NCBI GenBank assembly: GCA_017305055.1
Contig: JAFKMZ010000025.1
Location: 1-47,323 of the forward strand
Direction of reading: 5' to 3'
From: Lysobacterales bacterium
GTDB taxonomy: Bacteria; Pseudomonadota; Gammaproteobacteria; Xanthomonadales; Rhodanobacteraceae
Length of the DNA: 47,323 nucleotides
Shown here in pieces: positions 1 through 47,323 of the stretch. The notes beneath the pieces are model-generated. The model did not search any database, was not told the origin of the DNA, and was given only the letters and a program-made list of their open reading frames with translations. Position numbers and translations under genes: made by a program. Each line of letters starts with the position of its first letter. Position 1 is the first letter of the stretch.

Positions 1-316
1 TGAGCATGGTGGCGATCACCGGCTCCTCGAAATACTCGCGAGCCATCACGATCCACATGCTGGCGTGGTTGTCGCGCATGAGTTTCGGCACCACGGTGTC
101 CAGGCGCTCGGCCAGGATGTCGTTGACGACCTTGGCGCGGTCGCGCAGCGGCAGGATCGGCGGCAGCTGCGGGTGGGTCTGCTCGGTATTGCTCATGGGC
201 ACCACGAGTGGTGTCGCGGTCTGGGCGATTGCCGGCAGGGCCAGCATGAGTCCGGTGGCGACGATGGCCGCGCGGAAGCGTCTCCCGGCCAGGCGGGAAG
301 CGGGTGTGCGTTTCAT
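1..316 (-). CDS. Exported M24-family metallopeptidase (Xaa-Pro aminopeptidase-like), 5' part only
   Basis: Only the first 105 codons lie in the window; the gene runs off the left edge. The start at 316 gives a basic N-terminus (MKRTPASRLAGRRFRAA), a hydrophobic stretch and an Ala-x-Ala-like site (LPAIAQ), so a Sec signal peptide and a periplasmic or secreted product are likely. The mature part (RDRAKVVNDILAERLDTVVP, then NHASMWIVMAREYFEEPV) resembles the N-terminal creatinase-type domain of M24 peptidases common in Xanthomonadales. The metal-binding catalytic domain would lie outside the window, so activity cannot be judged. A purine-rich TTGGGGG precedes the ATG. Family call is by recall of similar proteins. 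Confidence 0.7.
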   Translation of the reverse strand, partial: MKRTPASRLAGRRFRAAIVATGLMLALPAIAQTATPLVVPMSNTEQTHPQLPPILPLRDRAKVVNDILAERLDTVVPKLMRDNHASMWIVMAREYFEEPVIATML

Positions 317-346
317 TGGGACCCCCAAGGTGGCCGGTGGCTGTTG

Positions 347-376
347 ATAGTCGCCGAGCATTTTGACCTTTGTCAA
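347..376 (-). promoter_or_regulatory. Candidate sigma70 promoter for the M24 peptidase gene
   Basis: On the minus strand a perfect -35 TTGACA (376-371) is followed after 18 nt by GACTAT (352-347), a weak -10. The start codon is at 316. The rest of the 317-609 gap holds a possible plus-strand -10 (TATATA, 518-523) for the reductase gene without a recognisable -35. Confidence 0.35.
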
Positions 377-609
377 CTGAGCGTGAACGGATGGCTGGAC
401 GTCTTGAAGGCCACATCCAGGTGCGCCGGCTCCTTCACCACGGCACCCCGGACGGAGGCATGCGTTCCGTTGCCCGGGCCGGGTACTTACTGTGACGCAT
501 TCTCGTTTACGGTTTACTATATACGCAGTCGCGCCTGTTGGGTGCATGATCAATACAGCCGGGCATGGCGGCACGGCGTGCCCCCTCACGCAATCGAGTC
601 ACAAGTTTC

Positions 610-2343
610 ATGCAGCGTTCCCTCGAGTCCGGGCCGCGGCAGCGGGTCCAGGCCCTCGGCGGGCTGGCGTGCTGGCTGGGCATACTGGCGTTTGGCCTGG
701 CGGTCGGCACCGTCGGCGCCTTGCTGGCCCCGCGCGCCGGCCTACAGCACTTGCCCGCCGGCGGGGTGATGCTGGTGGCGCTCTCAGCCTTGCTGGCCTG
801 CTTCGGCATCGCCGCGTGGCAGCGGCGCTCGGGTTCGCTGCTGCCGCCGCAGCCTAATGACCTGCCGCTGCATTTCGACCGGGCCGCCGCAGACCCGGGC
901 TCGGCGGCAACCGAGGGCGAGATGACCACGGCGCCGGCGGCAGTCACGCCGGTTGCTGCTACCCTGCAGGTGGCTTTCGCCAGCCAGACCGGATTTGCCG
1001 AGCAGCTTGCGGGGCAGACCGTGCAGCAGCTGCGGCGCTCAGGATTGGCTCCGGAGGATGCGCGCAGCCTGGGTCGCCTGCAAATCGACGATCTGCGCGG
1101 CGCGGGCCATATGTTGTTCGTGGTCAGCACCACGGGAGATGGCGATGCCCCGGACGATGCGCTGCCGTTTTTCGACCAGTACATGTCCCACGCAGCCGAT
1201 TTGTCCGGCCTGGAATACGGCATCCTTGCCCTGGGCGACCGCGACTACGACGACTTCTGCGGCTTCGGCCACAAGCTCGATCGTTGGCTGCAGGCGAGCG
1301 GGGCTCGCGCCTTGTTCGACCTGGTTGAGGTGGACAGCGAGGACGAGGCGGCCCTGCGCCAGTGGCAGTACCGGCTGGCGACCCTGGGCGGCAATCCCGA
1401 CCAGCCCGATTGGCAGGAGCCACGCTATCAGCGCTGGGAACTGGTCGAGCGGCGCCTGGTGAATCCGGGCAGCCTCGGCGCGCCATGCTTCCACCTCGCC
1501 CTGCGCCCGCTGCAGGGCAAGCCGTATTGGGAAGCCGGCGACGTGATCGAGATTGGCCCGTGCCAGGCGCCGGCGGCGGTCACCGCGTGGCTGGAGCGCC
1601 AGGGGCTGGATGGTGCTTCGACAGTCAAGGTCGGGCGGGAACGGCTCAGCCTGCACGAGCTGCTGGCGCGTTCGCGCCTGCCGCAGGCGCATGAGGTGGC
1701 GGGCATGGACGCCGATGGCGTGGCGGCCGTTTTGCAGCGCCTGCCGCACCGGGCCTATTCGATCGCCTCGGTGCCGCAGGATGGTGCGGCCTTCCTGCTG
1801 GTGCGGCAGATGCGCGGACCGGATGGTGAGTTGGGCCTGGGCTCGCGCTGGCTGACCGAGTCCGCCGCCGTCGGTGCCGAGATCGCAGCCCGCATTCGCG
1901 ACAACACGAACTTTCACGTCCCCGAAGTGGATTGCCCATTGATCCTGATCGGCAATGGCACCGGCATGGCCGCGCTGCGGGCCTTGCTGAAGGCACGCCT
2001 GGCGCGCGGCCTGCGGCGCAATTGGCTGATCTTTGGCGAGCGCCAGGCGGCGCGGGACTGCTACTACGGGGACGAGCTGCGCCAATGGCAGGCCGAGGGC
2101 AGGCTCGAACGCGCCGATTTCGCCTGGTCGCGCGACCAGCCCGAGCGCCGCTATGTGCAGCACCTGCTGGGCGAGGCGGCGGCCGACGTGATCCGCTGGG
2201 TGGATGCCGGGGCGGCCATCTATGTCTGCGGCAGCGCCGCCGGCATGGCTCCGGCGGTCGACGAGGCGCTGCGCCGGGCGCTGGGCGCCGGGCGCCTCGG
2301 GCAATTGCGCGGCGAGGGGCGCTACCGGCGCGACGTGTATTGA
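610..2343 (+). CDS. Membrane-anchored diflavin reductase (CysJ/NADPH-P450 reductase-like)
   Basis: This is a 577-aa flavoprotein that should move electrons from NAD(P)H through FAD and FMN to an unknown acceptor. Two hydrophobic segments near the N-terminus (GGLACWLGILAFGLAVGTVG and a second starting AGGVMLVALSALLA) predict an inner-membrane anchor with the enzyme in the cytoplasm. A flavodoxin domain follows (AFASQTGFAEQLA, STTGDGDAPDDALPFFD), then the FAD motif RAYSIAS, the NADP motif LIGNGTGMAALRALL, YVCGSAAGMAP and a CysJ-like C-terminus (RYRRDVY). No cysI, cysH or heme partner is adjacent, so a role in assimilatory sulfite reduction is not supported by context. The start is uncertain: an in-frame ATG at 565 adds 15 residues, and neither start has a clear ribosome binding site. 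Confidence 0.85.
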   Translation: MQRSLESGPRQRVQALGGLACWLGILAFGLAVGTVGALLAPRAGLQHLPAGGVMLVALSALLACFGIAAWQRRSGSLLPPQPNDLPLHFDRAAADPGSAATEGEMTTAPAAVTPVAATLQVAFASQTGFAEQLAGQTVQQLRRSGLAPEDARSLGRLQIDDLRGAGHMLFVVSTTGDGDAPDDALPFFDQYMSHAADLSGLEYGILALGDRDYDDFCGFGHKLDRWLQASGARALFDLVEVDSEDEAALRQWQYRLATLGGNPDQPDWQEPRYQRWELVERRLVNPGSLGAPCFHLALRPLQGKPYWEAGDVIEIGPCQAPAAVTAWLERQGLDGASTVKVGRERLSLHELLARSRLPQAHEVAGMDADGVAAVLQRLPHRAYSIASVPQDGAAFLLVRQMRGPDGELGLGSRWLTESAAVGAEIAARIRDNTNFHVPEVDCPLILIGNGTGMAALRALLKARLARGLRRNWLIFGERQAARDCYYGDELRQWQAEGRLERADFAWSRDQPERRYVQHLLGEAAADVIRWVDAGAAIYVCGSAAGMAPAVDEALRRALGAGRLGQLRGEGRYRRDVY

Positions 2344-2399
2344 CTGCGCCCGAGGCGGTGTGAGACGGGCGGGCGGCACGGGTGTGTATCATCTGGCCC

Positions 2400-4709
2400 A
2401 TGCACGATGACCCGCAGGATGGCGCGGATCTGGACGGCGGCTCGCACCGCGCCATGATGGCGCGTGGCGTGGCTGCCGTCCGGCGGCCGCGGCGGTTGTT
2501 CGCGACCGGCCTGGCTGGTGTTTGCGTGATCACCGCATGCCTTGGCCTGGCGGTGGCGCAAAGCCAGGCGCCGATCCCCACGCCGCGCTACACCAGCCAG
2601 GTCGAGATTCATCCCATTGCGCCCAGCGCCATCTACGCGGACATCCCGCTGGCCGGTGCCGACGCCAGCGCGCCGACCGTGCCCAGCGCGCCCGACGCCT
2701 GGGGTGGCGAGCGCCGCGGCGACGAGCCCACGCTGTCCGATCGCGTGGTGAGCTATCGCATAGCCGCCGAGCTCGACGCGGTGCGCCACCGCGTGAGCGG
2801 CACCGAGCACCTTACGTGGCGCAACCGCAGCGATCGCCCGGTCAGCCGGGTCTACTTCCATCTGTACCTGAATGCGTTCCAGAACACTGGCAGCATCTGG
2901 TTTGGCGAGCGCGAGGCGTTCGCCGGGCAGCGCGCCAAGCCCCTGCCCAAGCCTGGCGAGTGGGGCTGGATCGACATTGGCCGGATCACCCAGGGTGGCA
3001 AGCCGCTGCGCTCCGAGTTCGTCCATCCGGACGGCGGCCCGGCCACCGACCAGACCGTGCTGCGCGTCGACCTGGCCGAGCCGTTGGCCGCCGGGGCGAC
3101 CGTGGCGCTCGATATGGATTTCACCAGCCAGTTGCCGCGCGTGCTGGAGCGCAGCGGCTGGCAGGGCGATTTCAACCTGGTGGCGCAGTGGTTCCCGAAG
3201 ATCGGCGTGCTGGAGCTGCCAGGGGAGCGCGGTGCCACCGCGCCGCGCTGGAACGTGCACGCCTACCACCTGCACAGCGAGTTCTACGCCGATTTCGGCC
3301 TTTACGACGTGCAACTGACCGTGCCCGACGGCTATACCGTCGGCGCCGTGGGCGAGCCGCAGGGTGAACCTCGGCACGCCGGCGGCAAGACCACGTACCA
3401 CTTCGTGCAGGGCGACGTGCACGACTTCGCCTGGGTGGCCGCCAGGGACTACAAGGTCCTTGAAGGCAGCTGGCAAGGCGCCGGCAGCTCCAAGGTGGCC
3501 GTGCGCGTGCTCTACCCGGAGGACTACGCCGCCAGTGCGCAGCCGTCGCTCCAGGCCACCACCGCGGCGCTGGATTATTTCTCGAAAACGCTTGGCCCCT
3601 ATCCATACCGGACCGTGACCGTGGTGGTGCCGCCCTACCACGCTGCGGCGGCCGGCGGCATGGAATACCCGACCTTCTTCACCGTGGCCGGCTACCGCCA
3701 CGTGGCGCCACGCACACCGGCCCGATACGCTCTCGACTCGGTCAACATCCACGAGTTCGGCCACGGCTACTTCTACGGCATCCTGGCCTCCAACGAATTC
3801 GAGGAGCCGTTCCTGGACGAGGGCATGAATGCCTACTGGGACGCGCGCATGCTGCACGACCGCGGCGAGCAGCTGCATCCAGCGCCATCCTGGCTGCGCC
3901 AGTTGGGCATCGATCCGGTGATCAGCGGTTTCGTGGCGAGGCGCTGGCGCGCCGGGTTGCGACAGCCGGCGGACCCGCTTGGCCAGAACAGCTGGGAACG
4001 CCTGTCCAGCCGCAGCTATGGGACGGTGTATTCGCGTACGGCCACGGCCATGCACGACCTGGAGCAAAGGGTCGGACGAGAGGCCATGGAGCGCGGCATG
4101 CACGAGTATTACCGGCGCTGGCGTTTCCGCCACCCCTCGGCTGCCGACCTGCGTGCAGCGCTCGCCGAAGGCACTGGTGACGCGCAGGCCGTCGATGACA
4201 TCTTCGACCATTACGTCTATGGCACGGCTTTCATAGACGACAGGGTGGCGGCAATCACCACGCAGCGGGTGTCGCCACCGGTCGGCAGCTTCGTGCGTGA
4301 GGGCAAACGCGTGCTGGTCGCGCCGGGCCAGGACGGAGAAGCTTTGGCGGGTGACCAGGCCGGCGCGCAGTCTGCCAATTCAGGCAGCGACCGGGTACCG
4401 GAGTGGCGCAGCACGGTGACCGTGCGGCGTGACGGCGCCGCCGTGCCCCAGTTGCTGCGCGTGCACTTCGCCGATGGCAGTCACCGCGACGTCCGGTGGC
4501 GGGACGCCCGGCGCTGGGCGCGCTTCGAATTTGTCGAACCGGGCAAGGTGGTTGCGGCCGAGCTCGACCCCGAGCGGACCATCCTGCTGGATGCCGACAA
4601 GCTCAACGACAGCTACGTGGTCAAGGCCAATGGTGCCGCGGCGCGGCGCTGGAGCGCCGACGCCGCAGCCCTGCTGCAGGCGTTCTACGCCCTGTTGGGG
4701 AGCTGGTGA
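2400..4709 (+). CDS. M1-family zinc metallopeptidase (aminopeptidase-like)
   Basis: About 769 aa. The gluzincin signature is complete: HEFGH (DNA 3750-3764) followed 18 residues later by the third zinc ligand in LDEGMNAYW. The usual GAMEN exopeptidase motif appears as GGMEY, so substrate binding may differ from classical aminopeptidase N. The N-terminal domain is a beta-rich M1 type (VVSYRIAAELDAVRHRVSGT, HLYLNAFQN). A hydrophobic N-terminal segment (LFATGLAGVCVITACLGLAVA) indicates export; ITAC inside it also fits a lipobox, so a lipoprotein is possible. A GTG at 2382 would add six residues. The stop codon overlaps the start of the next gene (TGATG), so the two are probably translated together. 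Confidence 0.88.
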   Translation: MHDDPQDGADLDGGSHRAMMARGVAAVRRPRRLFATGLAGVCVITACLGLAVAQSQAPIPTPRYTSQVEIHPIAPSAIYADIPLAGADASAPTVPSAPDAWGGERRGDEPTLSDRVVSYRIAAELDAVRHRVSGTEHLTWRNRSDRPVSRVYFHLYLNAFQNTGSIWFGEREAFAGQRAKPLPKPGEWGWIDIGRITQGGKPLRSEFVHPDGGPATDQTVLRVDLAEPLAAGATVALDMDFTSQLPRVLERSGWQGDFNLVAQWFPKIGVLELPGERGATAPRWNVHAYHLHSEFYADFGLYDVQLTVPDGYTVGAVGEPQGEPRHAGGKTTYHFVQGDVHDFAWVAARDYKVLEGSWQGAGSSKVAVRVLYPEDYAASAQPSLQATTAALDYFSKTLGPYPYRTVTVVVPPYHAAAAGGMEYPTFFTVAGYRHVAPRTPARYALDSVNIHEFGHGYFYGILASNEFEEPFLDEGMNAYWDARMLHDRGEQLHPAPSWLRQLGIDPVISGFVARRWRAGLRQPADPLGQNSWERLSSRSYGTVYSRTATAMHDLEQRVGREAMERGMHEYYRRWRFRHPSAADLRAALAEGTGDAQAVDDIFDHYVYGTAFIDDRVAAITTQRVSPPVGSFVREGKRVLVAPGQDGEALAGDQAGAQSANSGSDRVPEWRSTVTVRRDGAAVPQLLRVHFADGSHRDVRWRDARRWARFEFVEPGKVVAAELDPERTILLDADKLNDSYVVKANGAAARRWSADAAALLQAFYALLGSW

Positions 4710-5638
4710 TGGGCGACGCGCGCAGGCCATGGTTCGATTGGCGGGCATTTGTACACGCGGTGCGGTCGGCAACGCAATGGCGTCTGCTGCTGCTCTGGGT
4801 CGTCGCCTGGTGGTTGCCGACGGCGCTCGTCAGCCTGCCGTTGTGGCGTCGGCTGGATGAATTGCTGAGTCATTCCGTCCACGCCCGGATCTGGGCCGGC
4901 GGCCTCGATGGCCTGGCCTTGACGGACACTGTCGACGCGCTGGCGCCGGCCTCGGGCATGCTGCTCGTCAGCGGCCTATTCGGCGTGCTGCTGAGCGCGC
5001 TGTTGAGCCCGTTGCTCAACGGCATGGCGGTGGGCAGTGCGCTGGCCGGCGGCAGCCCGGGTTTTGCTCGCCTGTTGCGCGATGGGCTGGCCGAATATCC
5101 GCGCCTGTTCCGCCTGCTGCTGTGCTCGATTCTGATCTATGCCGCGGCAGGGACACTCGGCCTGGGTGCCTGGACGCTGGCCGGCGAGGTGGCGCAAAAA
5201 GCACTGCTGGAGTCCACCGCTGACCGTGCCCTTGCTGCGAGCGTCGCCGTGGTGCTGCTCCTGTACGTCCTGGCCCAGGTGGTGCTGGAAGGTGCCCGCG
5301 CGGCGTTCATGGCGGATGGCGGTTTGCGTTTGGCCAGGCGCGCGCTGGGAAGGGGAGCCTTGCTGCTGTGGCGACGGCCGCTGGTGACGCTGGCGTACTT
5401 CCTTGCCGTCAGCATTGCCGGCTACGCGCTGGCCTGGCTGCTTGCCGTGCTGAGGGGACATTTGCCGCGCGGCAACCTGCTGGAGTTCGCGGTGGCCGTA
5501 CTGTTGGCGCAGTTGGTCGTACTGCTGATCGGCTGGACGCATCTTGCCCGGATGTTCGCGCTGGCCGTGGTGGCGCGGCAGGAAGTGCCGGGACCGTCGA
5601 TGCCTGGCGACACGACGGCGCCCTCCATGGGCAAATAG
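4709..5638 (+). CDS. Polytopic membrane protein, unknown function
   Basis: A 309-aa protein starting on the A of the preceding TGA (TGATG overlap), which fixes the start and suggests translational coupling to the M1 peptidase. It has about six strongly hydrophobic segments: LLLLWVVAWWLPTALVSLPL, a Leu-rich pair around GMLLVSGLFGVLLSALLSPL, RLLLCSILIYAAAGTLGL, ASVAVVLLLYVLAQVV, LAYFLAVSIAGYALAWLLAV and VAVLLAQLVVLLIGW. No catalytic motif is recognisable. The layout is loosely like DUF-type integral proteins with two copies of a three-helix unit. Function is not assignable; a helper role for the peptidase is only suggested by the overlap. Confidence 0.8.
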   Translation: MGDARRPWFDWRAFVHAVRSATQWRLLLLWVVAWWLPTALVSLPLWRRLDELLSHSVHARIWAGGLDGLALTDTVDALAPASGMLLVSGLFGVLLSALLSPLLNGMAVGSALAGGSPGFARLLRDGLAEYPRLFRLLLCSILIYAAAGTLGLGAWTLAGEVAQKALLESTADRALAASVAVVLLLYVLAQVVLEGARAAFMADGGLRLARRALGRGALLLWRRPLVTLAYFLAVSIAGYALAWLLAVLRGHLPRGNLLEFAVAVLLAQLVVLLIGWTHLARMFALAVVARQEVPGPSMPGDTTAPSMGK

Positions 5639-5659
5639 CGGGCTGGGGGTGGAGCCGGG

Positions 5660-6133
5660 TCAGCCGCCACCCTGGCGCAGCAGTCCGGCCAAGGCCTGCG
5701 TGCTGCGGGTGATGCTCTCGCGCCAGGCGTAGCCGACGATGGTTTCGCCGGTGACGCTGTCGGCAAATTCCTCGGCTTGGCCAGGGGCCAGCAGGTGCCG
5801 GTAATCCACGGTGATTTCGCTGCCAGCGGGCAGCTCCGCCGTGGCGAACACGAAGCCCAGGTGCCACAGCCCGCTCGGGGCGAAGCTGTGGTTGATGTAG
5901 CACTCGTCGGGCCATTCCGGGGACAGGGTGTAGCGGTCGCCAAACCAGCGCGCGCTGGCCTGCAGCTGCGCGCTGAGTTCGGGTGTGGCCAGCAGCTCGG
6001 CAAACGAGTACGTCTGCATGATTGCATCCGGCGCGGTGATGATCCCGCCAGGCGCGACCGACTCGTCGACGAACAGGCCCTGGCCGGCGCCCGGGATGGT
6101 GGACACGGCAATGTGGTAACGCGGCAGGATCAT
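5660..6133 (-). CDS. SET-domain protein (putative protein-lysine methyltransferase)
   Basis: A compact 157-aa protein that is essentially only a SET domain. The visible signatures are the N-terminal IPGAGQGLFVDE (GxG SAM-binding strand), ECYINHSF (the NHS pseudoknot motif) and ITVDYRHLL (the catalytic-tyrosine region). It lacks the pre-SET and post-SET cysteine clusters of histone methyltransferases. Family members use S-adenosylmethionine to methylate lysines; bacterial targets are mostly unknown. The ATG at 6133 was chosen because the SET fold starts about ten residues later; a longer upstream frame only adds sequence antisense to the M20 gene. The gene is convergent with the membrane protein and divergent from the M20 peptidase. 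Confidence 0.8.
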   Translation of the reverse strand: MILPRYHIAVSTIPGAGQGLFVDESVAPGGIITAPDAIMQTYSFAELLATPELSAQLQASARWFGDRYTLSPEWPDECYINHSFAPSGLWHLGFVFATAELPAGSEITVDYRHLLAPGQAEEFADSVTGETIVGYAWRESITRSTQALAGLLRQGGG

Positions 6134-6220
6134 CGGCGGGACACGCTGGAAGGGCGCAGAGTTTACTGCACGGCCGCTGCACCATGGCCCTCTGGTCGCG
6201 GCCGCTCTTTGCCGCGCTAG

Positions 6221-6226
6221 TACAAT
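6221..6226 (+). promoter_or_regulatory. Candidate -10 element for the M20 peptidase-yggS pair
   Basis: TACAAT (one mismatch to TATAAT) lies 29 nt upstream of the chosen ATG at 6255. No good -35 is visible at 16-18 nt spacing, so this is tentative. Confidence 0.35.
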
Positions 6227-6254
6227 GCAGGGCTTCGCCATCATGGAGCGCGTC

Positions 6255-7682
6255 ATGGATAGCAGCCGCCTGTCCCGGTTTGTCGACGACTTGTGGGACC
6301 AGGAGGTGGTGCCGCGGCTGGTCGAGTACATCCGCATTCCGAACAAGTCGCCCATGTTCGACGCGCAATGGCAGGCGCACGGGCACATGCAGGCCGCGCT
6401 CGAGCTGCTGGCGGACTGGGCGCGCGAAAAGCTCGCCGGCTTGCCCGGTGCGACGCTCGAGGTGGTGCAGGCCGAGGGCCGCACGCCACTCATCTATATG
6501 GAAGTGCCAGGCGTCGGCGACGACACCGTGATGCTCTACGGGCACCTGGACAAGCAGCCGGAGATGACCGGCTGGCGCGAAGGCCTGGGCCCATGGACGC
6601 CGGTCCTCGAGGGCGACCGCCTGTACGGGCGTGGCGGCGCCGACGACGGCTACGCCATCTTTGGCGCCGTGAGCGCCTTGCTGGCCCTGCACGAGCAAGG
6701 CATCCCACACGCGCGCTGCGTGATCCTGATCGAGGCGTGCGAGGAGTCGGGCAGCGTCGACCTGCCGTACTACGTGGACCGGCTGGCGCCGCGCATCGGC
6801 AGCCCCTCGCTGGTGGTGTGCCTGGATTCCGGTTGCGGCAACTACGACCAGCTGTGGCTGACCACGTCGCTGCGCGGCCTGAGCGGGGGTACGCTCACGG
6901 TCCAGGTGCTGGAGGAGGGTGTGCATTCGGGCGACGCCTCGGGCGTGGTGCCGGACAGTTTCCGCATCCTGCGCGAACTCTTGTCCCGCCTGGAAGATCC
7001 CGCCACCGGCGAGATCCGCCTGCGCGAGTTGCATGCGCCGATCCCGGCCCAGCGGCTGGAACAGGCGCGGCATGCGGCACAGGTATTGGGCGCCGACGTG
7101 CATGCCAAGTTTCCGTGGGCCGGCGGCATGCAGCCGGTCAGCGACGACGTGACCGAGCTCGTACTCAACCGCACCTGGCGCCCGCAGCTGGCGGTTACCG
7201 GCGTCGCCGGCATTCCTGCGCTGGCAGACGCTGGCAACGTGCTGCGGCCATCCACCTCGGTGAAGCTCAGCCTGCGCCTGCCGCCTGCGCTGGACGCCCG
7301 TGCGGCGGTCGCGCTGGTCAAGCAGGTGCTGGAGAAGGATCCGCCGTATGGTGCCCAGGTCAGCTTCGTCGCGGCCGACAGCGGCGCCGGCTGGAATGCG
7401 CCGGCGCTCTCGCCCTGGCTCGCCGATGCCGTCGATGCGGCCTCGCAGCGCTATTTCGGGGCGCCGGCGGCGTACATGGGCGAAGGCGGCAGCATTCCGT
7501 TCATGGGCATGCTCGGGGAAAAATTCCCGGCCGCGCAATTCCTCATCACCGGCGTGCTCGGCCCGCATTCCAATGCCCACGGGCCGAACGAGTTCCTGCA
7601 CATCCCGACCGGCAAGAAGGTCAGCATGGTGGTTGCCGCGGTCGTCGCCGCACACCACGCGCAGGGCGCCGGGAGCCAGTGA
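6255..7682 (+). CDS. M20-family metallopeptidase (M20/M25/M40 dipeptidase-like)
   Basis: A 475-aa cytosolic-looking zinc hydrolase. The metal-ligand series of the M20 clan is present in order: YGHLDKQP, GRGGADDGYA, ACEESGS, VCLDSG and, near the C-terminus, GPHSNAHGPNE. The lid/dimerisation domain insertion sits between the last two motifs (VHSGDASGVVPDSFRILREL). Members cleave dipeptides or deacylate amino acids; the exact substrate cannot be read from sequence. The ATG at 6255 was chosen because GGAG (6245-6248) sits 6 nt before it; in-frame ATGs at 6225 and 6243 are less well placed. The stop codon shares one base with the start of yggS. Confidence 0.9.
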   Translation: MDSSRLSRFVDDLWDQEVVPRLVEYIRIPNKSPMFDAQWQAHGHMQAALELLADWAREKLAGLPGATLEVVQAEGRTPLIYMEVPGVGDDTVMLYGHLDKQPEMTGWREGLGPWTPVLEGDRLYGRGGADDGYAIFGAVSALLALHEQGIPHARCVILIEACEESGSVDLPYYVDRLAPRIGSPSLVVCLDSGCGNYDQLWLTTSLRGLSGGTLTVQVLEEGVHSGDASGVVPDSFRILRELLSRLEDPATGEIRLRELHAPIPAQRLEQARHAAQVLGADVHAKFPWAGGMQPVSDDVTELVLNRTWRPQLAVTGVAGIPALADAGNVLRPSTSVKLSLRLPPALDARAAVALVKQVLEKDPPYGAQVSFVAADSGAGWNAPALSPWLADAVDAASQRYFGAPAAYMGEGGSIPFMGMLGEKFPAAQFLITGVLGPHSNAHGPNEFLHIPTGKKVSMVVAAVVAAHHAQGAGSQ

Positions 7683-8425
7683 TGGTCGAAACCGACCGCG
7701 ACGCGCTGGCGGCGAGCCATCTGGCGGCGAACTGGGCCCAGGTGCAGCAGCGGGTCGCCGATGCCTGCCATGCAGCTGGCCGTGACCCGGCGGAAGTCAA
7801 CATCCTCCCGGTGAGCAAGACCTTTGGGCCGGACGTGGTCCGTGCCGCGATGGGTCTGGGCCTGCGCCGATTCGGCGAGAACAAGGTGCAGGAAATCCGC
7901 GACAAGTCCAGGGTGCTCGCGGACAGCGGCATCGACTGGGTGATGATCGGACACCTGCAGACCAACAAGGCCAAGGAGGTCGCCCGTCTGGCCAGCGAGG
8001 TGCAATCCCTGGACCGGCCCGAGCTGGCCGTGGCGCTGGACCATCGGCTGCGCCTGGAGGGCCGCCGCATGAACGCCCTGGTGCAGGTGAAGACCTCGAC
8101 GGAGCCGAGCAAGTACGGCCTGCCGCCCGAGCAGCTCCCGGCCTTCCTCGACGCCCTGCGTGCCTACGACACGTTGCGCGTACGTGGACTCATGACCCTG
8201 GCCATCAACTCACCCACACCCGAGGCTGTGCGCGGCTGCTTCCGCCTGCTGCGCGAGTTGCGCGACCAGGCGGTGGCGCGTGGGCACGAGCTGCCGTGCC
8301 TGTCGATGGGCATGAGCGGCGACTTCCCCCTGGCCATTGCCGAGGGCGCTACCGAGGTACGCATCGGTACGGCCATTTTCGGGGTGCGGCCCTATCCCGA
8401 TGCCTACTACTGGCCGGAGAAATGA
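7682..8425 (+). CDS. yggS: YggS/PROSC-family pyridoxal phosphate homeostasis protein
   Basis: A 247-aa single-domain alanine-racemase-fold protein that binds PLP and buffers cellular vitamin B6; knockouts in other bacteria perturb PLP-dependent and branched-chain amino acid metabolism. The PLP-lysine motif ILPVSKTF, the FGENKVQE motif, IGHLQTNKAKEV and the C-terminal LSMGMSGDFPLAI...VRIGTAIFG phosphate-binding region are all present. Length matches the family. The ATG overlaps the stop of the M20 gene by one base, giving a two-gene unit. In many gammaproteobacteria yggS is linked to pilT or proC instead; neither is seen here. Confidence 0.95.
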   Translation: MVETDRDALAASHLAANWAQVQQRVADACHAAGRDPAEVNILPVSKTFGPDVVRAAMGLGLRRFGENKVQEIRDKSRVLADSGIDWVMIGHLQTNKAKEVARLASEVQSLDRPELAVALDHRLRLEGRRMNALVQVKTSTEPSKYGLPPEQLPAFLDALRAYDTLRVRGLMTLAINSPTPEAVRGCFRLLRELRDQAVARGHELPCLSMGMSGDFPLAIAEGATEVRIGTAIFGVRPYPDAYYWPEK

Positions 8426-8584
8426 TTCACCCCACCGCCTGGATGGAACGACATTTGTTTTGTAAATCATTGACGTATGTCGCACTTTTGAGGCTGGAGC
8501 AATGGAAAACGACAGGGTACATTTAACGTCGATTGAACTTGCTGGCCGGGTTGGTTTGCTAAGTTCCTTGTCCTTCGAGGGGCG

Positions 8585-8601
8585 CTCAACCCGTGGTTGA
8601 G
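8585..8601 (+). promoter_or_regulatory. Hairpin in the leader of the NlpC/P60 gene
   Basis: A perfect 7-bp inverted repeat, CTCAACC (8585-8591), loop CGT, GGTTGAG (8595-8601), lies 32 bp upstream of the ATG in the 208-bp gap 8426-8633. The first half of that gap (about 8440-8530) is clearly more A/T-rich than its surroundings, as expected for a promoter region. No convincing Shine-Dalgarno precedes the ATG, so the hairpin could influence initiation. There is no U tract, so it is not an intrinsic terminator. Confidence 0.4.
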
Positions 8602-8633
8602 GGTCCCATCTTCCCGCTCAAGGCTCCCGGCGC

Positions 8634-9542
8634 ATGCTGACCAGGCGATCGACCGTTGCAATCGTGTTGCTGTTTGCCGCGGGCTCGATCCAGGCGCATG
8701 CCGCTACCACCAAGGCCCATGCGTTGCACAAGGCGCGGGCCGGCCATGTCGCCGCCAGCGTGTTCAGTGTCCCCTTGCTGGCCCAGTCCCCGTTGAATTG
8801 GGGGCGGGCACCGGCGGGTGCGCCCGAAGTGCCAGGCTTGCCTGCGGCGACCGCAGCTCCCGGTATCGCCCTGGCGGCGCTGGCGCCCAGCGTGGTCGCG
8901 ACGGTTGCCGCGGACAACGTGTTCAGCGTCCCCTTGCTGGCCCAGTCACCCTGGAACTGGGGGCAGGATCCGGCGGGGGCATCCGCCGCGATGCCGTTGC
9001 AGCCGTCCGTCTTGCCGCTGTCCAAGCTGACCACGGCCTATCGCCATGCGTCGGGTTTCATGGCGTCGGAAGACGCCGGTGCCGGCAGTGCGCTCGCGGC
9101 GCGGTCCCTGGCCGATGACACGGCGGACACCGTCGCCGGCTTGCGCGACGCGCTGGTGGACCTGGCGATGAGCCTGCGCGACATCCCCTATGTGTCCGGC
9201 GGCAGCACACCGTCCACCGGCTTCGATTGCAGCGGCTTCGTCCGCTACGTGTTTGCCCGCGCCATCGGCATGCGCCTGCCGGCGAATGCCGCCTCGCAAT
9301 TCCTCGCGGGGCTCAAGGTCAGTCGCGGACGCTTGAAGACCGGCGATCTGGTGTTTTTCCATACTTCGGGCAAGCACCGCATCTCGCACGTCGGCATCTA
9401 TCTTTCCAACGGCCGATTCATCCATGCGCCGACCAGTGGCAAGACAGTCGAGGTTTCGAGCCTGAACGAGACCTACTGGTCGCGGCGCTTCGCCGGGGCG
9501 CGCCGGCCGGCGGCCATTGTCGCCGCCGCCAACAACGGTTGA
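8634..9542 (+). CDS. Exported NlpC/P60 (C40) peptidoglycan hydrolase with internal repeat
   Basis: A 302-aa protein with a signal peptide (MLTRRSTVAIVLLFAAGSIQAHAA). The C-terminal NlpC/P60 domain carries the catalytic Cys in STGFDCSGFVRYVF, the His in RISHVGIYL and the third polar residue in FIHAPTSGK. Such enzymes cleave gamma-D-Glu-diaminopimelate or related cross-links. Between the signal peptide and the catalytic domain is a low-complexity Ala/Pro linker that contains the same peptide twice, VFSVPLLAQSPxNWG, at a spacing of 53 codons. The repeat is also visible in DNA (8760-8821 and 8919-8980). No known wall-binding domain (SH3, LysM) is recognisable, so the repeat may be the localisation or anchoring part. 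Confidence 0.88.
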   Translation: MLTRRSTVAIVLLFAAGSIQAHAATTKAHALHKARAGHVAASVFSVPLLAQSPLNWGRAPAGAPEVPGLPAATAAPGIALAALAPSVVATVAADNVFSVPLLAQSPWNWGQDPAGASAAMPLQPSVLPLSKLTTAYRHASGFMASEDAGAGSALAARSLADDTADTVAGLRDALVDLAMSLRDIPYVSGGSTPSTGFDCSGFVRYVFARAIGMRLPANAASQFLAGLKVSRGRLKTGDLVFFHTSGKHRISHVGIYLSNGRFIHAPTSGKTVEVSSLNETYWSRRFAGARRPAAIVAAANNG

Positions 9543-9608
9543 ATCGGGGCTGGCGCCGGCCGGTGGCCGGAGTCGCAATGAAAAGCAGAGGATGGCGCGG
9601 CGCCCGGC

Positions 9609-10343
9609 TCAGCAGCGTTGCGTGGCCGATGCGGGCGCTGACGGCATGACCTGCCAGCCTTGCACATTGCGTATCTGCAATGGCCGGAAGCTGCGTTTGT
9701 AGTCCATCTTCGGGTGTCCGTCGATCCAGAAGCCGAGGTACAGCCACGGCAGCTTGTGCCGGCGCGCCAGCTGCACCTGCTGCAGGATGGCAAAGGTGCC
9801 AAGGCTGCGTGCGCCAAGCTCCGGATCGAAGAAAGTGTAGACCGCCGACAGGCTGCCCGCGCAGACATCGGTGACCGCCACGCCAAGCAGCCGCGACCCC
9901 AACCGGAATTCCAGGAACAGGGTTGGACTCCAGGACGCATTGAGGAAACGGTCGAAATCGCTGGGCTCGGCTTCGTCCATGCCGCCACCGGCATGGCGTG
10001 CGCGCAGGTAGGCCGTGTACAGCCGGTGGCGTTCCTCCGTGTAGCCGGGCGCCTTGGCGCTGATGCAGAGGTCGCCATTGCGCCGCAGGCAGCGCTTTTG
10101 CGCACGATCGGGCCGGAAGCCGGCCACGTCGATGCGGCATGGGGTGCAGGCCCGGCAATTCGCACAGTGCGGCAGGTACAGGTGCCCGCCAGCGCGACGG
10201 AAACCGCGTTCCAACGCCGGCCCATAGAGCTGGCGCAGGTCCGGTGCGGCGGGGTCGATGACCAGATTTTGCGCCGTGCGCTGCGCGTAGTAGCCACAAG
10301 GATGCGGCAGGGTCTGAAACACGCGGACATGTTCGGAACGCAT
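9609..10343 (-). CDS. bpt: Aspartate/glutamate leucyltransferase (bacterial arginyltransferase family)
   Basis: A 244-aa aminoacyl-tRNA-protein transferase. Bpt-type enzymes attach leucine from Leu-tRNA to proteins with N-terminal Asp or Glu, making them substrates for ClpS/ClpAP (N-degron pathway). The N-terminal cysteine cluster is visible (PHPCGYY, CANCRACTPCR), followed by FLEFRLGSRLLGVAVTDV and the C-terminal acceptor-site region YLGFWIDGHPKMDYKRSFRP. Length fits the family (about 235-250 aa). It is convergent with the NlpC/P60 gene; a GC-rich hairpin (CCGGCC-GGT-GGCCGG, about 9556-9570) lies between them. Confidence 0.92.
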   Translation of the reverse strand: MRSEHVRVFQTLPHPCGYYAQRTAQNLVIDPAAPDLRQLYGPALERGFRRAGGHLYLPHCANCRACTPCRIDVAGFRPDRAQKRCLRRNGDLCISAKAPGYTEERHRLYTAYLRARHAGGGMDEAEPSDFDRFLNASWSPTLFLEFRLGSRLLGVAVTDVCAGSLSAVYTFFDPELGARSLGTFAILQQVQLARRHKLPWLYLGFWIDGHPKMDYKRSFRPLQIRNVQGWQVMPSAPASATQRC

Positions 10344-10394
10344 GCCCCGATTCTATGCTGATTGCGGCGTGGATGGCCCAGGCCGGGTGCGCGC

Positions 10395-10787
10395 TCAGAA
10401 CACCTGCAGGTAGCGCAGCATCAACATGGCGCACATGGCCAGCACTGCCACCAGTGCGATATGCCGCGCGCGACCGACTGCGTGCTTGCGCCGGCTCTCC
10501 GGTGTGGTTACGCGCAGGTCCTCCAATTCCGGCGCGCGCGCGATGAACGGCTCAAGCCCCATTTCCCTGAACGCCAGGTGCGCGGCCTTGTAGTCGTCGG
10601 CGTGCACGATCCAGACTTCCGGCCATTCGTTGCGGCGCTCGTAGCGGCCCACGTAGCTGTAGCGCTTCCACGTGGTGTGGTCGTAGCGCGAGCGGTTGGT
10701 GACCTTGGTGGCGATGCCGCGCGCATCCATCAAGGCAACCACGCGGTCGATGTTGGCCTGGCGGGGGGAGGTATAGAGTCTGCGCAT
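10395..10787 (-). CDS. Small membrane-anchored protein with DUF2007-like N-terminus
   Basis: 130 aa. The N-terminal half (MRRLYTSPRQANIDRVVALM...GIATKVTNRS, then EVWIVHADDYKAAHLAFREM) reads like the small alpha/beta DUF2007 / putative signal-transducing fold, where a short peptide strand is followed by an amphipathic helix. The C-terminus ends in one transmembrane helix (HIALVAVLAMCAMLMLRYLQ), so the domain probably faces the cytoplasm as a tail-anchored protein. Xanthomonas homologues have been labelled pathogenicity-like, a label with no mechanism that I know of. It lies between bpt and tesB on the same strand, with gaps of 51 and 40 bp. Confidence 0.75.
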   Translation of the reverse strand: MRRLYTSPRQANIDRVVALMDARGIATKVTNRSRYDHTTWKRYSYVGRYERRNEWPEVWIVHADDYKAAHLAFREMGLEPFIARAPELEDLRVTTPESRRKHAVGRARHIALVAVLAMCAMLMLRYLQVF

Positions 10788-10827
10788 GCAGCCAGTCTAG
10801 CTGGTTGGGGCGGAACTGCACCCCGAA

Positions 10828-11694
10828 TCAGGGTTGGCGGACGCGAATCAGGCCTTCCTGGGCAGTGGACGCCACCAATACGCCATCGCGGCTGAAGATC
10901 TGGCCGCGGGCCAGGCCCCGGCCACCTTGCGCGGTGGGACTGTCGAAGGAATACAACAGCCATTCGTCGACCCGGAACGGCCGGTGGAACCACAGGGCGT
11001 GGTCCAGGCTGGCCATCTGCACGTGGTCGGTCAGGTAGGAGATGCCGTGCGGCAGCGTCGCCGTGCCGATCAGGTGGAAATCCGAGGCGTAGGCCAGCAG
11101 CACCCGGTGCACCTCGGGCGCGTCATCGATCGGCCTGATGAGCTTGAACCAGATGTGCTGGATCGGTGGCCGCTTGGTCGGCCGCCTCTCATCGCGCGGC
11201 CACACCTCGCGGAACTCGAACGGGCCGTCGATGCCCAGCCAGCGCTGCAGCTTGACCGGCAGCCGGTGCAGCTCCTCGGCAGGCCACGGCTGCATGGGTT
11301 CGACGTCCTCCGGTGCCGGCACCTCGGGCATCGAGGTCTGGTGCTCGACACCCGTTTCCGGCCGCTGGAAGGATACCGAACCGGTCAGGATGGGCTGCCC
11401 ATGCTGGATGGCCACGACGCGACGGGAGGAGAACGAACCTCCGTCGCGTGCCCGCTCCACGCTGTACACGATGGGTGCCTCGATGTCGCCCGCACGCAGG
11501 AAATAGGCATGCAGGGAATGCGCCTCACGTGCACTGTCGACGGTCTGCTGCGCGGCGGCCAGGGCCTGGCCGAGCACCTGGCCGCCGAACACGAACTTGG
11601 TGCCGATGTCGCGGCTCTGGCCGCGGAACAGGTTGTCTTCCAGTCGCTCGAGCCGCAGCAGGTCGATCAATTCGGCAACGTGGTCCTGGGGCAT
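10828..11694 (-). CDS. tesB: Acyl-CoA thioesterase II
   Basis: A 288-aa double-hotdog thioesterase that hydrolyses medium- and long-chain acyl-CoAs to free fatty acid and CoA in the cytoplasm. Family signatures are FVFGGQVLGQALAAA and VDSAREAHSLHAYFLRAGD in the first hotdog, SFSSRRVVAIQHGQPIL, and, in the second, ASLDHALWFHRPFRVDEWLLY with ARGQIFSRDGVLVAST near the end, including the expected Asp-His region. Length matches E. coli TesB (286 aa). It is divergent from the sialidase-like gene across a 186-bp gap in which I see no strong promoter. Confidence 0.95.
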   Translation of the reverse strand: MPQDHVAELIDLLRLERLEDNLFRGQSRDIGTKFVFGGQVLGQALAAAQQTVDSAREAHSLHAYFLRAGDIEAPIVYSVERARDGGSFSSRRVVAIQHGQPILTGSVSFQRPETGVEHQTSMPEVPAPEDVEPMQPWPAEELHRLPVKLQRWLGIDGPFEFREVWPRDERRPTKRPPIQHIWFKLIRPIDDAPEVHRVLLAYASDFHLIGTATLPHGISYLTDHVQMASLDHALWFHRPFRVDEWLLYSFDSPTAQGGRGLARGQIFSRDGVLVASTAQEGLIRVRQP

Positions 11695-11880
11695 GCGGCG
11701 CGCTCGGCTTGAACTGGGGCGACAGTATAGGGCGCCCCGGGCATCGACCCTGGCCGGCCGCTTGCCGTGACTGGGTCGCGCAGCGTCGACCGCGCCGGTC
11801 TGTCAGGCTTTACACCGGCCTCCATGCGGCTCACGCTCGCCACATCGGACAGGGCGCCCGGCAGCGCAAGGGAGACGATG

Positions 11881-13452
11881 ATGGGCTCGAAGATGAAATC
11901 GCATGGCGCGCGCATCGTGGCGGTCGCGATAGCCACGTTCCTGATGGCTGGCGGCGCATCCGCCGGGGCCGCCGACGGGCAACCGTTCCATCGCGAGTTG
12001 GCCAGGGTCTCGGCGGCGTCGCCGTTCCTTGCCGATTGCAACGGGCCGGAATTTCCGATCACCGCAGCCTACGTCAACGCGGAAAGCGAGCCGTACGTGG
12101 CGGTCAATCCGCGCCATCCGGAGAACCTCGTCGCGGTGTACCACGAGGACCGTTTCCCGAACGACGGTGCCAACGGCGTGCTCGCCGCCACCTCGTTCGA
12201 CGGCGGCCACAGCTGGCAGGTGCCTGCGCTCAGTGCGCAGCCGAAGTTCTCGCGCTGTGCCGGCGGCGACCGGACCAATGGCGGGGATTTCGAGAAGGCC
12301 AGCGATCCGTGGGTGGCATTTGGTGCCGACGGCACGGCGTATTTCGCCGCCGTGTCGTGGAATGCCTCGAACGCGGAAGAAGCGCAGCTGGTGGCAACCT
12401 CGGCCGACGGTGGGCGGACCTGGGGCGTGCCGGTCACCGTCATCCGCAAGCCCGACCGCGACCGCAACCTGAGCGATGCCTCGCGGCCGGTGGTGAGCAC
12501 CGATCCGCACCGCGCGCATACGGCCTACCTGGTGTGGGCCAGGCAGCGCTCCGCACCGGCCACGGCGGTACGTGGCTCGGTCATGTTCAGCCGCACCACG
12601 GACAGCGGCAGGAGCTGGAGTGCACCGCAGGCGATCTATGCGACCCCGGTGGGCATGCAGACGTCCGCCAACCAGATCGTCGTGCTGCCGGATGGGGAGC
12701 TCCTGAACGTATTCAACGAACTGGCGGCCGGCGGCGGCGCCGTGCATCCGCGGCACGACCGGGTTGCGCTCATGCGCTCGACCGATGGCGGCTCGACCTG
12801 GTCCAGGCCATGGACGCTGGCCACCTCCGAGATCGTCGCGGTGGCTGATCCGCGACTGGGTACCAAGGTGCGCACCGGCGATTCGTTCACCGGCATCGCG
12901 GTCGATCCGCGGCCCGGCAGCCACCGGCTCTACGCGGTGTGGAGCGATGCGCGCTTCACACAGGGCAGGACCCAGCAGGTGGTGCTGGCCAGTTCCAGTG
13001 ATGGTGGCCGTACCTGGAGCAAGCCGATGGCGGTTGCGCCGGCGGCGGGCACCCAGCAGTTCGTGCCCAACGTCGCGGTCAACGACCGCGGTGAGGTGGC
13101 GGTGGGCTGGTACGCCTTCGCCACCGACCGCTCCAGTGCCCCCGGCCTGCTGACGCACTATTGGCTCAGCTGGTCCGCGGACCAGGGCCGGACTTGGGCG
13201 CGGCCGGCGTCGATGACTGCCGAGGCGTTCGATTTCCGCACCATCCCCTACAACGACGGCTTCTTCGTCGGCGAGTACCAGGGGCTGGCTGCTGCGGGCC
13301 GGAATTTTGTGGCACTGGTGACGCTGGCCAATGGCCACGATCTGGACAACCGGACGGACATCTACGCGTGCGTGCTGACTCCAGGCACACCTGGGGTTGC
13401 CGGTACGGCGTGCGCGGCGCCCGGCGCGCGCGCCGACCGCAACCAAAAGTGA
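11881..13452 (+). CDS. Exported sialidase-like (BNR/Asp-box) beta-propeller protein
   Basis: About 523 aa with a signal peptide (MKSHGARIVAVAIATFLMAGGASAGA). Six Asp boxes (S/T-x-D-x-G-x-x-W) are visible in order: TSFDGGHSWQ, TSADGGRTWG, RTTDSGRSWS, RSTDGGSTWS, SSSDGGRTWS and WSADQGRTWA. These mark blade turns of a six-bladed propeller of the sialidase/neuraminidase clan. The arginine triad of true sialidases could not be identified, so substrate and even catalysis are uncertain; the protein may be a glycan-binding or other hydrolase propeller. The start at 11881 (ATG doublet at 11878/11881) follows AAGGGAG (11868-11874) at good spacing; the longer frame from 11767 is unlikely. Confidence 0.85.
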   Translation: MGSKMKSHGARIVAVAIATFLMAGGASAGAADGQPFHRELARVSAASPFLADCNGPEFPITAAYVNAESEPYVAVNPRHPENLVAVYHEDRFPNDGANGVLAATSFDGGHSWQVPALSAQPKFSRCAGGDRTNGGDFEKASDPWVAFGADGTAYFAAVSWNASNAEEAQLVATSADGGRTWGVPVTVIRKPDRDRNLSDASRPVVSTDPHRAHTAYLVWARQRSAPATAVRGSVMFSRTTDSGRSWSAPQAIYATPVGMQTSANQIVVLPDGELLNVFNELAAGGGAVHPRHDRVALMRSTDGGSTWSRPWTLATSEIVAVADPRLGTKVRTGDSFTGIAVDPRPGSHRLYAVWSDARFTQGRTQQVVLASSSDGGRTWSKPMAVAPAAGTQQFVPNVAVNDRGEVAVGWYAFATDRSSAPGLLTHYWLSWSADQGRTWARPASMTAEAFDFRTIPYNDGFFVGEYQGLAAAGRNFVALVTLANGHDLDNRTDIYACVLTPGTPGVAGTACAAPGARADRNQK

Positions 13453-13515
13453 GCGGCCTCAACAGCCCGGCCCCGGGCGGTCGCACCGCTCCGCCGGCCG
13501 TCACGTCGGAACGCA

Positions 13516-13552
13516 TGCAGTAGGAGCCAGCTGGCAGGCGAGGCTCCCTGCA
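13516..13552. repeat. GTAGGAGCC-type palindrome between convergent genes
   Basis: TGCAG (13516-13520) and GGAGCC (13523-13528) pair with GGCTCC (13542-13547) and CTGCA (13548-13552), giving an 11-bp stem with a 2-nt bulge. It sits in the 103-bp gap between the convergent sialidase-like and amidase genes. TAGGAGCC-type palindromes are frequent intergenic elements in xanthomonads and pseudomonads; it may also act as a bidirectional transcription end, but it has no T tract. Confidence 0.45.
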
Positions 13553-13555
13553 GCG

Positions 13556-14125
13556 CTAGCTTTGCGCCGAAGCGATCCGCGCCAGGCCGCAGTCGCGCAG
13601 CACCTCGTCCCAGGGGAACATCGGGCCGGGATCGAGCTTGCGGCGGACGCTGCGGTTGGCGTCATCGGTAGCCGGCACCTGGCGCGTGTCCAGGTCTTCG
13701 TGGCCGGCGATGTCGCGCAGGTTGGGAAACTGCGTGCGCAGTTCGAGCAACAGGCGCCGCAGCGCGGCGACCTGGGCGGCCGGATACGGCTCGGCCATCT
13801 TCTGGTGGCGAGAGTCCCACCAGTGTGGAAAGCGGCCGAGGTTCACCAGTTCGACGCCGATTGAATCCGCGTTGTGCCCGACCACATGGTTGGCGCTGCG
13901 GGTGCCGGGCACGTAGGCCTCGATGCTGCCGTCGCGGTCGACATAGTAGTGGCCGCTGTTGCCGGTGCCGCTGGGGTGCATGATGCGCTCGCCGTAGGCG
14001 CGTGCAGTCGGCAGGTCGGGCAGCTCGGTGCAATGCACGACGACGAGCCGCACGGCCGCGGCCGCGCGCTCGGGCAACAACGCCACGTAAGGGAGCGGCC
14101 GTGAGCGGATGCGCAACTTCAACAT
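13556..14125 (-). CDS. N-acetylmuramoyl-L-alanine amidase (amidase_2/PGRP fold)
   Basis: 189 aa. Zinc-ligand and catalytic features of the amidase_2 family are present: VVVHCTELPD (first His), GNSGHYYVDRDGSIEAYVP, NHVVGHNADSIGVELVN (second His region and catalytic Glu), IAGHEDLDTRQVPA and RKLDPGPMFPW (C-terminal ligand region). It cleaves the bond between MurNAc and L-Ala of peptidoglycan or anhydro-muropeptides. No signal peptide is evident, so it resembles the cytosolic AmpD or a non-classical exported enzyme. Length matches AmpD (about 185 aa). Whether it takes part in muropeptide recycling and AmpR-type signalling cannot be decided here because no ampR/ampE neighbour is present. Confidence 0.85.
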   Translation of the reverse strand: MLKLRIRSRPLPYVALLPERAAAAVRLVVVHCTELPDLPTARAYGERIMHPSGTGNSGHYYVDRDGSIEAYVPGTRSANHVVGHNADSIGVELVNLGRFPHWWDSRHQKMAEPYPAAQVAALRRLLLELRTQFPNLRDIAGHEDLDTRQVPATDDANRSVRRKLDPGPMFPWDEVLRDCGLARIASAQS

Positions 14126-14201
14126 GCGGTGGAGTTTGGCACGCGGTGGCGGGGAGCTGAAAGCGGCCTGTTACCATGCGCATCCCGCCCGGCCAGCAGC
14201 G

Positions 14202-14741
14202 ATGGTCAGTACGATGCGACCCCAGGTCGTCCTTTCCCATGGTTCCGGCTCCAGTCCCCAGGCGACCAAGGTCAGCGCGCTGGCCGCCCTGGCCGAGGAA
14301 CGCGGCTGGACCACGCAGCGCCCCGACTACCGAGACGACGACGCACGCGGCCATCTGGGATCGGTGGCGCCGCGGATTGCGCGCCTGCGGGCCACTATCG
14401 AGGCCCTGGATGCGCCGCCGGTGCTGGTGGGCTCGAGCATGGGCGCCTTCGTCTCGGCCCTGGTCTCGCTGGATGTGCCGGTTGCCGGCATGCTGCTGCT
14501 GGCCACGCCGGCGGCCATACCCGGCTATCCGCGCCGGCTGGAACAACGCCGCGGCGTGCCGTCCATCCTCGTGCACGGTTGGCGCGACGAGGTTTGCCCC
14601 GTGGCGGCAACGCACGAGTTTGCGGCCCGTAGGCGCCTGCCCCTGCTGTTGGTCGACGACGATCATCGACTGGGTGCGAGCATGGCCATCATTGGGGTGC
14701 AGTTCCAACTGCTGCTTGACCAGGTGTCGGGCGTGGCATGA
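14202..14741 (+). CDS. Small alpha/beta-hydrolase (YcjY/KANL3-like serine hydrolase)
   Basis: About 179 aa. An oxyanion-type N-terminus (VVLSHGSGSSP), a nucleophile elbow VGSSMGAF, a late Asp in VHGWRDEVCP and a His in VDDDHRLGA form a plausible Ser-Asp-His triad. Size and motifs fit small cytosolic esterase-like alpha/beta hydrolases of unknown substrate. The start is uncertain: ATG at 14202 or 14214; the longer frame to 14109 overlaps the divergent amidase gene and adds no fold. The stop overlaps the ATG of rlmKL (ATGA), indicating co-translation with a 23S rRNA methyltransferase. Confidence 0.78.
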   Translation: MVSTMRPQVVLSHGSGSSPQATKVSALAALAEERGWTTQRPDYRDDDARGHLGSVAPRIARLRATIEALDAPPVLVGSSMGAFVSALVSLDVPVAGMLLLATPAAIPGYPRRLEQRRGVPSILVHGWRDEVCPVAATHEFAARRRLPLLLVDDDHRLGASMAIIGVQFQLLLDQVSGVA

Positions 14742-16924
14742 GCGACTACTACGCCACCTGCCCCAAGGGCCTGGAATACCTGCTGCGTGACGAACTGGCG
14801 GCGCTCGGTGCGGACGATGCGCACGAGACGCTGGCCGGCGTGCGGTTTTCCAGCTCGCTGGAAACCGCGTACCGGGCCTGCCTGTGGTCGCGGCTGGCCA
14901 GCCGGATCCTGTTGCCGCTGGCCGAATTCGATGCGGTGGACGACGATGCGCTGTATCTCGGCGTCCAGGCCATCGACTGGGAAGCCCACCTGTCATCCGG
15001 TGGCACGCTGGCCGTGGATGCCGACACCAGCCAGAGCAGGCTGACGCACAGCCAGTTCATCGCGCGCCGGGTCAAGGACGCGGTGGTCGACCAGTTTTCG
15101 CGCAATCTCGGCGCGCGGCCGGACGTCGAGGTCGAGGAGCCGGACCTGCGCATCAACCTGCACCTGCGTCGTGACCGCGCCACGGTCTCGCTGGACCTGG
15201 CCGGCACGCCGCTGCATCGCCGCGGCTGGCGCAGGACCCAGGGTGAGGCGCCGCTGAAGGAGAACCTGGCGGCAGCCATGTTGCTGCGCGCAGGCTGGCC
15301 GGAAGTCTATGCCGGCGGCGGCAGCCTGCTCGATCCCATGTGCGGCTCCGGCACCTTGCTGATCGAGGGTGCATTGATGGTCGCCGACGTCGCGCCAGGC
15401 CTGCAGCGCAGCTATTTCGGTTTCCTCGGCTGGCGGCAGCACGACCAGGCGCTGTGGGCCAGCGTACTGGACGAGGCCAGGCAGCGCGCCGAGTCGGGCC
15501 TGCGGGCACTGCGCAGCGTATTTTTCGGCAGCGACAGCGATCCGCAGATGATCCAGGCCGCCAAGCACAATGCCCAGGCAGCCGGCGTGGCCGGGTTCTT
15601 CACTTTGCAGCGCCAGGACGTCGCGCATGCCGCACCGCCGCCCGGCAGTGCGACGGGCCTGCTGATCACCAATCCACCCTACGGCCAGCGCCTGGGCGAG
15701 CGGGCGGAGATGCCTGGGCTGTACCGGCAGCTCGGCGAGGTCCTGCGCACGCGCTTCGGCGGCTGGCGCGCGGCCGTGCTGGCAGGCGATGTCGAGCTGG
15801 GCCGCGCCCTGCGGCTGCGGCCCGAGCGGCGCTACGCGCTGTACAACGGCGCGCTGAAGACCGTGCTGCTCACCTTCGCCATCCATGCCCACGACCACGT
15901 CCCGGACGAACGCCCGCCGCTGTCGGCCGGCGCGGCGATGCTCAGGAATCGCCTGGAAAAGAACCTGCGGCGCCTGCGCAAGCAGATGCTGCGCGACGAC
16001 ATCCACGCCTGGCGTGCCTATGACCAGGACCTGCCCGAATACGCCGCCGCCATCGATGTCTACAACGATGTGCATGGCGACGACCACCTGCACATCCAGG
16101 AATATCGGGCGCCAGCCGCCGTGCCGGAGGACCTCGCGCGCACGCGCATGCGCGAGGTGGCGCGCGTCGCGACCGAGGTGTTCGCGGTGCCGCGCGAGCG
16201 CGTGGTGCTGAAGACGCGTGAACGCGGCAGTGGCGGCGCGCGCTACGGCAAGTTCGACGAACGCGACGAGTACTTCGAGGTGCGCGAGGGTGGGTTGCGG
16301 TTCCTGGTCAACCTCACCGACTACCTCGACACCGGCCTGTTCCTGGATCATCGCCTGGTGCGCGCGAAACTGCGCGAGTTGGCCGCGGGCGCGCGCTTTC
16401 TCAACCTGTTTGCCTATACCGCCACGGCCAGCGTGTATGCCGCCGCGGGCGGGGCGTCGGCGACCACCAGCGTGGACCTGTCGGCACCTTATCTGGACTG
16501 GGCTTCGCGCAACCTCGCGCTGAACGGTTTCACCGGACCGCGTCATCAGCTGGTGCAGCGCGACGCGCTGGAGTTCCTGCGTCGCGATCATGGTCATTAC
16601 GGCTTGATCTTCGTCGACCCACCGACGTTCTCCAATTCCAAGCGCGCCGGCGATTTCAGCGTGCAGCGCGATCATGCCGAGTTGCTGCTGGCCTGTGCCG
16701 AACGCCTCGACAGTGGCGGGATGGTGGTGTTCTCCAACAACTTCCGCCGCTTCAAGTTCGATCGGGAGGCACTGGAGGGCTGCTTCAGCATCGAGGACTG
16801 GACCACGCCGAGCATCCCGGTCGATTTCGCGCGGCGCACCGCAATCCACCGCTGCTGGCTGTTGCGCAAGCGTGCCCCGGTACCCGGTTCCAACCCGTGG
16901 GAAGGGGCCAGCCCGAAGCGCTGA
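14738..16924 (+). CDS. rlmKL: Bifunctional 23S rRNA m2G2445/m7G2069 methyltransferase RlmKL
   Basis: A 728-aa fusion of two Rossmann methyltransferases that modify G2445 (N2) and G2069 (N7) of helix 74 of 23S rRNA. Order: THUMP domain (N-terminal, with MSDYYATCPKGLEYLL), RlmL half with the SAM motif DPMCGSGTLLIEGA and catalytic ITNPPYGQRLGE, then the RlmK half with NLFAYTATASVYAAAGG and FVDPPTFSNSKR. Full length compared with E. coli RlmKL (702 aa). An ATGA overlap couples it to the upstream hydrolase. The stop codon is embedded in an imperfect inverted repeat (CTGAA-CTC-TTCAG, 16921-16933) without a T tract. Confidence 0.96.
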   Translation: MSDYYATCPKGLEYLLRDELAALGADDAHETLAGVRFSSSLETAYRACLWSRLASRILLPLAEFDAVDDDALYLGVQAIDWEAHLSSGGTLAVDADTSQSRLTHSQFIARRVKDAVVDQFSRNLGARPDVEVEEPDLRINLHLRRDRATVSLDLAGTPLHRRGWRRTQGEAPLKENLAAAMLLRAGWPEVYAGGGSLLDPMCGSGTLLIEGALMVADVAPGLQRSYFGFLGWRQHDQALWASVLDEARQRAESGLRALRSVFFGSDSDPQMIQAAKHNAQAAGVAGFFTLQRQDVAHAAPPPGSATGLLITNPPYGQRLGERAEMPGLYRQLGEVLRTRFGGWRAAVLAGDVELGRALRLRPERRYALYNGALKTVLLTFAIHAHDHVPDERPPLSAGAAMLRNRLEKNLRRLRKQMLRDDIHAWRAYDQDLPEYAAAIDVYNDVHGDDHLHIQEYRAPAAVPEDLARTRMREVARVATEVFAVPRERVVLKTRERGSGGARYGKFDERDEYFEVREGGLRFLVNLTDYLDTGLFLDHRLVRAKLRELAAGARFLNLFAYTATASVYAAAGGASATTSVDLSAPYLDWASRNLALNGFTGPRHQLVQRDALEFLRRDHGHYGLIFVDPPTFSNSKRAGDFSVQRDHAELLLACAERLDSGGMVVFSNNFRRFKFDREALEGCFSIEDWTTPSIPVDFARRTAIHRCWLLRKRAPVPGSNPWEGASPKR

Positions 16925-16985
16925 ACTCTTCAGTGCGCATTAAGTACCGGCGTCCGAGCATGAACCCACACTACGGAGGACGATC

Positions 16986-17486
16986 ATGAACTCACGTTTG
17001 AACCTGGCCAGGACGCATGTCGACACCGCGCTTGCGCAGGATGGGCGCGGCGTCATGACACATCTGGGTGCATGGAAATGGATGGCCTTGGGGGCGGCGT
17101 TGGTCGCTGCCCTGGCCGTGGCTCCGAGCGCATCTGCCGGCGGGCGCCATGGCCACGGGGCCTATCGCGGTGGCTACAGTGGGCACTATGTGCAGCCGCG
17201 CTACTACGGCCATGGCGGCTACAACCGCGGTGGCTATCATCGCGGTGGCCACTGGAGTGGCGGGCGCTGGGTGGCCGGTGCCATTGTCACGGGCGCGGTG
17301 ATCGGACTGGTCAACGCCGCCGTGGCGCCACCACCGGTGTATTACGCGCCCCCGCCCGTGGTGTATGGGCCGCCGGTGGTCTACCGCAGCGATTACCCGC
17401 CGCCGGTGACCCGTCGGGTGGTGGAGTCGCGCACGGTGATCTACGACGATCCGTACCAGACTCGCTACATACGCAGCGACTGGTGA
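16986..17486 (+). CDS. Exported Gly/His/Tyr/Pro-rich small protein
   Basis: 166 aa. After a basic lead the hydrophobic stretch MALGAALVAALAVAPSASAG is a probable signal peptide. The mature protein begins with repeats of GGY/GGH (GGYSGHY, GHGGYNRGGYHRGGH), has one hydrophobic, glycine-zipper-like helix (VAGAIVTGAVIGLVNAAVAP) and ends in a Pro/Tyr/Val tail (PPPVYYAPPPVVYGPPVVY). This is a typical composition of small periplasmic or outer-membrane proteins of unknown function in xanthomonads. GGAGGA (16975-16980) lies 5 nt before the ATG, which supports translation from 16986. Confidence 0.75.
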   Translation: MNSRLNLARTHVDTALAQDGRGVMTHLGAWKWMALGAALVAALAVAPSASAGGRHGHGAYRGGYSGHYVQPRYYGHGGYNRGGYHRGGHWSGGRWVAGAIVTGAVIGLVNAAVAPPPVYYAPPPVVYGPPVVYRSDYPPPVTRRVVESRTVIYDDPYQTRYIRSDW

Positions 17487-17513
17487 TGGTGCCATTGGCC
17501 TGACCCGCGACGT

Positions 17514-17547
17514 GCAAGGCCCGGCATGTCCGGGCCTTGCCGTTTCT
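17514..17547 (+). terminator. Intrinsic terminator-like hairpin
   Basis: A perfect 11-bp stem: GCAAGGCCCGG (17514-17524), loop CATGT, CCGGGCCTTGC (17530-17540), followed by CGTTTCT. The position, 27 bp after the stop of the Gly-rich protein gene, and the stem strength support termination; the T tract is short. Confidence 0.65.
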
Positions 17548-17580
17548 GGCTTCCGCATCGTGCTGGCACTGGCCGCGGTT

Positions 17581-17622
17581 GGTGCGGCATGTCTGTCGGG
17601 GATGCCGTCGTGGCACCTTTTT
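17581..17622 (+). terminator. Second terminator-like hairpin before egtB
   Basis: GGTGC-GGCAT (17581-17590) can pair with ATGCC (17602-17606) and, across a bulge, GCACC (17613-17617), followed directly by TTTTT (17618-17622). It lies about 80 bp upstream of egtB. It may back up the upstream terminator or act in the egtB leader. Confidence 0.35.
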
Positions 17623-17700
17623 GCTGATGGATATCACGGCATCTGAACACCGCAGGGTGCATGCTGCTCGGCATGACCGGGCGCGGCAGACTCAGGCGCA

Positions 17701-18996
17701 ATGCGCCGCGAGCCGGCCGCTGCCGACCCTGTGGAGCCACACTTGCCTGCAACGCTAGCCGCAACATCGTCTGAGGCAATAGGCGCAAGGTTTCGACGCG
17801 TGCGTCAGCGTACCGTCGACCTGTGTGCGGGTCTGAGTGCCGAGGACCTGCAACTGCAGTCGATGCCCGAGGCAAGCCCAGGCAAGTGGCACCTGGCACA
17901 CACGACCTGGTTCTTTGACCAGTTCGTGCTCGGCCGGGATGCGGGCTGGACTTCGCCCCGACCGGCCTGGTCATTCCTCTTCAACTCCTATTACCAGAGT
18001 GTCGGGCCGATGCATGCCCGGGCCCACCGCGGATTGTTGTCGCGTCCGTCGCTGGCGGAAGTACTGGCGTTCCGTGCCCGCATCGACGATGCGGTTGATG
18101 ACCTGCTGGCGCGCGACGATGACAGGGAACTGCACGCCGTGGTGGAACTTGGGCTGCAGCACGAGCAACAGCACCAGGAGCTGCTGCTCACCGATATCAA
18201 GCACGCCTTGTGGTGCAATCCCCTGCAGCCGGCCTATCGCGAACCGCTGCCTGCCCCGGTTGCCGGCGCGGTGCTGCCGCTGCGTTTCCTGCCCGGCCCG
18301 GAGGGCGTGCTGGAGGTTGGCCATCGCGGCGCCGGTTTTGCCTTCGACAACGAAACCCCACGCCATCGCAGCCTGCTGCTGCCACACGCCCTGGCCAACC
18401 GCCTGGTGACCAACGCGGAGTACCTGGACTTCATCCATGATGGCGGCTATCGCGAGCCGCGACTGTGGCTCTCCGACGGCTGGGATACCGTGCAACGCGA
18501 GGGTTGGCAGCATCCGCTCTATTGGCACGACGACCTGGACAGCGAGTTCACCCTGGCTGGCATACGGAGCATCGATCCGCGCGAACCGGCCTGCCACCTC
18601 AGCTATTACGAGGCAGAGGCATTTGCACGCTGGGCTGGTGCGCGCCTGCCGACCGAGGCCGAATGGGAAATTGCCGCCGCGGGCGTGGCGGTGACTGGCA
18701 ATCTGCAGGACACCGGACGTTTTCAGCCACAGGCGGTGCTTGGCGACAAGGGCTTGCAGCAGGTGTTTGGCGACGTGTGGGAATGGACTGCCTCACCCTA
18801 TGTCGGTTACCCGGGCTTTCATCCCTTGCCTGGGGCGGTGGGCGAATACAACGGCAAGTTCATGTGCGGGCAGTGGGTGTTGCGCGGCGGTTCCTGTGCC
18901 ACGCCGGCAGATCATGTCCGCGCCAGCTATCGCAATTTCTTTCCACCACAAGCCCGCTGGCAGTTTGCCGGGCTGCGACTGGGACAAGACCGATGA
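17701..18996 (+). CDS. egtB: Ergothioneine biosynthesis sulfoxide synthase EgtB
   Basis: A 431-aa non-heme iron enzyme that uses O2 to join trimethylhistidine (hercynine) to a thiol donor (cysteine or gamma-Glu-Cys), the C-S bond step of ergothioneine synthesis. The N-terminal DinB-like domain supplies iron ligands: PGKWHLAHTTWFFDQF and GLQHEQQHQELLL. The C-terminal FGE-sulfatase (formylglycine-generating-enzyme) domain is visible in EAEAFARWAGARLPTEAEWE, FGDVWEWTASPY, CGQWVLRGGSCATP and VRASYRNFFPP. The ATG at 17701 starts a short disordered lead; a later start is possible but would cut near the DinB domain. Stop and start of egtD overlap (ATGA). Confidence 0.95.
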   Translation: MRREPAAADPVEPHLPATLAATSSEAIGARFRRVRQRTVDLCAGLSAEDLQLQSMPEASPGKWHLAHTTWFFDQFVLGRDAGWTSPRPAWSFLFNSYYQSVGPMHARAHRGLLSRPSLAEVLAFRARIDDAVDDLLARDDDRELHAVVELGLQHEQQHQELLLTDIKHALWCNPLQPAYREPLPAPVAGAVLPLRFLPGPEGVLEVGHRGAGFAFDNETPRHRSLLLPHALANRLVTNAEYLDFIHDGGYREPRLWLSDGWDTVQREGWQHPLYWHDDLDSEFTLAGIRSIDPREPACHLSYYEAEAFARWAGARLPTEAEWEIAAAGVAVTGNLQDTGRFQPQAVLGDKGLQQVFGDVWEWTASPYVGYPGFHPLPGAVGEYNGKFMCGQWVLRGGSCATPADHVRASYRNFFPPQARWQFAGLRLGQDR

Positions 18997-19979
18997 ACGT
19001 AGCGCTACACCAAGACACCCATGTCCCCCGCAGTGCGGTGGACAGCGGCTTGCTGCAGCTGGTCCAGCACGGACTGGGTCTGAAGGACAAACGCCTGCCG
19101 TCGTGGTTGTTCTACGACGCCGAGGGATCGGCGCTGTTCGAGCAGATCTGCGCCCAGCCCGAGTACTACCTCACCGGCTGCGAGCTGGCGTTGATGGACG
19201 AGTACGCCGCGGAGATCGCCGAGCGGCTGGGCCCGGACGTGCGCCTGGTGGAATATGGCAGCGGCAGCGGGCGCAAGACGCGCCTGCTGCTGCAGCATCT
19301 GCAGGCGCCGGTGGCCTATGTGCCGGTGGAGATTTCCGAGGCATCGCTGTGGGCCAGTGTCGAACGGCTGGCGGCAGAATTTCCGCAGTTGGCAATCCAG
19401 CCGCTGCGTGCCGATTTCACCAAGCCGTTGCGGATGCCGGTGGCGCCGCGGGCGGCCAGGCGCACGGTGATCTATTTTCCCGGCTCGACGATCGGCAACT
19501 TTGCTGCGCGCGAGGCGGTCGAGCTGCTGCGCAAGATGCGCAAGGAGATGGGCGAGGGTGGCGGCATCCTGGTTGGCGTCGACCTGAAGAAGGATGCAGC
19601 CGTCATCGAGGCTGCCTACAACGACCGGGCCGGGGTGACGGCGCAATTCACGCTGAACATGCTGGCGCGACTCAACCGCGAGCTTGGCACGGATTTCGAC
19701 CTGTCCGCGTTTGCCCATCGCGCGCGCTACAACCCGATGGCCGGGCGTGTCGAAACCCAACTGGTGAGCCGTCGTGAACAGCGCGTGCGGGTCGGACGCC
19801 TGCGTATTGGCTTCCTGGCCGGCGAGCCGATCGAGGTCGAGTACAGCTGCAAGTATTCGCTGGCGGATTTCGCGGCCCTGGCGGCCAAGGCCGGCCTGGC
19901 GGTCGAGCAAGCCTGGACCGACGCGCGGCACATGTTCAGCGTCCAGCATCTGGTGCGGGCAAACTGCGCGCCGGCTTGA
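18993..19979 (+). CDS. egtD: L-histidine N-alpha-methyltransferase EgtD
   Basis: A 328-aa SAM-dependent enzyme that methylates the alpha-amino group of histidine three times to give hercynine, the substrate of EgtB. Motifs include LPSWLFYDAEGSALFEQICA near the N-terminus, the SAM-binding LVEYGSGSGRKTRLLL, VIYFPGSTIGNF and ILVGVDLKKDAAVIEAAYND, plus the substrate-lobe segment FDLSAFAHRARYNPMAGRVE and the C-terminal WTDARHMFSVQHL. It starts inside the egtB stop codon. With EgtB it makes the two-gene, EgtC-less version of the pathway; release of ergothioneine from the sulfoxide would need a lyase that is not in the window. Confidence 0.95.
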   Translation: MNVALHQDTHVPRSAVDSGLLQLVQHGLGLKDKRLPSWLFYDAEGSALFEQICAQPEYYLTGCELALMDEYAAEIAERLGPDVRLVEYGSGSGRKTRLLLQHLQAPVAYVPVEISEASLWASVERLAAEFPQLAIQPLRADFTKPLRMPVAPRAARRTVIYFPGSTIGNFAAREAVELLRKMRKEMGEGGGILVGVDLKKDAAVIEAAYNDRAGVTAQFTLNMLARLNRELGTDFDLSAFAHRARYNPMAGRVETQLVSRREQRVRVGRLRIGFLAGEPIEVEYSCKYSLADFAALAAKAGLAVEQAWTDARHMFSVQHLVRANCAPA

Positions 19980-20057
19980 GGCGGCGGTGCGGCCGGCCGG
20001 CCGCCCTGGTGGCCGGAGCGGGCCTCGCGATGCGCAGGATTCCGGCAGATGCTGTGC

Positions 20058-20501
20058 TCAGCGCTGGGCCAGGGCCGCGCTGGCGAACTGGCGCAGTTGC
20101 GCCGCGTTCAACGCCCCCGACTGGCGTGCCGTCTCGCGTCCGTAACGCAGCATGATCAGGGTCGGGATGCTGCGGATGGCGAAGCGCTGCGCGAGTTGCG
20201 GATGCGCTTCGGTATCCAGCTTGGCCAGGCGCAGGTTCGGTTCGAGGGTGCTTGCCGCGGCGGCGAAGGTGGGTGCAAAGCCGACGCACGGGCCGCACCA
20301 CGGGGCCCAGAAGTCCACCAGCACGGGCAAGTCGCCTTTGCTGGTCACAGCCTCGAAATTGTCCTCCGTGAGGGCTATCGGCGCGCCGGCGAACAGGGCT
20401 TGCCGGCAGCGTCCGCACGAGGGGTGCTGATCGAGGCGCGCGGCGGGAACGCGGTTGAGTGCAGTGCAGTGCGCGCAAGGGATGGTGACGGTGTCGGTCA
20501 T
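20058..20501 (-). CDS. trxC: Thioredoxin 2
   Basis: 147 aa. An N-terminal zinc-binding module with two CxxC pairs (Cys9/Cys12 and Cys29/Cys32) precedes a thioredoxin fold with the active site WAPWCGPC (Cys69/Cys72) and the cis-proline loop IRSIPTLIML. This zinc-plus-thioredoxin arrangement defines TrxC, a cytosolic disulfide reductase that in E. coli is induced by OxyR. The ATG at 20501 was chosen over an upstream ATG at 20573 because GGAG sits about 7 nt before it and the CxxC module starts at once. It is convergent with egtD, which makes a small thiol-redox neighbourhood. The 78-bp gap contains a 16-bp GC palindrome (19989-20004). Confidence 0.93.
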   Translation of the reverse strand: MTDTVTIPCAHCTALNRVPAARLDQHPSCGRCRQALFAGAPIALTEDNFEAVTSKGDLPVLVDFWAPWCGPCVGFAPTFAAAASTLEPNLRLAKLDTEAHPQLAQRFAIRSIPTLIMLRYGRETARQSGALNAAQLRQFASAALAQR

Positions 20502-20683
20502 GCCGGTCTCCGGCGGCGTGCGGTGTGGCGCGCCATTGCTGCAACATATGGTGTCGCCCGGCGGCGAAGCCAAGGAGTCCAGGCTGGCTGCATGTATTCC
20601 GCTGTGCTGCCCTTGGTGGCAGATGCATTCGGCCGCATCATGTAGCGACGGCCACCGTGAGCCGGGGTAGGGAGCAGCGCGAC

Positions 20684-22063
20684 ATGGCCAAGGCCAAGAC
20701 CGCCTATGTATGCACCGAGTGCGGCGCCGAGCATGCCAAGTGGCAGGGCCAGTGCATCGCCTGCGGCGCGTGGAACACGCTGAGCGCCATCGTGCTGCAA
20801 GGCGCGTCCGCCGCGTCGGTGGGCGCGCAGCGCTCCAACTACGCCGGCCGCGCTGCGGGCTCGGCGCAGATCACGGCACTGAGCGCCGTGGCGCTCGCTA
20901 CCGAGCAACGCATCTCGACCGGATTGGGCGAACTCGATCGTGTCCTCGGTGGGGGCCTGGTCGAGGGTTCGGTGGTCTTGATCGGCGGCGATCCGGGCAT
21001 CGGCAAGTCCACGCTGTTGCTGCAGGTGTTGGGCCAGCTGGGCACGCGGTTGTCCAGCGTGTACGTCACCGGCGAGGAATCGCTGGCGCAGGTCGCCGCC
21101 AGGGCGCGACGCCTGGGCATCGCGCTGGAACCTCTGCAGGCGCTGGCGGAAACCTGCGTGGAGCGGATCCTGGAACAGGCCATGCAGGTGCGGCCCAGGG
21201 TGCTGGTGATCGATTCGATCCAGACCATCTGGACCGAGCTGTTGCCGGCGGCGCCGGGATCGGTGAGCCAGGTGCGCGAGTCGGCCGCCAAGCTCACCCG
21301 GTTTGCCAAGGAAACCGGAACCTCAGTGTTCCTCGTCGGCCATGTGACCAAGGACGGCGGCATCGCCGGCCCGCGTGTCCTGGAGCACATGGTGGACGCG
21401 GTGTTGAACTTCGAGGGTGAGACGAACAGCCGCTTCCGGGTGTTGCGCGCGTTCAAGAACCGTTTTGGCGCGGTCAACGAGCTCGGGGTCTTTGCCATGT
21501 CCGATGTTGGGCTGCGCGAGGTGCCCAATCCGTCGGCCATCTTCCTGGCCACGCATGGCGAGGCCACGCCCGGCAGCGCGGTCATGGTGACCCGCGAAGG
21601 TACGCGACCGCTGCTGGTGGAAGTGCAGGCCCTGGTCGACCAGTCCTCGCTGGGCAATCCGCGGCGTGTGGCCCTGGGTTTGGACCAGAATCGGCTGGGC
21701 ATGCTGCTGGCGGTACTGCATCGCCATGGTGGCGTGGCAGCCTACGACCAGGACGTGTTCGTCAATGTGGTCGGCGGTATCCGCGTGCAGGAAACCGCTG
21801 CCGACCTGCCGGTGCTGCTGGCGGTCTGCTCCAGCTTGCGTGATCGGCCACTGCCGGAACATACCGTGGTGTTCGGTGAAGTTGGCCTGTCCGGCGAGAT
21901 TCGCCCGGTCCCAAATGGCGAGGAACGTCTGCGCGAGGCTGCCCATCACGGTTTCCAGATGGCCATTGTGCCGCGCGCCAACGCGCCGAAGAAGGCACCG
22001 GGCGGCGACCTGCGCATCGTGGCGGTCGAGCGCCTGGCCGAAGCCCTCGACGCCTGCCGCTGA
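20684..22063 (+). CDS. radA: DNA repair protein RadA
   Basis: A 459-aa RecA-like, branch-migrating helicase that helps extend recombination intermediates. The N-terminal zinc finger has four cysteines (10, 13, 24, 27). The Walker A motif GGDPGIGKST is near residues 101-110, Walker B is VLVIDSIQT, the RadA-specific KNRFGAVNE motif is intact, and the C-terminal Lon-like domain is visible (GLDQNRLGMLLAVLHRHGG, VNVVGGIRV, VVFGEVGLSGEIRPV). The ATG at 20684 follows GGGAG (20670-20674). Divergent from trxC across 182 bp. It ends tail-to-tail with ypjD. Confidence 0.96.
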   Translation: MAKAKTAYVCTECGAEHAKWQGQCIACGAWNTLSAIVLQGASAASVGAQRSNYAGRAAGSAQITALSAVALATEQRISTGLGELDRVLGGGLVEGSVVLIGGDPGIGKSTLLLQVLGQLGTRLSSVYVTGEESLAQVAARARRLGIALEPLQALAETCVERILEQAMQVRPRVLVIDSIQTIWTELLPAAPGSVSQVRESAAKLTRFAKETGTSVFLVGHVTKDGGIAGPRVLEHMVDAVLNFEGETNSRFRVLRAFKNRFGAVNELGVFAMSDVGLREVPNPSAIFLATHGEATPGSAVMVTREGTRPLLVEVQALVDQSSLGNPRRVALGLDQNRLGMLLAVLHRHGGVAAYDQDVFVNVVGGIRVQETAADLPVLLAVCSSLRDRPLPEHTVVFGEVGLSGEIRPVPNGEERLREAAHHGFQMAIVPRANAPKKAPGGDLRIVAVERLAEALDACR

Positions 22064-22104
22064 GCCCTGCCCGCTGCAGGTCGTGGCTTCCCGCCGGCCG
22101 CCAG

Positions 22105-22902
22105 TCAGGGGCTGCGGTGCAGCACCAGCTCCAGCACAAACTTCGAGCCGAAGAACGCCAGGGCGAGGATGAGCATGCCGACCAGTGTCAGGTTGACCGC
22201 GCGCGTACCGCGCCAGCCATGGCGCCAGCGGCCATACAGCAACGTGCCGAACAGCAGCCAGGCCACCACCGACAACACCGTGGTGTGCACCAGGTGCTGG
22301 GCGCGGATGTTTTCGATGAACAGCGCGCCGCTGAGCAGGGCCGCGGTCAGCAGCGCGAAACCGCCGCCGATCAGGCGGAACATCAGCGCCTCGGTCCGGG
22401 TCAGGGGCGGCAAGGCGCGCAGCCACTGGCCGAAATCGCGGACGCGCAGTGCGCGTTCCTGGGCGGCGAGCAGGATGGCCAGGATCGCCGCGATCGACAG
22501 TACGCTGAACGCGAGCAGGGCCAGGGTGACATGCAGCTTGATCGGCCACGCCAGCTGGGTAGGCGCGGTGGGTGGGGCCACGAAGGTGTCCAGGACCAGG
22601 AACAGCGCAGCCAGCGGGAACACGATCACACCCAGCGCGGCAACTGGCCGCGTGAGGTTGACCACCAGGGTCAGCGCCGCCACCACGCAGGCCACCAGCG
22701 ACAGCGCGGCGAAGAAGTGCAGGTCGAGTGCGCCGCGATGCATGCCGAGCAGGATGCCGAGATGCAAGGCCACGGCGAGGGTGGCAAGCACCAGTGCCAG
22801 GCGGTCCAGGGGTTTCCTGCCGCTGAGCAGGGGCCGCGCCAGGACGCCAGCGGCGGTCAGGTAGAGCGCGATGGCGAACAGGGCCAGGAGGTCGGTGAGC
22901 AT
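22105..22902 (-). CDS. ypjD: CcsA/HemX-type inner-membrane protein YpjD
   Basis: A 265-aa polytopic protein with about eight transmembrane segments, of the cytochrome c assembly (CcsA/CcmC/HemX) superfamily. Candidate heme-handling histidines lie in VALHLGILLGMH, WPIKLHVTLALLAFSV and AQHLVHTTVLSVVAWLLFG; the WWD heme motif of true CcmC/CcsA is not evident. Function in E. coli is not well defined. Its divergent position beside ffh is the conserved gammaproteobacterial arrangement, which supports the assignment. The ATG at 22902 gives the first hydrophobic helix at once; the longer frame only reads antisense to ffh. Confidence 0.88.
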   Translation of the reverse strand: MLTDLLALFAIALYLTAAGVLARPLLSGRKPLDRLALVLATLAVALHLGILLGMHRGALDLHFFAALSLVACVVAALTLVVNLTRPVAALGVIVFPLAALFLVLDTFVAPPTAPTQLAWPIKLHVTLALLAFSVLSIAAILAILLAAQERALRVRDFGQWLRALPPLTRTEALMFRLIGGGFALLTAALLSGALFIENIRAQHLVHTTVLSVVAWLLFGTLLYGRWRHGWRGTRAVNLTLVGMLILALAFFGSKFVLELVLHRSP

Positions 22903-23001
22903 GGCGTCAGTTTCGCACACGCATTGTGCCGCGTGCAGGCGCGCCACCACGGCAACAACGTATCGAGCCGTCGGATCCCGACCCGGACGCGCCGGGGTCT
23001 C

Positions 23002-23010
23002 TGCTATATT
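23002..23010 (+). promoter_or_regulatory. Extended -10 promoter element for ffh
   Basis: TGCTATATT (23002-23010) combines an extended TGn with TATATT (one mismatch to TATAAT), 30 nt before the ffh ATG. There is no clear -35, which extended -10 promoters tolerate. Confidence 0.5.
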
Positions 23011-23040
23011 CCGCGATTGCCATCGATGCGTTGTGCGGCC

Positions 23041-24423
23041 ATGTTCGAATCGCTGAGCCAGAGTCTCTCCACCACGGTCAACCGCCTGCGCGGACGCGGC
23101 CGTCTGACCGACGAGAACATCCGCGAGGCCTTGCGCGAGGTGCGCATTGCGCTGCTCGAGGCCGACGTGGCGTTGCCGGTGGTCCAGGCGCTCATCCAGC
23201 GCGTCAAGCTGCGCGCGGTCGGCCAGGAGGTGGCCAAGAGCCTGTCTCCGGGCCAGGCCCTGGTCAAGGTGGTCAGCGACGAGCTGACCGCGGTGATGGG
23301 CACGATGAACGCGGAGTTGAATCTTGCCCAGCAACCGCCCGCCGTGGTGCTGTTGGCCGGTCTGCAGGGCGCAGGCAAGACCACCACGGTGGCCAAGCTG
23401 GCGCGTCTGCTCACCGAGCGCCACAAGAAGCGTGTCATGGTGGTCAGCTGCGACGTGTACCGGCCGGCCGCGATCGAACAGTTGCGCACGCTGGCCGAGC
23501 AGGTTTCAGTGGCGTTTTTCCCGTCTGCAGCGGGCGAGGAGCCGGTGGCCATTGCCAAGGCGGCGCTGGTAGCGGCGCGGCGCGAAGTCATCGACGTGCT
23601 GATCGTCGACACCGCCGGGCGCCTGCATGTCGATACGGCCATGATGGACGAGGTCAAGGCCCTGCACGCGGCGCTGATCCCGGTGGAGACCTTGTTCGTG
23701 GTCGACGCCATGACCGGCCAGGATGCGGCCACCACGGCGAAGGCATTTGCCGAGGCCCTGCCGCTGACCGGGGTCATCCTGACCAAGACCGACGGCGATG
23801 CCCGCGGGGGCGCCGCGCTCTCGGTGCGTTATGTCACCGGGCGGCCGATCAAGTTCCTGGGCGCCGGCGAGAAGACCGACGCGTTGGAACCGTTCCATCC
23901 CGACCGCGTGGCGCAGCGCATCCTGGGCATGGGTGATGTGCTGTCCCTGGTCGAGGAAGTCGAGCGCAAGGTGGACCAGGAGAAGGCCCAGAAGCTTGCG
24001 CAGAAGGTGATGAAGGGCAAGCGCTTCGACCTCGACGACATGAAGGACCAGCTTGAGCAGATGGGCAAGATGGGTGGCATGGCCGGCTTGCTGGACAAGC
24101 TGCCGGGTGTGTCCAGCCTGCCCGAGAGTGTCAAGTCCAGGGCCAATGACGGCGAGATGCGGCGCATGATCGCGATCATCGGCTCGATGACCCAGAAGGA
24201 GCGGCGTCATCCGGACCTGCTCAACGGGTCACGTCGCGCCCGCGTCGCCCGGGGGTCCGGCACACAGCCGGCGGATGTGAACCGGGTGCTCAAGCAGTAT
24301 CAGCAGATGGCGAAGATGATGTCCAAGCTGTCGCGCGGCGGCAGCAAGGGCCTGATGCGCCAGATGCGCGGCGCGCTGAAGGGCATGGGTGGCGGCATGG
24401 GCAATCTGCCGCCGATGCGCTGA
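23041..24423 (+). CDS. ffh: Signal recognition particle protein Ffh (SRP54)
   Basis: A 460-aa GTPase that binds 4.5S RNA and signal sequences and delivers ribosomes to FtsY at the inner membrane. N domain (VNRLRGRGRLTDENIREALR), G domain with LAGLQGAGKTTTVAKLARLL (G1), IVDTAGRLHVD (G3) and ILTKTDGDARGG (G4), then the Met-rich M domain (MGKMGGMAGLLDKLPGV; MAKMMSKLSRGG near the C-terminus). The M-domain segment between QKERRHPDLLNGSRRARVA and PADVNRVLKQY carries the RNA-binding helix. An in-frame ATG at 23026 would add five residues. First gene of the ffh-rpsP-rimM-trmD-rplS array. Confidence 0.97.
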   Translation: MFESLSQSLSTTVNRLRGRGRLTDENIREALREVRIALLEADVALPVVQALIQRVKLRAVGQEVAKSLSPGQALVKVVSDELTAVMGTMNAELNLAQQPPAVVLLAGLQGAGKTTTVAKLARLLTERHKKRVMVVSCDVYRPAAIEQLRTLAEQVSVAFFPSAAGEEPVAIAKAALVAARREVIDVLIVDTAGRLHVDTAMMDEVKALHAALIPVETLFVVDAMTGQDAATTAKAFAEALPLTGVILTKTDGDARGGAALSVRYVTGRPIKFLGAGEKTDALEPFHPDRVAQRILGMGDVLSLVEEVERKVDQEKAQKLAQKVMKGKRFDLDDMKDQLEQMGKMGGMAGLLDKLPGVSSLPESVKSRANDGEMRRMIAIIGSMTQKERRHPDLLNGSRRARVARGSGTQPADVNRVLKQYQQMAKMMSKLSRGGSKGLMRQMRGALKGMGGGMGNLPPMR

Positions 24424-24530
24424 AGTGGTGGCAGCCGTGCGGGCTGGCAGTCGGTGGTAGGCCGATACCGGCGTGGTGGTGCAGGGTGCGCCCGGGTAGA
24501 CGCCTGCTTCCCATTGTCGTCGAACCTCGC

Positions 24531-24536
24531 TAAAAT
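24531..24536 (+). promoter_or_regulatory. Candidate -10 element for rpsP
   Basis: TAAAAT lies 64 nt upstream of the rpsP ATG in the 177-bp gap after ffh, in a short A/T-rich patch (CTCGCTAAAATACC). No good -35 is seen at proper spacing. The remaining part of the gap shows nothing else recognisable. Confidence 0.4.
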
Positions 24537-24600
24537 ACCGCGTTTGTCGCGCGCCAGCGCGCGCCTGCCGGCGGTTCCGGCATTTCTGGAGTGGTCAACC

Positions 24601-24858
24601 ATGGTCAAGATTCGTCTTTCGCGCAGCGGCGCCAAAGGGCGCCCTTTTTATCACGTGGTCGTGGCCGATCAGCGCAGCAAGCGCGACGGGCGCAACATTG
24701 AAAACGTGGGTTATTACAACCCGGTGGCGGCAGGCAAGGACCAGCGCGTGGAGCTGGATATCGAGCGCGTCAATGCCTGGGTCGCCAAGGGTGCGCAGAT
24801 GAGCGACAAGGTCGCGGCGCTGGTCAAGGAACAGGCCAAGCTGCAGTCGGCCGCCTGA
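24601..24858 (+). CDS. rpsP: 30S ribosomal protein S16
   Basis: 85 aa, the usual length for S16. The N-terminal [20 protein letters not shown] and [15 protein letters not shown] are highly characteristic. S16 binds 16S rRNA early in small-subunit assembly. GGAGTGG lies about 7 nt before the ATG. It is followed after 4 bp by rimM, an assembly factor for the same subunit. Confidence 0.98.
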
Positions 24859-24862
24859 CCCG

Positions 24863-25375
24863 ATGACGACCGGTCGGCGCGTCCTGGTCGGGCGCATCGT
24901 CGGTCTGTATGGCGTGCAGGGCTGGCTCAAGATCGAATCGTGGACCGAGCCGCGCCTGGGTATCTTCGCGTATCAGCCGTGGTTGCTGGGGGCGGCTCCA
25001 GACGAGGTGATCAGCATTGCCGGAGCCACTGGCCGCGCCCAGGGCAAGGGCGTGGTGGCCCAGCTTCCCGGCATCGGGTTGCGTGAGCAGGCAGCAGCCT
25101 TGGTCGGGCGCGACATCTACGTGGCGCGGTCAACGCTGCCGCCGGTCGCAGCCGATGAATACTACTGGACGGATTTGGAGGGTTTGGCGGTTTTTACGCT
25201 GGAAGGCCGTGCATTGGGCCGGGTCAGCCACCTGTTTGCCACCGGTGCGAACGATGTACTGGTGGTGCGTGACGGCGATCGCGAACGGCTGATTCCGTTT
25301 GCTCAAGGACCGGTGGTGAAGTCGGTGGATTTGGCCACCCAGCGCATGCTGGTGGACTGGGATCCGGATTTCTGA
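24863..25375 (+). CDS. rimM: Ribosome maturation factor RimM
   Basis: 170 aa. N-terminal RimM barrel (VGRIVGLYGVQGWLKIESWT) and a C-terminal PRC barrel (ADEYYWTDLEGLAVF, NDVLVVRDGDRERLIPF). RimM binds S19 and is needed for folding of the 30S head, close to S13/S19. Only 4 bp separate it from rpsP and 33 bp from trmD, so the three are surely one transcript. Confidence 0.97.
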   Translation: MTTGRRVLVGRIVGLYGVQGWLKIESWTEPRLGIFAYQPWLLGAAPDEVISIAGATGRAQGKGVVAQLPGIGLREQAAALVGRDIYVARSTLPPVAADEYYWTDLEGLAVFTLEGRALGRVSHLFATGANDVLVVRDGDRERLIPFAQGPVVKSVDLATQRMLVDWDPDF

Positions 25376-25408
25376 CCGTCACGACGCAGCGCCAGCGGGA
25401 TCGGAATC

Positions 25409-26167
25409 ATGCGCATCGATGTGGTTACCTTGTTTCCTGGCCTGGTCCGCGAGTGTGTGTCGGTTGGCGTGGTGGGGCGGGCGCAAAAGCGCGGCTTGCT
25501 GCAGGTCTACACCTGGAATCCGCGGGACCATACGCATGACCCGCACCGTACGGTCGATGCGACGTCGTACGGGGGTGGCCCCGGCATGGTGATGATGATC
25601 GAGCCGTTGCGGAGGACGCTGGCGGCAGTAAGTGGGGCGGCGGCGGAACCCGCGCATGTGGTCTATCTGAGCCCGCAGGGAGCGCGGCTGACGCAGGACA
25701 AGGTGGTGGCGCTGGCCGGTTTGCCACGGATCACCTTGCTGTGCGGGCGATACGAAGGAGTCGACGAGCGGGTGCTGGCGCATGCGGTGGACGAGGAGGT
25801 GTCCATTGGCGACTACGTCCTCTCCGGTGGTGAGCTGGCGGCGGCCGTGGTCATCGATGCGCTGGGCCGCTTGCAGGAAGGTGCGTTGAACGACGCGCGT
25901 TCGGCACTTGAGGATTCGTTTTCCGACGGGCTGCTCGATTGCCCGCACTATGCGAAGCCGGTGCATGATGCGTGGGGTTCGGTGCCGGAGGTGCTGTTGT
26001 CGGGCGACCATGCTGCGATTGCGCGCTGGCGTCGGCAGCAGGCGCTGGGCCGGACCTGGTTGCGCCGCCCGGACCTGCTGGCCGGCCGGGACCTGGATGC
26101 CGGTTCGCAGGCGCTGCTGGATGCCTTCCGCCTGAATCATGCGAAGGCCAGTGACGGAGAAAATTGA
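25409..26167 (+). CDS. trmD: tRNA (guanine-N1-)-methyltransferase TrmD
   Basis: A 252-aa SPOUT-class enzyme that makes m1G37 next to the anticodon and so prevents +1 frameshifting. Features: [12 protein letters not shown] at the N-terminus, [17 protein letters not shown], and the deep-knot SAM site [13 protein letters not shown] plus [19 protein letters not shown]. The C-terminal domain is complete ([21 protein letters not shown]). Length equals E. coli TrmD (255 aa). Confidence 0.98.
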
Positions 26168-26177
26168 ATTGAAGAGT

Positions 26178-26200
26178 GCGGCCAAGGATGGCCGCCTTTT
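26178..26200 (+). terminator. Terminator-like hairpin in repeat copy 1
   Basis: GCGGCC (26178-26183), loop AAGGAT, GGCCGC (26190-26195), then C and TTTT (26197-26200). It lies 11 bp after the trmD stop, so it could end or attenuate the ffh-trmD transcript before rplS. Confidence 0.55.
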
Positions 26201-26241
26201 GATCCTGGCGATCAGGGATGATCGCAGTAATGAACCATAGT

Positions 26242-26264
26242 GCGGCCAAGGACAGCCGCTTTTT
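26242..26264 (+). terminator. Terminator-like hairpin in repeat copy 2
   Basis: GCGGC (26242-26246), loop CAAGGACA, GCCGC (26255-26259), directly followed by TTTTT (26260-26264). The stem is one pair shorter than in copy 1 but the T tract is better. Confidence 0.5.
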
Positions 26265-26323
26265 GATCGTGGCCATCATGGACGATCGCAAGAATTACCA
26301 ATATTCAAACCACCGAGGTTGTC

Positions 26324-26719
26324 ATGAACAAGATCATCGAACAGTTCGAGGCCGAGCAGATCAAGCGTGAGCTGCCGGAGTTTTCCCCCGGTGACACCGT
26401 GGTGGTCAATGTCAAGGTGACGGAAGGCAATCGCGAGCGCGTGCAGGCGTTTGAAGGCGTGTGCATCGCCAAGCGCAGCCGCGGACTGCATTCGGCCTTC
26501 ACCGTGCGCAAGATGTCGCACGGCACTGGCGTGGAGCGCGTGTTCCAGACCCACAGCCCGGCCGTCGAATCGCTCACCGTGAAGCGCCGCGGCAAGGTGC
26601 GCGGTGCCAAGCTGTACTTCCTGCGTGGCCTGGAAGGCAAGGCAGCCCGCATCAAGGAAGATGTCGCCGCGGCTGCTGCGGCCAAGGCCAAACACAAGGC
26701 CACTGCTGCCACGAAGTAG
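26324..26719 (+). CDS. rplS: 50S ribosomal protein L19
   Basis: 131 aa. The L19 core is clear ([55 protein letters not shown]-like [34 protein letters not shown]). L19 sits at the 30S-50S interface. The C-terminus has an Ala/Lys-rich tail ([19 protein letters not shown]) longer than the E. coli protein's (115 aa), a common feature in xanthomonads. GAGGTTGTC provides the ribosome binding site. It is the last gene of the ffh array. Confidence 0.98.
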
Positions 26720-26734
26720 GTCGTCGTCGCCTGT

Positions 26735-26751
26735 GGAGCCCGCCGGGCTCC
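26735..26751. terminator. Hairpin between convergent rplS and the FimX-like gene
   Basis: GGAGCCC (26735-26741), loop GCC, GGGCTCC (26745-26751). It occupies the 51-bp gap between the convergent genes and probably ends both transcripts, although no T tract follows on either strand. Confidence 0.45.
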
Positions 26752-26770
26752 CACGAGCCAGTGACCACGC

Positions 26771-28831
26771 TCAGTGGTAGGCGGGTGCCGGCGGCAGCAG
26801 TTGCGGTTCCTGCAGAAAGTTGCCCTGCACGAAATCAACGCCACAGGAAAACAGCAGCGAAGTGCTGGTGGCGTCCTCGACCCACTCGGCGATCGTCATG
26901 CGCTTGAGCTCGCGCGCCTGCTGGCAGATTTCGGCGATCTTCCTCTGGTTCTCGGGATGCGTCGGCAGGTCCGCGACGTAGCTGCGGTCGATTTTCAGGT
27001 AGTCGGCATCGATGTGGCTGAGCAGATGGAATGAGTTCAGTCCCGAGCCGAACTGTTCCAGCGCAAACTGTCCTCCAAGCTTCTTCCAGGCGTTGACGAA
27101 TTGCTGGGCCGGCCGCAGCAGGGTCATGACCTTGCTCTCGGTCATCTCCAGCACCAGGCGCCCATGCTTGAGCGCGGCCTCCTGCATCTGCGTACCGAGC
27201 CACGACAGCAGCGCGGTGTCCTGCAGTGAGGTGGCCGTCAGCTTGACGAAGTAGGTGGTCTTCTGGCCTTGCGCGTCGCGCGCCCGAAGGGCATTGAGGG
27301 TGTGCTCCAGCACCCAGCGGTCGACCATCGTGTTCAGGCCGTGCTTCTCCGCCAACGGCATGAAGAAGCCCGGCAACACCGTACCCTGCGGCCCGTTCAT
27401 GCGCAGCAGGATCTCCGAATAGTCGCCATCCACATCCTGCAGGCTTATGGTCTGCTGGTGGTACAGCATCAGGCCGTCGTCGACCAGCGCCTTGCGCAGC
27501 AGGGCCAACCAGTACTTGTCGCGCTCGTCGTCCGCTTTCTCTCGCGCGGCGGGATCGTGCAGCTCGACGTTGCCGCCACCGATGTTCTGCGCGTTGCGCA
27601 GCGCCTGGCTGGCCTGGTTGAGCAGCAACTCGGTGTTGGCGTTCTTCTCGCCCAGCAGGCTGCCACCGATGCTGGCGGTGACGGTGATGGAGCGGGTGCC
27701 GGCATCGAAGATCTCATTGCTGACGTTTTTTTGCAGCTGCTCGATCCAGTCCCGGATGGCGCTGTCCTGGCGCGAGTCCAGGACGATGCCGACGGTGTGG
27801 TCGCCAAGCATGCCGGCCGCGTCGTCCGATCCCAGCAGGAAGCGGACGCGCTCGGCGAAGCTGGCCAGCAATTCGTCGGTCTTGCCCATGCCGATGCCGG
27901 CCACGGTGGACGTCCAGTTGTCGGGTTCCACCAGCAACAATGCCTGGCCCTTCTTGCCCTTGGCCGCGGCCCCGACGGCATCGTCGATGCGCTCCAGGAT
28001 GCGCGCGCGGTTGAGCAGGCCGGTCACGGCATCGCGCTGCAGCTGCTGCAGCAAGGCCGGGTCCAGTTCCTGCTGGCGGAAGACGATCTGCAGGCAGGGT
28101 TCGCCCTCGAACGTCGCCGCGGCAAACTCGACCGTGGCGTCGAAATGGCTGCCGTCGGCGCGCCGGGCATGCAGCGTGGTATGTGATGCCAGCCGCTCCT
28201 GCCGGCCGTGGCCGCGCAGCAGGGCCTTGAACTCGTCGGCGTGGCCGGGATCGATCATGTCCAGCACCGGCACTCCCATCAGGTCGTCGAAGCTGGCATA
28301 GCCGAACGTGTCCAGGTAGGTCTGGTTGACCCGCACGTGCATGCCCTCGTGCACATAGGCAATGGCGTCGGTGGAGGAATCGAGCAAGGCGTCGCAGCGC
28401 CGCTCCGACTCGCGCAACGAGGCTTCCAGGCTGCGCACCTTGCGTCGGGTCTGCAGTGAGTCGAACTCGCGCGAAAGCACCGAGATGAGCTGCCGCGGGC
28501 TGCTGCGCGAGGCGATGCCACGGGCTCCCCCCACGAACAGGTTGGTGATCATGTCGTTGTCGATCCGGCTGACCAGGCCAAGCAGCGAATAGTCGCGGCC
28601 CGAAGTATCCATGGTGGCCACCACGTCGGTGATGCTGAGGCCAGCGACATCGGGGTCGAACATGACGACGTCCGGTTCCAGCTCGCCGATTGCGGCCTCG
28701 AGCTGTTCGGCATTGGTGGCGCGGGCCGGACGCACGGCAATGCCGGAGTTGCGCAACTGGCTGATGATCTGCTCGGCTTCTTCCACCGAGTTCTCGATGA
28801 AAAGGATCTTGATGACGTAGTCGTTTTTCAT
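26771..28831 (-). CDS. fimX: FimX-like REC-PAS-GGDEF-EAL c-di-GMP receptor
   Basis: 686 aa, almost the length of Xanthomonas and Pseudomonas FimX. Domain order: receiver-like (1-125), PAS (about 145-265), GGDEF (about 270-435), EAL (about 445-675). The receiver has an Asp at 59 but lacks the usual Lys-Pro (SSP instead). The GGDEF signature is replaced by GDHTV and EAL by EIL (SEILLRMN); the DDFG loop is EQFGSG. Both enzymatic sites are therefore probably dead and the protein should act as a c-di-GMP sensor. FimX in xanthomonads binds c-di-GMP through the EAL domain and controls type IV pilus extension with PilZ and PilB. No pil genes are adjacent, so the function rests on architecture. Confidence 0.82.
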   Translation of the reverse strand: MKNDYVIKILFIENSVEEAEQIISQLRNSGIAVRPARATNAEQLEAAIGELEPDVVMFDPDVAGLSITDVVATMDTSGRDYSLLGLVSRIDNDMITNLFVGGARGIASRSSPRQLISVLSREFDSLQTRRKVRSLEASLRESERRCDALLDSSTDAIAYVHEGMHVRVNQTYLDTFGYASFDDLMGVPVLDMIDPGHADEFKALLRGHGRQERLASHTTLHARRADGSHFDATVEFAAATFEGEPCLQIVFRQQELDPALLQQLQRDAVTGLLNRARILERIDDAVGAAAKGKKGQALLLVEPDNWTSTVAGIGMGKTDELLASFAERVRFLLGSDDAAGMLGDHTVGIVLDSRQDSAIRDWIEQLQKNVSNEIFDAGTRSITVTASIGGSLLGEKNANTELLLNQASQALRNAQNIGGGNVELHDPAAREKADDERDKYWLALLRKALVDDGLMLYHQQTISLQDVDGDYSEILLRMNGPQGTVLPGFFMPLAEKHGLNTMVDRWVLEHTLNALRARDAQGQKTTYFVKLTATSLQDTALLSWLGTQMQEAALKHGRLVLEMTESKVMTLLRPAQQFVNAWKKLGGQFALEQFGSGLNSFHLLSHIDADYLKIDRSYVADLPTHPENQRKIAEICQQARELKRMTIAEWVEDATSTSLLFSCGVDFVQGNFLQEPQLLPPAPAYH

Positions 28832-28962
28832 GCCGTGGCGAGCTGTCCGTCAGTCTGGATGTCGTGCTTGGTGGCCGCGCAGCGGTCGGTCATTGGTCAC
28901 ATGTAGCGGATTTTGGCGGGGCGCGCCAGCTCTGCGGACCGGCGGGTCACGCGGAATGTTGC

Positions 28963-29985
28963 TCACAGCGGCTGCTTGCCCACGTCTCCGGCCACTTCGC
29001 GCACCAGTCGCGGTACCAGATAGCCGGGCAGGCGGGCGCGCAGCGCTTCGACCAGCGCCGTGGCCTTCGCGTCGCTGACCTCGAAGTGTGCTGTGCCCTG
29101 GACGCGATCCAGCTGATGCAGGTAATACGGCAGCACGCCGGCGGCGAACATGCGCTCGGACAGCGCCACCTGCGCTTCCACGTCGTCGTTGATGCCGCGC
29201 AACAGCACTGACTGGTTGAGCAGGGTGGCGCCGCAGGCGCGCAGGCGCGTACAGGCCGCGTCCACGGTGTGGTCGAATTCATTGGCGTGATTCGCGTGCA
29301 GCACCACCACCTTTTGCTGCGGGAGGCTGTCGAGCCAGGCCAGCAGGCTGTCCTCGATACGCTCGGGCAGGACCACCGGCAGGCGGGAGTGGATGCGGAT
29401 CCGGCGCACATGGGTGGTGTCGACCAGGCCAACGCTCAACTCGGCAAGCTTGCCGGTGCTGAGCGCCAGCGGGTCGCCGCCGGAGAGGATCAGTTCGCTG
29501 ATCGAATCTTCTTGGCGCAGGTACGCCAGCGCCTCGCGCCACTGCTGCGCGGCCGCGAGTTCCTCGGCATAGGGAAAATGCCGGCGGAAGCAATACCGGC
29601 AGTTGATGGCGCAGGTGCCGCTGGCGATCAGCAGGGCCCGGCCCTGGTACTTGTGCAGCACGCCCGGAGCGGTGCGCGCGTCGAGGTCGCCCACGGCATC
29701 ACGTGTGAAACCGGGTGCCGTCTCCAGCTCGGCCAGTTGCGGCAGCACCTGCAGCAGCAACGGGTCATGCCGGTCGCCGCGGCGCATGCGTGCCACGAAC
29801 CCACGCGGGACACGCAGGCGGAAGCCGGCGTCGGCCGCAGGCAGCTCCCCGGCCAGGTGGTCGAGTTCGAGCAGAGCCAGCAGTTCGTGCGCGTCGGTGA
29901 CCGCTTCACGCCACAGCTGGCGCCAGTCCGCCAGGGGTTGCGGCGTGTCCGGAGTTGTGCGCGGTGCTGGGCTAGCAGTTATCAT
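28963..29985 (-). CDS. epmB: EF-P (R)-beta-lysylation enzyme EpmB (lysine 2,3-aminomutase family)
   Basis: 340 aa. The radical-SAM cluster motif CAINCRYCFRRHFPY is intact, and the PLP/SAM-binding core includes ELILSGGDPLALS and RIRIHSRLPVVLP. EpmB converts alpha-lysine to (R)-beta-lysine, which EpmA attaches to EF-P. It lacks the C-terminal extension of catabolic lysine aminomutases, as expected for EpmB. The ATG at 29985 was preferred to 30021 because AGG-rich sequence precedes it and the upstream residues look non-native. It is divergent from efp across 103 bp, a conserved functional pairing. Confidence 0.95.
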   Translation of the reverse strand: MITASPAPRTTPDTPQPLADWRQLWREAVTDAHELLALLELDHLAGELPAADAGFRLRVPRGFVARMRRGDRHDPLLLQVLPQLAELETAPGFTRDAVGDLDARTAPGVLHKYQGRALLIASGTCAINCRYCFRRHFPYAEELAAAQQWREALAYLRQEDSISELILSGGDPLALSTGKLAELSVGLVDTTHVRRIRIHSRLPVVLPERIEDSLLAWLDSLPQQKVVVLHANHANEFDHTVDAACTRLRACGATLLNQSVLLRGINDDVEAQVALSERMFAAGVLPYYLHQLDRVQGTAHFEVSDAKATALVEALRARLPGYLVPRLVREVAGDVGKQPL

Positions 29986-30088
29986 GGACAACCTGCTTTT
30001 GCATATTGCATTGGGCAACAACCCATTTTAACCGCTGATTGGCCTCGATATGGATCGGGCCGACCGGCTTACTCCGGAGTTCTACTGT

Positions 30089-30655
30089 ATGGCGAGCTAT
30101 GGTCTCAATGACGTCAAGAATGGCGTGAAGATCATTGTCGATGGCGATCCGTACACGGTCGTCGAGGCCGAATTCATCAAGCCCGGCAAGGGCCAGGCGT
30201 TTACCCGCATCCGCATCCGCAACCTGCTCAATGGACGCACGGTGGAAAAAACCTTGAAGGCGAGTGAGTCGTTCGAGGGCGCGGATGTGCTCGACACCGA
30301 CATGCAATATCTGTACAGCGACGGGGAATTCTGGCACTTCATGCAGCCGGACACGTTCGAGCAGTTCCAGGCGGACAAGGCCGCGGCGGGCGAGGCGGCC
30401 AAGTGGCTGAAGGGTGAGGAGGACTGCGTGGTGACGTTGTGGAACGGGCGCCCGATTGTCGTGCAGCCACCAAATTTCGTCGAACTCAAGATTGTGGAGA
30501 CCGACCCAGGCCTGCGTGGCGATACCTCCGGTGGTGGCGGCAAGCCGGCCAAGCTGGAGACTGGCGCGGTGGTGCGCGTGCCGTTGTTCGTCAACCAGGA
30601 CGAGGTCATCCGCGTCGACACCCGCTCCGGCGAATACGTCAGCCGGGTGAAATGA
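30089..30655 (+). CDS. efp: Translation elongation factor P
   Basis: 188 aa, standard EF-P length, three beta-barrel domains. EF-P enters the ribosomal E site and relieves stalling at polyproline. The loop IKPGKGQAF carries Lys34, the residue that EpmA/EpmB beta-lysylates; organisms using rhamnose have Arg here, so the adjacent epmB and Lys34 agree. The ATG at 30089 follows GGAG (30076-30079); the in-frame ATG at 30050 adds sequence without EF-P similarity. The many Pro-rich proteins in the window would be typical clients. Confidence 0.98.
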
Positions 30656-30667
30656 ATCCCGGTGAGG

Positions 30668-30683
30668 CAGGCCGCCCGGCCTG
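30668..30683 (+). terminator. Hairpin downstream of efp
   Basis: CAGGCC (30668-30673), loop GCCC, GGCCTG (30678-30683), 12 bp after the efp stop; no T tract, so termination is only possible. Confidence 0.35.
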
Positions 30684-30740
30684 TCCGGATGTCGCCGCAG
30701 TGAGGTCGTTGGCCTTGCCGGCCGTGCCGGAGGGGTTGGG

Positions 30741-32072
30741 ATGAATCCGCCTTCGGCGCAAGTCGTCGACCTGTTGCTCGAGCCACGCTGGCTGGTGCCG
30801 GTTGAGCCGCACGCAGTGGTGCTGGAAGAGCGTGCGGTTGCGGTGCAGGACGGGATCATCGTCGGCATCATGCCGGTGGCGGCGGCGCGTCTCGCCTACG
30901 CGCCGCGGCAGACGGTGCAGCTGCCGGATCACGCCCTGATCCCGGGCTTGGTCAACTGCCATACCCACGGTGCGATGACCTTGCTGCGTGGGTTGGCCGA
31001 CGACCTGCCACTGCAGGATTGGCTGCAACAGCACATCTGGCCGGCGGAGGCGCGGGCCATGGGCGCCGAGTTCGTGCGCGACGGTACCGAGCTGGCGGTC
31101 GCGGAAATGCTGCGCGGAGGCACCACTTGTGTCAACGACATGTATTTCTTTTCCGACGTCTCCGGCGCGGTGTACCAGCGCCTCGGCTTGCGCGCCACGG
31201 TCGGGCTGCCGATCATCGATTTCCCCACCGTGTGGGCCGCGACCCAGGACGAGTACTTCGCCCGCGCCACCGACGTGCACGACGGCTTCCGCGGCAGTGC
31301 GCTGATCCGCACCGCCTTTGCCCCGCATGCCCCATACAGCGTGTCCGACGGGGCTTTTGAGCGCATCCGCGTGCTGTCCGACCAGCTCGACATCCCGGTG
31401 CACGTGCACCTGCACGAAACCGCGCGCGAGGTCGAGGATGGCAAGGCGACCAGTGGGCTGCGCCCGTTCCAGCGCCTGCAGAAACTCGGCCTGGTCAACG
31501 ACCGGCTGATCGCGGTGCACATGACACAGCTGAGCGATGGCGAGATCGCGGCCTGTGCCGCGGCCGGGGTGTCGGTAGTGCATTGCGTGGAATCGAACCT
31601 GAAACTCGCCTCAGGCTTTTGCCCATGGGAGAAATTGCGCCACGCCGGAGTCAACGTCGCCCTGGGCACCGATGGTTGCGCCTCGAACAACGACCTGGAC
31701 ATGTTCGGCGAAATGCGCACGGCGGCGCTGGTGGCGAAGGCGGTATCCGGGGATGCGGCGGCCTGCGACGCGGCCAAGACACTGCGTGCGGCCACCCTGA
31801 ACGGGGCCAGGGCCTTGGGTCGGGAGGCCGAGATCGGCTCGATCGAGGTCGGCAAGCAGGCGGACCTGGCTGCCGTGCGCCTGTCGGATCCGGAAACCCA
31901 GCCGCTGTACCACGTGCTCTCACAACTGGTGTATGCGGCCGGACGCCACCAGGTCAGCGACGTGTGGGTGGCCGGTCGCCAGCGGCTCACGCAGGGCGAG
32001 CTGCAGGGTCTGGACCTGGACGAGGTCTTGTCCCGGGCCAGGATCTGGCGTGAGCGCATCGCGGCAGGCTGA
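30741..32072 (+). CDS. mtaD: 5'-methylthioadenosine/S-adenosylhomocysteine deaminase-like amidohydrolase (TRZ/ATZ family)
   Basis: 443 aa, amidohydrolase superfamily. Metal and catalytic residues are in place: VNCHTHGAMTLLRG, HAPYSVSD, VHVHLHETAREVE, IAVHMTQLSD and LGTDGCASNNDLDM. Family members in subgroup MtaD deaminate methylthioadenosine or SAH to the inosine derivatives; other TRZ/ATZ enzymes act on triazines or guanine, so the exact substrate is inferred. GGAGGGG (30730-30736) precedes the ATG. It is followed by ubiG, whose by-product is SAH, and removal of SAH is a plausible link between the two. Confidence 0.85.
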   Translation: MNPPSAQVVDLLLEPRWLVPVEPHAVVLEERAVAVQDGIIVGIMPVAAARLAYAPRQTVQLPDHALIPGLVNCHTHGAMTLLRGLADDLPLQDWLQQHIWPAEARAMGAEFVRDGTELAVAEMLRGGTTCVNDMYFFSDVSGAVYQRLGLRATVGLPIIDFPTVWAATQDEYFARATDVHDGFRGSALIRTAFAPHAPYSVSDGAFERIRVLSDQLDIPVHVHLHETAREVEDGKATSGLRPFQRLQKLGLVNDRLIAVHMTQLSDGEIAACAAAGVSVVHCVESNLKLASGFCPWEKLRHAGVNVALGTDGCASNNDLDMFGEMRTAALVAKAVSGDAAACDAAKTLRAATLNGARALGREAEIGSIEVGKQADLAAVRLSDPETQPLYHVLSQLVYAAGRHQVSDVWVAGRQRLTQGELQGLDLDEVLSRARIWRERIAAG

Positions 32073-32147
32073 AGCGCATGGCGCCAGCGTCCAGGAACGG
32101 CAGCAAAAGCCACGCGATAAACTGCGTGCACTGAGGAGTACGAGCAG

Positions 32148-32855
32148 ATGTCCGAGGTCGCCAATGCCAGCCCGCGCGAGATCGCGCATTTTGACGCGCT
32201 TGCCTCGCGCTGGTGGGATGCCGACGGCGAGTCGCGGCCGTTGCACGACCTCAATCCCGTGCGCCTGGCCTACATCCAGGCACGCATCGAGCTGCGCGGC
32301 GCGCGCGTGGCCGACGTGGGTTGTGGCGGCGGCCTGCTGAGCGAGGCGCTGGCACGCGCCGGGGCTGCGGTGACCGCGATCGACCTGTCCACCCAGGTCA
32401 TCGAGGTGGCGCGCCTGCACCTGCATGAATCCAATCTGCAGGTGGATTACCGGGTGCAATCGTCGGCCGACCTGGCTGCGGTGGAAGCCGGCGCGTTCGA
32501 TGCGGTGTGCTGCATGGAGCTGGTCGAACATGTCCCGGATGCAGCCGCGCTCGTACGCGACCTGGCCGCGCTGCTCAAGCCGGGTGGCTGCCTGTTCATG
32601 TCCACGCTCAACCGCACGCCGACGGCATTTGGTGTGGCGATCCTGGGTGCCGAATACATGTTGCGTCTGTTGCCGCGCGGTACCCACCACTATGCAAAGT
32701 TCCTGCGGCCATCCGAGTTGACGCGTCTGCTGCGGGCTTCCGGACTGCAGGCCGAGGACGTCTCCGGCGTGGCCTACGACCCATGGCGGCGCAAGGCCTG
32801 GCAAAGCCGCTCGACCTCCGTCAACTACCTGCTCAGCGCGCGCAAGCCGGCATGA
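32148..32855 (+). CDS. ubiG: Ubiquinone biosynthesis O-methyltransferase UbiG
   Basis: 235 aa. SAM-dependent enzyme carrying out both O-methylations of ubiquinone synthesis. Signatures: IAHFDALASRWWDADGESRP, LHDLNPVRLAYI, the SAM motif VADVGCGGGLLSEALA, CMELVEHVPD and STLNRTPTAFGVAILGAEY, GTHHYAKFLRPSEL. Length fits. Its stop overlaps the gph start (ATGA). Confidence 0.97.
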   Translation: MSEVANASPREIAHFDALASRWWDADGESRPLHDLNPVRLAYIQARIELRGARVADVGCGGGLLSEALARAGAAVTAIDLSTQVIEVARLHLHESNLQVDYRVQSSADLAAVEAGAFDAVCCMELVEHVPDAAALVRDLAALLKPGGCLFMSTLNRTPTAFGVAILGAEYMLRLLPRGTHHYAKFLRPSELTRLLRASGLQAEDVSGVAYDPWRRKAWQSRSTSVNYLLSARKPA

Positions 32856-33538
32856 GTGTCGCCATGGCGTCTTCCCGGGTTTGTGGCGTGCTGTTCGACC
32901 TGGACGGCACCCTGCTGGACAGCGCGCCGGACCTGTATGCCGCGCTCCAGGTCCAGTGTGCGGAGGAGGGCGTGGCGCCGCCGCCCTATGAAATGGTCCG
33001 TGCCGTGGTCTCGCGCGGCGCCACCGCGGTGCTGCGCTGCGCCTTTGCGGCGCGCGGCGATGCGGGGCTGGCCGCGCTGCTGCCGCGCTACCTGAAACTC
33101 TACGAGGGACTCATGGCCGAGCATACCCGTGCCTTTGCCGGCGTCGAGCAGCTGCTCGGGCGCATCGAGGCGCGTGGCTGGGCGTGGGGCATCGTCACCA
33201 ACAAGGCCGGCTTTCTCACCCACGAGCTGCTGCGTCGCATCGGCTGGGCCGAGCGCGCGGCGGCCGTGGTTGCCGGCGACACCCTGCCGGTGAAGAAACC
33301 CGACCCGGCGCCGGTGCTGCTGGCCTGCCGCCACGCCGGCATTGCGGCCGCGGATGCGGTATTCGTGGGTGACGACCAGCGCGATGTCCAGGCCGGCATG
33401 CGCGCGGGGCTGACCACCGTGGCCGCCGCCTGGGGCTACCTGGACGGCGGTGACCCGCGAAGCTGGGGTGCCGATGTCGTGTGCGACTCACCGGCACGGT
33501 TGGGCGAGTGGCTGCGTCTCGAGGCAGTGCCGACATGA
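32852..33538 (+). CDS. gph: Phosphoglycolate phosphatase
   Basis: 228-aa HAD-family phosphatase that removes 2-phosphoglycolate, for example from oxidative DNA damage repair. Motif I VLFDLDGTLLDSAPD, motif II WGIVTNKAG, motif III with LPVKKPDPAPVL, and motif IV FVGDDQRDVQAGM are all present. Start overlaps the ubiG stop by four bases; stop overlaps the next ATG, so ubiG-gph-squalene synthase-like form one coupled unit. Confidence 0.92.
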   Translation: MSVAMASSRVCGVLFDLDGTLLDSAPDLYAALQVQCAEEGVAPPPYEMVRAVVSRGATAVLRCAFAARGDAGLAALLPRYLKLYEGLMAEHTRAFAGVEQLLGRIEARGWAWGIVTNKAGFLTHELLRRIGWAERAAAVVAGDTLPVKKPDPAPVLLACRHAGIAAADAVFVGDDQRDVQAGMRAGLTTVAAAWGYLDGGDPRSWGADVVCDSPARLGEWLRLEAVPT

Positions 33539-34461
33539 GCGCGGACCCGCAGGCGTGGCCGGACGAGCTGCAGGGGCGCATCGACAAATGGCTGCACACG
33601 CATCCACAGCAGCGCATCGCCCTGGGCTTCGTCGACCGCATGCGGTATGCCGGCCACTATGCACTGCTGGCGCTGGAACAGGAAATGCTCGATGCGGCCT
33701 ACGGCGCGCGTGAGCCGCAGGTCGCGGCCACCAGGCTGCAGTGGTGGGTCGAGGAGTTGTCGGCGGCTCCGGCCAGTGGCGGCCACCATCCGCTCACCGA
33801 ACTGTTGTTTGCCGACCGGCGCGCACGCAGCATCGCGGCGTCGACCTGGACCGCGCCGGCCCTGGCGGCCATCGCGCAGCTGAGTCGCGGGACGGCGGCG
33901 GATTTTCCCGCGCAACTGGAGGCGGCGGGCGTGCTGCACGGTGCCCTGGCCACGCTGGAGACGCAGTGGTGGTATGGCAGCCGCGCGAGTACGCAGCGCG
34001 CGACCCGGGTGGCGGTGCTCGGCCAGCTGCTGCACGCCCTGCGTGCGCTGGCTGAGGACGCAGACCGCGACTGTCTGCCGCTGCCCATGGTGCGCCTGGC
34101 GCAGCATGGTTTGAACCGTGAGCGGCTGCGCCAGCCCGATCCTGCGTCGGCCCAGGCGGTACGGGACCAATTGCTGGATCTGCAGCGCGGTCTGGTCGAG
34201 AGCGCCCGGATGTCCGGGCCGCTCAGCGTGTTCCGCGTGGTGCAATGGCGCGAGGCCCGGCAGTCCCTCGCCCATGCGCTGGCGGCGGCCGACAGCCAGG
34301 CGGCGCTGGCAGTGGTTCCGGCGCGGCCAGGCCTGTGGGATACCCTGCTGGCCTGGCGTACCGCGGCGGCCTGGCGGCAGGCCGATCCATGGGGGACCGG
34401 GCGTGAGTGTGCAACCGCCGACATGGCCAATGCGCTGGGTCCAGATGGCGCGCACCATTGA
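33535..34461 (+). CDS. Squalene/phytoene synthase-family protein (possibly non-catalytic)
   Basis: 308 aa, ATGA overlap with gph. The helical trans-isoprenyl synthase fold is suggested by RMRYAGHYALLALEQEMLDA, VAATRLQWWVEEL, TLETQWWYGS and LPLPMVRLAQHGLNRERL. These match the NDUFAF6-like branch (RLQWW...; LP...HGL) better than carotenoid enzymes. The two Asp-rich substrate motifs (DxxxD) of true squalene and phytoene synthases are not seen, so prenyl-diphosphate condensation is doubtful. In mitochondria NDUFAF6 helps complex I assembly, but that is a remote parallel. No other carotenoid or hopanoid gene is present nearby. Confidence 0.7.
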   Translation: MSADPQAWPDELQGRIDKWLHTHPQQRIALGFVDRMRYAGHYALLALEQEMLDAAYGAREPQVAATRLQWWVEELSAAPASGGHHPLTELLFADRRARSIAASTWTAPALAAIAQLSRGTAADFPAQLEAAGVLHGALATLETQWWYGSRASTQRATRVAVLGQLLHALRALAEDADRDCLPLPMVRLAQHGLNRERLRQPDPASAQAVRDQLLDLQRGLVESARMSGPLSVFRVVQWREARQSLAHALAAADSQAALAVVPARPGLWDTLLAWRTAAAWRQADPWGTGRECATADMANALGPDGAHH

Positions 34462-34530
34462 GGCCGGCCTGATCGGCCCCAAGATCAGCACCTGGGAGGG
34501 CAGTATCGTCGTGGCCATTGGGATGGAAGC

Positions 34531-35457
<927 letters not shown>

Positions 35458-35466
35458 TCGCCGCTG

Positions 35467-35505
35467 CCCGCCGGGCCGGCGGGGATGGCGAAAAGCGGAG
35501 CTTTT
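35467..35505. terminator. Bidirectional terminator region between folE2 and pyrC
   Basis: Two adjacent hairpins fill the 85-bp convergent gap: CCCGCC-(GGGCC)-GGCGGG (35467-35483) and AAAAGC-GGA-GCTTTT (35491-35505). The second has A/T ends on both strands, as expected for a bidirectional terminator. Confidence 0.6.
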
Positions 35506-35542
35506 GCGCTTGAGTTTTGCGCCTGGACAGGTGCCATCCGGG

Positions 35543-36880
35543 TCAGCGCGCGAATTCCAGCCGCTGCCCACGTACCCGCGGGTCGATATGGCTGCCGTCC
35601 CAGACCCGCTCGCCATTGACGAAGGTGCTGGCGATCGAGGCGTCGAAGCGCTGGCCCTCGAGCGGCGACCAGCCGCACTTGGACAGCACCCCGGCGCGGG
35701 TCACGGTATACGGTCGCCGCGGATCGACCAGCACCAGGTCGGCGGCATAGCCCTCGCGCAGGTAGCCGCGGCGCTTGACGTCGAAGCGTTGCGCGGGCGC
35801 GTGGCAGCTCACCTCGACCAGGCGCTCCAGGCTGAGCTTGCCTTCGGCCACGCGCTGCAGGCCGATCTGCAACGCGAACTGCACCAGTGGCAGGCCAGAG
35901 GGCGCGGCATCGTAGGGCTGGGCCTTTTCCTCCAGCAGGTGCGGCGCATGGTCCGTGGCGAGGATGTCGATGCGGCCGTCGGCCAGCGCGGCAATCAGCG
36001 CCTCGCGGTCGGTGGAGGACTTGATCGCCGGGTTGCACTTGATGCGGAAACCCAGCCGGTCGTAATCGCCCTCGTCGAACTGCAGGTAGTGCACGCAGGT
36101 TTCCGCGGTGATCTGCTTGCCGGCCATTGGGCCCGGTTCGAACAAGGCCAGCTCGTCGGCAGTGGAAACGTGCGGCACATGCAGCCTGGCGCCGTGCCTC
36201 CTGGCCAGTGCCACGGCCAGGGTGGTGGACTTGAGGCAGGCCTCGCGGGAGCGGATGCGCGGGTGTTCACGCGCCGGAATGTCCTCGCCGTAGCGGCGGT
36301 GCGCCTCCTCCAGCGCGGCCTCGATCATCGGTGTGTCCTCGCAGTGCGTGATGATCGGCACCGGGCACTCGCGGAAGATCGCCTCCAGCGTGGCCGCATC
36401 GTCCACCAGCATGTTACCGGTCGATGCCCCCATGAATACCTTGACTGCCGGCGTGGTCAGCGGGTCGACTTGCCTGACTGCGGCCAGGTCGTTGTTGCGC
36501 ATGCCCAGGTGGTAGGCGTAGTTCACGACCGCATTGTCGGCGGCATGCGCGTACTTCGCCTCAAGCGTGGCGCGATCGAGCGTCGGCGGTTTGGTGTTGG
36601 GCATGTCCATGTACGAGGTGATGCCGCCTGCCGCACAGGCGCGGGTCTCGTGTGCGGTGTCCGCCTTGTGGCTCAATCCCGGCTCGCGGAAGTGCACGTG
36701 GTCGTCGATCATGCCGGGCAGCAGCCACATGCCGCCGGCGTCGATCACCGCCTCGCCATGGCGTGCCGTGAGGTCGCCGCCAATCGCCTCGATGTGTCCG
36801 GCATGTATCCGCAGGTCGGCCTGGAAACGGTGTCCTTCATTGACCAGCTCTGCGTTCCTGATCAGCCAGTCAGTGGCCAT
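35543..36880 (-). CDS. pyrC: Dihydroorotase
   Basis: 445-aa class I dihydroorotase that cyclises carbamoyl-aspartate in pyrimidine synthesis. Metal site: [23 protein letters not shown] (carbamylated Lys), [16 protein letters not shown] and [14 protein letters not shown]. The ATG at 36880 lies inside the last codons of yidD (11-nt overlap on the same strand); the longer frame to 36952 is yidD sequence in another phase. A pyrC of this class without a neighbouring pyrB is common in xanthomonads. Confidence 0.94.
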
Positions 36881-37133
36881 GCGGTGATGCTCCCGGGCAG
36901 CGGCAAGGGGGAAAGTGGAAGGTCTCAGGTACCGGATCGTTGCCGCCGTCACACAACGGTTGGCAGCGCAACACGCGCCACAGCGCCAGCAGGGAACCGC
37001 GCCAAGGCCCGAATTGCGTCACCGCGATCCGGGCGTACTCGGAGCAGCTAGGATGGAAACGGCAACGCGGCCCGAGCAGCGGACTGAGCAGGCGCTTGTA
37101 TAAATTCAGTATCCACAGTATCAATCGTGTCAA
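36870..37133 (-). CDS. yidD: Membrane protein insertion efficiency factor YidD
   Basis: About 87 aa. The family core is unmistakable: [31 protein letters not shown], with the two conserved Cys, and [18 protein letters not shown]. YidD promotes YidC-dependent insertion at the inner membrane. No in-frame ATG or GTG lies just upstream, so translation most likely starts at TTG 37133 (reads [13 protein letters not shown]). It overlaps pyrC by 11 nt. Usually yidD lies between rnpA and yidC; here it has moved beside pyrC. Confidence 0.88.
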
Positions 37134-37193
37134 CGAGTTTACCGACCGGCAAGTTTTCAGGTGGAGACCGGCGCAAGTATTCCAGATGTGCGC

Positions 37194-37222
37194 TTGCTGG
37201 TACAGGACACATGGGTTATAAA
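37194..37222 (+). promoter_or_regulatory. Sigma70-type promoter of dksA
   Basis: -35 TTGCTG (37194-37199), 17-bp spacer, -10 TATAAA (37217-37222), start codon at 37258. This is the best-matched promoter in the window and lies in the 124-bp divergent yidD-dksA gap. Confidence 0.65.
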
Positions 37223-37257
37223 ACCCGACCGCCGCGGCCAATGCATGGTGAGAGGAT

Positions 37258-38559
37258 ATGGCGAAGAACAATGGTCGTTTGAGCCCTGACAAAGTGCAGG
37301 CGAAAGGAAAATCCAACGGATCTGGTCGCACGGCGGCGCGGGCCAAGTCGACCGCTGCACCGGCAGCCAAGGGCGGCAAGCCGGCGAAGAAACTGGCGGC
37401 CAAGCCGGCATCGACCAGGGCGGGCAAGCCTGCCGTGAAAGCCGCGGCGAAGAAAACGTCGGCAAAGGCCGCGTCGGCGCAGGTGGCCAAGCCGGCGCGC
37501 AAGCCGGCCCCCGGCCCGACCAAGCCGGCACGGGCGGCAGCACAGTCCAGGCCGGCGGCAAAGCCGGGCATGAAGAAAAGGCCCAACGTAAAAAAGACCT
37601 CCGCCGGGACCAGGTCGACGCCGGTCGCCAAGGCTGGCAAGCGCGCGCCGGCACCCGCCAGGAAGGCCGCCGCGCCCAAGCCGGGCAAGGCTGCTGCGCG
37701 CAAGGCGGCACCGACCCCGGTCCGCGGCAAGCCTGCTGCGGGCAAAGTGGCTGGCAAGGCCGCCGCGTCGCGGCCAGGTGCGGCGACGAAGCAACACAAG
37801 CCGGTATCGGCGCCACGCGGCAAGTCGACGGCTGGCCATGCTCCGGCGACGCCGCATGATGGGCACGGGAAGCCGTCCGCTACCGCGACGTCGGCGCCGC
37901 GACAGGCACATGCGCCGGTAGTACCGGTGCGCAAGCCGGCCGGCCACGCACCGGGGTCGCCAAGCTTCAAGGGGCGGATCGCCAGCGCCACGGCCATGGT
38001 GACCACCCCACACCCCAAGCCGGCCGCCACGGCCGGCTCCCACAAACATTCCAAGCATCCTTCGGACTCAATGAACAAAAGTGCGGTAACCAACCTGGAC
38101 AATGGCGTCACCCGCGAGGACGGGCGCTACGCCCTGCCTGCCACCAGCAACATCGAATTGCCGCGCGGCTATGTACCCGGCCCGAAAGAGGAGTACATGA
38201 ATCCGCGCCAGCTTGCGTATTTCCGCAACAAGTTGCGTACCTGGCGTGCGCAACTGGTGGAGGAGTCGCGGCAGACCATGGACAACCTGCGCGAAGAAGT
38301 GCGTGACGTCGGTGACGAAGCCGAGCGCGCGACGCGCGAGACGGAAAATTCGCTTGAGCTGCGTACCCGCGACCGCTATCGCAAATTGATCGCCAAGATC
38401 GACAAGGCCCTGCGTCGCATCGAGGACGGCACCTACGGCTTTTGCGAGGAAACCGACGAGGAGATCGGCGTCGAGCGCCTCGATGCGCGGCCGATCGCCA
38501 CACTGTCGCTCGATGCCCAGGAGCGCCGGGAGCATCTGCAGAAGCAGATGGGCGACTGA
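37258..38559 (+). CDS. dksA: DksA-family RNA polymerase regulator with long histone-H1-like N-terminal tail
   Basis: 433 aa. Residues 1-271 are Lys/Ala/Pro-rich repeats ([26 protein letters not shown]) without predicted fold; residues 272-433 match whole DksA. The coiled coil ([38 protein letters not shown]) has a tip DEAERA, aligned to E. coli D71xxD74xA76 as D353, E356, A358. The zinc finger keeps only Cys396; the other three positions are T399, S417 and A420, as in zinc-independent DksA paralogues. The rest of the C-terminus is conserved ([15 protein letters not shown]). DksA with ppGpp retunes rRNA and amino-acid promoters. An internal in-frame ATG (38071) would give a tail-less 162-aa form, but no ribosome binding site is obvious there. 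Confidence 0.9.
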
Positions 38560-38581
38560 TCCACCGCGTCGCCGCCGAGTG

Positions 38582-38601
38582 GTGCCCGTTGCCCGGGGCA
38601 C
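38582..38601. terminator. Hairpin between convergent dksA and sufE
   Basis: GTGCCC (38582-38587), loop GTTGCCCG, GGGCAC (38596-38601), in the 50-bp convergent gap; no T tract. Confidence 0.4.
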
Positions 38602-38609
38602 ACCAGGTG

Positions 38610-39041
38610 TCAGCGCAGTGCGGCGCTGGCGTATTCCTTTACCTTGGCGAGGGTCGCGGCCAGTCCGTTTGAGCGGGTCGGCGAGAGGTGCTTGGCCAGG
38701 CCGATGGCGGCGATGAACTCCGGCGAGGTGGCCAGGATTTCATCCGCGGGCCGGTCCGAGTACACGCGCAGGATCAGCGCGAGCAGGCCGGAGACGATCG
38801 CCGAATCGCTGGCGGCGTCGAAATGCAGCCTGGCTGCGTCGCCGCTCGGCACCAGCCAGACCATCGACTGGCAGCCGCTGATCCGGTACTCCTCGGTCTT
38901 CCACTCGTCGGGGAATGTGGCAAGGCGCTTGCCGATGTCGATCAGGTATTGGTAACGCTCGGTCCAGTCGCCGAAAAAGGCGAACTCGTCGGCGATGGCC
39001 TGCTGTGCGGCGTCGGCGCTTGTCGTGGCAGTTGCACTCAT
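38610..39041 (-). CDS. sufE: SufE-family cysteine desulfuration protein
   Basis: 143 aa. SufE takes persulfide sulfur from a cysteine desulfurase (SufS or CsdA) for iron-sulfur cluster assembly. The active Cys57 is in YRISGCQSMVWLV, and the family segment GLLALILRVYSDRPADEIL is present. ATG 39041 was chosen over 39092, whose extra residues are not SufE-like. The suf operon is not here, so it could serve CsdA-like or SufS elsewhere. 29 bp separate it from cysS on the same strand; linkage of a cysteine desulfuration protein and Cys-tRNA synthetase is probably incidental. Confidence 0.92.
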   Translation of the reverse strand: MSATATTSADAAQQAIADEFAFFGDWTERYQYLIDIGKRLATFPDEWKTEEYRISGCQSMVWLVPSGDAARLHFDAASDSAIVSGLLALILRVYSDRPADEILATSPEFIAAIGLAKHLSPTRSNGLAATLAKVKEYASAALR

Positions 39042-39070
39042 GCCCGCATTATCCCACCGGCCGAGCCTGG

Positions 39071-40441
39071 TCAGGGCTTGACGATGCTCCATCGCGTACC
39101 TTCGGTGCTGTCCTCGATGAGCACGCCGAGCGCGTGCAGCTCATCGCGCAAGGCATCGGCACGTGCGAAGTCGCGACACTCGCGGGCCTCACGCCGCTGC
39201 CGCAGGAGCGTTTCAATGTGCGTGGTGTCCACCTCGTTTTTGCCGGCCCGGAACCAGTCCTGCGGCTCCTGCCGCAACAAACCCAACGTCGCGGCGCCGG
39301 CAAGCAGCTCGGCCTTGGCAACCGCACTGCGGTCGCGGCGTGCGCGGTCAGCCAGCTCGGCCAGCTCGGCCAGTGCCTGGGGCGTGTTGAGGTCATCGCA
39401 CAACGCCGCCTCGATCCCCTGCGGTACTGGCATGTTCCGCTCCGGCACGTCGACGTCAGCCATGTCGCGCAGCACACGGTACCAGCCATCGAGGGTGGAT
39501 GTGGCCTGACGGATACCGGACTCGGACCAGTCCAGCGGTTGCCGATAGTGGCCGCTCAGCAGGCGCAGGCGCAGGGCCTCCGCCGGGTGTTGCTGCAGCA
39601 ACTCGTGCAGCACCAGCACGTTGCCAAGCGACTTCGACATCTTGCGGCCTTCGAAAGTCAGCATGCCGTTGTGCAGCCACCAGCGGGCAAACAGCTGGCC
39701 ACCGTGCGCACAGGTGGATTGCGCGATCTCGTTTTCGTGATGCGGGAACAGCAGGTCGATGCCACCGGCGTGGATGTCGATGGTCTGGCCCAGGTGGGCG
39801 GCACTCATCGCCGAGCATTCGATGTGCCACCCGGGCCGTCCGCGTCCCCAGGGGCTGTCCCAGCCCGGCAGCTCGGGTGGTGAAGGCTTCCACAGCACGA
39901 AGTCACCGGGGTCGCGCTTGTAGTCGGCAACCTCGATGCGTGAGCCGGCCAGCAGCTCTTCCGGGTCGCGTCCCGACAAGGCGCCGTATCGCGCAAACGA
40001 GGCCACGGCAAACAGCACGTGCCCCGCGCTGACATAGGCATGACCGCGCTCCAGCAGGCACCTGATCATGTCGACGATGGGCGTGATGTGCCCGGTGGCC
40101 TGCGGCTCGATGTCCGGCTCGGCCACGCCCATGGCCGCCATATCATCGTGGTAAATCTCGGTGAAGCGTCGGGTGATGGTGCCGATCGGCACGCCTTGCT
40201 GCTGGGCGGCAGCGTTGATCTTGTCGTCGATATCTGTGATGTTGCGCGCGTAGACCACCCGGGGATAGTGGCGCCGCAGCAGCTGCACCAGCACGTCGAA
40301 CACCACCGGGCCGCGGGCATTGCCGATGTGCACGTAGTTGTAGACGGTTGGCCCGCACAGGTACATCGTCACCCGGCCGGGATCGCCAGGCTCGAACGTC
40401 TCGATGCGGCGGGTCAGGCTGTTGTAGAGCGAAATCGGCAT
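39071..40441 (-). CDS. cysS: Cysteinyl-tRNA synthetase
   Basis: 456 aa, class I synthetase. HIGN at residues 38-41 ([16 protein letters not shown]), KMSKS in [12 protein letters not shown], zinc ligands Cys29 (LCGPTVYN), GWHIECSAM and [12 protein letters not shown]. Length equals E. coli CysRS (461 aa). The ATG at 40441 starts the canonical MPISLYNSL; the longer frame upstream is not family-like. Confidence 0.97.
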
Positions 40442-40607
40442 GGGTGGTCCGTGGCCGGATGGGATGGAAGGCCGGGCAGCCCAGCATCTTAACAAGGTGT
40501 AAGCCGGGTGTTGGGTCAGTGGTCGTTCTAAGCGTGTATTCAGCGTGAATTTGCTGCAATGCCCGCTAAATGCAACCAAGCGCGGCTTTGGGAACTCGGA
40601 GGTCGTC

Positions 40608-41141
40608 ATGAGCAGGCTTTGGCTTTCCACTTTGGTGCTCGCCATGGTGTCCACTGGGGTGTTTGCCCAGGACGGACGCTATGCCACGTCGGCCCCGAAC
40701 GACGAGAACGCCCACTACGGCTGGGCCGACGTGCTGCGCGCGGATCCCGTACAAGGCGTCACCCGCACCGAAGTGCCCCGGCAGGAATGCTATGACCAGC
40801 CCGTGGTACGCCAGGAAGGCGGCAACACCACGGCCGGTACGGTGTTGGGCGCGGTGGTGGGCGGCGTGCTCGGCAACACCATCGGCAAGGGCGACGGGCG
40901 CAAGGCGGCGACCGTCCTGGGCGCGGTCGCCGGCGGTGCGGTGGGCAATCGCGCAACCCAGGGTGGCACGTACGAATCCACGCAGACCCAATGCCGCACG
41001 GTGAGCTCGGTCAGCGAGCAGCGCCAGATCATCGGCTACGACGTGGAATACCGCTATCACGGGGACGTCTACGTCTCGCGCCTGAGCTACGACCCCGGCG
41101 ACCGCCTGCGCGTGCGCGTCAGCGTCACCCCGGCCAACTGA
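40608..41141 (+). CDS. Exported glycine-zipper 2TM-domain protein
   Basis: 177 aa with a signal peptide ([21 protein letters not shown]). The middle has two Gly/Ala zipper helices ([16 protein letters not shown] and [15 protein letters not shown]) of the 17-kDa surface antigen (Rick_17kDa_Anti) family. The C-terminal beta segment ([19 protein letters not shown]) fits the same family, whose role in the envelope is unclear. No lipobox Cys is present, unlike SlyB-type lipoproteins. GGAGG lies 5 nt before the ATG. It is upstream of the arginine operon but separated by the 488-bp leader region. Confidence 0.82.
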
Positions 41142-41243
41142 TTCCGGGCGGATCGATTCCGCTTGGCGGTGCCGGGTATGTGCCGTGAGTCCATCATGCG
41201 GCGTCCCGCATGCCAGCTGTTGCGTCGCAAAGGGAATGCCGGC

Positions 41244-41375
41244 ATGATGGGCGCATTGCGTGCGGAAATGCCCATGTCCACAGCCGTCTACACCGCCACC
41301 GTGCTGACCAGCGCCCGTGCCGCTTCGGGCATGACCTCGCGCGCGCGCCGACCGGGCAGACATGTCGCCGGGTAG
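41244..41375 (+). CDS. Candidate arginine leader peptide of the arginine operon
   Basis: A 43-codon frame starting at ATG 41244 or 41247 (AAGGGA at 41230-41235, 8 nt upstream), or at ATG 41274 for a 33-residue form (GGAA, 6 nt upstream). It ends SRARRPGRHVAG-stop: Arg codons CGC 41340, CGC 41346, CGA 41349 and AGA 41358, that is four Arg in the ten residues 33-42, just before the TAG at 41373. Arg is common in random GC-rich frames, so composition alone is weak; position relative to the attenuator hairpins is the main support. It is not similar to any protein I recognise. Confidence 0.55.
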   Translation: MMGALRAEMPMSTAVYTATVLTSARAASGMTSRARRPGRHVAG

Positions 41376-41432
41376 GCTGTCGCACGCGTAGTTTGTGTAT
41401 CGACGAAAAACCCGGCCCTCGTGCCGGGTTTT
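41347..41432 (+). promoter_or_regulatory. Candidate ribosome-mediated transcription attenuator (arms 1-4)
   Basis: Arm 1 GCCGACCGGGC (41347-41357, over Arg codons) pairs with arm 2 GCCGGGTAGGC (41367-41377, including the stop codon): nine pairs, two mismatches, 9-nt loop. Arm 2 core GCCGGGT (41367-41373) also pairs perfectly with arm 3 ACCCGGC (41410-41416), the 5' side of the terminator. Arm 3 alternatively pairs with arm 4 (41423-41432). A ribosome stalled at the Arg codons would block arm 1, free arm 2 and prevent termination; one reaching the stop would cover arm 2 and allow termination. Pairings are read from sequence; the mechanism is inference. Confidence 0.6.
41407..41432 (+). terminator. 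Intrinsic terminator in the argF' leader
   Basis: A perfect 10-bp stem AAAACCCGGC (41407-41416), loop CCTCGT, GCCGGGTTTT (41423-41432), followed by CTGCTTTT. It is the strongest intrinsic terminator in the window, yet lies about 200 bp upstream of argF' in the same direction. The glycine-zipper gene ends 265 bp before it, so it could also end that transcript. Confidence 0.8.
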
Positions 41433-41502
41433 CTGCTTTTGGCCGTTTCATTCCCCGAGGCGAATGCCATTCACCTGTTCAAGCCGAGACCTCCAATTTG
41501 CC

Positions 41503-41590
41503 GTCATTCCCGCGAAGAGCTTCACAGCAACGAAGCTGGTCAAGCGGGAATCGTTTTACGACCGACGCATGTCTGGTCATCCAGTGACTT
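41503..41590. repeat. CGTCATTCCCGCG-type palindromic (REP-like) element
   Basis: ATTCCCGC (41506-41513) pairs with GCGGGAAT (41544-41551), and inside it AGCTTC (41518-41523) pairs with GAAGCT (41532-41537). The flank ATCCAGTGACTT (41579-41590) resembles the usual tail of widespread xanthomonad palindromes of the form GTCATTCCCGCGAA...GCGGGAAT. Here it is separated from the stem by about 27 bp. It lies between the leader terminator and argF'. Confidence 0.6.
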
Positions 41591-41629
41591 CAGCCTTTAC
41601 GGGCCGCCACCGCTCCGGAGCACCACCCC

Positions 41630-42640
41630 ATGACCCTCCGCCATTTCATCACCACCCAGGACTGCAGCCGCGCCGAGATCGACGCCTTGCTGGCGCAGGC
41701 CGCCGGGTTCAAGCGTTCGCCCGGCGGCCGCCAGCTGGCAGGCAAGTCGATTGCCCTGCTGTTTTTCAATCCCTCCATGCGCACGCGCACCAGCTTTGAG
41801 CTCGGCGCCTACCAGTTGGGCGGGCACGCCATCGTGCTGTCGCCGGGCAAGGATGCGTGGCCCATCGAGTTCGAGGTGGGCACGGTGATGGATGGCGACA
41901 GCGAGGAGCACGTGGCCGAGGTCGCCCAGGTGCTGTCGCGCTACGTCGACCTGATCGCGGTCCGCGCGTTCCCGAAGTTCCAGGACTGGGCGGTGGATCG
42001 CGAGGACCAGGTGATCAAGGCGTTCGCCCGCTACGCCACGGTGCCGGTGATCAACATGGAAACCATCACCCATCCCTGCCAGGAGCTGGCCCACGTACTG
42101 GCCTTGCAGGAGCACCTGGGCAACGATCTGCGGCACCGAAAGTACGTGCTGACCTGGACCTGGCATCCGAAGCCGCTGAACACCGCTGTCGCCAATTCGG
42201 CCCTGCTGATCGCCACCAGGATGGGCATGGACGTGACCCTGCTGTGCCCGACGCCGGACTACGTGCTGGATGAGCGCTACATGGCGTTCGGCCGCCGGAA
42301 TGCCGAGGAAAATGGTGGCTCGCTCACGGTCAGCCATGACGTGGAGGCCAGCTATCGGGGCGCCGACGTGGTCTACGCCAAGAGCTGGGGCGCGCTGCCG
42401 TTCTTCGGCCGTTGGGACCAGGAGAAGCCGATCCGCGAGGCGCATCGGCACTTCACCGTCGACGCGCAAAAGATGGCGCTGACCAACCACGGCCTGTTCA
42501 GCCATTGCCTGCCGCTGCGGCGCAATGTGCAGGCGACCGACGCGGTCATGGACTCGCCGGCCTGCATCGCCATCGACGAGGCTGAAAACCGCCTGCACGT
42601 GCAGAAGGCGGTCATGGCATCACTGCTTGCCACGCATTGA
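41630..42640 (+). CDS. argF': N-acetyl-L-ornithine carbamoyltransferase
   Basis: 336 aa. This branch of the carbamoyltransferases uses N-acetylornithine rather than ornithine, giving N-acetylcitrulline; it is known from Xanthomonas and relatives. Carbamoyl-phosphate motif FFNPSMRTRTSFELG, THPCQELAHVLALQEH and HCLPLRRNVQATD are visible, with TWTWHPKPLNTAVANSA, typical of the N-acetyl type. The Lys in TVDAQKMALTNHGLF likely corresponds to the carboxylated lysine described in the Xanthomonas enzyme. GGAG lies 9 nt before the ATG. It is the first structural gene of the arginine operon, behind the candidate attenuator. Confidence 0.95.
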   Translation: MTLRHFITTQDCSRAEIDALLAQAAGFKRSPGGRQLAGKSIALLFFNPSMRTRTSFELGAYQLGGHAIVLSPGKDAWPIEFEVGTVMDGDSEEHVAEVAQVLSRYVDLIAVRAFPKFQDWAVDREDQVIKAFARYATVPVINMETITHPCQELAHVLALQEHLGNDLRHRKYVLTWTWHPKPLNTAVANSALLIATRMGMDVTLLCPTPDYVLDERYMAFGRRNAEENGGSLTVSHDVEASYRGADVVYAKSWGALPFFGRWDQEKPIREAHRHFTVDAQKMALTNHGLFSHCLPLRRNVQATDAVMDSPACIAIDEAENRLHVQKAVMASLLATH

Positions 42641-42669
42641 CCCAGGCGATTCGACGCAGGAGACGGCGC

Positions 42670-43296
42670 ATGTACATGCCCAAAGAGTTCAGGGAAACCC
42701 GCATCGAAGTCCTGCAGGATCTGATGCGCGCCAGCCCGCTGGCGACCGTGGTCACGCATGGTGTCGGCGGATTTGCCGCCAACCACCTGCCATTCGAGGT
42801 GATCGATGCGACCACGCTGCATACGCATGTGGCGCGTGGCAACGAGCTGGTGCAGATGGACGGGGCCGAGGCGCTGCTGGTGTTCCGGGGGCCGGACGGC
42901 TATATCAGCCCGAGCTGGTATCCGACCGCACATGAGACCGGGCGCGAGGTACCGACCTGGGACTACGCCGTGGTGCACGTGCACGGCCACCTGCAGGTCA
43001 TCGATGACCCGGTCTGGCTGCGGCGCCTGCTGGCCAGGCTGGTCAAGCGGCATGAGGCGAACCTGTCGCATCCGTGGCGCATGGGCGATGCGCCGGCTGA
43101 CCACATCGAGGAATCGATCAAGGCCATCGTCGGCGTGGCGGTCACGGTCGATCGTATCGAGGGCAAGTTCAAGCTCAGCCAGAACCATCCCGAGCGCAAC
43201 CAGGCCGGTGTGCTCACAGGTCTGCGTGCGCGGCATGCGGACGGCGATGTGGCATTGGCCGATTTCATGGTCCACTACCGGGATACGAAGGCGTGA
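42670..43296 (+). CDS. PaiB-family FMN-binding protein
   Basis: 208 aa. The family start MYMPKEF and core motifs are present (LATVVTHGVGGFAANHLPFE, HVARGNELVQMDG, GPDGYISPSWYP, VPTWDYAVVHVHGH, KLSQNHPERNQAGV). The fold is an FMN-binding split barrel. Bacillus PaiB is called a negative transcriptional regulator, but the biochemical role of such proteins is unclear. It is 29 bp after argF' and overlaps the osmC-like start, so it is transcribed with the arginine genes. ATG 42670 follows GGAG at suitable spacing. Confidence 0.88.
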   Translation: MYMPKEFRETRIEVLQDLMRASPLATVVTHGVGGFAANHLPFEVIDATTLHTHVARGNELVQMDGAEALLVFRGPDGYISPSWYPTAHETGREVPTWDYAVVHVHGHLQVIDDPVWLRRLLARLVKRHEANLSHPWRMGDAPADHIEESIKAIVGVAVTVDRIEGKFKLSQNHPERNQAGVLTGLRARHADGDVALADFMVHYRDTKA

Positions 43297-43772
43297 GCGC
43301 CGAGGCGCGCCACCGCTACCGTGTCGATGTGGAGTGGACCGGCAACCTTGGCTCCGGCACCAAGGACTACCGCAGCTATCGGCGCGAGCACACGATCCGG
43401 GTGGCCGGCAAGCCCGTGCTGGCCGCCTCGTCTGATCGGGCCTTCCATGGCGATCCGGCGCGGCACAACCCGGAAGACCTGCTGCTGGCAGCGTTGTCGA
43501 GCTGCCACATGCTGTCGTACCTGCACATGGCGATGCTCGCCGGTGTGGTCGTGACCGCCTACGTGGATGCCGCCGAAGGCGTGATGGAGACTGCCGGCAA
43601 CGGCGGGCGCTTCGTCGAGGTCGTGCTGCACCCGGTGGTGACGATCAGCGCGGCCAGCGATCCAGTCAGGGCCGAAGCCGCACACGAGGCCGCGCACCAT
43701 GCCTGCTTTATTGCCAACTCGGTGAATTTTCCCGTGCGCTGCGAACCCCGCACCGTGATCGCCGCCATCTGA
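43293..43772 (+). CDS. OsmC-family thiol peroxidase-like protein
   Basis: 159 aa starting with GTG that overlaps the previous stop (GTGA). The two conserved cysteines of OsmC/Ohr proteins are seen in [17 protein letters not shown] and [14 protein letters not shown], together with the substrate-pocket residues around NPEDLLLAA. OsmC/Ohr enzymes reduce organic hydroperoxides with thiols. Its presence between argF' and argG in one operon is unusual; a protective role for operon products or chance co-option are both possible. Confidence 0.9.
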
Positions 43773-43801
43773 TTCAACGCCACCCATCAGGATCCATCGC
43801 C

Positions 43802-44995
43802 ATGTCCAAAGACATCGTCCTCGCCTTTTCCGGCGGCCTCGACACCAGTTTCTGCGTGCCCTACCTGCGCGAGCGCGGCTGGGCGGTGCACACCGTGTTT
43901 GCCGACACCGGCGGTGTCGACGCCGAGGAAAGGGCGTTCATCGAACAGCGCGCCGCCGAGCTCGGCGTGGCCAGCCACGTCACCGTCGACGGTGGTCCGG
44001 CGCTGTGGAGCGGCTTCGTCAAGCCCTTCGTATGGGCCGGCGAGGGCTACCAGGGACAATATCCGCTGCTGGTCTCCGACCGCTATCTCATCGTCGATGC
44101 CGCGCTGGCGCGCGCGGCCGAACTCGGTACGCGTGCGGTGGCCCACGGCTGCACCGGCATGGGCAACGACCAGGTGCGCTTCGACCTGGCGGTGAAGGCC
44201 CAGGGCAGCTACGACATCGTCGCGCCGATCCGCGAGATCCAGAAGGAACACACCGAGGTGCGCGCCTACGAGCAGCAGTACCTCGAGGCCCGTGGCTTTG
44301 GCGTGCGCAGCAGGCAGCAGGCCTACACGATCAACGAGAACCTGCTCGGCATCACCATGTCCGGCGGCGAGATCGACCGCTGGCAGGCACCTGGCGCCGG
44401 TGCCATCGGCTGGTGCAAGTCGCGTGCGGAATGGCCGTCCACGCCGCTGCACGTGAGGCTGCGCTTCGAACACGGCGAGGCGGTGACGCTGGATGGAGAG
44501 CGCCTGTCCGGCCACGTGTTGCTGGCGCGGCTCAATGGTCTGTTCGCGCCGTACGGCGTCGGTCGCGGGCTGTATACCGGCGACACCACGATCGGGCTCA
44601 AGGGCCGCATCATCTATGAGGCGCCGGGGTTGACGGCGCTGCTGGCCGCGCATCGCGCGCTGGAAGAGGCGGTGCTCACCAAGCAGCAGAACCGCTTCAA
44701 GCCCGAGGTCGCGCGCAAGTGGGTGGAGCTGGTGTACGAGGGCTTCTTCCACGATCCGCTGAAAAGCGATCTCGAGGCCTACCTCGCCTCGAGCCAGGCT
44801 GTGGTGAGCGGTGAGGTCACGCTGGAGAGCAACGGCGGCAGCGTCGGCGCCGTGGCGGTGGCGTCGCCGCACATCCTGGCGGCGCAGGGGGCGACCTACG
44901 CGCAGGCGGCAGATTGGGGCGTGGCCGAGGCCGAGGGTTTCATCAAGCTGTTCGGCATGAGCAGCTCGCTGTGGGCCGAGGTGAATCGCTCGTGA
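43802..44995 (+). CDS. argG: Argininosuccinate synthase
   Basis: 397 aa. ATP-binding PP-loop [16 protein letters not shown], substrate-binding [16 protein letters not shown]-like segment ([15 protein letters not shown]), [15 protein letters not shown] and [16 protein letters not shown]. It joins citrulline and aspartate. In the acetylated pathway citrulline arrives after deacetylation of N-acetylcitrulline by the next gene product. Its stop overlaps the GTG start of argE'. Confidence 0.95.
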
Positions 44996-46140
44996 GCCGG
45001 GAGTCGGGAATCCCGCAGGGGGACTTCGTCGGGAATCGGGAATCGGATCTGCTCGCGGCCACGCTGGTGCACCTGCGTGCCCTCGTCGGCTTCGACACGC
45101 GCAATCCGCCGCGGGCGATCGACACGGGCGGGATCTTCGATTACCTGAGCGCCCAGCTCCCGGGGTTCACGCTGCGCGTGACGGATCACGGCACCGGGTC
45201 GGTGGCCCTGCACGCTGTACGCGGCACGCCGCGCCTGCTGTTCAACGTGCATGTGGACACCGTGCCCGATTCGCCCGCATGGACGGCCGATCCGCACACG
45301 CTGCGCCTCGCCGGTGATCGCGCGATCGGCCTCGGTGCCTGCGACATCAAGGGCGCGGCCGCGGCGCTGCTGGCGGTCGCCGATGCCACGGACGGTGACA
45401 TGGCCCTGCTGTTCTCCAGCGACGAGGAAGGCAGCGACCCGCGCTGCATCGCGAACTTCCTGCGCGGGGAGCACGCCTATCGGGCGGTGATCGTCGCCGA
45501 GCCGACGCAGGCACGCGCGGTGCTGGCGCACCGGGGCATCCTCTCGGTGCGCATGGACTTTGCGGGGCGCGCCGGACATGCCTCCGCCGAGCAGGGCGCC
45601 GCGGACAGCGCGCTGCACCAGGCGGTGCGCTGGGGCGATGCGGCGTTGGACTTCGTCGCCGCGCACGCGCAGGACCGTTTTGGCGAGCTGCAGGGATGGC
45701 GCTTCAACATCGGCGTCGTCCAGGGCGGGATCAAGGCCAACATGATTGCGCCCAGCGTCGAGTTGCGCTTCGGCTGTCGACCCTTGCCCAACCTGGACAC
45801 GGACTGGCTGCTGGAGCGGTTGCGCACCCTGCGCGAGCCGCTGCCGAGCGCCTTCGCCACCACGTTCCGCGGCCCGGCCTTGCCGGCCGGGGCCGCCGCG
45901 CAGGCGGAACAACGCCGCGAGCTGGCCCGGCAACTCGCGGTCGGGCTGGCGCTGCCGCCGGGGCCGGCGGTGGACTTCTGGACCGAGGCGGCGCTGTTCT
46001 CGGCTGCCGGCCTCACGGCCCTGGTGTACGGGCCTGGCGACATCGCACAGGCCCACAGCGCCGACGAGTGGGTGGCGCTGGAGGAACTCCGGCAATACGC
46101 AACCAGCATTCATCGGATCGTAGAACATGGCCAGGCGTGA
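44992..46140 (+). CDS. argE': Acetylornithine/N-acetylcitrulline deacetylase (M20 family)
   Basis: 382 aa with GTG start overlapping argG's stop. M20 zinc motifs: [49 protein letters not shown] and [10 protein letters not shown]. In xanthomonads the equivalent enzyme deacetylates N-acetylcitrulline. Residues 3-18 are encoded by GGGAATC-type heptamers (see repeat) and precede the normal start of the fold at [15 protein letters not shown], so the N-terminus looks extended. No alternative ATG or GTG is present after the repeat and before the fold. Confidence 0.92.
44999..45044 (+). repeat. GGGAATC heptamer repeats inside the start of argE'
   Basis: Four heptamers: GGGAGTC (44999), GGGAATC (45006), GGGAATC (45031) and GGGAATC (45038), with an 18-bp interruption. 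Strings of GGGAATC are a familiar intergenic repeat in xanthomonads. Here they lie in frame within the coding region right after the start. Confidence 0.7.
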
Positions 46141-46147
46141 GCAGAAC

Positions 46148-47323
46148 ATGGAACAGCTGACAAATCCGGACCACGTGGACACCGGCACATCTGCAACGAC
46201 GGCGCCGGATGTGCCGTTCGTCGAGGCGGGGCATCCGAGCACCCGCAGCACCATCGTGCGCCTGCTCTCGGCCATGGGTAGCGCCAAGGAAATCGACCAG
46301 TACCTGAAGCGCTTCTCGCAGCTCGACGCCAAGCGCTTCGCCCTGGTCAAGGTGGGTGGCGCGGTGCTGCGCGACGACCTGCCGGCCCTGGTCTCCTCAC
46401 TGACCTTCCTGCAGCAGGTCGGGCTGACGCCGATCGTGCTGCACGGCGCGGGGCCGCAGCTGGACGAGGAACTGGCGGCGGCCGGCATCGAGAAGCAGAC
46501 GGTCGGCGGCCTGCGCGTGACCTCGCCGAGAGCCCTGGCCATCGTCCGCCGTGTGTTCCAGAAGCAGAACCTGCGCCTGGTCGAAGCCCTGCAGTGCACG
46601 GGCACGCGTGCCACATCCGTGCCTTCCGGCGTGTTCACCGCCAGCCAGCTCGACGCCGCCACCTACGGCCTGGTCGGCAAGGTGGACTCGATCAACCTGG
46701 CGGCTGTCGAGACCAGCCTGCGCGCGGGCTCGATCCCGGTGATCGCCAGCCTCGGCGAGACCGAATCCGGGCAGATCCTCAACATCAACGCCGACTTCGC
46801 GGCCAACGAGCTGGTGCGCGCCCTGCAGCCGTACAAGATCGTCTTCCTCACCGGCACTGGCGGCCTGCTGGACGGCGACGGCAAGGTGATCGATTCGATC
46901 AACCTGAGCACGGAGTACGAGGCGCTGCTGGCCCAGCCCTGGCTCGGCGGCGGCATGCGCCTGAAGATCGAGCAGATCGCGCAGCTGCTGGCGGACCTGC
47001 CGCTGTCCTCGTCGGTGTCGATCACCCGGCCCTCCGAGCTGGCCAAGGAGCTGTTCACGCACAAGGGCTCGGGCACCCTGGTGCGCCGCGGCGAGCGCGT
47101 GCTGCGCTTCGATTCGTGGGCAGGTGTCGACCAGCCGCGCCTGCGCGGCCTGATCGAGTCGAGCTTCGGACGTCGGCTCGCCGCGGACTATTTCATGCGC
47201 ACGCAGCCGTGCTGCGTGTACGTGAGCGAGAACTACCGCGCGGCGATGGTGCTCACCGACGAGGGCGGCCTCACCTACCTGGACAAGTTCGCGGTGCTGG
47301 ACGATGCGCAGGGAGAGGGCCTG
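46148..47323 (+). CDS. argB: N-acetylglutamate kinase with C-terminal N-acetyltransferase domain (partial)
   Basis: 392 codons, open at the window end. Residues 1-290 are an amino-acid kinase ([71 protein letters not shown]). From about residue 295 onward a GNAT-type domain starts ([47 protein letters not shown]). This NAGS-kinase fusion is known from Xanthomonas, where it makes and phosphorylates N-acetylglutamate and is feedback-controlled by arginine. About 50 residues should be missing. An alternative in-frame ATG at 46127 overlaps argE'. Confidence 0.93.

Follow-up and report, generated by a model that had tools for sequence, protein, structure and literature searches.

How arginine synthesis is regulated in bacteria in which no ArgR of the E. 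coli type was found is a question raised by the DNA upstream of argF' in a Lysobacterales bacterium (assembly GCA_017305055.1, contig JAFKMZ010000025.1, positions 1 to 47,323, forward strand; we call this whole stretch of 47,323 nt the window). That the genes downstream make arginine, as an initial annotation had proposed, is borne out by NCBIfam matches, which identify argF' itself, argG, argE and an argB-type kinase (Table 1). No E. coli-type ArgR (PF01316) was found in the window's genome, and across the order proteins of this E. coli type exceeded the cut-off in five of 397 genomes, all of them in family f12; the window's own family contained one sub-threshold match, of 21.2 bits, in genome G031. 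In an f12 genome, G243, about 1.2 kb separates ArgR from the gene for the carbamoyltransferase (locus L340), where the leader described below was not seen. Within the arginine operon of the window, between argF' and argG (42670-43772), stand genes for an FMN-binding protein and an OsmC-like protein, and six consecutive in-frame Arg codons (42652-42669) come directly before the FMN-binding gene; because this run overlaps the AGGAGA ribosome site of that gene, it is probably a coincidence.

Upstream of argF' there is a conserved arginine leader element made up of a promoter, a leader peptide gene of 33 codons, an antiterminator strand at its stop codon and an intrinsic terminator, and we consider it very probable that this element controls the arginine operon by ribosome-mediated transcription attenuation, sensing arginyl-tRNA(ICG). 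An attenuator had been proposed here from the outset, and its overall design is supported by the retention of the Arg codons, the covariation of pairings 2:3 and 3:4 and the arginine genes downstream, whereas the start and ribosome site had been misplaced and the 1:2 pairing is the weakest part. The frame does end in SRARRPGRHVAG-stop, with TAG at 41373-41375. A start at 41244, however, would lie inside the -10 box CATGAT (41243-41248), and the stretch that had been read as a strong ribosome site aligns instead with the promoter of relatives; the start conserved among those relatives is ATG 41274 (MSTAVYTATVLTSAR...), with an in-frame ATG at 41268 and a TTG at 41256 as other possible starts.

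The promoter takes the form TTGC[AG][TC], 17 nt, CAT[GC]AT in the relatives, in which a start ATGTC is seen downstream, and the spacer in the window is likewise 17 nt. An arrangement of the kind TTGnnn-N16-18-nAnnnT was present upstream of 209 of 217 leaders as against 20 of 217 single shuffles, and its spacer is exactly 17 nt in 186 of the 209; a stricter consensus scan of the window returned no promoter. In 106 of the 209 leaders the first in-frame ATG, GTG or TTG is situated 4-12 nt past the -10 box (24-28 nt in 80), so that many leader messages may be leaderless; the window falls among these 106 by virtue of a TTG, its conserved ATG being 25 nt past the box. Many of the relatives L009-L037 have a strongly conserved, palindrome-like sequence between the two promoter boxes, and an inverted repeat in the window (41186-41199 / 41242-41255) overlaps the -10 box; such a structure is possibly the operator of some regulator.

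Table 1. Features of the argF' leader and its operon, in positions of the window
Feature	Position	Strand	Basis or variation
-35 element TTGCGT	41220..41225	+	homology in relatives and promoter-shape count
-10 element CATGAT	41243..41248	+	CATGAT/CATCAT at homologous place in relatives
Leader peptide gene MSTAVYTATVLTSARAASGMTSRARRPGRHVAG, 33 codons and stop	41274..41375	+	start homologous in relatives; core selected as amino acids
Conserved peptide core ASGMTSRARRP (relatives: AxGMTSRARR)	41322..41354	+	finder fixes M, T, S and two Arg; A(-3), G(-1), A4 and middle Arg free
Candidate 1:2 hairpin, hides region 2 when ribosome absent	41338..41388	+	fold of window; weak over set
Control Arg codon 1, CGC	41340..41342	+	CGT 85, CGC 45, CGA 1 of 131
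Control Arg codon 2, CGC	41346..41348	+	CGC 99, CGT 31, CAC 1 of 131
Control Arg codon 3, CGA (rare)	41349..41351	+	CGA 129/131
Region 2, antiterminator 5' strand GCCGGGT, overlaps stop codon	41367..41373	+	complementarity and covariation
Region 3, terminator 5' arm AAAACCCGGC	41407..41416	+	hairpin and covariation
Region 4, terminator 3' arm GCCGGGTTTT, then T-rich tail	41423..41432	+	hairpin and covariation
argF', N-acetylornithine carbamoyltransferase	41630..42640	+	NCBIfam NF003384, E 3.2e-180
argG, argininosuccinate synthase	43802..44995	+	NF003385, E 1.7e-224
argE, acetylornithine deacetylase	44989..46140	+	NF006439, E 5.1e-171; match is residues 19-379 of translated stretch, start position provisional
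argB-type acetylglutamate kinase, continues past window end	46127..47323	+	NF003386, E 4.2e-190

The leader was present before argF' in all of the best 30 argF' matches of the family (protein search, window included), from which a covariance model of the element was built. This model matched 218 of the 233 genomes of the family and all 26 of its 26 genera; thirteen of the 15 misses are genomes without a strong argF' match, another (G177) has argF' 66 nt from the start of its contig, and G182 is the one remaining. Across the order the model matched 315 of 397 genomes, and among 30 matches inspected outside the family, argF' is preceded by the leader frame, at 81-374 nt, in every one of the 28 from families f2, f3 and f4; the two matches in f8 and f10 lay away from argF' and were dropped as chance. 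None of the five ArgR-bearing f12 genomes is among the matches, and the genomes sampled from f12, the only family with ArgR above the cut-off, lack the leader. Comparable leaders are found in Xanthomonas and Stenotrophomonas, and f2 includes leader peptides identical to theirs.

A DNA pattern for the core was found in at least 119 stretches of GTDB species genomes, 113 of which have argF' 73-388 nt downstream, the other six lying at the edge of a fetched stretch that ends too early. Among 352 genomes of the class, the pattern occurred in five, all of this order, and its exact form was absent from all 347 sampled class genomes outside the order. In L225, a 'Deltaproteobacteria' MAG, the pattern falls inside a long frame at the stretch edge, probably by chance, and a phage search with the leader DNA returned no match. 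Some genomes gave a second match to the model, but the 12 inspected, of 20 such matches, resemble terminators of other genes, and these matches thus provide no evidence that the element controls other genes. After deduplication there were 221 argF' upstream regions, 219 of them with the motif; the two that lack it, L214 with a poly-Arg frame and L213, in which neither motif nor poly-Arg frame was seen, stay in the counts of 221 and 133.

The RNA of these leaders can pair in alternative ways, and pairings 2:3 and 3:4 are conserved. As initially proposed, GCCGGGT (41367-41373) is perfectly complementary to ACCCGGC (41410-41416), which lies in the 5' arm of a 10-bp intrinsic terminator with a T-rich tail, and a hairpin finder located the terminator in 219 of 219 leaders. 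Region 2 lies on the stop codon or no more than 3 nt from it in 207 of 219, begins 21 nt after the first base of CGA in 180, and forms a duplex of 7-8 bp in 193 (at most 5 bp in 22). This duplex outdoes all 50 shuffles of its own region in just 72 of 219 leaders. Single-shuffle tests of it are weak owing to the GC-richness of the sequence, and the stronger evidence is its fixed position together with covariation.

For the covariation statistics, 60 of the 219 leaders were chosen for diversity. The 2:3 helix is paired in 93.3% of cells, compared with 90.8 in shuffles and at most 52.8% when slid, and it holds 25 double-change cells against 9.1 in shuffles, with 0 of 500 as high and a score that is also unusual; the numbers of pairs with double changes (2 vs 1.1) and of pair types (6 vs 5.5) were not unusual against shuffles. 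For the 3:4 helix the corresponding values are 100% of cells paired (93.5 in shuffles, at most 56.2% when slid) and 48 double-change cells against 18.8. At an inner position, where the reading patterns admit only C/T and A/G, the triple formed by region 2, the 5' arm and the 3' arm reads C-G-C in 131 leaders, T-A-T in 65, T-G-C in 11, C-A-T in 3 and C-G-T in 1, with 8 unread, and at an outer position region 2 pairs with the 5' arm in 193 (T-A 164, T-G 27, C-G 2), with 9 mismatches and 17 unread. Changes on the tree numbered 10, 10 and 11 for region 2, the 5' arm and the 3' arm, respectively: the two arms changed jointly on 10 branches, and region 2 and the 5' arm, with 10 changes each, coincided on just 2 (0.24 expected). 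The remaining hairpin of the initial proposal, between the Arg codons and the stop region, folds in the window when no ribosome is present, but over the 219 leaders it is no stabler than shuffled sequence (mean z -0.30).

The position of the ribosome decides which of the two conserved structures forms in the folds. With a ribosome stalled at CGA, such that the RNA is free from 13 nt after the codon's first base (an assumed distance) up to the terminator loop, the antiterminator is in the minimum-energy fold of 217 of 219 leaders; placing the ribosome on the stop codon instead gives the terminator in all 219. When the complete terminator is in the transcript, it is favoured over the antiterminator at equilibrium in 196 of the 219 leaders despite the stall, so the switch must be kinetic and decided during transcription. 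The stop lies at +27 from CGA in 186 of 219 leaders, with distances of 6 to 30 nt overall. In ten leaders it follows CGA by less than 18 nt, and a terminating ribosome would leave region 2 uncovered, such that the model misfits them; region 2 is still 16-23 nt from CGA in these ten, and its keeping this distance when the stop shifts suggests that its place is set by the stall site.

From this arrangement we infer that the operon would be controlled as follows. Transcription would start just past the -10 box, and a ribosome would translate the 33 codons of the leader close behind RNA polymerase. If arginyl-tRNA(ICG) is scarce, the ribosome would halt at the Arg codons, chiefly at the rare CGA, leaving region 2 free to pair with region 3, and the polymerase would continue into argF'-argG-argE-argB. 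When arginine is ample, the ribosome would reach the stop codon and cover region 2, the 3:4 terminator would form, and transcription would end prematurely.

The codons at which such stalling is predicted are both conserved as Arg and restricted in kind. All 219 leaders were located by the amino-acid pattern MTS[RK]xxR, which sets M, T, S and two Arg in advance. For 88 of them the retrieval itself relied on a DNA pattern with TCG, CG, CGA and the Gly bases preset, and codon usage and selection were therefore recalculated on the 131 leaders obtained in other ways. The middle Arg, left free by the finder, is Arg in 130 of these 131, as conservation of the Arg codons would have it, and 392 of their 393 control codons specify Arg (two of the three positions being fixed by the finder as R or R/K): 145 are CGC, 130 CGA and 117 CGT, with one CAC. 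CGG or AGR is found at 0 of the 393, compared with 10.4% (CGG) and 3.3% (AGR) of the Arg codons in argF'. Mapped on the argF' protein tree, control codon 1 underwent 22 changes and control codon 2 underwent 25, none of them to CGG or AGR; on the same tree, neighbouring codons went from GGC to GGG 12 times and from ACC to ACG 12 times, and a non-conserved Arg five codons before the Met uses CGG in 24 of 219 leaders. The restriction of third positions to pyrimidines could be partly due to RNA pairing, which was judged insufficient as the sole cause, with the bases unpaired in 72 and 55 of 219 leaders. As to the last Arg codon, the full set agrees with the 131 leaders (CGA in 217 of 219); in argF' at these loci, by comparison, 41 of 2442 Arg codons (1.68%) are CGA.

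The window's genome (97% complete) contains tRNA-Arg genes with anticodons ACG, CCG, CCT and TCT, one each (41 tRNA matches, 40 of them typed), and no tRNA-Arg with anticodon TCG was found among these matches. Because the control codons are CGU, CGC and CGA and no UCG tRNA was found, all of them would be read by a single tRNA, tRNA-Arg(ICG), whose inosine pairs worst with CGA. The codon after CGA is CCG in 207 of 219 leaders (the DNA pattern fixes CC in 88 of these), and CGA-CCG is an inhibitory codon pair in yeast; since CCG is the commonest Pro codon in argF' anyway (70.7%), the pair is only suggestive. Three Arg codons are fewer than in some amino-acid leaders.

The core AxGMTSRARR is selected as amino acids, and the tail behind it is nearly neutral. 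Among the 131 leaders, the core positions not constrained by the finder hold Ala(-3) in 131, Gly(-1) in 130, Ala4 in 131 and the middle Arg in 130, and codons vary within the core: the Ala(-3) codon is GCC in 70, GCT in 37, GCG in 19 and GCA in 5, and the Thr codon ACG in 61, ACC in 47, ACT in 19 and ACA in 4. Change in the free core is almost purely synonymous (pN/pS 0.013), as in a translated frame; the AAG triplet scores 0.091, the tail 0.938 and the pre-core stretch 0.763. In all 219 leaders AAG scores 0.126, TSRARR 0.003, the tail 0.98 and the pre-core stretch 0.96; the recomputation upholds the result, with a pre-core stretch that is somewhat less neutral (0.76 vs 0.96). A selection figure for argF' codons 21-150 presupposed a gap-free alignment and does not serve as a control here. 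By these figures, it is the residues up to about nine positions from the peptidyl-transferase centre, when CGA occupies the A site, that are under selection for their identity. Neither Pfam nor NCBIfam, searched at E up to 1, holds a family for the leader peptide (in Pfam, for either form of the window's peptide).

Such conservation of the peptide goes beyond what a plain tRNA-charging attenuator predicts, and selection is strongest on amino acids for which a pure charging model has no use. In the exit tunnel, AxGMTSRA would probably slow peptide-bond formation or decoding at the Arg codons and so sharpen the response, although our confidence in this tunnel effect is lower than in the attenuator. 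Conceivable, if a little short of an even call, is the fuller picture of a hybrid sensor in which a nascent arrest peptide (AxGMTSRAR) is combined with the hardest codon, CGA, of tRNA-Arg(ICG), the tunnel-slowed step being tuned so that a slight fall in one charged tRNA switches the whole pathway, and in which this sensor evolved from a plain poly-Arg attenuator after the loss of ArgR.

Families without the GMTS motif bear on this history. Upstream of argF' in nine genomes of other families, read by eye, five loci have Arg-rich frames (L334 in f5, L342 in f7, L338 and L337 in f8, L335 in f10): the frames are ELRRRRT, NPRRRR, RRARRTRRP, EQRREPRRT and LLRRRSRRP, each followed by an intrinsic terminator and none containing GMTS; poly-Arg frames of this kind, different from the leader frame, were seen in G239 and G251. 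Region 2 has a 7-bp match in f5 and f7; in f8 the match contains a C-A mismatch, and f10 shows no clear one; no poly-Arg frame was seen by eye before argF' in G237 (f6), G272 and G241 (f10) or G243 (f12). These frames indicate that Arg codons are the common element, and GMTS, judging from these few genomes, would be a later refinement of a poly-Arg attenuator. At L338 (G239) the leader stretch occurs twice in tandem around an N, possibly as an assembly artefact.

Selection for AxGMTSRARR as a peptide near the stall site, and a distance from CGA to the stop that is fixed in most leaders, would also suit a ligand-sensing arrest peptide, for which TnaC and the fungal arginine attenuator peptide are models: free arginine rather than tRNA charging, acting through the nascent GMTSRARR chain, would halt the ribosome on the stop codon or close to it, such that region 2 is covered and the terminator forms at high arginine. 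We regard this as improbable, because the residues from the core to the stop are nearly neutral (pN/pS 0.94) and the stop distance ranges from 6 to 30 nt, because an arrest of this kind would not lead one to expect selection for CGU/CGC/CGA and for the rare CGA, and because poly-Arg frames occur without the motif in related families.

Still less probable is a product acting in trans, in the way that peTrpL does, whereby the terminated small RNA or the free peptide works elsewhere with little control of argF' in cis. The core peptide is indeed under strong selection, and an element with its own promoter and terminator would yield a discrete short transcript; however, the motif stands before argF' in 113 of the at least 119 stretches that carry it, with the other six ending too early, the tail drifts almost freely, and a second strand that matches and covaries with the terminator arm would be needless in a stand-alone RNA. 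That the clear promoter and terminator form a merely constitutive unit, with partial read-through, no amino-acid response and an incidental small frame, is the least credible reading of all, given core changes that are nearly all synonymous, the selection on codons and the antiterminator covariation.

The attenuator that we favour has relatives in design. We know of no leader-peptide attenuator of arginine biosynthetic operons. Ribosome-mediated attenuators govern the ilv and leu operons of enteric bacteria, and the trp, his, thr and phe operons are listed as controlled in the same manner in one source (PMC1262725). Like the trp/his type, the argF' leader encodes a short frame that contains codons for the pathway's product, offers a choice between antiterminator and terminator, and stands before a biosynthetic operon; it differs in being specific to arginine, in its few control codons and conserved peptide core, in the rare codon of one isoacceptor fixed in last place, and in its weak 1:2 hairpin. 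The leader of speF, SpeFL or ORF34, is likewise a conserved short peptide with consecutive Arg codons, which sense arginine supply; it controls ornithine decarboxylase by way of Rho, RNase G and the ribosome site, and rare and frequent Arg codons worked alike (PMC6386406). Its core, HIRRT, is different, its control does not run through an intrinsic terminator of an arginine operon, and its model (DUF2618, PF10940) did not match the window's leader peptide in Pfam at E up to 1.

Searched against Rfam, positions 40000-42700 gave no family at threshold, the one sub-threshold match being rnk_pseudo at 22.9 bits (gathering 55). T-boxes bind uncharged tRNA directly; they share control of arginine genes at the RNA level with the argF' leader and differ from it in this mode of sensing. 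Such arginine T-boxes exert RNA-level control of arginine genes in other species (PMC1262725). The carA leader of Pseudomonas resembles that of argF' in that an intrinsic terminator precedes a biosynthetic gene, here one other than argF' that serves both arginine and pyrimidine synthesis; the paper describes pyrimidine attenuation plus ArgR there, with a leader peptide reported for P. aeruginosa and no leader frame found for carA of P. syringae DC3000 (PMC4997734). Among the matches listed in a literature search of open-licence papers, in the text available, no arginine attenuator of this group and no mention of its peptide appeared, and the words arginine and argF are absent from the main text of a genome-wide attenuator survey (PMC2965389).

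If the attenuator reading is true, arginine joins the amino acids whose biosynthetic operons are under leader-peptide attenuators, arginine regulation without an E. coli-type ArgR is explained for families of an order that includes Xanthomonas and Stenotrophomonas, and the fixed CGA is a natural case of a rare codon chosen for regulation. With more than 200 natural leaders, constraints on amino acids, codons and RNA can be separated residue by residue, which opens to direct test the standing question of whether the sensitivity of classical attenuators, too, is set by way of the nascent chain. The fungal arginine attenuator peptide, an arginine-responsive short upstream peptide that arrests at the stop codon, offers a likeness by description only: both are short upstream peptides tied to arginine, the fungal one in eukaryotic translation control.

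Between the terminator and argF' in the window, at 41501-41551, lies a dispersed repeat of about 50 bases that contains a hairpin; six further copies, with 80-92% identity, are present in the same genome.
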